Positions 1 through 33,005 of a stretch of 33,005 nucleotides of DNA are shown one piece after another. Below the pieces are notes generated by a model. That model did not search any database, was not told the origin of the DNA, and was given only the letters and a program-made list of their open reading frames with translations. A program made the position numbers and the translations under genes. Where the stretch lies: positions 1 through 33,005 of the IMG/VR virus record IMGVR_UViG_3300042934_001323; one strand, 5' to 3'. The DNA is from a virus. The stretch's first letter is position 1. Each line of letters begins with the position of its first letter.

Positions 1-1584
1 CTATTTAGGGATTCTTGGATACACAATTAATTCGAAATCATCAAAATTTTTATCTTTACCTACCTTTTTGGTTTTTGTGTATACTGCTTTTGAAACTACT
101 TCATCCAGGAGAGCATTTTTTACTTCCGGATCTTCCACTGAATCATACACAGCTAGCACATGCTCAACCTTGGGAATAAATTCAGTTATGCTTCTTTGAA
201 TCTTGGAATTATCATCAAGTTCCTTTTTAATAATATCAAAGTTAGTCTTTGTTTCAGTAAGCTTTTCATTTATTATTTTTGATCGTTCCATAAAAGTTTC
301 AGTAGTGTAAATACCTTGCTCAAGAAAGTCATGTATGCTATTCATCTGCTTGTTAAGATTCTTCAATTCATCTTCCAGCCTTTTGATATTTTGTTTCTTA
401 ACTTCTATTTCTGTATTGCTTATTACCTCTTTGTTTTCTATGTCCAGCTGCAGCTTATAATCAGTAAGCCACTGTTGCAGTGATACCAGGATCCTGTTTT
501 CCACATATGATAAGTATGAGCTTATGTTCTTACATCCTGACGTAGGACATACTAAGAAATCAGGTGTTCTATTGGGGTATGGTCTGCGCACCATTTTAGA
601 TCCACACTGGCCGCAGATCACTATACCGGTGAGCGGATTTTTAATAGGTTTCATATTAGGCGCAGGTTTAGGCTTGTTGTTTTTAAGGTACTCTTGAGTT
701 TTGTAGAACAGATCCTCATCAATAATAGCTTCATGCAGTCCGTCATACAGCAGCCACTCATCCTCATCAGCGCGTGGGCGCTCAATGGTTACTATGCCTT
801 CCTGCATTTTTTTAACTGCTGGTCTAAAGTTCCATCTTACTTTTCCTATGTAAACAGGATTTCGCATCAATTCCAGCACTCTTGAAGGAGTCCATTTTTT
901 ACTTTGTGCAGGTGGAATTTTCATGTCATTAAGCTTATTGGCTATCAACGTTGAGCCCAATCTTTTTATTGAACCGTCATCCTGCTCTTCACCAACTGTG
1001 TAAAGTTCAAATATCATTTTGATTACAGCAGCTTCATCCGGTTCGATTTCAAGTGTATATCCTTTCTGGCTTTGCAACTTTACAATTTTATAGCCATACG
1101 GCTTTTTGTTTCCAACCCACTTGCCTTCTTTTACTGATGAAACCCTGCCGGCCTGGAGCCTCCTGTTTATAGTTTTATATTCACGTCTTGACATAAAAAG
1201 TCCGAATTCAAAGTATTCTTCATCGAATTCATTGCCTGGATCGTATATCTTCATCGGCGTTATGATCTTGGTGCCAGAATACTTAAATGTCTGTGCAACA
1301 AGGCCCTGGTCAATGGTATCACCCCTGGCAAGCCTCTCAACTTCCATAACAAGAACACCGGCCCACATTCCCTTTTCAACATCGCTCAAGAGCTGCTGCA
1401 TTACAGGTCGAGCGGTAATTGTTTCACCGGATACCACTTCTTTATATGTCTTGGTTATGTATAGCTTATGTTTCTTGGCATAGTCCATCAAAGCACGTTC
1501 ATGGCGCGCAAGGGTTTCACCTTCACCATGTGCTTCTGCTTCAATGTCTGCTCTTGACTTTCTCAAATACATGCAATATTCCAT
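1..1584 (-). CDS. int: Large serine recombinase (phage integrase)
   Basis: 527-aa site-specific recombinase of the large serine integrase type, expected to integrate and excise the prophage. The N-terminus has the resolvase motif YLRKSRAD with the likely nucleophile Ser10, followed by a typical resolvase catalytic domain to about residue 150. A recombinase domain follows, then a zinc-ribbon-like region with cysteines around residues 322-352 (ICGQCG and VCPTSGC), then a long charged coiled coil at about 375-450, which is the usual order. The ATG at 1584 follows a good ribosome site (GAGTGGTGAT). It lies 24 bp after the ImmA-like gene, so the two form one operon that would be driven by the SOS-type promoter at 2129-2157. 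The gene is complete; its stop codon is the first three bases of the window, so the adjoining attachment site on that side is not visible. Confidence 0.95.
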   Translation of the reverse strand: MEYCMYLRKSRADIEAEAHGEGETLARHERALMDYAKKHKLYITKTYKEVVSGETITARPVMQQLLSDVEKGMWAGVLVMEVERLARGDTIDQGLVAQTFKYSGTKIITPMKIYDPGNEFDEEYFEFGLFMSRREYKTINRRLQAGRVSSVKEGKWVGNKKPYGYKIVKLQSQKGYTLEIEPDEAAVIKMIFELYTVGEEQDDGSIKRLGSTLIANKLNDMKIPPAQSKKWTPSRVLELMRNPVYIGKVRWNFRPAVKKMQEGIVTIERPRADEDEWLLYDGLHEAIIDEDLFYKTQEYLKNNKPKPAPNMKPIKNPLTGIVICGQCGSKMVRRPYPNRTPDFLVCPTSGCKNISSYLSYVENRILVSLQQWLTDYKLQLDIENKEVISNTEIEVKKQNIKRLEDELKNLNKQMNSIHDFLEQGIYTTETFMERSKIINEKLTETKTNFDIIKKELDDNSKIQRSITEFIPKVEHVLAVYDSVEDPEVKNALLDEVVSKAVYTKTKKVGKDKNFDDFELIVYPRIPK

Positions 1585-1608
1585 ATTATCACCACTCTTA
1601 TGTATATG

Positions 1609-2097
1609 TTAATCTTCTTCGATTTGTTCTAACATTTCATCAAAGTATCCATTATGAATAAGTGCTTCAGTCAATTCTTTTCTGAACCTCACAAAATTGA
1701 CTGTGACTCCAAATTCTTCTGCCAGATCATAATCACTTCTGCCAAGCTTCAATGATTCTTCAAACACATAAACAGGCATTAAAAAGTATGCTGCAAAAGC
1801 ATTGGCCTGCATTTCTTGTTTACTTATCACAGCTTTTTCCTTAAGCATGGAATTGCCATAATGAAATAGAGCATGTCCAAGTTCATGAACAACATCTTCC
1901 CGGAAGGCTTTATTTTGAGTTTTAGGCATTAAAATAGTGTCATCAATGTAAATAGTTGTTGAAAGGTTTTTAAGAGTAATTAATTTGAGATGCTTGTCTG
2001 AAATGACTTGTTCGATTGTTTCTTTATCTATAGGATAGTCAAAGATTTGATATTCAGTAAGTAAGTAGATTGCTTTGTTTAGCATATTGTAGTACAT
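1609..2097 (-). CDS. ImmA/IrrE-family metallopeptidase
   Basis: 162-aa zinc metallopeptidase of the ImmA/IrrE (COG2856) family. The zinc motif HELGH is preceded by the usual FREDVVHELGHALFHYG context, and a downstream glutamate in KQEMQANAFAAYFLMP supplies the expected third ligand region. Family members such as ImmA of ICEBs1 relieve repression by cleaving a cI-like repressor. By inference this one inactivates the repressor at 4932-5297 on damage. The reading frame is open further upstream to 2142, but GGAGGAG sits 8 nt before the ATG at 2097, and the upstream ATG at 2142 would lie before the predicted transcription start, so 2097 is chosen. Unlike many ImmA genes it is paired with the integrase and not with the repressor. 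Confidence 0.88.
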   Translation of the reverse strand: MYYNMLNKAIYLLTEYQIFDYPIDKETIEQVISDKHLKLITLKNLSTTIYIDDTILMPKTQNKAFREDVVHELGHALFHYGNSMLKEKAVISKQEMQANAFAAYFLMPVYVFEESLKLGRSDYDLAEEFGVTVNFVRFRKELTEALIHNGYFDEMLEQIEED

Positions 2098-2128
2098 ATG
2101 GTTATCTCCTCCAATGCAAGATAACCAT

Positions 2129-2157
2129 ATTATACAGAACAATTGTTCGAGTGTAAA
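2129..2157 (-). promoter_or_regulatory. Promoter of the ImmA-integrase operon
   Basis: On the minus strand, TTTACA (2157-2152), a 17-bp spacer and TATAAT (2134-2129) make a near-consensus sigma-A promoter. The expected start point is about 2122, and the ribosome site and ATG of the ImmA-like gene follow. A LexA-like dyad fills most of the spacer. Confidence 0.75.
2136..2149. promoter_or_regulatory. LexA-like (SOS) operator
   Basis: The minus strand reads CGAACAATTGTTCT, matching the CGAAC-N4-GTTCG pattern of the Firmicute LexA/DinR box except for the last base. The dyad GAACAATTGTTC is perfect. It sits between the -35 and -10 of the ImmA-integrase promoter, where a bound repressor would block transcription. 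Inference: DNA damage derepresses the metallopeptidase and the integrase together. Confidence 0.6.
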
Positions 2158-2166
2158 GAAATAAAA

Positions 2167-2195
2167 TTGAAACTATTAGTAATTAATGGTATAAT
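2167..2195 (+). promoter_or_regulatory. Promoter of the membrane protein gene at 2213
   Basis: TTGAAA (2167-2172), a 17-bp spacer and TATAAT (2190-2195) form a strong sigma-A-type promoter. Transcription would begin near 2202 and leave only a short leader with the ribosome site GGGGTGAT before the ATG at 2213. The gene can therefore be expressed from the lysogen independently of phage early or late promoters. Confidence 0.7.
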
Positions 2196-2212
2196 TTGTA
2201 TGGGGTGATCTT

Positions 2213-2914
2213 ATGGATATTGGAACAATATTATCTACAGTATTATTCTTAGGTCCGGGGTTTTTATTAAGGCTAATATCTACTTGGATAGAAGAGCCAG
2301 CGTGTGATGAAGAGAGCACAGAAGTTATTTTTACAAAATCATTTATATTTAGTTTTATCATTTTGATAGCTAACATGATGATCTTAAAACTTGTTTTTCA
2401 CAGAGAAATTAACACATTTACTGATTTAATAAATAATATTTACAATATTATATTTTTTGTGAAATACTGTATTTTGACTGTATTCATATGTATATTTGTC
2501 GCTATATTAAAACCTATAGCAGTTAAATTATTAGTTGAATTTTATAATAATATATTTAATAAAAAGAAAGACCGAAAATATACTACATTTAACGACTTAT
2601 GGAATATCATTTTTTATAATCCTGATTTTGACGTTTCAAAACATGTATTCACAATTCAAAAAAACGAAACAATAATTACTCATGGCTTCATTAAAAATGT
2701 AACTCCTAAAGGAAGGGGAAAAAAGAAAATAATATTAACTTTAACTGATATAGTTAGTGATTATTTCAATGACAAGGAATTTGCTGAAAAGAATTTGAGT
2801 GAAATTGTAGTGGAATATTATGATTTCGATTCAGATATACTTATAAAGGCATACCATGCAGAAGCAATTATTGAAGATATTGACAATAGAATTGCTTCTG
2901 CTAAAAGTATGTAA
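2213..2914 (+). CDS. Membrane protein resembling the DUF6338 type
   Basis: 233-aa protein with hydrophobic helices at about residues 6-22, 44-65 and 82-105, then a basic linker (NKKKDRK) and a soluble C-terminal half. The layout of N-terminal helices followed by an F/W-rich motif (NDLWNIIFYNP) and a small beta-rich domain resembles proteins annotated DUF6338. That assignment is from memory of the pattern and is uncertain. It has its own strong promoter and runs against the TIR operon, ending 4 bp before that operon ends. It is probably lysogenic-conversion cargo rather than a phage structural gene; its function is unknown. Confidence 0.75.
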   Translation: MDIGTILSTVLFLGPGFLLRLISTWIEEPACDEESTEVIFTKSFIFSFIILIANMMILKLVFHREINTFTDLINNIYNIIFFVKYCILTVFICIFVAILKPIAVKLLVEFYNNIFNKKKDRKYTTFNDLWNIIFYNPDFDVSKHVFTIQKNETIITHGFIKNVTPKGRGKKKIILTLTDIVSDYFNDKEFAEKNLSEIVVEYYDFDSDILIKAYHAEAIIEDIDNRIASAKSM

Positions 2915-2918
2915 TTAT

Positions 2919-3062
2919 TTATTTTGGTGGTCGTTTGGTCGGTGTAACAAAACTTGGTACTTTGCTTCCGTCATCTCTTTGCCAAGGCTTAGGCCCATAG
3001 CCTGAGCCTTGTGGCACTTTAGGGGATGTAGGTTGGATTTTTGGTGTTTTATTTTCGCTCAT
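2919..3062 (-). CDS. 47-aa proline- and lysine-rich protein, third gene of the TIR operon
   Basis: A short reading frame starting MSENKTPKIQPTSPKVPQGS and ending KRPPK, rich in Pro, Lys, Ser and Gly and with no hydrophobic core. Its ATG (3062) follows the TAA of the TIR gene with no gap, and a clear GAGGAGA ribosome site lies in the end of the TIR gene, so translation is probably coupled. It stops 4 bp from the convergent membrane protein gene. I do not recognise a family. The strong ribosome site, tight coupling and lack of an alternative feature make it likely real. It is probably a disordered accessory peptide of the operon. Confidence 0.65.
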   Translation of the reverse strand: MSENKTPKIQPTSPKVPQGSGYGPKPWQRDDGSKVPSFVTPTKRPPK

Positions 3063-3803
3063 TTAATTCTCCTCTTCAGTTTTACTTACAATATTAAATA
3101 AATTAAAAAATTCTTTTGAATCTATAATATCATTGCTAAGTTTATTAGATTTTAATGGTTTAGTGAAATCTTTAATTTTAGTCTCATCATTGTATATCTC
3201 TCTATTCTTTTGACTATATTCTAAATTATTTACTCTCTTATTTAGCATACGTGTTGTAGACAAAATTTCATTTAGAATTTCTTCTTCACTTCTTTTTGGT
3301 ATTATAGATTTTTCATCTCCTTCGGTTTCTTTAATTATTTTAGTTAAGTTGATTTCAAATGTAGGCCAATTCATTTCAAAAACTTTATTAAGTATTTCTT
3401 GATTCAATTTTTTATCAGAGCGCTCATTTAATGTGAAAATAAGTTTTCTAATATTACTTTTATCAGGTAAGGTATGATTAAATTGAGATAAGGGACCTGA
3501 AATATCAGTAGGCTGCAAGTCTATCAATAAACAACAAACTCTGCTTGATTCCAATCCCTTTGACAAGGCACCTGCTTCAAATAAAATCCATGGCTCATTT
3601 AAATTAGATTTTGTTAGACATATGATTCCTGCAGCAGAAATATTTAAATTTCCATTAATATCATTAGTCCATAAGGAACCTCTATCAATGTCTACATCTG
3701 ACATCCATGGCTCAGATGATTGTAAAACACATTGTAACCAATCGTGTAAAAATAAGGCGACCTGCTTACTTCTTTCCTTTGACCAACTTAAAAATATTTT
3801 CAC
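3063..3803 (-). CDS. TIR-domain protein (putative NAD-consuming defence effector)
   Basis: 246-aa protein with an N-terminal bacterial TIR domain (about residues 1-150). It starts KIFLSWSKERSK and continues with PWMSDVDIDRGSLW, the core GIICLTKSNLNEPWILFEAG, and ISGPLSQF. Glu76 in ILFEAGAL is at the position of the catalytic glutamate of TIR NADases. The C-terminal 90 residues are charged and helical, without a recognised domain, and may sense or oligomerise. GTG is the start (3803), supported by GAGAGGA 8 nt upstream. It is the middle gene of a leftward operon, 47 bp after the 310-aa gene and directly followed by the 47-aa gene. Bacterial TIR proteins commonly cause abortive infection by depleting NAD or making signalling nucleotides; that role is inferred here. 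Confidence 0.88.
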   Translation of the reverse strand: MKIFLSWSKERSKQVALFLHDWLQCVLQSSEPWMSDVDIDRGSLWTNDINGNLNISAAGIICLTKSNLNEPWILFEAGALSKGLESSRVCCLLIDLQPTDISGPLSQFNHTLPDKSNIRKLIFTLNERSDKKLNQEILNKVFEMNWPTFEINLTKIIKETEGDEKSIIPKRSEEEILNEILSTTRMLNKRVNNLEYSQKNREIYNDETKIKDFTKPLKSNKLSNDIIDSKEFFNLFNIVSKTEEEN

Positions 3804-3850
3804 TTTGGAATTCCTCTCTTTTTATATTTATATAAAGTTAAATTGAATTT

Positions 3851-4783
3851 TTACATATCATCTATAGACAATTGATCCATTGGATTAAATTGGATAACTT
3901 CTAGTACTTTTAAAATAGAGTATTTCCTTTTTATTTCTGTTTTGTTTTCATCATGGAAGCTTATTACTCTCATGTTCACTTTTAATGAATCTTTAGGCCT
4001 TACGTCTATCTTGCGATTTTGAAAATCATATAACCATTGAATGTCTTCAAACTTTGCGTCTATTGATGTTCCTTCATATTTAAACTCCCACATTGCATTT
4101 GATACATAATCAGGTTGTTTTATTTTTATAGTCATTACACATGTTGATTCTCCTAGATAACTAATTTCGGGTTCTAATAGCTTTTCAGGAATTGAAAAAT
4201 TTCTGTTAACTATATATCTGTTTCGATTATCTGATGAAGGAGTTATCACTTCATAATAAACATCAACCTCTTCTGGCATTTGATTTACAGCAACACTAAT
4301 GTTGTTCATGCTAGTTAATAGTTTTTTTGTATCGATAGTGTTATAGTTTTTTAATGGTAATATATTTGTTTTTTCAATTTCTTCATATAGCTCTATTTGT
4401 AGTTTTTCAATACTATCAAGTTCTGTTATTTCTTCTTCTTCCATTTTTTCTAATATTTTTTTCTTTCCAAGAACTAAGAAGTGTCCGATTATTTTTTTAA
4501 CATCAAGTTCTTCCAATGCACTGTCAGGAATATTTTCTAGTAGATGTTTTAGAAATACTTTTATTGAACCTTTCTCAACGCTATCAAGTACAAATGAGTG
4601 ATCAACAGTTGTGCTAAATGAGGAAATCAACGTCTCATCTGCAAATTTTAATGCATCTATTATCGATGACACAGATTTAAATAAAGCTGACGGATTATTA
4701 ACATAGTTCTTGTAATCAATTATAATGCAAAACCCTGTATCATCATTGTAATTATAAGATATATCTTTCGTAAATGTATCCAT
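3851..4783 (-). CDS. Unknown 310-aa protein, first gene of the TIR operon
   Basis: Acidic soluble protein of unknown family. The N-terminal half (about 1-130) is mixed alpha/beta and contains SVEKGSIKVFLKHLLE and LDVKKIIGHFLVLGKKK. This pattern recalls uncharacterised proteins with an ED-V-GS-x-K-x-WL motif, but I can name no domain. The C-terminal half is beta-rich and ends in KVLEVIQFNPMDQLSIDDM. The frame is open to an ATG at 4870, but AAGGGGAG lies 10 nt before the ATG at 4783 and nothing suitable precedes 4870. It sits downstream of the repressor and 47 bp upstream of the TIR gene. By position it is a candidate sensor or regulator of the TIR effector. No transmembrane segment or nucleotide-binding motif is visible. 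Confidence 0.75.
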   Translation of the reverse strand: MDTFTKDISYNYNDDTGFCIIIDYKNYVNNPSALFKSVSSIIDALKFADETLISSFSTTVDHSFVLDSVEKGSIKVFLKHLLENIPDSALEELDVKKIIGHFLVLGKKKILEKMEEEEITELDSIEKLQIELYEEIEKTNILPLKNYNTIDTKKLLTSMNNISVAVNQMPEEVDVYYEVITPSSDNRNRYIVNRNFSIPEKLLEPEISYLGESTCVMTIKIKQPDYVSNAMWEFKYEGTSIDAKFEDIQWLYDFQNRKIDVRPKDSLKVNMRVISFHDENKTEIKRKYSILKVLEVIQFNPMDQLSIDDM

Positions 4784-4824
4784 TAAATATGTTCTCCCCT
4801 TATTCTGCAAATTTTGCATTAAAT

Positions 4825-4860
4825 ATATAAAAAATCCCATATCAAAAAAAGACATGGGAT
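4825..4860 (-). terminator. Rho-independent terminator, leftward
   Basis: ATCCCAT (4834-4840) and ATGGGAT (4854-4860) form a 7-bp stem with a 13-nt A/T-rich loop, and on the minus strand it is followed by TTTTTATATATTT. It lies between the repressor and the TIR operon, so it probably limits read-through from repressor transcription. No convincing promoter was found between it and the 310-aa gene. Confidence 0.5.
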
Positions 4861-4910
4861 TATGATCCATAAGTAATTATATTAAGTTGTCAGCGTTTCC
4901 CCCATAGATG

Positions 4911-4934
4911 TAAATATAATCCCCATTATATTTA
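4911..4934. other. Perfect hairpin at the end of the repressor gene
   Basis: TAAATATAAT-CCCC-ATTATATTTA is a perfect 10-bp inverted repeat with a 4-nt loop, overlapping the repressor stop codon. The stem is all A-T. It could protect the 3' end of the repressor message or be part of a two-step terminator with 4825-4860; no U-tract follows directly. Confidence 0.45.
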
Positions 4935-5297
4935 TTTGTCTTGTTGCTGTTTTTTAAATTTTATGAAGTTTATTATTTCCTGCTTGTCCGTTTCGGAAAG
5001 GTTTTTAAAATCTTTGAATGCCACCATGGTGTCCGGATCATTGAGGAGCTGCTGGAGCTCTTCATCGAGCGTAAAAAGCTCTGTACTTCTTTTATCAGTA
5101 TTTCCTAAAAGATAATCTGTTGATACTTTATACAAAGCAGCAAGTTTGTTTAGCATTATACTATCTGGAATTCTCTTCCCTTGTTCGTAATAACCATAAC
5201 CACTTTCCGTTATTCCTATTTTAATTGCAACATCTTTTTGATACATTTTGTTTTCAATACGTAGTTGTTTCAATCGTTTGCTTAGAATACCATCCAT
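4932..5297 (-). CDS. CI-like phage repressor (XRE-family HTH)
   Basis: 121-aa protein with an N-terminal XRE helix-turn-helix (about residues 6-64). It contains LKQLRIENKMYQKDVAIKIG and ITESGYGYYEQGKRIPD, then LNKLAALYKVSTDYLLGNTD. A short helical C-terminus (NLSETDKQEIINFIKFKK) may dimerise. It has no LexA-type peptidase domain, so induction would need another factor such as the ImmA-like protease. AGGAGTG lies 5 nt before the ATG at 5297. It is divergent from cro and would bind the three CAAC-N5-GTTG sites in the shared control region. It is the presumed repressor of the lytic promoter at 5401-5429. Confidence 0.88.
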   Translation of the reverse strand: MDGILSKRLKQLRIENKMYQKDVAIKIGITESGYGYYEQGKRIPDSIMLNKLAALYKVSTDYLLGNTDKRSTELFTLDEELQQLLNDPDTMVAFKDFKNLSETDKQEIINFIKFKKQQQDK

Positions 5298-5322
5298 GTT
5301 AACACTCCTAATTTATTAATTA

Positions 5323-5351
5323 ATTATACAACTTTGAGTTGAAAATGTAAA
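5323..5351 (-). promoter_or_regulatory. Repressor promoter (PRM-like)
   Basis: On the minus strand, TTTACA (5351-5346), a 17-bp spacer and TATAAT (5328-5323). An operator (5329-5341) abuts the -10 box inside the spacer, so binding there should shut off the repressor gene. Confidence 0.72.
5329..5341. promoter_or_regulatory. Operator 1, CAAC-N5-GTTG
   Basis: CAACTTTGAGTTG is a dyad with 4-bp arms and a 5-bp centre. It lies in the spacer of the repressor promoter and is the same pattern as operators 2 and 3. Confidence 0.65.
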
Positions 5352-5400
5352 CATTGCAAGGAATTAAACAACAAAAACGAGATAAATGTAAAAATAATCC

Positions 5401-5429
5401 TTGACAGACAACTTTGCGTTGTGTTATAT
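5401..5429 (+). promoter_or_regulatory. Early lytic promoter (PR-like)
   Basis: TTGACA (5401-5406), a 17-bp spacer and TTATAT (5424-5429), driving cro and the early genes. Operator 2 (5409-5421) fills its spacer. Confidence 0.75.
5409..5421. promoter_or_regulatory. Operator 2, CAAC-N5-GTTG
   Basis: CAACTTTGCGTTG differs from operator 1 by one base in the centre. It sits between the -35 and -10 of the early promoter, where repressor binding would exclude RNA polymerase. Confidence 0.68.
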
Positions 5430-5442
5430 TGAATTCAATAAA

Positions 5443-5455
5443 CAACAAATTGTTG
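5443..5455. promoter_or_regulatory. Operator 3, CAAC-N5-GTTG
   Basis: CAACAAATTGTTG has the same arms with a different centre. It lies downstream of the early promoter start point and just before the cro ribosome site, where it could act as a roadblock or a Cro site. Confidence 0.6.
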
Positions 5456-5470
5456 GGAAAAAGGTGAATA

Positions 5471-5695
5471 ATGAATAATCTAAAACAGCTTAGGGGCAAT
5501 AAATCTCAAAAAGAAATTGCAGATAAAGTAGGCATAACTACTAGTCATTATGGCTTTATTGAAAATGGTGAAAGACAGCCTTCATTAAAAGTAGCTAAAA
5601 AGATTGCAGATGTATTTGACAAAAAAATAGAAGAAATTTTTTTTGACAATTCAAGCAACATTTCGTTGGGCGTAAAGCTAAAAGAAACAGGCTAA
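5471..5695 (+). CDS. Cro-like regulator (XRE-family HTH)
   Basis: 74-aa protein that is almost entirely one XRE helix-turn-helix domain (NNLKQLRGNKSQKEIADKVG, then ITTSHYGFIENGERQPS and KVAKKIADVFDKKIEEIFF). AAGGTGA precedes the ATG closely. First gene of the rightward early operon and divergent from the repressor, which is the classical cro position. It should compete for the CAAC-N5-GTTG operators. Short, highly similar HTH proteins in this place can also be activators, so the name describes position. Confidence 0.85.
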   Translation: MNNLKQLRGNKSQKEIADKVGITTSHYGFIENGERQPSLKVAKKIADVFDKKIEEIFFDNSSNISLGVKLKETG

Positions 5696-5743
5696 CAACA
5701 AAACATTTACTGGAAACAGAAAAATTGATGAAAGGAGCGCATC

Positions 5744-5914
5744 ATGAACAAATTTGAAGAGGTAACACAAAGTATAGAAATTTTAGCGGATTTTATGTCA
5801 TCTGAAAACAAGGGCGACAACAAAGGTTGTGTTGAATGCGATTTTTATGATGAATGTATTGGAAAAGAAACTTGTAAAAACTCATGGATAAATTCACTTA
5901 GAAAGGAAATATAG
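5744..5914 (+). CDS. Small cysteine-rich early protein
   Basis: 56-aa protein beginning MNKFEEVTQSIEILADFMSS, with four cysteines in C-x2-C-x5-C-x5-C spacing (positions 30-45) that could bind a metal. GAAAGGAG lies 6 nt before the ATG. It is in the early operon after cro, between two 19-bp repeats. I do not recognise a named family. Small Cys-rich proteins of this kind are common in clostridial prophage early regions. Confidence 0.65.
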   Translation: MNKFEEVTQSIEILADFMSSENKGDNKGCVECDFYDECIGKETCKNSWINSLRKEI

Positions 5915-5927
5915 GCTGGAGGAATGC

Positions 5928-6050
5928 ATGAAAAAGAAAGATATTTTTTATTCAGTTCTTTATTTAGCGACACTTTTATTAGTATTTTCTATTTCAATAG
6001 TATTCGGGATTATAAAAATCCTAGTATTCATAAAAATTTTATACTCGTAA
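5928..6050 (+). CDS. Small single-pass membrane protein
   Basis: 40-aa protein with a basic start (MKKKD) and one hydrophobic stretch from about residue 8 to 38, hence one membrane helix or a long signal anchor. GGAGGAA precedes the ATG with good spacing, 13 bp after the previous stop. The function is unknown; size and topology would suit a superinfection-exclusion or regulatory peptide, without direct evidence. Confidence 0.55.
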   Translation: MKKKDIFYSVLYLATLLLVFSISIVFGIIKILVFIKILYS

Positions 6051-6143
6051 GTGCTAATTGATGAGAAACAGGTTAACAACAAATCTTTGCCAGCAGTATC
6101 ACTTTAAAAAGCTGAAAGATGACATTAAATCAGGAGGTATTGC

Positions 6144-6365
6144 ATGTTTAAAAAAATAAGAGATTTAGAAAAAAGAGTAGAAGATTTAGAAAAAGTTATT
6201 CCTAAATTATATCGAATAATGGTTAAGTCACTTCCAAATCTTCCGTGTGGACATTTTAAAGAATGTATGTGTAATAAATGTGACTACGTTGCTTGTATTT
6301 ACAATCCAAATACAACAGTAACTAAAACATTTGAGAATATAATAAGTGATATATTACATGCTTAA
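6144..6365 (+). CDS. Small coiled-coil and cysteine-containing protein
   Basis: 73-aa protein. Residues 3-20 form a heptad-like charged helix (KIRDLEKRVEDLEKVI), followed by LPCGHFKECMCNKCDYVAC, in which five cysteines and a histidine could form a metal site. AGGAGGT precedes the ATG well. The last 12 bp overlap the end of the convergent gene at 6354-6752. Similar short leucine-zipper proteins are frequent in Firmicute prophage early operons; the function is unknown. Confidence 0.6.
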   Translation: MFKKIRDLEKRVEDLEKVIPKLYRIMVKSLPNLPCGHFKECMCNKCDYVACIYNPNTTVTKTFENIISDILHA

Positions 6366-6752
6366 AATATCATTTATTATTCCTTCACTGCTTGGAAACT
6401 TAGATTTAATTATACTAAATAACCTCAAGATATCTTCTTCAGCTTCTGTTGAAATATTTTGTATATCTTTGAACGAACTAGGAACGGTTAATAATCTTAA
6501 TGAATCAATAAGATTTTCTTGCTGAGTTGCTTTGTATAAAACAATATAATTTGTTTTTACTTCAACATAAAAGCTTGAATTTTTATCAAATAATGTACTA
6601 AACGTTAATGAAGGTATTTGTATTATACTTTTTGGTTCAAGTCTAATTTGCTTACAAAGAGTATCATTTTCATCAAGGTATTTCCATTGTAGCGTACCTT
6701 CTTTGGTCAATTCTATTAACTTTAATACAAATTTACTTTGATTATTTTCCAT
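6354..6752 (-). CDS. Unknown 132-aa protein, second gene of a leftward cargo unit
   Basis: Soluble protein of mixed alpha/beta character, starting MENNQSKFVLKLIELTKEGT, with a tryptophan-containing strand (LQWKYL) and a beta-rich middle (SFYVEVKTNYIVLYKA). GGAG lies 7 nt before the ATG. It overlaps the end of the upstream membrane protein gene by 11 bp, so the two are translated as a pair. It is on the strand opposite to the surrounding early genes, as expected for a lysogenically expressed insertion. No family is recognised. A role with its membrane-anchored partner, for example in excluding other phages, is only inference. Confidence 0.7.
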   Translation of the reverse strand: MENNQSKFVLKLIELTKEGTLQWKYLDENDTLCKQIRLEPKSIIQIPSLTFSTLFDKNSSFYVEVKTNYIVLYKATQQENLIDSLRLLTVPSSFKDIQNISTEAEEDILRLFSIIKSKFPSSEGIINDILSM

Positions 6753-7197
6753 AATAATTCTCCTTTTTATTTGATAGTAGAGCTAGCAATTTGGTTAAGT
6801 AATTGCATATATCGTTAGTTTTAATATTTTTTTCTTTCTTAAGAGTACGGCATAAACAAAAAATATTAATTTTATCTAATTTTCCAATTATGGAATGATA
6901 ATGTGATTTAAATTTTTCAGTCTCTTCATAAATATCATATTTTATTTTATAAATATCTACATTATCATCTGTAAGACTGGTTTTAAATGCTCTGAATGTT
7001 TTTATGTACATTTCACGTTCAATATTAAATTGTTCAACTAATTTGTAATCAGCTAATCTCTTATCAATATTTTTGGTTTTAATCATAACATAGATAGTTA
7101 GTATAAATCCTAAAAAACTTATGATATAGCCAAAGAAAACTAAGTAATCGTTTACTACTATTGTATGAATTATATCATCAAAAGTTATATTTTCAAT
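6742..7197 (-). CDS. Membrane-anchored protein with an unusual start, first gene of a leftward cargo unit
   Basis: About 151 aa with one strong membrane helix near the N-terminus (LVFFGYIISFLGFILTIYVM) and a charged, helical cytoplasmic part. The frame is open to an ATG at 7227, but a perfect promoter has its -10 at 7224-7219, so that ATG would not be transcribed. The near-perfect ribosome site AAAGGCGGTGAT (7213-7202) points to an ATT codon at 7197, 8 nt after GGCGG. An in-frame GTG at 7206 is the alternative. The protein would begin (M)ENITFDDIIHT. It is coupled to the gene at 6354-6752. Function unknown. Confidence 0.68.
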   Translation of the reverse strand: MENITFDDIIHTIVVNDYLVFFGYIISFLGFILTIYVMIKTKNIDKRLADYKLVEQFNIEREMYIKTFRAFKTSLTDDNVDIYKIKYDIYEETEKFKSHYHSIIGKLDKINIFCLCRTLKKEKNIKTNDICNYLTKLLALLSNKKENYYGK

Positions 7198-7218
7198 AGC
7201 AATCACCGCCTTTACAAA

Positions 7219-7247
7219 ATTATACAATTTTTGCTATAAGGTGTCAA
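7219..7247 (-). promoter_or_regulatory. Perfect consensus promoter of the leftward cargo unit
   Basis: On the minus strand, TTGACA (7247-7242), exactly 17 bp, and TATAAT (7224-7219), an exact sigma-A consensus and the strongest promoter seen in the window. The start point would be near 7212, right at the ribosome site of the downstream gene. No phage operator of the CAAC-N5-GTTG type lies in it, so expression in the lysogen is expected. Confidence 0.8.
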
Positions 7248-7313
7248 AGAAAACAATTTGAAAACAAGTACAAGTCACCAAACATATTATATTAAAAGAT
7301 TGGAGGTGTTTTA

Positions 7314-7517
7314 ATGATTAAGGCACAAATACCTATTGGAAATATAGTTGAAGACTTCAAGGTCGGAAACACTCACATAATGATCTGCGATGATGATTGC
7401 AGGGATAAGGGCCCGGAAGACAAAGCCAGGGCAATCAAAAGAATGGAAGTTATTGCAGCAAATGCTATAGCTGCCGGTAAGTATAAACCAAAGAAGCAGG
7501 AGGTTACTGAAGCATGA
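7314..7517 (+). CDS. Conserved small early phage protein
   Basis: 67-aa soluble protein beginning MIKAQIPIGNIVEDFKVGNT, with an acidic cysteine-containing segment (MICDDDCRDKGPEDKAR) and a helical Ala-rich C-terminus. GGAGGTG lies at good distance before the ATG. First rightward gene after the inserted cargo unit, overlapping the next start by 4 bp (ATGA). It looks like an uncharacterised early protein found in clostridial phages. No enzymatic motif is visible. Confidence 0.75.
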   Translation: MIKAQIPIGNIVEDFKVGNTHIMICDDDCRDKGPEDKARAIKRMEVIAANAIAAGKYKPKKQEVTEA

Positions 7518-7768
7518 ACGCCAGGATAAGAAAAAGAATACATAAGATAATTGATTTGTGCATTGATGCAAAGGATTTTGGTCATGACTGCTTTTTTACA
7601 GCTCATCCACATGTAAGTACTATCCACTTTAGTTTTTATAAAGATGGCTGGGAAAAAGACAAAGAAGCTATTTTATATGAGGATATCAAACTTAACAGTC
7701 CTGAAACCATTGAAAAATTAGACAGTGTAATTGAAGCGCTTGAACAACTGATTGAAGAAAGTGTGTGA
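7514..7768 (+). CDS. Hypothetical early phage protein (84 aa)
   Basis: Basic N-terminal helix (MNARIRKRIHKIIDLCIDAK), a central segment with several aromatic and His residues (HDCFFTAHPHVSTIHFSFY), and an acidic helical C-terminus (EALEQLIEES). Its ATG overlaps the previous stop in an ATGA arrangement with AGGAGGTTAC upstream, so it is coupled. I do not recognise a family; the pattern suits a small protein-binding or inhibitor protein. Confidence 0.7.
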   Translation: MNARIRKRIHKIIDLCIDAKDFGHDCFFTAHPHVSTIHFSFYKDGWEKDKEAILYEDIKLNSPETIEKLDSVIEALEQLIEESV

Positions 7769-7776
7769 GGTAAGGC

Positions 7777-8112
7777 ATGGAACATATGATAAAGATTTCA
7801 ATAATTTTAAATATTATCATCCAGGCATTTTTCATAACAGTTGCAAGCTGCATATTTGTCGGATGTAAAGATGAAATGATAGAAGATATTAAGTATTGCA
7901 TAGGAATACGAAAGAAGAAGGGAGGTAGTAGATTGAGAGAATATGTTTGTCCTGAATGCGGATATAGTGCATGGGCTCTGGATCACATTATTGAAACGAC
8001 GTGCCACCACTGCGGAGCCAGCGTGAAGACAGAGCCTGTGCCAATATTTGAGAAGAGTTTTGTTTGTGACGAGAAGAAGCAGAAGAGAGGGCAGAGATTT
8101 GCTGAGAAGTGA
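7777..8112 (+). CDS. Membrane and zinc-ribbon protein, possibly with an internal start
   Basis: The 111-aa frame joins a hydrophobic N-terminal helix (about residues 7-30) to a zinc-ribbon-like C-terminal part with CPECGYSAW and CHHCGAS (cysteine pairs 17 residues apart). Between them lies an in-frame TTG (7934) preceded by GGGAGG at ideal distance. That could start a separate 59-aa zinc-ribbon protein beginning (M)REYVCPECG. The region therefore encodes either a membrane-anchored zinc ribbon, or two products from nested starts. Function unknown; it lies within the early operon. Confidence 0.65.
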   Translation: MEHMIKISIILNIIIQAFFITVASCIFVGCKDEMIEDIKYCIGIRKKKGGSRLREYVCPECGYSAWALDHIIETTCHHCGASVKTEPVPIFEKSFVCDEKKQKRGQRFAEK

Positions 8113-8151
8113 TGTTTTAATTTATTTTAGCACGAAGGGAGCTGAAGATGA

Positions 8152-8634
8152 ATGAGTAAAGAATGCGCATGCTATTACAAAACATGCAGAGAAAGTTCAG
8201 GTATTAAGCAGGATGCTGCGGCAGAGTATTTAAATGTGAGCTGCAGGACGCTCAGTGATTATGAAAATGGAAAGGCTAGGGTTCCGGATGACATAGTTGA
8301 CAGCATGGCAGAGCTATATAGATCCCCAATGCTTGCCTGGTGGCATTTGAAAAATAACAGTGTACTGGGTAAGTATCTGCCGGATGTGGTTGTTCCAAAG
8401 ACAGAGGTTGATATGGTGTTCCAGGGCATACTTGCAAAGGACAAGCTTTCACCAATAGTGGAAGGTATTAAGGAAATCATGTCTGACGGAACGATTGATG
8501 TCCTGGAAGAAGATGTACTTGATGATCATATTGATGATATGCGGATAGTAAATAATAAGCTAACTTCAATAATCCTGTGGCACGATGCCAGGATGAAGAT
8601 AAAAAAAGAAAGCCGCACAAAGGCGACTAACTAA
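8152..8634 (+). CDS. XRE-family transcriptional regulator (early)
   Basis: 160-aa protein with an N-terminal helix-turn-helix (about residues 8-57). It contains CRESSGIKQDAAAEYLNV and SCRTLSDYENGKARVPDDIV, followed by an aromatic linker (MLAWWHLKNNSVLGKYLPDV) and a helical acidic C-terminal part. GAAGGGAG is about 11 nt from the ATG. This architecture is common as a second HTH protein in the early operon of clostridial phages and may regulate early gene expression. It is distinct from the repressor and Cro in size and sequence. The DNA target is unknown. Confidence 0.8.
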   Translation: MSKECACYYKTCRESSGIKQDAAAEYLNVSCRTLSDYENGKARVPDDIVDSMAELYRSPMLAWWHLKNNSVLGKYLPDVVVPKTEVDMVFQGILAKDKLSPIVEGIKEIMSDGTIDVLEEDVLDDHIDDMRIVNNKLTSIILWHDARMKIKKESRTKATN

Positions 8635-8690
8635 CCAAATTAATTATACCATACATTTAAGCTTAAATCAAATATTTTGAGGAGGACATT

Positions 8691-8888
8691 ATGAATAAAA
8701 TTGTGAGCGCAGCATCTCATCAGGATGTGGTAGCTGTAAGATCCAGGGAAGAAATCGAAAATGAAATGGGCAAGGTGTTGAAGGCAAAGGATACTGCCGA
8801 AAAGAAAATTTCAAGATGTGAAAAAAGGATGATTGAATTGTCAAATGAGCTGCAGTTAGCAAGCAGAAGCGAAAATGAGGTGAAATAG
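8691..8888 (+). CDS. Small coiled-coil early protein
   Basis: 65-aa, mostly helical and charged protein. Residues 20-60 (EEIENEMGKVLKAKDTAEKK onward) show heptad-like spacing typical of a coiled coil. GAGGAGG precedes the ATG. Its TAG is followed immediately by the ATG of the next gene, so the two are coupled. No family recognised. Confidence 0.68.
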   Translation: MNKIVSAASHQDVVAVRSREEIENEMGKVLKAKDTAEKKISRCEKRMIELSNELQLASRSENEVK

Positions 8889-9212
8889 ATGATCAATGTT
8901 ATTAACCTGGCTGATGGTTCCATAGTAGAAAAACTAAACAGAGAGCTTGAAAAAATTACCCAGAATATTATGGACAAGAACACTGATCCAAGGAAGGAAC
9001 GCAAAATTACATTGACTTTAAGTTTTAAGCCGAATGAAAACAGGGACTTTGTCAGGACCACAATTACAACTAAGACAACCCTGGCTACAGAGCAGGGAGT
9101 TGAGACTCAGATCTTGGTAGGCAAGGACAGTGAAGGGCAGCTTCATCTGAATGAAGTAAGGCAACAAAGCATATTTGACAACAAGTCAGCAAAAATTACT
9201 AATATAAAATAA
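8889..9212 (+). CDS. Phage protein of the type annotated replication terminator protein
   Basis: 107-aa protein beginning INVINLADGSIVEKLNRELE and containing ERKITLTLSFKPNENRDFVR. This N-terminal helix plus R-K-I-T-x-T-x-x-x-K-P-N motif is characteristic of a small clostridial phage family that databases often label replication terminator protein. I know of no direct evidence for that function. The start ATG abuts the previous stop, with GAGGTGA upstream. Its place just before the ssDNA and replication genes is typical of the family. Confidence 0.72.
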   Translation: MINVINLADGSIVEKLNRELEKITQNIMDKNTDPRKERKITLTLSFKPNENRDFVRTTITTKTTLATEQGVETQILVGKDSEGQLHLNEVRQQSIFDNKSAKITNIK

Positions 9213-9225
9213 TGGAGGATGAGAA

Positions 9226-9930
9226 ATGTTAAAGGAATTAGCGCAATACATAGTTGGCTTATCTAAGCCGGAGTTGGTTGATATTAATGGGATGTTGTTC
9301 AGCGACAGGAAACTGGAAAGGTATGATTACAAAGAACCGGATGCACTTCACTTCAAAAGCATAACTGGTTTTCTTGAATATATCAAGACTGATTGCGACA
9401 GCACTTACGAAGGAAGCTTCATTCACATCAAAAACTTCGACAGAATAGAGTTTTTATCACCGCTCAATGACGACAATGAAAGAGAGATTTACGCCATTTG
9501 TGAGCCGGACAAGATAAATATCATGTTCAACAAGTTCATTGAAAGAGAGCAGTTTAACATCATGCTGCAGACTGGATTTGTAGAAAATAATGACCTGAGT
9601 GATATATTGAGATACATCGGAAACATGTCTGATAAGGCTGTCAGAACAGTAGGCGACAATGGCATATCCCAGGAAATAACAATCAAGAGCTCAACCCAGG
9701 GCCTGATAGATGTATTTATACCAAATCCGGTGATACTTCAGCCGTTCAGAACGTTCACTGAAATAGAACCGGTTGAAAGCAAGTTTGTTTTCAGGATGCA
9801 GGAGGGAGGTTATTGCGGACTGTTTGAAGCAGATGGAGGAGCGTGGAAGATAAATACCATGCACGCATTGGAAGAATATATTTCTGATGTGCTTGAATCT
9901 CTTGAAATAGACATAAAAGTCTTTTCATAA
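9226..9930 (+). CDS. Hypothetical early phage protein, DUF2303-like layout
   Basis: 234-aa protein. It contains SITGFLEYIKTDCDSTYEGS, IHIKNFDRIEFLSPL and a C-terminal PFRTFTEIEPVESKFVFRMQ, then LFEADGGAWKINTMHALEEY. This order resembles the DUF2303/YfdQ group of phage early proteins, but only the overall layout and not a diagnostic motif was matched. GGAGGATGAG precedes the ATG. It follows the previous gene by 13 bp in the early operon and is followed by a long hairpin. A role near replication or recombination is inferred from position only. Confidence 0.7.
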   Translation: MLKELAQYIVGLSKPELVDINGMLFSDRKLERYDYKEPDALHFKSITGFLEYIKTDCDSTYEGSFIHIKNFDRIEFLSPLNDDNEREIYAICEPDKINIMFNKFIEREQFNIMLQTGFVENNDLSDILRYIGNMSDKAVRTVGDNGISQEITIKSSTQGLIDVFIPNPVILQPFRTFTEIEPVESKFVFRMQEGGYCGLFEADGGAWKINTMHALEEYISDVLESLEIDIKVFS

Positions 9931-9941
9931 CTGAAAAGTTA

Positions 9942-10011
9942 AACAATTAAGGTAGTGATTTTATACAGGAATTTTTCTAAAAATGTATGAAATTACCTAC
10001 CTTTGATTGTT
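9942..10011. other. Long imperfect hairpin between early genes
   Basis: A 70-nt dyad. AACAATTAAGGTAG (9942-9955) pairs with CTACCTTTGATTGTT (9997-10011) with one bulge and one G-U pair. After an internal loop, ATTTTATACA pairs with TGTATGAAAT, and TTTT/AAAA pairs close to the tip. About 28 pairs can form. No U-tract follows, so it is not a simple terminator. It could be an RNA-processing or stability element, a protein-binding cruciform, or a miniature mobile-element remnant. Confidence 0.5.
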
Positions 10012-10056
10012 GTACTCAAAACAGAGTTGAATTTTGAATAAATATAGGAGGTTGAG

Positions 10057-10503
10057 ATGTCTGTCTATTACACAAAATGCGGCAAGAAATTTAATAAATC
10101 AACCAATGCGGAGACGACAGGATATACATGCGAAACAGAGCTAAACGGTCAGATGAACGAAAAGTGCAGGATGTGCGGATTTTCTAATTTCAGGAAAAAT
10201 AGTCACAATGAATTAATTGCAGAATGCAGGGCAGGAAGCAAGCCACCAAGTTTCATGAACACACTGGAAGGAAGCCTGGATGATATGAATGCGCTAAGGA
10301 TCTATTCCATGAATTTAGATTTCTGCGAAAGTATTTATGATTATGCTGAAGCTGATACGGAGCTGGTTCCATATTATTGCAAGGACAGTGCAGATTGCAG
10401 GAGGGTTATTTCTATATCCTGTAGCAAGAACAAAATGGGCATGGCTGCAAAGAAAAAGCTTGCTGAAAAATTTTTTCATGTAGGGGAGAGACTAGATGAG
10501 TGA
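10057..10503 (+). CDS. Cysteine-rich hypothetical phage protein
   Basis: 148-aa protein with many cysteines: YYTKCGKKFNKS, TTGYTCETE, EKCRMCGFSNFRK, a later AECRAGS, and YYCKDSADCRRVISISCSK. The first two thirds therefore looks like zinc-finger or iron-sulphur-like metal-binding folds. AGGAGGTTGAG precedes the ATG. The 3' end overlaps the replication initiator by 8 bp, which couples the two. I do not recognise a named domain. Position suggests a replication-associated DNA-binding role, without proof. Confidence 0.72.
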   Translation: MSVYYTKCGKKFNKSTNAETTGYTCETELNGQMNEKCRMCGFSNFRKNSHNELIAECRAGSKPPSFMNTLEGSLDDMNALRIYSMNLDFCESIYDYAEADTELVPYYCKDSADCRRVISISCSKNKMGMAAKKKLAEKFFHVGERLDE

Positions 10504-11392
10504 TATGAACAAAGGCTTTTATGCCATAATACCTGCTAGTATCAGATATGACAATGAACTTCCGCCTACTGCCAAGCTTCTGTATTCTGAAATTACTGCT
10601 CTATGTAATGAAAAGGGCTATTGTTGGGCTAAAAATGAGTATTTTGCGGAACTGTATATGGTTAGTGAAAGGACTATATCCAGATGGATTAACAAGCTAA
10701 TCCAAAAAGGTTATGTTAATGTTGAATTTCAGTATAAAACCGGAACAAGCGAAATTATAAAAAGATACATAAAGCTGGCAGGCAAGTCTGAATCAGTTTG
10801 TGAGGAAAATGCCTATTTAGGTGGTGACAAAAATGTCAATACGTATAGACAAAAATGTCCAATAGGTGGTGACAAAAATGTCCGAGATAATAATATAAAT
10901 AATAATAATATTATAATAAATAATAATAGTCATTCCGATGAAGGAAAAGCAGAATCGAAGGATAATAATCAAACAATTATGGACATGTACAGCAGAATAT
11001 GCACTAAGCTTCCAAAAGCCTTAAAGCTAACTGAAAAGAGAAAGAAAAACATTAAAAAGTTACTTGAAATCTACAGTTTAGAGCAGGTTGAATTAGCATT
11101 TAAGAGTATTAATGATTCTAACTTTTGCACTGGCGATAATGATAGGGGCTGGAAGGCTGACTTCGATTTTTGCATTAATTCAGACAAGATAATAAATGCC
11201 CTCGAAGGAAAGTACAAGAACAGCGTAAGCAGCAAGACTTATCAACAAAACAAACCAAGGCCTGTGAACAATTTCCACAATTTTGATGGGAAGATTGGAA
11301 AAATGGCTGAGGTGGACCTGGAAGAGATAGCAAGAAAAAAGAGAGAAAAGTTTGGACTTTCCGGCAGGGAGGTAACTGCCGATGAGAGATAA
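10496..11392 (+). CDS. Phage replication initiator (HTH_36 N-terminal domain, replisome organiser type)
   Basis: 298-aa protein. Residues about 8-95 form a winged helix-turn-helix of the HTH_36/replisome-organiser type (GFYAIIPASIRYDNELPPTA, then YFAELYMVSERTISRWINKL). The middle, residues 108-150, is low-complexity and rich in Asn/Ile because its DNA holds the putative origin (iterons and AT-rich stretch). The C-terminal domain has the familiar CTKLPKALKLTEKRKKNIKK and NDRGWKADFDFCINSDKII pattern of Firmicute phage initiators, thought to recruit host helicase loading. It overlaps the preceding and following genes. Self-binding to the internal iterons is inferred from many phage parallels. 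Confidence 0.85.
   Translation: MSDMNKGFYAIIPASIRYDNELPPTAKLLYSEITALCNEKGYCWAKNEYFAELYMVSERTISRWINKLIQKGYVNVEFQYKTGTSEIIKRYIKLAGKSESVCEENAYLGGDKNVNTYRQKCPIGGDKNVRDNNINNNNIIINNNSHSDEGKAESKDNNQTIMDMYSRICTKLPKALKLTEKRKKNIKKLLEIYSLEQVELAFKSINDSNFCTGDNDRGWKADFDFCINSDKIINALEGKYKNSVSSKTYQQNKPRPVNNFHNFDGKIGKMAEVDLEEIARKKREKFGLSGREVTADER
10818..10930 (+). other. Putative phage replication origin inside the initiator gene
   Basis: TAGGTGGTGACAAAAATGTC occurs at 10818-10837 and again at 10863-10882, 45 bp apart. A shortened copy (GACAAAAATGTCC, 10848-10860) lies between, and each has the dyad GACA-N4-TGTC. A 45-bp run of almost pure A/T (AATAATAAT-rich, 10886-10930) follows and would melt easily. Iterons plus an unwinding element within the initiator gene is the standard organisation of such phage origins. 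Confidence 0.72.
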
Positions 11393-11582
11393 CTGTTTGA
11401 ATTGCAGCGAAAGAAAATTAGGCTGCCATGATGGCTGCAGCATATATGCCGGGATGAAGCAGGAGAAAGCTGAGATAAACAAGAAACGCCGTCAATTCAT
11501 GGATGGTCTTGGCCATGACGGCTGCCTGGCAGCTAAATGCGGAAGGGTGAAAAGATATGATCAAGCACGATTTAAATATTAG
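11382..11582 (+). CDS. Small cysteine-rich phage protein
   Basis: 66-aa protein with MRDNCLNCSERKLGCHDGCS, a C-x2-C-x6-C-x3-C arrangement typical of a widespread small clostridial phage protein, then a helical QEKAEINKKRRQF segment. It overlaps the initiator by 11 bp and the next gene by 26 bp, in different frames, and GGGAGGTAAC precedes it. It is likely a zinc-binding protein; function unknown. Confidence 0.72.
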   Translation: MRDNCLNCSERKLGCHDGCSIYAGMKQEKAEINKKRRQFMDGLGHDGCLAAKCGRVKRYDQARFKY

Positions 11583-11847
11583 TATTAATCAAATTGACGA
11601 TATGAAGCACTGCATAGGATTTAATGAAAACAAGGTAAAGAGTGATAAGTACTACGCTTGGAGAAATTACTTCACAACATCAGATCATGATGAAAGCTGG
11701 GACAACCTTGTTATAAAGGGCTTAGCAGTAAAAAAGGATTTCAAGCTAGGCAGCGGACCTAATCCTCAATGCTACAGTGTATCAAAAGAAGGCTTCAAGT
11801 TCTTAGAAAATCAGTTAAATATAAAAATAATCATGGATAGGAGATAG
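11557..11847 (+). CDS. Hypothetical phage protein with an IGF-YRNYF-type pattern
   Basis: 96-aa protein with MKHCIGFNENKV, YYAWRNYFTTSDHDESWDNL and a C-terminal CYSVSKEGFKFLENQL. This looks like a small winged-helix-like fold seen in Firmicute prophage early regions, and I know no named function. The start overlaps the previous gene by 26 bp, with GGAAGGGTGAAAAG upstream. It lies between replication genes and ssb. Confidence 0.7.
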   Translation: MIKHDLNISINQIDDMKHCIGFNENKVKSDKYYAWRNYFTTSDHDESWDNLVIKGLAVKKDFKLGSGPNPQCYSVSKEGFKFLENQLNIKIIMDRR

Positions 11848-11851
11848 AGAT

Positions 11852-11983
11852 ATGGCAAGCAGACCAAAGAGAAAAAAGGCATGGAAAGAACAACAATATA
11901 AACCAGGGTTTGTAAAGAAACATAAACAGAAGCTTGGCTCAATTCATGATAAACTCTTAAGGAAAGAGGTGGGACATGAATAG
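11852..11983 (+). CDS. Small highly basic protein upstream of ssb
   Basis: 43-aa protein starting MASRPKRKKAWKEQQYKPGF, with about a third Lys/Arg/His. TAGGAGATAGAG precedes the ATG. It ends overlapping the ssb start by 8 bp, so it is probably coupled to ssb translation. It is likely nucleic-acid binding by charge alone; no family recognised. Confidence 0.6.
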   Translation: MASRPKRKKAWKEQQYKPGFVKKHKQKLGSIHDKLLRKEVGHE

Positions 11984-12386
11984 TGTTGTATTGATAGGCA
12001 GATTGACCAGAGATCCAGAGCTTAGGTTCATACCGACAACCGGGACGGCCGTGTCTAGCTTCACCCTGGCAGTGGACAAGGATCTATTTGGGGATAAGAA
12101 ACAGGAGGCCATTAGCCAAGGGAAACCTACGGCAGATTTTATATACGTCACGGTATTTGGCAAGACAGCAGAAAACTGCGCTAATTTTATGCACAAGGGA
12201 AGTAAGTGCTGTGTACAAGGCAGAATAAATACCAACAGTTATGTTGATAAAAATGGAGAAAAACAATACAAAACTGGAGTGACAGCTGAAAGGGTAGAGT
12301 TTTTAGATTCAAAGAAAGGCGAAGCTGAGTATAACATGGAGAATGATATTTTCACTCCGGTTGACGATGAAGATGTGCCATTTTGA
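11976..12386 (+). CDS. ssb: Single-stranded DNA-binding protein
   Basis: 136-aa SSB with an N-terminal OB fold: MNSVVLIGRLTRDPELRFIP, SFTLAVDK and DFIYVTVFGKTAENCANFMH, followed by KGSKCCVQGRINTNSY. The acidic tail ends in DEDVPF, the partner-recruiting tip typical of bacterial SSB. AGAGGTGGGAC precedes the ATG. It should coat single-stranded DNA during phage replication and recruit host repair and replication factors. It lies in the replication block, downstream of the initiator. Confidence 0.95.
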   Translation: MNSVVLIGRLTRDPELRFIPTTGTAVSSFTLAVDKDLFGDKKQEAISQGKPTADFIYVTVFGKTAENCANFMHKGSKCCVQGRINTNSYVDKNGEKQYKTGVTAERVEFLDSKKGEAEYNMENDIFTPVDDEDVPF

Positions 12387-12400
12387 CAGGAGGCTAACAT

Positions 12401-12532
12401 ATGCAGGAAGTGAGTAAATTGGAAGCTGAAAGTTTGAGATTGTGCGGGTTTAAAATAGTTAGGACTAAACATAAGTATTATTTACTAAGAGTTGAAGGCA
12501 AGACAATGACGGGATACGCAGACTTTTTATAG
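12401..12532 (+). CDS. Small hypothetical protein (43 aa)
   Basis: Starts MQEVSKLEAESLRLCGFKIV and ends with a short beta-like segment (KYYLLRVEGKTMTGYADFL). GGAGGCT is at good distance before the ATG and the gene fits neatly between ssb and the late regulator. No family recognised. Confidence 0.55.
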   Translation: MQEVSKLEAESLRLCGFKIVRTKHKYYLLRVEGKTMTGYADFL

Positions 12533-12548
12533 AAAGAGTGGTGAAGCG

Positions 12549-13016
12549 ATGTTTAAAGACGATGAGAAGACAGCGAAGTTGAAAAACTTGTTATACAGTT
12601 ATACATACATTGAGGATGAAATAGAAGGCATAAACGAAAAAATTATTAATCTTGGAGAGGCAATAAGTTCACAAAGGGATTTAAATATTCCTTGCTTAAC
12701 CGGAATGCCAGGCGGCAGTAATATTTCTGATTCTGTTTATGCAAGTGTTGAAAAGATCATGGTCACATATGGGCAGGAGGTGGCCAAGCTTGAAAACCGG
12801 CTTGATAAGACATTCAAGAAAAGAAACTATATAAATGCATTGATTGGTGTATTGGATCCAACAGAGCATAGGATTATAGAACTGAGGTATTTCAAGAAAT
12901 ATAAGATCTGGATGATAAGCAGCAGCATTCATTATGACAGGAGCCATATTTACAGGTTGCATGATGACGCTATCAGGAAAATGTTAGAGGTGTATAATTT
13001 TGAGAATAATATCTGA
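12549..13016 (+). CDS. ArpU/RinA-like late transcription regulator
   Basis: 155-aa protein with an N-terminal coiled-coil half and a C-terminal sigma-70-region-4-like helix-turn-helix: DPTEHRIIELRYFKKYKIWM, then SSSIHYDRSHIYRLHDDAIR. This is the pattern of DUF1492/ArpU-type regulators, which activate late genes of Firmicute phages and always lie just before the packaging genes. Its likely target is the tandem repeat promoter at 13305-13338. GTGGTGAAGCG precedes the ATG. It overlaps the next gene by 17 bp. Confidence 0.82.
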   Translation: MFKDDEKTAKLKNLLYSYTYIEDEIEGINEKIINLGEAISSQRDLNIPCLTGMPGGSNISDSVYASVEKIMVTYGQEVAKLENRLDKTFKKRNYINALIGVLDPTEHRIIELRYFKKYKIWMISSSIHYDRSHIYRLHDDAIRKMLEVYNFENNI

Positions 13017-13296
13017 AAACAATCCTAGAAAGGTTGTAATAACACCGGATTCCATAAAAAATTTAAAGCTAGATGACAATAAAAAGTATAAAATTTTAAT
13101 GATTAATAAAAATTATGGCAGTGGCGGTGTTGACACAGTTGAACCAGCACGAGAAATTCTTAAGGGCAGACTGATCAGCCAGCATGGATACATTTTTATT
13201 TTTGAATGCACAAACAAAAGAAATGTTACAAAACGTGTATGTATCAATAAAGTTGACTATATCATGAACAAAGATTTAATAAAAGAATATGAATAA
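13000..13296 (+). CDS. Hypothetical protein ending the early operon
   Basis: 98-aa basic, beta-rich protein (KVVITPDSIKNLKLDDNKKY, later YIFIFECTNKRNVTKRVCIN). TTG is the start at 13000, with AGAGGTG 7 nt before it inside the end of the regulator gene. No family recognised. It follows the late regulator immediately and the late promoter begins just after its stop. Confidence 0.65.
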   Translation: MRIISENNPRKVVITPDSIKNLKLDDNKKYKILMINKNYGSGGVDTVEPAREILKGRLISQHGYIFIFECTNKRNVTKRVCINKVDYIMNKDLIKEYE

Positions 13297-13304
13297 TTTC
13301 AAAA

Positions 13305-13338
13305 ATGAGACACTATGAGACATTTTTCATGTTATAGT
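13305..13338 (+). promoter_or_regulatory. Putative late promoter with tandem activator repeats
   Basis: ATGAGACACT (13305-13314) is followed directly by ATGAGACATT (13315-13324), tandem copies differing in one base, then TATAGT (13333-13338) as a -10 box. There is no good -35 box, so an activator is needed. The preceding gene encodes a sigma-region-4-like regulator that is the natural candidate. The region also has an outer dyad (ATGAGACACTAT against ATAGTGGTATCAT). Confidence 0.6.
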
Positions 13339-13367
13339 GGTATCATAGAAATATATAAATAAATGTG

Positions 13368-13393
13368 AAGGCATCCAGAAGGATGCCTTTTGT
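13368..13393 (+). terminator. Hairpin terminator just after the late promoter
   Basis: AAGGCATCC-AGAA-GGATGCCTT is a perfect 9-bp stem with a 4-nt loop, followed by TTGTTGTTG. It would stop early transcription, but it is also only about 25 nt into the predicted late transcript, where it could attenuate late expression unless read through. Confidence 0.65.
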
Positions 13394-13462
13394 TGTTGAT
13401 ACGGACTGATGTAAACCGTATAGGGCGAGGGGCGGGGAATAATTTGAAAAGAGGGTGACAGT

Positions 13463-13630
13463 TTGGCAATTGGAGAAATTATTAAAAATAAACAACCTGA
13501 TATTTACTATAAATTAATTAATCTTAGCAAGCCTAAAAAAGACTGTATTGACTTTAAAAGACTGATGGAAGATGCTCCGGTTTACAAACGTCACGGTGGA
13601 GCTCTAAGGCAGGTGCGGCATGAGCAATGA
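13463..13630 (+). CDS. Small conserved phage protein (TTG start)
   Basis: 55-aa protein [20 protein letters not shown] followed by [22 protein letters not shown]. The [13 protein letters not shown] and [17 protein letters not shown] patterns look conserved in clostridial prophages at this position. Start TTG at 13463 with GAGGGTGAC upstream. Its stop overlaps the recombinase ATG (ATGA). First gene of the late region; function unknown. Confidence 0.65.
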
Positions 13631-14196
13631 ATACTGTTGAACCAATCAGGGATGAAAATACAATTTTAGATTTTGCTGATTATTTGAAAGAAAAATGCAT
13701 AAGAGATTTTGTTTTGTTTATGTCCGGGATATATTTAGGACTTAGAATTTCTGACATATTGCCTTTAAAGGTCCGGGATGTAAAGAATGCAGATTATCTA
13801 TTTTTGACTGAGAAAAAGACCGGGAAGAAAAGCAGAATCAAAATTAATGATGAGCTTAAGCAAATATATAAAGAATACATAGTTGGCATGCGTGACTATG
13901 AGTTTCTATTTCAGCCAACTAGAGGTAAAATGAAAAATCATCCAATCACTAGGCAAAGAGTGTGGCAAATACTTAATGCTGCTGCTGATGAGTTTGAGTA
14001 CAAGGATCCTATTGGTTGTCATACATTGCGTAAGACATTTGGGTACCTTCTCTACAGTGAAACAAAGGACGCTGCAGCTCTACAGGATATTTTTAGACAT
14101 TCAAGCATTGGTTACACGAAGAGATATATAGGTGTTACTCAAGACAGCAAAGACAAAATGATGAACAAATTATCGTTTGGAATTAAAAAACGGTAA
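13627..14196 (+). CDS. Minimal tyrosine recombinase (catalytic domain only)
   Basis: 189-aa phage integrase-family protein with a full catalytic set: Arg40 ([10 protein letters not shown]), Lys64 (EKKTGKK), His132 and Arg135 ([10 protein letters not shown]), His158 (FRHSSIGYT) and nucleophile Tyr167 (TKRYIG). It lacks the N-terminal SAM-like core-binding domain of most integrases, starting directly with the catalytic domain. It is coupled to the previous small gene through ATGA. Because a serine integrase already occupies the lysogeny arm, this enzyme is unlikely to be the main integrase. Such genes before the terminase are frequent in clostridial phages; dimer resolution, DNA inversion or genome maturation are possibilities. 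Confidence 0.88.
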
Positions 14197-14214
14197 TTTT
14201 ATTTTTTAGGGGTT

Positions 14215-14245
14215 ATATTTTACATAATTAAATTGAGTAAAATAT
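14215..14245. repeat. Inverted repeat pair 1 behind the tyrosine recombinase
   Basis: ATATTTTAC (14215-14223) and GTAAAATAT (14237-14245) are perfect 9-bp inverted arms separated by 13 bp, starting 19 bp after the recombinase stop. The arms share TTTTAC/GTAAAA with pair 2. Confidence 0.55.
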
Positions 14246-14298
14246 GTTGTTTAAATTATCCTATTTTTTCTATCAGTATATATTGGGTCAAAAAATGT

Positions 14299-14327
14299 AT
14301 TTTACAGAATACTACGATATGTAAAAT
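14299..14327. repeat. Inverted repeat pair 2 behind the tyrosine recombinase
   Basis: ATTTTACA (14299-14306) and TGTAAAAT (14320-14327) are perfect 8-bp inverted arms separated by 13 bp. With pair 1 this gives four TTTTAC half-sites within 113 bp, a possible binding array for the recombinase or another regulator. Confidence 0.55.
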
Positions 14328-14503
14328 TCGTTTAGGTGTTAAAAAAGGTTGATTTGTATTGAAGTTTCAATGAAGTATAACATTTAAGGCAAAAAACCCT
14401 AAAAGACGTTCTTTAAAATTTATCTGATTTTCGAATTGTATGCCCGAAAAACAAACTCAATTGACGTTAATATTTTTTATAATAATAATACTTACATACC
14501 ACG

Positions 14504-14536
14504 AATAAGATAATGATTGATTATCTTATTTTTATT
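14504..14536 (+). terminator. AT-rich terminator before the small terminase gene
   Basis: AATAAGATAAT-GATTG-ATTATCTTATT is a perfect 11-bp stem followed by TTTATT. The stem is A-T rich and may only partly stop transcription, which must continue into the packaging genes. Confidence 0.5.
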
Positions 14537-14559
14537 AGTGCGAATTGGAGTTGATAAGC

Positions 14560-15201
14560 ATGTCAAGACAAAGGAGTCCTAATAGAGATAAGGCCTTTGA
14601 AATATACAAAGAGCATGAAGGTAAAATATCTTCCAAGGAGATTGCAGAGCTACTAAATGAAAAAATTAATAATATAAATTCATGGAGAGTTCAAGACAAA
14701 TGGGCAAAAAGGCTAAATAAAAAAGGTGCTCCATTTGGTAATCAAAATGCTATTGGCAATGCAGGCGGAGGAGCTCCAAAGGGTAATTATAATGGCTTTA
14801 CCTTTGGTAAGTATACTGAGAGGATTCCATTTGCTGTCAAGAACATAATGGAAGAGTTAGATATTGCAGATCCCTTAGAAAGATTGTGGAGAAGCATTTG
14901 TCTGCAAGAAGCAAGAATTATACATATGCAAGAACTAATGCATGTTAAGAACAGGGATGATCATACAAAAGACATTAAAAAGCTCACAAAGGGTAAACAA
15001 CAAGGTATTGAATATGAAATACAATTTGCCTGGGATAAAGAAGCTAATTTAATGAATACTCTGTCAAAGGGTATGAACACTCTTACTAAAATGATTAAAC
15101 AATATGATGAAATGCTACATGCTAACTGGGACATTGCAACAGAGGAACAAAAGCTAAGAGTAAAGCGATTGAAACAAAAGATTGAACAGGATGCTTGGTA
15201 A
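14560..15201 (+). CDS. terS: Terminase small subunit, PBSX/YqaS type
   Basis: 213-aa protein: MSRQRSPNRDKAFEIYKEHE begins a helix-turn-helix (SSKEIAELL-INSWRVQDKW). A glycine/asparagine linker (GAPFGNQNAIGNAGG, KGNYNGFTFGKY) then leads to a helical oligomerisation region, the usual layout of PBSX-type small terminases, which bind the packaging start site. ATG at 14560 is chosen because GGAG lies 9 nt upstream; a TTG at 14545 would contain that site. Unusually, a second P27-type small terminase gene lies before the large subunit. Confidence 0.82.
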   Translation: MSRQRSPNRDKAFEIYKEHEGKISSKEIAELLNEKINNINSWRVQDKWAKRLNKKGAPFGNQNAIGNAGGGAPKGNYNGFTFGKYTERIPFAVKNIMEELDIADPLERLWRSICLQEARIIHMQELMHVKNRDDHTKDIKKLTKGKQQGIEYEIQFAWDKEANLMNTLSKGMNTLTKMIKQYDEMLHANWDIATEEQKLRVKRLKQKIEQDAW

Positions 15202-15202
15202 T

Positions 15203-15907
15203 ATGAGTTATTTAACTATTAAACAATTTTATAGAAGTTTAGAATGGCAGCTATTTAGGCAACAAATCATCTTTGATAGAAAACCAAAGTGTGAATATTG
15301 TGGGAAGATGATAACTGAATCAAGACACATACAAATACATCATACTCCGATTGAATTAACTGAAACAAATGTAAATGATGTAAATATCTCACTTAACCCT
15401 GACAATGTTAAGATAGCTTGCCATGATTGCCATAACAAGCAACATGATAGATTCAATGGTCCAACGGCTAAGCGATATGTTAAGAGTAAAGGGGTGTACA
15501 TTGTTTATGGTCCACCAATGAGCGGTAAGACTTCTTATGTAAAAGATAACATGGAGCCAGGTGATATAGTTGTTGACATGGATAGATTGTATCAAGCGGT
15601 TAGCTTACAGCCACTGTATGATAAACCGGACAGCTTAAAGTATATTATCTTTGGATTAAGAAACACACTGCTGGACAATATCAAAACAAGGTATGGTAAT
15701 TGGAACAGCGCATGGATCATAGGTGGATATGCTGACAAGTATGCAAGAGATAAGTTATCTTCGGACTTAGGAGCTGAGCTTGTGTTCATTGAAGCAGACA
15801 AGGAAGACTGCTTGTATAGATTGAGTTATTGCAATGACTATAGGCAAGAGCACAAAGATGAGTGGACAGAGTACATTAATAATTGGTTTGATAACTTTAC
15901 AAAATAA
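15203..15907 (+). CDS. HNH endonuclease fused to a P-loop domain
   Basis: About 234 aa. The N-terminal 95 residues are an HNH nuclease: CEYCGK, IQIHHTPIEL, NPDNVKIACHDCHNKQH. From about residue 100 an NTPase/kinase-like domain begins with the Walker A motif VYGPPMSGKTSYV, followed by DIVVDMDRLYQA and a C-terminal EADKEDCLYRL. HNH proteins next to the terminase assist cos cleavage in several phages. The joined P-loop domain is of the zeta-toxin/kinase-like size, but its substrate is unknown. The ATG lies 1 bp after the small terminase stop; the frame also opens slightly earlier. Confidence 0.82.
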   Translation: MSYLTIKQFYRSLEWQLFRQQIIFDRKPKCEYCGKMITESRHIQIHHTPIELTETNVNDVNISLNPDNVKIACHDCHNKQHDRFNGPTAKRYVKSKGVYIVYGPPMSGKTSYVKDNMEPGDIVVDMDRLYQAVSLQPLYDKPDSLKYIIFGLRNTLLDNIKTRYGNWNSAWIIGGYADKYARDKLSSDLGAELVFIEADKEDCLYRLSYCNDYRQEHKDEWTEYINNWFDNFTK

Positions 15908-15970
15908 AATAATACCCCCCATGTTTTTTATTTAGCGACCCCCTGGGGAGCGATGTAGGGGGAACAGTTC

Positions 15971-16372
15971 TTGCACATGAACCAAAAAAATGAAATCGAG
16001 GTGAAGCCTTTGAAAGATACTGATAAATCAGCAGTCTATCAACAAGAATATGTAAAATTGACTGAAATATTCAAGGATGTTGAGGAATCTAAACGCAAGT
16101 TGGTTGAAGGGTTGATCCAGGAGACAGCATTTCTTAAAGGAGAACTTTTTGACATGAAAAATATACTTGAAGAAACTGGAATGATTAGGGTTAATCCAGC
16201 AAACAAAGCAATTCAAAAGACTATACCTATTGCTAATGAGTACCGGAGGACTGTAAATATATATGCTTTAAACATTAAGGTGTTGAGCAGTATTCTGATG
16301 AAAAATACTATTGAGGCTGATGATCCTTTTGATGATTGGTTGAAGGGAATGAAAGAGAGTGATTTATATTAA
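15971..16372 (+). CDS. P27-family terminase small subunit
   Basis: 133 aa, helical: YVKLTEIFKDVEESKRKLVE, GLIQETAFLKGELFDMKNIL, then NPANKAI and a final helical pair before a charged end. This is the P27 pattern, in which the protein binds DNA and feeds the large subunit encoded just downstream. Starts are ambiguous: TTG 15971 has GGGGGA 8 nt upstream, ATG 15977 follows it, and TTG 16010 has GAGGTGA. The upstream 63-bp gap contains C- and G-runs (CCCCCC, GGGGG). It overlaps the large terminase by 14 bp. Confidence 0.75.
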   Translation: MHMNQKNEIEVKPLKDTDKSAVYQQEYVKLTEIFKDVEESKRKLVEGLIQETAFLKGELFDMKNILEETGMIRVNPANKAIQKTIPIANEYRRTVNIYALNIKVLSSILMKNTIEADDPFDDWLKGMKESDLY

Positions 16373-18089
16373 GTTACGAGAAATAGCCAAGGACATTGAT
16401 TTTAAAAATGTAATTGATTATGGAAATTGTACTATTAATGGCCAGTATTCATATTTGATTGAATATTACCTTAAGACTAAGTCCGGTGAGATCATCATTG
16501 GCCATGAACTTAAGAAGTGCCTTAGGAATTTAATTAGAGATTTAGAATCTGACAAATGGTTCTATGATGTGAGTGATGCTGAATTAAGAATGACATTCAT
16601 TCAGAACTTCTGTAGGCATACAAAGAGCCCGTTTCACGGTATGAAATTTGAATTAATGCTGTGGGAAAATGCAGTAATAGAAGCTTTTTATTCTTTTAAG
16701 TGGGTTGATACAGGACTTAGAAGATTTAAGAAGCTTATTTTATTGATAGCCAGAAAAAATGGCAAGTCAACTTTGTGTGCTGCCATATGTCTATCTGAAT
16801 TTATGGTTGGCAACCCCGGCAGTGACATTATATGTTCATCCAATGATGATGCACAGGCTGATATTATATTTGGCGAAATTGCCAACATGAGAGAGCAGTT
16901 TGATCCTAAGGGCAAAAGGACTCATAAGAATTTAAAGGGCATTTTCAACCTTAAGGGCAAGTCAACAATCAAGAAGCTGTCAGACAGGACCAGAAACAAA
17001 GAAGGTAGAAACATTGATGTTGGTATACTGGATGAAAGCCATGAGATGAAGGACAATGTTATTGCTAAGTCTATTGAACAATCACAGTCAACAAAAGATG
17101 AGCCGTTATTTATAAACGTTACTACAGAAGGCTTCACTGATGATGGATATTTAGACAATGAGCTTAAATATGCTAGAGAAGTGCTTAATGGTGAAAGAAT
17201 AGATTATACGCTGCTTCCTTGGTTATACACTCAGGACAATGAAGTTGAAATATTTCAGGATGAGGAAAGCTGGTACAAATCTAATCCTTCACTTGGAGTA
17301 ATAAAGAAGCATAGCTACATACGTGACCAGCTGAATAAAGCTCAGGCAAATAAAGCTGAAAGAATATTTACCATGGCTAAGGATTTTAACTTTAAACAGA
17401 ACAATGCTCAAGCTTGGCTGATGGAAAAGGACATCGTAAATGCTCTTACATTTAACATGGAAGACATGAGAGGAGCTATTGGAATCGGTGGAACTGACTT
17501 GTCTGAAACAACGGACTTGACAGCTGCTAAGGTATTGATCATGCGCCCTGGCGACAAGATTAAATACATTTTGCAGCATTATTTCATACCTGAAACAAAG
17601 GTTGAAGCTGGATCCATGGAAGATAAAAAGAATTATTTGGAGTGGGCAAGGCAAGGACTTCTAACTGTATGTAACGGTAATGAGGTTGACTACTCTGATG
17701 TTGTTACATGGTATGTAATGCTTTACAAGAAATACAACATCAGAATTTTCAAGGACGGATATGACCGTTGGAATGCCAAATCCTTTGTTAAGGAAATGGA
17801 GGACTACGGTTTTGAGATGGAAAAGATAGGACAAGATTACAATAACATGAGCAATCCAATGAAGATGCTGGAGGCCGATTTAAAAAGCAAGCTTGTAAAT
17901 TATAATCAAAATCCTATTGATATATGGTGTCTGAAGAATGTTGCTTGCGTGGTTGATAAATATGGCCGCATCATGCCAATTAAGGTCCAGGACCAGGCGA
18001 ACAGGCGTATTGATGGAGCTGTTGCATTAATCATTGCTTATGCTACATGGGACAGATACAGAAAAGAATATACCGAGCTAATAAGGTAG
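16359..18089 (+). CDS. terL: Terminase large subunit
   Basis: 576-aa packaging ATPase/nuclease. Walker A-like motif LLIARKNGKSTLCAA (about residues 127-140) and Walker B with catalytic Glu in VGILDESHEM (about 221-230). The nuclease half has GIGGTDLSETTDLTA and later FKDGYDRWNAKSF, acidic positions typical of the RNase H-like domain. This motif set is the HK97/Terminase_1 type. GTG (16359) is used as the start and overlaps the P27 protein. It pumps DNA into the prohead through the portal encoded next. Confidence 0.95.
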   Translation: MIYIKLREIAKDIDFKNVIDYGNCTINGQYSYLIEYYLKTKSGEIIIGHELKKCLRNLIRDLESDKWFYDVSDAELRMTFIQNFCRHTKSPFHGMKFELMLWENAVIEAFYSFKWVDTGLRRFKKLILLIARKNGKSTLCAAICLSEFMVGNPGSDIICSSNDDAQADIIFGEIANMREQFDPKGKRTHKNLKGIFNLKGKSTIKKLSDRTRNKEGRNIDVGILDESHEMKDNVIAKSIEQSQSTKDEPLFINVTTEGFTDDGYLDNELKYAREVLNGERIDYTLLPWLYTQDNEVEIFQDEESWYKSNPSLGVIKKHSYIRDQLNKAQANKAERIFTMAKDFNFKQNNAQAWLMEKDIVNALTFNMEDMRGAIGIGGTDLSETTDLTAAKVLIMRPGDKIKYILQHYFIPETKVEAGSMEDKKNYLEWARQGLLTVCNGNEVDYSDVVTWYVMLYKKYNIRIFKDGYDRWNAKSFVKEMEDYGFEMEKIGQDYNNMSNPMKMLEADLKSKLVNYNQNPIDIWCLKNVACVVDKYGRIMPIKVQDQANRRIDGAVALIIAYATWDRYRKEYTELIR

Positions 18090-18098
18090 GTGATGAAT

Positions 18099-19337
18099 TT
18101 GGGTTTAATAAATGTTTTATCAAAAGTCAGTAAGGGTGCTAAAAACTTATTATATGCAAAAATGCTAAATGGAGCTGCTCCGGTTTTCACTCAGTTTGGT
18201 GATGATATTTATGCCAGCGACATAGTGCAAAATTGTATACGATGCATAGCAACAGAAATGAGTAAGCTGCAGCCTAAGCATATAAGAACTGATAATGTAA
18301 CAAACATGCAGTCGGTTGTTAACAGCAGTATTAACAGGTTGTTAAAATTTGGACCGAATGAACTAATGACTACAACAGATTTTCTTGAAAACATAACCTA
18401 CCTGAGGGAAATTACCAAGAATGCCTTTATTTATCCGGCATATAGGGAACTGCCTATAGGTGACGGGCTTGTAAGAAGGGAATACACAGGATTTTATCCG
18501 CTCAACCCAAGACAAGTTGATTTTTTGCAGGATGAAGTTACTGGGAAACTTTATATCAAAATGTATTTTAGCAATTTTCAAGAATATACAATGCCATATG
18601 CCGATATTATCCACTGGCGTAAGGATTTTGGGGCTAATGAATTCATGGGTGGAGATGCTTCCGGCAAGGCTAACAATGAGGCTATATTAAAGCAACTGAA
18701 AATCAATGACATTGTTAATCAAGGTCTTGAAAAAGGCATTAAAGCTGGTCTTACTATTAGGGGATTGCTGAAAATCAATACCATGATGAATGAAGAAAAG
18801 CAGGAAAAGGAGAGAGCTGCTTTTGAACAAAAGTTAACTAACAGCGAATCCGGTATTCTGGCCATAGATTTAAAGAATGATTATATTCCGTTAAGTCTAG
18901 ATCCTAAAATTATTGATAAGGATACAATGGAGTTTTTGGATAAGCGAATAATCAATAATTTTGATGTGTCGCTACCTATTCTTAATGGAACTTTTACTGA
19001 AGAAGAGTACCAGGCATTCTATGAAAAGAAACTTGAGCCAATGGTTATATCCTTAGGCAGAGTATTTAGTAAAACTTTGTTTACAACTAGAGAATTGGAG
19101 GTTGGAAATGAAGTTATTTTTTATTCGCAGGGATTAGTATTTACAAACATGGCCAATAAGATAGCTGCTGTTGATGTATTGAGTAGCAGAGGAACATTGA
19201 CGGATAATCAAATTCTTGGGATATTTGGATATCCACCGTTTGATGGTGGAGATGTAAGGCATATATCTCTTAATTATATTAACAGGGAAATTGCGGACCA
19301 ATACCAGATGAGTAAGGTGCCAAAGGAGGTTAAATAG
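18099..19337 (+). CDS. Portal protein (HK97 type)
   Basis: About 412 aa, the usual size for an HK97-family portal. It contains VQNCIRCIATEMSKLQPKHI, the internal VDFLQDEVTGKLYIKMYF and IIHWRKDF, and a C-terminal DNQILGIFGYPPFDGGD. It forms the dodecameric DNA channel at a capsid vertex. A strong site AAGGTAGGTGAT leads best to TTG at 18099; GTG 18090 and ATG 18093 are in frame and cannot be excluded. It lies between the large terminase and the protease, the canonical order. Confidence 0.93.
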   Translation: MGLINVLSKVSKGAKNLLYAKMLNGAAPVFTQFGDDIYASDIVQNCIRCIATEMSKLQPKHIRTDNVTNMQSVVNSSINRLLKFGPNELMTTTDFLENITYLREITKNAFIYPAYRELPIGDGLVRREYTGFYPLNPRQVDFLQDEVTGKLYIKMYFSNFQEYTMPYADIIHWRKDFGANEFMGGDASGKANNEAILKQLKINDIVNQGLEKGIKAGLTIRGLLKINTMMNEEKQEKERAAFEQKLTNSESGILAIDLKNDYIPLSLDPKIIDKDTMEFLDKRIINNFDVSLPILNGTFTEEEYQAFYEKKLEPMVISLGRVFSKTLFTTRELEVGNEVIFYSQGLVFTNMANKIAAVDVLSSRGTLTDNQILGIFGYPPFDGGDVRHISLNYINREIADQYQMSKVPKEVK

Positions 19338-19961
19338 ATGGGTAAAAAAATTGATAGTAGTCTTGATATGCAAAAACTAGCAAATGAAATAAGGCTTGTT
19401 GAAATAAGGGCAGTTGGTGAGGAAGATGGCAAGATGATCCTTGAAGGGTATGCCATAACTTATGACCAACCTGCCACTCATATATATGGCAATTATAAAT
19501 TTACAGAGGTTATAAAGCGTGGGGCATTAGATACAGCTGACATGAAAGATGTGCCACTGAGATATAACCATAATGACAGCTGGTTGATTATAGCCAGGAC
19601 AAGAAATAACAGTCTGCAGCTGATAAAAGATGATATTGGCCTAAAAATCCGTGCAGAGTTGATTGAGACACAAAGCAACAAGGATGTTTATATGTCAGTT
19701 AAGGAAAAGCTAATTGATAAAATGTCCTTTGCTTTTAGAGTCGCTGATAAGGGCGACACATGGCAATATGGTGAGATGGAAACTATAAGAACTGTCACCA
19801 ATATCCAAAAACTTTATGACGTGAGCGTGGTGGATACCCCGTTTTATGATACAACGAGCGTTGTTGCAAGGAGTTTTGAGCTGCTGGAGAGCAACTTGAA
19901 ACAGCTGGAGAGCTTTGACTTGGACAAACGTAAGTTACAATTGAAATACAAATACAAATAA
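19338..19961 (+). CDS. Prohead protease (HK97 family, S78)
   Basis: 207-aa serine protease that matures the capsid. Landmarks: ILEGYAITYDQPATH, FTEVIKRGALDTADM, the histidine in LRYNHND, the serine in IDKMSFAFRV, and the closing LYDVSVVDTPFYDTTSVVA. AAGGAGG is 8 nt before the ATG. It cleaves the N-terminal scaffold part of the capsid protein encoded 19 bp downstream. Confidence 0.93.
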   Translation: MGKKIDSSLDMQKLANEIRLVEIRAVGEEDGKMILEGYAITYDQPATHIYGNYKFTEVIKRGALDTADMKDVPLRYNHNDSWLIIARTRNNSLQLIKDDIGLKIRAELIETQSNKDVYMSVKEKLIDKMSFAFRVADKGDTWQYGEMETIRTVTNIQKLYDVSVVDTPFYDTTSVVARSFELLESNLKQLESFDLDKRKLQLKYKYK

Positions 19962-19980
19962 TTTGAAAAGGGAGAAAATC

Positions 19981-21279
19981 ATGAATAAAAAAGAATTGTT
20001 AGCACAATTAACAGAAAAAAGAAAAGCACTAATATCTCAAATTGATGGAGCTGAAACAAGAGATGCTCTGGACAAACTTGAACTTGACCTTAGAAAAGTA
20101 GACTTACAAATTGCAGATCTAAACGCACAAATAGCAGTTGAAGAAAACAATAACCCAACTGCTGATCCTGCAGCAAGAAATGCATCCGGTGCAGCTTCTG
20201 CAGGTGGACTTAATCCTATTGCTACTTATGTACCTGGCGCAGCTGGTGGCGGTGTTGACAATAGAAGTGTAGAAGACATCTATTCATCAATGGAATATAG
20301 AAATGCTTTTAAGGATTTCATAGTAAAAGGAACTCCAATTCCTGATAAATTTGTTCAGAAAAGAGCAAATGAATTAACAACTGTAACTGATATTGGAGCA
20401 GTTATTCCTACAACTATTTTAAATCAAGTAATTGAGGACATGACTATAGAAGGAAAGATACTTTCAAGAATTACTCAGACAGCATTCCAGGGTGGAATTG
20501 CTATTCCTATTTCAGAAGTTAATCCAACTGCTACATGGCTTGCATCTGAAAGTGTAGTATCTGAGGAACAAAAGGCTGCAATGAATGCTAAACTTACATT
20601 CTCATATCATGTTTTGGAGGCTAAAATTGCAATTGGATTGTTGTCTGCAACTGTTTCATTGTCAATCTTTGAAAATACTGTTATTAAACAGCTTAAGAAA
20701 GCAATGACTAGAGCTCTGGAGACTGCTATTGTAAGCGGCTCTGGCGTTGGACAGCCTTTAGGATTTACAAAACACAGCTTATTACCTTCAGATCAGATAG
20801 TTGAAATTAAAGAAGCAGACATGGGTACAGTAAAAGCCTGGGCTGGAGTTGAAGCAAAAATCCCAGAAACTGCAGAGGACAGTGTAATTTATGTTATGAG
20901 TAAAGCAACGTGGGAAAAATACTTAAACGGCATGGTTTCAACAACTGGCCAAAAGATTGGTTTAGGAAAAATCAATGAAAAGGGACAAAAGATACTTAAC
21001 GGCAGAGAAGTATTAACAGTTGATAAATTCGCATCATACGATGCTGCTAATGTTGGAGATATATTTGGTGCAGTTGTTGACTTGTCACAGTATATGATGA
21101 ATTCAAACCTTGCTATGTACTACAAAAAGTACTTCAATGAGGACACTAACAAATGGATCCATAAAGCTTTAATGATTGCTGATGGTAAAATGGCAATTGG
21201 TACTGTGGGTGAAGTTGGTAGTGAAAAATTAGTTGGTGCAAAGGGTTTAATCTACTTGAAAAAAGCAGCAACCGTATAA
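19981..21279 (+). CDS. Major capsid protein (HK97 fold)
   Basis: 432 aa. Residues 1 to about 105 are a coiled-coil scaffold (KRKALISQIDGAETRDALDK) plus an Ala/Gly linker, expected to be removed by the protease. The mature shell begins before NELTTVTDIGAVIPTTILNQ, and WLASESVVSEEQKAAMNAKL and TAIVSGSGVGQPLGF are typical HK97 capsid features. ATG at 19981 follows AAAAGGGAG; a TTG at 19963 is less likely. Capsid proteins are known triggers of TAC and other defence systems. Confidence 0.95.
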   Translation: MNKKELLAQLTEKRKALISQIDGAETRDALDKLELDLRKVDLQIADLNAQIAVEENNNPTADPAARNASGAASAGGLNPIATYVPGAAGGGVDNRSVEDIYSSMEYRNAFKDFIVKGTPIPDKFVQKRANELTTVTDIGAVIPTTILNQVIEDMTIEGKILSRITQTAFQGGIAIPISEVNPTATWLASESVVSEEQKAAMNAKLTFSYHVLEAKIAIGLLSATVSLSIFENTVIKQLKKAMTRALETAIVSGSGVGQPLGFTKHSLLPSDQIVEIKEADMGTVKAWAGVEAKIPETAEDSVIYVMSKATWEKYLNGMVSTTGQKIGLGKINEKGQKILNGREVLTVDKFASYDAANVGDIFGAVVDLSQYMMNSNLAMYYKKYFNEDTNKWIHKALMIADGKMAIGTVGEVGSEKLVGAKGLIYLKKAATV

Positions 21280-21298
21280 TTGATTTGGATGTGATGTT

Positions 21299-21556
21299 AT
21301 GGAGTTATTAACTGCCGTAAAGGGTAATCTTGGCATTACTGTTGATGATGTAGACATAAATGCAAGTATTAGCAGTAAAATCGATGCCGTTAAGGGATAT
21401 TTAATAGGCGGTGGAGCTGTTATTACAGATTCGCCTTCTGAGTTGGTAGTTGTTTGTATTTCGATTGGTGTAAATGATTTGTTAAATAATAATGCCGGGG
21501 AAACTAAATTTTCTCCGGCATTTGATATGCTTGCGAGACAAATATGCAGGGGGTGA
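21299..21556 (+). CDS. Head-tail connector (gp6-like)
   Basis: 85-aa protein beginning MELLTAVKGNLGITVDDVDI, with a small helical body and C-terminal MLARQICRG. The size and position after the capsid match HK97 gp6-like connectors that sit below the portal. The start ATG has GGATGTGATG upstream. The DNA contains a strong inverted repeat (21491-21522) inside the coding region. Confidence 0.78.
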   Translation: MELLTAVKGNLGITVDDVDINASISSKIDAVKGYLIGGGAVITDSPSELVVVCISIGVNDLLNNNAGETKFSPAFDMLARQICRG

Positions 21557-21560
21557 TGTT

Positions 21561-21875
21561 ATGGAGTTTATCACTCCTATATACTTAATTACTCATAATA
21601 AAAGTATTGATAATTCAGGCGATAAGGTAAAAACACCAGCTGGAGAAAGAAAAGTATTGAGTAATAAGCTGTCTATTGGACAAAAGGAATTTTATGAAGC
21701 TCATACAAGTGGATTGAAGCCAGAATTGAAATTTGAAGTAAGAAAGTTTGAATATAATGATGAAGACACATTAAAATTCAATAATATTACTTATAGCATA
21801 ATTCGTACATTTGAAAATCTCAAAAAAGGCACTGTTGAATTAACCTGCAGTAAGCCTATATTGAAGGTGATGTAA
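21561..21875 (+). CDS. Head closure protein
   Basis: 104-aa protein (MEFITPIYLITHNKSIDNSG, then FYEAHTSGLKPELKFEVRKF and NNITYSIIRTF), matching phage head-closure/head-tail joining proteins of the SPP1 gp16/HK97 gp7 group. GGGGGTGATG precedes the ATG at 21561; the frame is open further upstream, but that part overlaps the connector gene. It seals the connector before tail attachment. Confidence 0.82.
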   Translation: MEFITPIYLITHNKSIDNSGDKVKTPAGERKVLSNKLSIGQKEFYEAHTSGLKPELKFEVRKFEYNDEDTLKFNNITYSIIRTFENLKKGTVELTCSKPILKVM

Positions 21876-22306
21876 TGGTGATTCCAAGTCCAGTTAAGTT
21901 TACTAAAAATGGTGTTGAATATACAAGCCAGGTGGACAGGGTTAATTATACGATTAAAGAGTTAGTAAGGGCTGCCTTGAGAGATACCGGAAGATTTGTG
22001 TGTAACAGGGCAAGAAAGCAAATTAAACGCAGAACAGGTAAACTTGCAAAGAATATTCAATATTGGGTAAGGAAAAGAGAGACTGACTTGGTTGTTGGAT
22101 TTAAACCTGGCGGATTTTACGGCATATTTCAAGAGCTTGGCGCTCCTGAAAGAGGCATACCTAAAACTGGAGCTTTAAGAAATGCTGTCTATGAGAACAT
22201 TGATGAAATAAGAAAAATTCAATGTATGTATTTAAGTACTATTGAAGATGAAAATAGAGCTCTCAGTTTGATTAATGAGAGTGAAGAAATGGGTGATGGC
22301 AATTAA
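21875..22306 (+). CDS. HK97 gp10-family tail component
   Basis: 143-aa basic protein with VRAALRDTGRFVCNRARKQI, RRTGKLAKNIQYWVRKRETD and a GFYGIFQELGAPERG motif, the signature of the HK97 gp10-like head-tail/tail component. The ATG overlaps the previous stop by one base. It forms part of the neck in siphophages. Confidence 0.87.
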   Translation: MVIPSPVKFTKNGVEYTSQVDRVNYTIKELVRAALRDTGRFVCNRARKQIKRRTGKLAKNIQYWVRKRETDLVVGFKPGGFYGIFQELGAPERGIPKTGALRNAVYENIDEIRKIQCMYLSTIEDENRALSLINESEEMGDGN

Positions 22307-22667
22307 TACTGAATTACTTAAAATACATATGACATCAGAAATAAAAACAATATGTTCAAATGTATCTTATGGTGAATATGATCCTGACATGAGCATGCCA
22401 TACGCTGTTTTTAATGTTGATGATGTTAATGTAGAAGACAGAGAAGATAAGCAGCTTGAGATTAATGTTTACAGTGATGATGTAAAGGAAATAGAAATCA
22501 TTGCTGATGGTATTGTTAATAAGTTTAAGCATTACAAGTATATAAATGACAATTTCTTAGTATTCACTAAGGTTAATACAAGGAATTCAATGAATGATGA
22601 CAAAAGCATAATCAAGCGCAGACGGTTATTAATAGATTTATATTTTTATGATAGGAGTGTGAGTTAA
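22296..22667 (+). CDS. Tail terminator / tail completion protein
   Basis: 123-aa protein beginning MAINTELLKIHMTSEIKTIC, with SMPYAVFNVDDVNVEDREDK and a beta-rich end (KRRRLLIDLYFYDRSVS). The size and order between gp10 and the tail tube fit the terminator that stops tail tube growth and binds the head. ATG at 22296 is used. It overlaps the gene before by 11 bp and the tail tube start by 1 bp. Confidence 0.75.
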   Translation: MAINTELLKIHMTSEIKTICSNVSYGEYDPDMSMPYAVFNVDDVNVEDREDKQLEINVYSDDVKEIEIIADGIVNKFKHYKYINDNFLVFTKVNTRNSMNDDKSIIKRRRLLIDLYFYDRSVS

Positions 22668-23269
22668 TGAGTTTGCTAAAAAGTTTAAGCGGATATACGG
22701 CTAAGACAGCGGAAAATCTTGTTTTAGATGCCGGAGCTTTTTTTAAAAATTTCGATGTAAAGACAGACACTTTTGATACTGCTGTTACAGCTGGCAAGTT
22801 GCTGGGTGCCACCAGAGGCGGAGGTAATTTTAATGCAACGCCGACAGTAAGGCAGATTGAAGTTGATGGAGTAAAAGGTAAAGCCAAGGGGCTTACTGTT
22901 ATAGACTCATGGGATGTAACTATGACCGCTAATATGCTGGAGGTTACCATTGAGAGTCTAAAGCTGTCGTTAGCAAGCGCAACATCTGCTGTAGATGCTA
23001 TGAATTATCCAGGATACACACAGATTAAGGCTAATAATTATATTGCCCTTGCTGATTATATTGACAACATAACATGGGTTGGTACAATAAGCGGATCTGA
23101 CAAGCCGGTAATAATACAAATTTATAATGTATTAAACACCAACGGTTTAAGCATTCAGACACAGGATAAAAGCGAGGTTGTAACAGCCTTGACTTTAACC
23201 GGTCATTACGCTGACACAGATTTGGATAGTCCGCCATTTGCTATATACTACCCAACGCCAGCTGCTTAA
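22667..23269 (+). CDS. Major tail tube protein
   Basis: 200-aa protein with AFFKNFDVKTDTFDTAVTAG, LLGATRGGGNFNATPTVRQI and a terminal EVVTALTLTGHYADTDLDSP, as in Firmicute siphophage tail tube proteins. It polymerises into the tail tube. GGAGTGTGAG precedes the ATG, which overlaps the previous stop by one base. Followed by the two tail chaperone genes. Confidence 0.9.
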   Translation: MSLLKSLSGYTAKTAENLVLDAGAFFKNFDVKTDTFDTAVTAGKLLGATRGGGNFNATPTVRQIEVDGVKGKAKGLTVIDSWDVTMTANMLEVTIESLKLSLASATSAVDAMNYPGYTQIKANNYIALADYIDNITWVGTISGSDKPVIIQIYNVLNTNGLSIQTQDKSEVVTALTLTGHYADTDLDSPPFAIYYPTPAA

Positions 23270-23279
23270 GAGGTGAAAC

Positions 23280-23642
23280 ATGAGAAAGCTAAATACACAG
23301 GATCTATTTAATTTTACAAAGGTAATGAAGGCTGCAAACTTGAAAGAGGAATTGCAGCCTCTTTTTTTAAAAGGAAAGGATATAAAAAATAATACAGATA
23401 CAAATGAAGATGATATAAAGCAAATTGGAATTGAGGCAATATTAACTGTTATTGAAGCATCCGGCAATGCTGGTGTTGAAGATAAGGTATATAAATTTTT
23501 ATCCGGGCCGTTTGAAATGGATGAAAAGTCTATTGCTGAATTAAGTATTGAGGCATTGTTCGAAAAATTTGAACAATTAGCAAGCGAGAATAACATAAGT
23601 ATTTTTTTCAAGCGTGCAGCAAATTTGATGAAACAGAAGTAA
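23280..23642 (+). CDS. Tail assembly chaperone, G part
   Basis: 120-aa acidic helical protein beginning MRKLNTQDLFNFTKVMKAAN. It lies between tail tube and tape measure, where gpG-type chaperones lie. GAGGTG precedes the ATG. Near its 3' end is the slippery heptamer T-TTT-TTC (23603-23609); slipping back one base there joins this frame to the next gene and gives a fusion of about 205 aa. The unshifted product ends at 23642. Confidence 0.87.
   Translation: MRKLNTQDLFNFTKVMKAANLKEELQPLFLKGKDIKNNTDTNEDDIKQIGIEAILTVIEASGNAGVEDKVYKFLSGPFEMDEKSIAELSIEALFEKFEQLASENNISIFFKRAANLMKQK
23603..23609 (+). other. -1 ribosomal frameshift site (G to GT)
   Basis: T-TTT-TTC in the G frame (ATT-TTT-TTC-AAG). 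After a one-base slip the frame reads CAA GCG TGC AGC and stays open into the T gene, running through its ATG at 23642 in frame. This is the classical arrangement for making a G-T tail chaperone fusion. Confidence 0.8.
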
Positions 23643-23896
23643 TGGATTTGCTGCTTAGCAGATATGGCTATATTAGTTCAGTAATGGCCATGGATTTTGA
23701 AGATGGAATAGAGCTTATAAACAAAGCTGGCGAAAAAAGCCTTGAAGATAAGATGTTTTTAAGATGGATTCCATACCAGGAAAGCATAGGCTTTTTTGAT
23801 TTTAAAAATGGACTGTTATCATCGTCAAAAAAAGAAAGTAAAGATGAGATTCTTGACAAAGTTAAGAAGATTTTAGAATTGAAGGTAGGTGAGTAA
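23642..23896 (+). CDS. Tail assembly chaperone, T part
   Basis: 84 aa if started at its own ATG: MDLLLSRYGYISSVMAMDFE, then KMFLRWIPYQESIGFFDFKN and a lysine-rich end. The RWIPYQ-type motif is common in Firmicute phage gpGT C-terminal parts. It overlaps the G gene by one base and is most likely made mainly as the G-T frameshift fusion, which binds the tape measure during tail assembly. No good ribosome site precedes its own ATG. Confidence 0.82.
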   Translation: MDLLLSRYGYISSVMAMDFEDGIELINKAGEKSLEDKMFLRWIPYQESIGFFDFKNGLLSSSKKESKDEILDKVKKILELKVGE

Positions 23897-25426
23897 ATGA
23901 ACATATTTACGCTTACAGGAACAATATTTGTTGACAGTGAAAAGGCCAATGAGAGCATAAGCAAGACTGAAGAAAAAAGCAAAAGTTTATCTGAAAAGCT
24001 AGGTGATGGAATTAAGACAGCCGGCGCATGGGCGCTTGGTATAGGTGCTGCAGCTGTAGCAGTAGGTGGTGCTATGCTTGGAGTAGCATCTAACAGTGCA
24101 GAAACAACTGACAGAATAGACAAAATGAGTTCTAAAATTGGACTCAGTAAGACAGCTTTTCAGGAATGGGACTATGTTCTCGCCCAAAATGGAATGGATA
24201 TTGGCAAGCTGGAAACAGGCATGAAAACATTGACTGCAGCAATGGAAAGTGCCCAAGGTGGAACCGCCAGCTCAATAGAAAACTTCAATGCATTAGGGCT
24301 AACATGGGAAGAAGGCAACGGAAAACTGAAAAGTCAAGAAGAAATGATGAATGAAACAATAATTGCTCTTGCCAATATGGAGAACGGCACTGAGAAGGCA
24401 AGGCTTGCGACTGAGCTATTTGGAAAGGCCGGAGTTGATATGATGCCAATGCTCAATGGAGGAGCAGAAGGTATAGAAGAGCTCAAGAACAGAGCACATG
24501 AGCTAGGACTTGTAATGTCAGATGAATCAGTTACTGCCGGCGTAGTTCTCGGAGACACAATGGATGATGTTAAAAAGAGCTTCGGTGCTGTTGCAACACA
24601 AATTGGAGTCTCTGTCATGCCGATGGTTCAACTGCTGCTAAACTGGATTTTAGAAAACATGCCAATCATCCAGGAAACTGTAGGTAATGTTGTTGGATTT
24701 ATTCAAGCAGCAATATCTGTCTTGGTTGCAGTATGGGAAGAACATGGAGAAACGATTAAGGCTGTGACAAGCGCTGTCTTTTCTGTAGTTCAGACAGTTA
24801 TTGAAACTGCCATGGGAGTAATTCAAGGCATTATTGATGTAGTTATGGGAATCATCAGCGGTGATTGGAGCAAGGCTTGGGACGGAGTAAAAGGAATATT
24901 TAAAGCTGTATGGGATGGCATGGCCGGTCTTCTTCCTGGTCTCATTGAAGCTATATATTCGATAATTCGCGGTACTTTTTATACATTCAAAGGCCTTGGC
25001 AAGAGTATGATTGATTATGTGTGGGATGGAATGAAGAGCGTATGGACAAGTATTTCTAATTGGGTTAGCGAAAAGGTTAAGTGGTTAGCTGATAAGTTGG
25101 CATTTTGGCGAAGTGGAAACAGTGAAATAAGCGGAACTAAAAGTAAAACAAGCACTTCATCATCAACTGTAAATGGTAGCCATGCAAGTGGTTTGGCATA
25201 TGTGCCTTTTAATGGTTATGTTGCCCAGCTGCATGAGGGTGAAAGGGTATTAACAAAAGAAGAAAATGAGGATTATGCAAGCAATAATACAGTTGAAAGA
25301 CAGATTGCATTTAATTTAAACATCGGAACTCTGGTAGCAGATGATTACGGATTAAAACAATTGGAAAGAAAACTTCGTGAAATAAGGATTGGTGAAGACA
25401 ACAGAATGGGAGTGAGTATGGCATGA
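23897..25426 (+). CDS. Tail tape measure protein
   Basis: 509 aa, short for a tape measure and predicting a tail of roughly 75 nm if the usual 0.15 nm per residue holds. The N-terminus has a coiled-coil segment and a membrane-like Ala/Gly stretch (AWALGIGAAAVAVGGAMLG). It continues with the TMP family motif TTDRIDKMSSKIGLSKTAFQ, a large hydrophobic helical region (about 240-350) with WDGVKGIFKAVWDGM repeats, and a C-terminal GYVAQLHEGERVLTKEEN. GTAGGTGAGTAA precedes the ATG. It sets tail length and is probably injected. Confidence 0.93.
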   Translation: MNIFTLTGTIFVDSEKANESISKTEEKSKSLSEKLGDGIKTAGAWALGIGAAAVAVGGAMLGVASNSAETTDRIDKMSSKIGLSKTAFQEWDYVLAQNGMDIGKLETGMKTLTAAMESAQGGTASSIENFNALGLTWEEGNGKLKSQEEMMNETIIALANMENGTEKARLATELFGKAGVDMMPMLNGGAEGIEELKNRAHELGLVMSDESVTAGVVLGDTMDDVKKSFGAVATQIGVSVMPMVQLLLNWILENMPIIQETVGNVVGFIQAAISVLVAVWEEHGETIKAVTSAVFSVVQTVIETAMGVIQGIIDVVMGIISGDWSKAWDGVKGIFKAVWDGMAGLLPGLIEAIYSIIRGTFYTFKGLGKSMIDYVWDGMKSVWTSISNWVSEKVKWLADKLAFWRSGNSEISGTKSKTSTSSSTVNGSHASGLAYVPFNGYVAQLHEGERVLTKEENEDYASNNTVERQIAFNLNIGTLVADDYGLKQLERKLREIRIGEDNRMGVSMA

Positions 25427-25761
25427 AGATAAACAATATAACAGTACAAGCGCCCTTAGCTGAGAATTTTAAGGTTGAGCCGGTAGAACATTGTAAAACA
25501 GCTAGAACAGCAAGTGGCCGATTAGTTAAAGATATCATTGCGGTGAAGAACAAATTTTCATTAACCTACGGAGGGCTAAGATACAATTACTATAAAGTTT
25601 TCCATGATGCATTTATAGCCGGTAACCCTGTTGGATTTTCCTATGAAGATAATGGGCTGGAGAAAACTGCTACAGTATTTATTATGTCAATGCCAAGAGG
25701 TATTTACCAGGATGTTTCAACTGTAAGTCATAGTATAACTATAACCATGGAAGAGGTATAA
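25423..25761 (+). CDS. Tail protein downstream of the tape measure
   Basis: 112-aa beta-rich protein (MKINNITVQAPLAENFKVEP, YGGLRYNYYKVFHDAF, SHSITITMEEV). It occupies the distal-tail position between tape measure and the large tip protein and overlaps the tape measure stop (ATGA). It is probably a small baseplate or distal tail subunit; the family is not named with confidence. Confidence 0.75.
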   Translation: MKINNITVQAPLAENFKVEPVEHCKTARTASGRLVKDIIAVKNKFSLTYGGLRYNYYKVFHDAFIAGNPVGFSYEDNGLEKTATVFIMSMPRGIYQDVSTVSHSITITMEEV

Positions 25762-25764
25762 GAT

Positions 25765-27609
25765 ATGTTCTCAGTAAGCAGCGAATACACAAGCAGCATG
25801 AAAGCTGATAAACGGCGAATATACGGCAAGGTCCAGATAGACTACACAGATCCATTCCTGGATCAGTCAATAAGTGTCGCTGCAAACGAAGAAGCAAACA
25901 TATCCTTCCCTGAGCAGACCGCAGACAATGTCCAGGAGCCGGTTGGCAAGATAGCAAGTCTTGACGGCTCCTGGGTACTGGATGGTACCTATGTGCTTGC
26001 TCCTGTTGACGGTATAGGTCAAATGGGATGGTGGGGAAGTCAGCTGGCCGGATCTGGAGGAGCATTCACTGCACCCTACCCGACTTTGACTGTGACTTTC
26101 CTTCCTAGACCAATTACGAAGCTGAAGGTTGTCGGTGATGCTGCCAGAGGTGAATATCCGGTGGACTTCACTATTAAGCTTTATGGTTCAGCTGATGTCT
26201 TGCTGCACACAGAGACAGTGGCATCAAATTCGCTCATTTCGTGGAATAAAACTCTTAACAGTGCAATCACTCAGGTAGTAAAAATGGTGGTTGAAATAAC
26301 CAAATGGAGTTATGAGGGAAGGCAATGCAAGATACTAGAGTTCTTCACGTCCATCCAGGAAGTCTATGAAGGCGATGACATTCTTATGATCAACATGCTT
26401 GAAGAAAGGGAAGTAGGGCAAGGTTCGCTGCCGGTTGGAAACATCTCAGCCAATGAAATTGACATAAGATTATATAATGCAAAAAGAAAATTCGATGCTG
26501 GCAACACGCAAAGTCCGCTGTATCAAACTTTGAAGCAAAATCGAAGGATTAAAGCATGGTTGGGTGTGGATATGACAACCGGCAAAGAATATGTTCCTTT
26601 AGGTGTATTTTGGTCTGGTGACTGGAATGTACCTGAACAGGATGTATATGCCCAAACAACCGGCAGAGATAGGCTTGAAATGCTTAGAAAGTCTACATAC
26701 AGCACTTCGCAGGTGCAAATAAATCAGACATTATACAGCCTGGCCATTGCGGTATTGGATGATGCCGGGCTGACTGAAGATGAATATTTTGTTGACACGG
26801 AGCTGCAGAATTATCTTGTTCCATATAGTTATTTCGAAGATCAGTCGCATCGTGAGGCTTTAAGAAAAATAGCTGAAGCTTGCCTGGGGCAGGTTTATTG
26901 TGACAGAAACGGAGTGATCCGAATTGAAGGCCCATCATATTTACAGTCTCAAACAGTATCGGTTGATACTTTAACAGGAGACGCTTACTTCAGCAAGGAC
27001 AACCCGGTTAAATGGTCAGAGGTAGCAAACTGTATCGAGGTTGAAACACAACCCTTGCGCCCGGATGTGCTGCAGGAGGTTTACAGATCAAACGAAGTCG
27101 TCAGCATTGCAGCAGGGGAAACGAAGACAGTTACGGCATATTACAACAATGCTCCATGTATTAATGCTGCAGCAAGTTTAACTGGGACAGGATCCATTAC
27201 AAGCGCAACATATTACGCCTGGGGAGCAACAGTAAAAGTTTACAGTGCTGCTGCGGGAACATTTGAACTCACAATCAATGCTCAGCCACTGAAAATATTA
27301 AACAAGGACAAGGTGGTGCGCCAGGATGCGGACTCAATTGTTGACATGGGTACCTTAAAATATACTTATCCGGGAAATCCTCTGGTTCAGACGGTGGCCG
27401 TTGCTGAAATCATTGCAGACAGGCTGCTTGCATATTACAAGAATCCTCGAAGAGACGTTGAGGTAGATTGGAGAGGCAATCCTGCTATGCTCCTGGGGGA
27501 CAGAATAACAGTTACAGATAGAATGGAACAGAATGATTACTTTGTAATTAAGCAGGAGCTGGAATTCAACGGAGCATTGAATGCAAAATTAAGCGGAAGG
27601 AAGGTGTAG
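25765..27609 (+). CDS. Large tail tip / baseplate protein with a carbohydrate-binding-like segment
   Basis: 614 aa, beta-rich. The first third (TSSMKADKRRIYGKVQIDYT onward) includes a discoidin-like stretch around residues 60-200 (AFTAPYPTLTVTFLPRPITK, VDFTIKLYG, ITKWSYEGRQCKILEFF). The later part has DRLEMLRKS, SHREALRKIAEACLGQVYCD and a hub-like end. This arrangement is familiar from clostridial phage tail proteins that contact the host surface. Its GC content is visibly higher than that of its neighbours, suggesting a different origin. GAGGTATAAG precedes the ATG. Confidence 0.82.
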   Translation: MFSVSSEYTSSMKADKRRIYGKVQIDYTDPFLDQSISVAANEEANISFPEQTADNVQEPVGKIASLDGSWVLDGTYVLAPVDGIGQMGWWGSQLAGSGGAFTAPYPTLTVTFLPRPITKLKVVGDAARGEYPVDFTIKLYGSADVLLHTETVASNSLISWNKTLNSAITQVVKMVVEITKWSYEGRQCKILEFFTSIQEVYEGDDILMINMLEEREVGQGSLPVGNISANEIDIRLYNAKRKFDAGNTQSPLYQTLKQNRRIKAWLGVDMTTGKEYVPLGVFWSGDWNVPEQDVYAQTTGRDRLEMLRKSTYSTSQVQINQTLYSLAIAVLDDAGLTEDEYFVDTELQNYLVPYSYFEDQSHREALRKIAEACLGQVYCDRNGVIRIEGPSYLQSQTVSVDTLTGDAYFSKDNPVKWSEVANCIEVETQPLRPDVLQEVYRSNEVVSIAAGETKTVTAYYNNAPCINAAASLTGTGSITSATYYAWGATVKVYSAAAGTFELTINAQPLKILNKDKVVRQDADSIVDMGTLKYTYPGNPLVQTVAVAEIIADRLLAYYKNPRRDVEVDWRGNPAMLLGDRITVTDRMEQNDYFVIKQELEFNGALNAKLSGRKV

Positions 27610-27611
27610 TT

Positions 27612-27719
27612 ATGTTTGAAACACCTAAAACAGATTGGGCATATAATAATGTACCAACCAAAGATGATTTTGACAGGATTGAGAAAAACATTAAGCACTT
27701 GCAAGAGTTATTAGGATAA
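27612..27719 (+). CDS. 35-aa protein copying the tail fibre N-terminus
   Basis: MFETPKTDWAYNNVPTKDDF followed by DRIEKNIKHLQELLG. It matches the first 30 or so residues of the next gene in P-K-T-D-W, the D-F-x-R-I-E motif and the N-I-x-x-L heptad. It has an AGGTGTAG ribosome site. It is either an independent small attachment or collar peptide, or the relic of a fibre duplicate. Confidence 0.62.
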   Translation: MFETPKTDWAYNNVPTKDDFDRIEKNIKHLQELLG

Positions 27720-27730
27720 GGGGTGATTAA

Positions 27731-28693
27731 ATGCCATGGATAACACCTAAGACGGACTGGGACACCAATCCTACAAATCCGCTTCCAAGTGATTTTAACA
27801 GAATAGAAGGAAACATAGAATTTTTAAACACTGACATTGAAACAAAAAAAGGGCTTATAGTTGAGGCGCTGAGTAGCGTTGGAATAGCTGCATTAATAGC
27901 TGATACTCATATACAGCTTGCAAGCAAAATAACCGGTGCTAAAAAAACAGGAATAAGCATTACACCAGGAACAGCAAACCAGGAAATTCCAAAAGGTATT
28001 TATGATGCCGGAGGGGGTATTGTCCTAGGAGATTCGGATCTAGTATCAGCAAACATAAAAGCCGGAGTAAATATATTTGGCGTAGCTGGCAATTCAAATG
28101 TTGTTGACACTTCGCCCGGAACGGCCGTTGCAGGGGATATCTTAACAACAAAGATTGCTTTTGCAGACGGAGTGCAAATTACAGGGAATATGCCAGACAG
28201 AGGAGCTGTTAATCAAACAATATTAACTCAAGGAGCAGGTTATACAATTCCAGCGGGGAAACATAATGGAGCTGGTATAGTAACAGCAAATTTTGCTAAT
28301 CTAAGTGCCGAAAATATAAAGAATGGAGTAAGTGTAGGCGGAATTATTGGAAACTTAATTCCACTAAACGGTGAAAAAAAGTATCAAACAGCATTGGCAA
28401 ACACCGTTAATGTTTCAGGCACATATTATATATCAGCAACAGGTTTGACATTTACACCGAGAATAATTATATGGATAGGAACTTCAACTTATGATTTGAA
28501 CAAATATGGTGGAGTTGCCTTTTTAGATGGCATAAATAAAGGGTTTCGCTTCAGTGAAACAAATGCAAGTTCTTTTACGGTATCAACAAGTGTTACTTCT
28601 ACTGGAAGCTATATAGCAGAAAATGGTTTTAGATTGCCAGTAACAAGTTACAATGCTCAATATGCACAATTCAGATGGTATGCATTTGAATAA
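27731..28693 (+). CDS. Tail fibre / receptor-binding protein
   Basis: 320 aa. The N-terminal attachment part (TPKTDWDTNPTNPLPSDFNR) is followed by glycine-rich repeats with a recurring A-x-I-K-x-G-V-x-x-x-G-x-x-G-N pattern (ANIKAGVNIFGVAGN, ENIKNGVSVGGIIGN). The C-terminal beta domain ends in YNAQYAQFRWYAFE. This is the layout of Firmicute siphophage tail fibres. AAGGGGTGAT precedes the ATG. It probably sets host range. Confidence 0.82.
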   Translation: MPWITPKTDWDTNPTNPLPSDFNRIEGNIEFLNTDIETKKGLIVEALSSVGIAALIADTHIQLASKITGAKKTGISITPGTANQEIPKGIYDAGGGIVLGDSDLVSANIKAGVNIFGVAGNSNVVDTSPGTAVAGDILTTKIAFADGVQITGNMPDRGAVNQTILTQGAGYTIPAGKHNGAGIVTANFANLSAENIKNGVSVGGIIGNLIPLNGEKKYQTALANTVNVSGTYYISATGLTFTPRIIIWIGTSTYDLNKYGGVAFLDGINKGFRFSETNASSFTVSTSVTSTGSYIAENGFRLPVTSYNAQYAQFRWYAFE

Positions 28694-28710
28694 TGATAGG
28701 AGGTAATAAA

Positions 28711-29070
28711 ATGAGAAAAGCAATAAATATTGAAAATACAAGCAAAGACATAGCAAGGGTTTTGTCTATTGCAGACGAAAGCCTTATAGATGAAAACCCT
28801 ACAACACAAGAGTATATTTTAATAACAGACTACATGGAGCCACCAGCATTGAGCAATTCACTTTCAATAAATTACCCTATGTATGACAAAGTAAACAAAG
28901 TTTTTAAATGGATACAGATAACCTATCAACATACGGCTACAGAAGAACTATTTCAAATTGAAAATCTAAAAGCAGAAAGTAGTAACCTGAAGTCACAGCT
29001 GGCTATAGCTAACGATAATATTAATATGCTGCTAGAACTGCAAGCAGATTTAATAGGAGGGGCTATATAA
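28711..29070 (+). CDS. Tail fibre-associated protein (XkdW-like position)
   Basis: 119 aa: MRKAINIENTSKDIARVLSI, then KVNKVFKWIQITYQHTATEE and a C-terminal coiled coil (ENLKAESSNLKSQLAIANDN). AGGAGG precedes the ATG at 28711; the open frame begins at 28693 but lacks such a site. A small protein with a C-terminal coiled coil after the fibre is common and may be a fibre chaperone or adaptor; function inferred from place. Confidence 0.72.
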   Translation: MRKAINIENTSKDIARVLSIADESLIDENPTTQEYILITDYMEPPALSNSLSINYPMYDKVNKVFKWIQITYQHTATEELFQIENLKAESSNLKSQLAIANDNINMLLELQADLIGGAI

Positions 29071-29216
29071 TGACAACAATACAAAAGCGCATAATAATAG
29101 CAGGTATCAAAATTAAGGTAGCTAGAGGCGAAGACCTGGAAACAATCCTAGAAACATATATAAACTTGACACCCGAAGAAAAGCAGGAAATAAGAAGAGC
29201 TATAATGGGGGTATAG
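29070..29216 (+). CDS. XkdX-like small tail-region protein
   Basis: 48 aa: MTTIQKRIIIAGIKIKVARG followed by an acidic helix (DLETILETYINLTPEEKQEI). AGGAGGGGC precedes the ATG, which overlaps the previous stop by one base. Its size and place after the fibre match small XkdX-type proteins of Firmicute phages. Confidence 0.65.
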   Translation: MTTIQKRIIIAGIKIKVARGEDLETILETYINLTPEEKQEIRRAIMGV

Positions 29217-29217
29217 T

Positions 29218-30162
29218 ATGGCAACAGTGCAAGAAATATTTCAAAGACAGGTTGAGTTGTTAAATTTAGAGAAGTACCACGAAGCAGGTTACACAGGTAA
29301 AGATATAGTAATGCTAAACACAGAAAGCCCTGTAAACCATGGTGAAATGACAAACCAAGTAATAAAAGACATAGCGCCAGGTGCGATCATTCTTAATAGC
29401 CGCATAAGTGGCACTATAAGCGAGGGAAAAGTAGTAACTACTACTGTAACCATAGACGGAGAACAGTTAGACTTTGAAGAAGCTATAGACAAATACAAAA
29501 TTAAAATTGTAACTACGTCATACTCAGGTAATACCCCACAGGCACGCCTAGACTACTTTAAAGATATACAAAAACGTAAGGGCGTTATATTTTTCTGTAG
29601 CGCAGGTAATGAAGGAAGTACAGGCATTACAGGACTTTACACTAGAGATAACACAGCTATAGCTGTAGGATCCGTGTATATATACGCTGATGGAACAATA
29701 AAGCGCATTCACTATAGCGGAGAAGGCGACGAACTAGACTTTGTTACGACAGAAGCCAACGGAACTGGTACTAGCGCAGCATGCCCGAACCTAGCAGCAC
29801 AGACAGCCTTGCTATTGCAGCGTTACTGTGACTTTAATCAAGCTGAATGTGTGGAAATACTTAAATCCTTATGTATAGACTTGGGAGCGGTAGGGAAAGA
29901 CACAAGTTTCGGATACGGTTTGCCAATATTACCGTTAACAGACAAATTAGAAATATTAGAAAAGCTGAGAGGAGCTGAGAAGATGCAATTCACGGATGTT
30001 GAAGAAACAAGGTGGAGCAAGGCTGCAATTGATCGCTGTGTGGATGAAGGTCTCCTGGTAGGTTTTGAAGACGGCTCTTTCAGGCCAACGGAAACAGTAA
30101 CAAGAGAGCAGTTTGCGGTGATACTGACACGCATATTAGATAAAATTGAAGGGAGACAATAA
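29218..30162 (+). CDS. Subtilase-like protein with an SLH domain
   Basis: 314 aa. Residues 1-240 follow the peptidase S8 fold: GKDIVMLNTE, HGEMTNQVIKDIAPGA with His41, the oxyanion segment FFCSAGNEG (Asn131) and GTGTSAACPN with Ser186. The usual Asp of the first motif is Asn34 here, so the triad is altered. From about residue 258 there is one S-layer-homology domain (FTDVEETRWSKAAIDRCVDE, then GFEDGSFRPTETVTREQFA). It is one base after the previous stop and 1 bp overlaps the holin. It may cling to the cell wall surface and process phage or host proteins; its role is unproven. Confidence 0.83.
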   Translation: MATVQEIFQRQVELLNLEKYHEAGYTGKDIVMLNTESPVNHGEMTNQVIKDIAPGAIILNSRISGTISEGKVVTTTVTIDGEQLDFEEAIDKYKIKIVTTSYSGNTPQARLDYFKDIQKRKGVIFFCSAGNEGSTGITGLYTRDNTAIAVGSVYIYADGTIKRIHYSGEGDELDFVTTEANGTGTSAACPNLAAQTALLLQRYCDFNQAECVEILKSLCIDLGAVGKDTSFGYGLPILPLTDKLEILEKLRGAEKMQFTDVEETRWSKAAIDRCVDEGLLVGFEDGSFRPTETVTREQFAVILTRILDKIEGRQ

Positions 30163-30650
30163 TGGGAGAAAAAGTCAATGAAATAAAAGCCGGTTTAGTG
30201 GGTGTAATAGCTGTGATATATGCTTTTATAGCAAATATATTCGGAGCTTTTACACCTTTACTTATAATTACACTTGGGGCCATGTTTGCCGACCTTATTA
30301 CAAGGATCTATGCAGCAAGAGTACGGCTGGATGAAAAAGTTGAAAGTAAGCTTGTTATAAAAGGCATATACAAGAAATTAGGAATGTGTATGCTTATTAT
30401 TTTGGCCCTAATTCTGGACAAAGCACTACTTATATTGGCCGATGTTATAGGCATTAGTGTTATCAGCAAAATAATGGTTACTGCCCTTGTGATGGCCTGG
30501 CTGCTAGTGAGGGAATTAATTTCGAATGCCGAGAACCTCCAGCATGCAGGTATTGAGCTGCCGTCATTTCTAATAAAGATACTCGGTATTGCCAAGGATA
30601 AAATAGATAACGCAGGAGATGCAATTGTAGGTGGTGATGGGAGTGATTAA
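30162..30650 (+). CDS. Holin (phage_holin_4 / TcdE-like)
   Basis: 162 aa with membrane helices at about 10-28, 32-48, 70-88 and 98-118 and a charged C-terminus. The N-terminal IKAGLVGVIAVIYAFIANIF and MFADLITRIYAARV resemble the toxin secretion/phage lysis holin family. GAAGGGAGAC precedes the ATG. It would form the lesion letting the endolysin reach the wall and overlaps that gene. Confidence 0.88.
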   Translation: MGEKVNEIKAGLVGVIAVIYAFIANIFGAFTPLLIITLGAMFADLITRIYAARVRLDEKVESKLVIKGIYKKLGMCMLIILALILDKALLILADVIGISVISKIMVTALVMAWLLVRELISNAENLQHAGIELPSFLIKILGIAKDKIDNAGDAIVGGDGSD

Positions 30651-31227
30651 GTTTAAGCATAACCCAACAGCAAATCAAAGAATAACATCTGAGTTCGGTA
30701 AGCGTGATTTTGTTGGCTATAAATGGCACAGCGGAGTCGATATCGGAGCTGTCAAAGCAGGTATTGAAGGTGATGAGCTATATGCTGTTGCAGATGGAAT
30801 TGTAGTGGTCAGTAAAGTTGATAGCGGAAATATCAATGTTGGCTATGGTAATTACATAATAATTGAGCATGATGAGTATTGCACGTTATATGCTCATCTA
30901 CAAAATCTCGATCTAAAAGCCGGAGAAAATATTAAAGCTGGACAAGTAATTGGTCATATGGGCAATACAGGAGAGAGCTCTGCCGCACATCTTCATTTTG
31001 AAGTAAGGAATTGCAAATATACACATCCTTACTTTTGGACAAAAGGAGAGTATGCCGGCCAGTTCTTGATGTGTATTAATCCAATAAATTATTTTCTCAA
31101 ACCGCATTGGGCTGAAGAACACAAATTGAGCTTGCAGTCAAAGGGAATTGAAATTAATGACGATCGATATGGTGACTTCATGACACGCGGAGAAGTACTT
31201 GCATTGTTGGATAGAATCGTAAAGTAA
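30637..31227 (+). CDS. M23-family peptidoglycan endopeptidase (endolysin)
   Basis: About 196 aa. An N-terminal M23 metallopeptidase has its first zinc ligands in KWHSGVDIGA (His and Asp) and the second in SSAAHLHFEVRN (HLH), with DEYCTLYAHLQNL and GHMGNTGES between, all typical of the LytM/M23 fold. The C-terminal 60 residues (HKLSLQSKGIEINDDR, FMTRGEVLALLDRIVK) look like a small wall-binding or SLH-like module. ATG 30637 is used; GTG 30643 fits the ribosome site GGTGGTGAT slightly better. It overlaps the holin, so lysis genes are coupled. Confidence 0.92.
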   Translation: MGVIKFKHNPTANQRITSEFGKRDFVGYKWHSGVDIGAVKAGIEGDELYAVADGIVVVSKVDSGNINVGYGNYIIIEHDEYCTLYAHLQNLDLKAGENIKAGQVIGHMGNTGESSAAHLHFEVRNCKYTHPYFWTKGEYAGQFLMCINPINYFLKPHWAEEHKLSLQSKGIEINDDRYGDFMTRGEVLALLDRIVK

Positions 31228-31277
31228 CAAGTTTAATCGCCGGTCATTTAAAATTGAATTGAATAGGAGTAATTAAA

Positions 31278-31343
31278 ATGTTTGAAATCAGTATTTCTCC
31301 TAAATTGACACTAGATATCAATTTAACACTGGTTGTAAATTAA
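31278..31343 (+). CDS. Very small reading frame after the lysis genes
   Basis: 21 aa (MFEISISPKLTLDINLTLVV plus N) with a good ribosome site AGGAGT and 8-nt spacing. It lies before the late terminator. No family; real translation is uncertain, though similar tiny frames end phage late operons. Confidence 0.35.
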   Translation: MFEISISPKLTLDINLTLVVN

Positions 31344-31440
31344 TCCTTTTAGTATGATTCAACTCAACTAGGTAGCTTAATCTGTTCAATTGGATAACTG
31401 ATAAATAAATTAAAAACAATTTAATTGCTATTTGTTGTTA

Positions 31441-31479
31441 AAGACCATGCATATTTGCCTGGTTCTTTTTTTATTTTTT
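31441..31479 (+). terminator. Terminator at the end of the phage late region
   Basis: AAGACCA (31441-31447) pairs with TGGTTCTT (one bulge) around an inner GCA-TATT-TGC stem, followed by TTTTTTATTTTTT. It closes the late operon before the TAC module. Confidence 0.68.
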
Positions 31480-31743
31480 GGAAAAATATGTTGCAAACCA
31501 TATTGTTTAGGGTATATACTAATAAAACAGATCTTATTTTAACCAATTCATATATGTTAAGACGTGTTTAAGAATCATATGATAGAATCAATAATAGTAA
31601 AAAGGAATTAAAAACCATATCTAGTATAAAGTTAACGAAAATTTCTATATGTAGTGTTGTAATTAATTACAAAATGTAGTAAGCTTGGTTTGTTTTTTTG
31701 GGACAAGCAATTTTATTTATAAAGGTATAAAAGGGATAGTTTT
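31480..31743. other. Control region upstream of the TAC module
   Basis: 264 bp of AT-rich DNA without a gene. It contains a 16-bp perfect palindrome (31657-31672), a GCTTG/CAAGC dyad nearer the toxin, and the toxin ribosome site AAGGGATAG. No consensus promoter could be chosen. A prophage right attachment site may also fall here; none was recognised. Confidence 0.45.
31657..31672. promoter_or_regulatory. 16-bp palindrome upstream of the toxin gene
   Basis: TTGTAATTAATTACAA is a perfect palindrome, 71 bp before the toxin ATG. TA-type operons are commonly self-regulated at such sites, so it may be an operator. The long AT-rich context means chance cannot be excluded. Confidence 0.4.
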
Positions 31744-32310
31744 ATGCAGTCAAATCAATGCGTTCTAAAACCAAATATAATAGCATATCATGTTAATGAC
31801 TCAGAACGTTGTGAAAAGTTTGTAAGTGATTCTAGATACTTAATTATTAGTGAAGATAAATATTGGTTAGGCAAGGGAATGTATTTTTGGGATAATTCAA
31901 ACAATGCAAACTATTGGATGCATAAAAAAGAAAGTGAATGTAAGGATAATACGGTATTCAAACACGTAGGATGCAATTTATTAATAGAATACTTATTAGA
32001 CTTAACAGACAAAGAAACTTTGAATATTATTGAGGAGTTTTGGAAAGAATATTGCAATAAAACGAAAGACACATGTAGCTATAAAGAGTATAGAATAGGA
32101 ATTAAGTTGGACATTTTGTTTAATAAGTTTCCTTTATTAAATATATATAAAGTTGTAAAAGGAATTGGGTTTTACCATAAACAGAAAGAAAATGAATTTT
32201 TTGACAACCCTCAAAATAAGGAATATTCTCACCTTAGTGCAAGGTTTAAAACGATATATCTACTTAAAGACGCAGAATGTGCAGTAAATAGAAGATTTAT
32301 GGAGGAATGA
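31744..32310 (+). CDS. ADP-ribosyltransferase-like toxin (CmdT-like)
   Basis: 188 aa. The N-terminus has the ADP-ribosyltransferase pattern: His16 in IIAYHVND (binding-site His of the H-Y-E group), then WLGKGMYFWDN with Tyr47 and a following NANYWMHK helix, much as in PARP-like enzymes (YGKGIYF). A glutamate for the third position could not be assigned by eye; the C-terminal part (NKEYSHLSARFKTIYLL) is the likely end of the fold. AAGGGATAG precedes the ATG. It is followed, overlapping by reading frame, by a small acidic gene and a SecB-like gene, the toxin-antitoxin-chaperone order. In E. coli CmdTAC the toxin is an mRNA ADP-ribosyltransferase, so this gene is its likely counterpart. Confidence 0.72.
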   Translation: MQSNQCVLKPNIIAYHVNDSERCEKFVSDSRYLIISEDKYWLGKGMYFWDNSNNANYWMHKKESECKDNTVFKHVGCNLLIEYLLDLTDKETLNIIEEFWKEYCNKTKDTCSYKEYRIGIKLDILFNKFPLLNIYKVVKGIGFYHKQKENEFFDNPQNKEYSHLSARFKTIYLLKDAECAVNRRFMEE

Positions 32311-32312
32311 AA

Positions 32313-32594
32313 ATGGATAAAAAGGTATTGTATGATTGCTTGAACTTTTTAAAAGGTATGACAAAGGAAGAGTTCCAAGAATACGAATCGAAGTTAGAAC
32401 CTTTAAATATTGATTATAGTAAATACGAAGATTCTGACTTTGAGATTTTGTTATGTAACAATTTTGAAGATACAGTAGATATTTGGAAAAGTGAATTTAA
32501 AATCAGTGAGTATTCTACACCAAAATTAAAATTAAAATCAAAAAACATGTCAAAAAATGGGTTCCTTACTGCTACATTTGCGAAAGCGTCTTAA
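32313..32594 (+). CDS. Putative antitoxin with a chaperone-addiction tail (CmdA-like)
   Basis: 93-aa protein, acidic in its first two thirds (MDKKVLYDCLNFLKGMTKEE, then EYESKLEPLNIDYSKYEDSD). The last 25 residues are basic and then hydrophobic (STPKLKLKSKN, GFLTATFAKAS), matching the exposed, aggregation-prone C-terminal ChAD tail that SecB-like chaperones protect in TAC systems. ATG 32313 is chosen because GGAGG lies 7-8 nt upstream; ATG 32307 is too close to it. No DNA-binding HTH is obvious. It lies between the toxin and the chaperone. Confidence 0.65.
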   Translation: MDKKVLYDCLNFLKGMTKEEFQEYESKLEPLNIDYSKYEDSDFEILLCNNFEDTVDIWKSEFKISEYSTPKLKLKSKNMSKNGFLTATFAKAS

Positions 32595-32609
32595 AAGAGG
32601 ACAAGATCT

Positions 32610-33005
32610 ATGGATAAAATAAGGAATAGCAAGTTTAAATATAAACTTCCAATATTAAAAAGTATAATATTTAAAGTTAATGAAGACTTTAAAAAAGAAA
32701 ATGTTGAAGATGTTATTGTACATGGAAATAAAAAGATTAACAGAAGTAATGACGAGGCTACTGTTTTTTTGGAATTAAGTATTTATGAAGAAGATAATAA
32801 AGAGTATCCTTTTTTCTTAAGTATCGCTATGGAAGGAAAATTCAGTTGGGAAGATGACATAGGTGAAGATATGATAAATTTGTTATTGAATGAAAATGCT
32901 CCTTCTGTATTAGTTTCGTTTATGCGCTCTCATGTGGTTTCACTCACTACAGGAGCTGGATATGATTCTTTTGTTTTACCATTACTAGATTTTACAAGTA
33001 ATTAA
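32610..33005 (+). CDS. SecB-like chaperone (CmdC-like)
   Basis: 131-aa protein with the SecB core: early strands ISFKV-type (SIIFKVNEDFKKENVEDVIV), VFLELSIYEEDNKEYPFFLS, IAMEGKFSWEDDIGEDMI, then the hallmark NENAPSVLVSFMRSHVVSLT and a C-terminal FVLPLLDF. These match the SecB NAPxILFPYxR and LPPxNF segments in place. SecB is normally absent from Gram-positive secretion, so a lone SecB-like gene beside an ART-like toxin and a tailed small protein points to a TAC chaperone and not to export. GAGGACAAG precedes the ATG. The stop is the last codon of the window. Confidence 0.85.
   Translation: MDKIRNSKFKYKLPILKSIIFKVNEDFKKENVEDVIVHGNKKINRSNDEATVFLELSIYEEDNKEYPFFLSIAMEGKFSWEDDIGEDMINLLLNENAPSVLVSFMRSHVVSLTTGAGYDSFVLPLLDFTSN

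Follow-up and report, generated by a model that had tools for sequence, protein, structure and literature searches.

Among the known systems closest to the locus analysed here are ImmR/ImmA/Int of the Bacillus subtilis element ICEBs1 and similar prophage immR-immA pairs, in which an M78-type protease shares its operon with an integrase and acts beside an XRE repressor with a helix-linker-helix tail; the ICEBs1 operon promoter is under the control of ImmR (PMC8960796). How proteases of the ImmA type sense DNA damage is unsettled, the roles of RecA and ssDNA differing between reports (PMC12637031). In Listeria, MpaR is a DUF955/M78 protease antirepressor that cuts the repressors of two elements, and mitomycin-induced excision requires LexA cleavage (PMC6872733). 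Enterobacterial phages offer known examples of antirepressors under LexA control, namely Tum of phage 186, GftA/GfoA of the Gifsy prophages and AntC of N15 (PMC3121763). Host LexA also serves as a phage regulator in GIL01 and CTXphi (PMC4551915, PMC12637031), and the recombinase genes of superintegrons are tied to the SOS response (PMC3323433).

The window, a stretch of viral DNA of 33,005 nucleotides, shares with ICEBs1 an M78-type protease and an integrase in one operon and an XRE repressor (Table 1). However, the repressor gene lies 2.8 kb from immA, with cargo between them, and not directly upstream as in ICEBs1, and the immA-int promoter carries a LexA-type box and no phage operator.

Table 1 Features of the window around the immA-int promoter and the repressor gene
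Feature	Position	Strand	Remarks
Large serine integrase	1-1584	-	527 aa; PF00239, PF07508, PF13408; phrog_95 integrase, 4e-106
immA, ImmA/IrrE-type metalloprotease, presumed antirepressor	1609-2097	-	162 aa, HELGH motif
-10 element TATAAT	2129-2134	-	17-nt spacer (2151-2135) from -35
LexA-type (SOS) box CGAACAATTGTTCT	2136-2149	-	in spacer of the immA-int promoter, filling most of it
-35 element TTTACA	2152-2157	-	17 nt from -10
Cargo between repressor and immA-int	2213-4870	.	includes TIR-domain defence-like gene
TIR-domain defence-like gene	3063-3803		PADLOC TIR-TM, E 3.5e-65
XRE/ImmR-like repressor, likely ImmA substrate	4932-5297	-	121 aa; variable HTH head, conserved tail
Likely phage operators CAAC-N5-GTTG	5329-5341, 5409-5421, 5443-5455, 5656-5668	.	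around repressor/cro genes
Cro-like HTH protein	5471-5695	+	divergent from repressor gene

The immA product belongs to the M78 family, as it matches PF06114 better than the cut-off (E 2.8e-14) and phrog_87 (metallo-protease), and the residues H71, E72 and H75 of its HExxH zinc motif are unchanged throughout A3. Its AlphaFold model was too poor for use (pLDDT 56); neither solved structures sequence-related to A3 nor named phages or plasmids bearing this ImmA were found. The gene starts with an ATG at 2097, preceded by a good ribosome-binding site, and the int ATG follows 24 nt 3' of the immA stop without an intergenic terminator. The integrase contains the Resolvase, Recombinase and zinc-ribbon domains of the large serine integrases. 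The only good candidate for a separate int promoter, TTAACA/GATAAT at 1612-1585, ends just 5' of the int ATG and was rejected because its transcript start would fall within int.

The preliminary description had placed a LexA-type box inside the immA-int promoter, and this proved to be real, with CGAACAATTGTTCT running from 2149 to 2136 on the minus strand between the two hexamers. Over the 12 bp of its core, GAACAATTGTTC (2137-2148), the box is perfectly palindromic, and the promoter around it matches 11 of the 12 consensus bases, which is joint best among seven promoters of the region. A GAAC-N4-GTTC/T operator overlapping the promoter is what characterizes a Firmicute-type LexA regulon (motif as given in PMC4234289). 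The last base, formerly described as the one departure from the Firmicute SOS box, is a T that is normal here, host lexA boxes ending in T or G too. GAACNNNNGTTY occurs a single time in the 33-kb window, where 1.56 occurrences are expected by chance, and the significance of this lone motif comes only from its position and conservation, not from the motif itself. At a distance of some 10 bp from the -35 of immA, a strong promoter points the other way (TTGAAA-17-TATAAT, including a TG; 2167-2195, plus strand) and precedes the gene for an uncharacterised 233-aa protein, probably membrane-bound.

ImmA relatives were gathered through protein similarity alone, not by the box. GAAC-N4-GTTY is present in the immA promoter at 13 of 16 clade loci, and at 15 of 16 when one mismatch is allowed, the two additional loci (L174 and L180) coming from one genome. 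The sole clade locus without a box, L187, has its immA directly 3' of an XRE repressor gene. All close relatives have a box in the spacer between the two hexamers: as CGAACAATTGTTCT in a relative with 97% identity, as CGAACATATGTTTG at 74%, as the perfect box CGAACAAATGTTTG in a Sedimentibacter acidaminivorans prophage at 73%, as CGAACAATCGTTCT at 72%, and as AGAACATATGTTCT, CGAACGTTTGTTCT and CGAACATTTGTTCT in relatives with 46-48% overall identity. The sequence 5' of the -35 in the 97% relative is unrelated to that of the window; therefore, the promoter moves together with immA-int. Two boxes flank the apparent -10 in a subgroup of four loci (L188, L189, L192 and L193) and one box lies 3' of the -10 in L194, thus the motif is retained while its copy number and placement vary. 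It is likewise kept despite swaps of the integrase (serine or tyrosine), of the upstream cargo and of the DNA-binding head of the repressor. In a maximum-likelihood tree the box-bearing ImmA genes form a clade with support of 97/80, of which the immR-immA pair of L187 is the only box-less member.

No lexA gene was found in the window, a viral contig of 33,005 bases; the same motif is found at the lexA promoters of seven genomes (G001, G219, G281, G266, G027, G149 and G351). One of them, Sedimentibacter (G001), shares the motif at its recA and dinB promoters too, with the box TGAACAAATGTTCT at recA and CGAACATATGTTTT at the dinB-like gene. Its lexA promoter contains three boxes or near-boxes, including AGAACAATAGTTCG, which is identical to the window site, in plus-strand reading, at 13 of 14 positions. 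Five of the six other genomes hold box-bearing immA genes.

Taken as a reading of these sequences, the site is very probably a host LexA operator, placed within the core of the promoter that serves an immA-int operon split from the repressor gene. The direct control by host LexA over immA and the integrase that was predicted earlier gains support from a box that is kept across the prophage clade, invariably lies within the core promoter or right at it, matches the host lexA and recA boxes, is unlike the phage operators and is absent where immA directly follows the repressor gene. In a quiescent lysogen, LexA would block RNA polymerase between -35 and -10 and so keep ImmA and integrase low. Upon DNA damage, RecA filaments would lead to self-cleavage of LexA and the immA-int operon would be turned on. 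ImmA would then cut the ImmR-like repressor within its conserved C-terminal tail, the CAAC-N5-GTTG operators would be freed and the early genes would start, and the co-made integrase would excise the prophage with a directionality factor, presumably supplied from the early operon.

This scheme modifies two earlier proposals. Excision and repressor inactivation had been proposed to start together, which is implied only in part, since serine integrases normally also require a directionality factor for excision. The arrangement had also been called an alternative to RecA-cleavable repressors; the repressor itself would indeed avoid RecA, but cleavage of LexA still needs it. LexA control of int further raises the question of integrase supply when an undamaged cell is infected. 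LexA repression should hinder integration in a healthy cell, where integrase would be scarce because its single promoter is under LexA; leakage, SOS triggered by the infection, or delayed LexA occupancy of the incoming DNA may resolve this puzzle.

ImmA may need activation as a protein as well, because reports on other ImmA systems differ. LexA could then be a secondary brake that limits background integrase and ImmA, with ImmA activation, for example by RecA or ssDNA, as the decisive switch. We regard this as a tentative possibility, which refines the LexA-operator explanation and does not oppose it, so that the confidence given to the one overlaps with that given to the other. It is favoured by known ImmA-type systems, in which repressor and protease respond to damage as a pair and the protease gene is not known to be under LexA control: the damage response of ICEBs1 fits such a pair, whose protease is also controlled post-synthesis, pneumococcal ImmAR prophages respond to damage in a host without LexA, and the activity of Listeria MpaR rises under SOS. 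By analogy with the post-synthesis control of ImmA-type proteases in ICEBs1 and Listeria, other controls may act besides LexA or outweigh it. However, the clade box is absent when immA follows the repressor gene (L187) and present when immA stands alone, and this stand-alone arrangement suggests that control is exerted by transcription.

The presumed substrate combines a variable head with a constant tail. Repressors of five close relatives have heads that are 28-49% identical and C-terminal tails that are 75-93% identical; in L187, where the repressor gene and a clade immA form a direct pair, the repressor tail is related to these (BLASTP across the protein, 3e-16), and a second ImmA group presents the same contrast, although weaker. 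The model of the window repressor exhibits an HTH head and, at modest confidence (pLDDT block means of about 48-74), a tail with helices at 77-86 and 102-120, a helix-linker-helix as in ImmR, the linker containing VAF94-K95. ICEBs1 ImmR is cut by ImmA at F95-M96, in the corresponding linker (PMC8960796), and by this analogy a candidate ImmA cut site lies near VAF94|K95. The constant tail and the variable head point to a distant ImmA-repressor pair, and this lends support, short of proof, to an action of ImmA on the repressor encoded 2.8 kb away.

The same repressor, or the Cro-like protein, might itself bind the palindrome in the immA-int promoter, considering that short inverted repeats are often bound by phage repressors and that ICEBs1 ImmR controls the immR-immA-int promoter. 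The likely operators of the window's own repressor are, however, the CAAC-N5-GTTG sites, of which four are observed for 0.27 expected, all within 5329-5668, and a window-wide motif search gave none near immA. Moreover, GAAC-N4-GTTY is constant among relatives with such divergent repressor heads, is mostly present as one copy, and occurs nowhere but at immA. An operator for the phage's own regulators is thus improbable, and was rejected.

That an AT-rich spacer produced the palindrome by chance is barely credible: about 1.6 copies of GAACNNNNGTTY are indeed expected per window, but relatives as distant as ~48% protein identity, whose upstream DNA is unrelated, have the motif again at this promoter, and after dinucleotide shuffling a box turns up in a mean of 0.09 promoters out of 16 (maximum 2). 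When every 4-bp inverted repeat in the promoters of 15 immA genes was ranked blindly, GAAC-N4-GTTC came out top with 11 of 15, the best non-overlapping rival dyads reaching 5 of 15. The control set comprised the loci of 79 other ImmA/IrrE (M78) genes, drawn from a maximum of 291 genomes in the same bacterial class and found by a Pfam-based census from which L263 and L271 were left out, having no HExxH frame. A box was present at one of these 79 genes (L264) and at none of the 55 with an HTH (repressor-like) gene directly upstream. The difference from the clade (13/16 versus 1/79) has a Fisher p of 2e-12, which is too optimistic as the loci share ancestry. On the strength of shuffles, dyad scan and control genes, a chance origin was rejected.

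A link between the box and the serine integrase was also considered and rejected, since most of 80 integrase relatives are without such a box; it tracks immA instead, tyrosine integrases included. At one locus with no immA detected (L139), an SOS-like box, CGAACATTCGTTCT, occurs at 3863-3876, ~137 bp 5' of a serine integrase gene.

Boxes are also found outside the main clade of the tree. A separate ImmA group (L068, L083 and L172) has them at the -35 or next to it in all three loci, and L040 and L264 fall outside the clade as well. The SOS-box immA arrangement probably arose more than once, because these other box-bearing genes sit elsewhere in the tree. L040 (near 10579, on the reverse complement) and L264 are further M78-family genes with SOS-type promoters; no adjacent integrase was seen at L040. 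A composite-promoter scan of 2.9 million viral contigs returned 21 matches, four of them from the immA family of the window, and several others resemble, by the look of their sequence and not by family assignment, Y-family polymerases and other SOS-type genes.

With the site read as a LexA operator, the locus can be set against the other known systems. It shares with Tum, the Gifsy antirepressors and AntC an antirepressor gene outside the immunity region and a LexA box, LexA control being predicted here, but its antirepressor shares an operon with the integrase and its box is of the Firmicute type. Tum and the antirepressors of Gifsy act by repressor binding, whereas the window ImmA belongs by sequence to the M78 protease family (activity predicted) and not to such non-proteolytic binders. 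Listeria MpaR is an M78 protease antirepressor, as predicted for the window ImmA, but mpaR adjoins the gene for its repressor, through which it is autoregulated, whereas the window immA is separate; the part of PMC6872733 considered describes no LexA box in the mpaR promoter, and the window immA promoter has one. In GIL01 and CTXphi, LexA and a phage protein jointly act on promoters of the phage itself, whereas here it would act on an antirepressor-integrase operon. The superintegron integrase, tied to SOS as predicted for the window recombinase gene, is a cassette recombinase with neither antirepressor nor prophage. A LexA-controlled M78 antirepressor and an integrase in one operon were not found in searches of open-access papers; a LexA-controlled protease with an integrase appears to be a new variant among LexA-controlled antirepressors, its priority being uncertain.

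The clade suggests a transcriptional answer to damage sensing, in which immA, apart from immR, and the integrase are placed under host LexA. This would link an antirepressor that acts by proteolysis to the SOS response in a simple way and would explain how the repressor head can change without loss of inducibility. More speculatively, and on balance unlikely, immA-int could be a portable, SOS-licensed module, with cross-induction of co-resident prophages through a shared ImmA-cut tail. If so, integrase supply, hence integration and excision, would depend on the SOS state of the host, and the ImmA of one damaged lysogen could induce several co-resident heteroimmune prophages together, because differently targeted repressors share the ImmA-cut tail. 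One genome (G149) holds four immA-int loci of the clade (L188, L192, L193 and L194), all with SOS boxes, and this poly-lysogen would be suited to a cross-induction test. Free spacing between repressor and immA would, under the same assumption, open a slot where defence genes collect.

The repressor-to-immA interval holds different cargo in each relative (L035/L165, L003, L168, L169, L170, L083 and L068), often defence-like, such as TIR, DNA methylase and restriction-like genes, and is a candidate defence-gene slot.

Additionally, three small genes (L151, L281 and L025) encode only a LexA DNA-binding domain of 78-88 aa and have an SOS box in their own promoter, comparable to the LexA homologue of GIL01. 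The box of the second (L281; G027 C11:196200), in another genome, is identical to CGAACAATTGTTCT of the window at 14 of 14 positions. The first (L151, near 2232-2550; Sedimentibacter C8:152731-152978) has phage lysis genes and a Dam-type methylase gene as neighbours and apparently lies at the opposite end of the prophage that bears immA-int.
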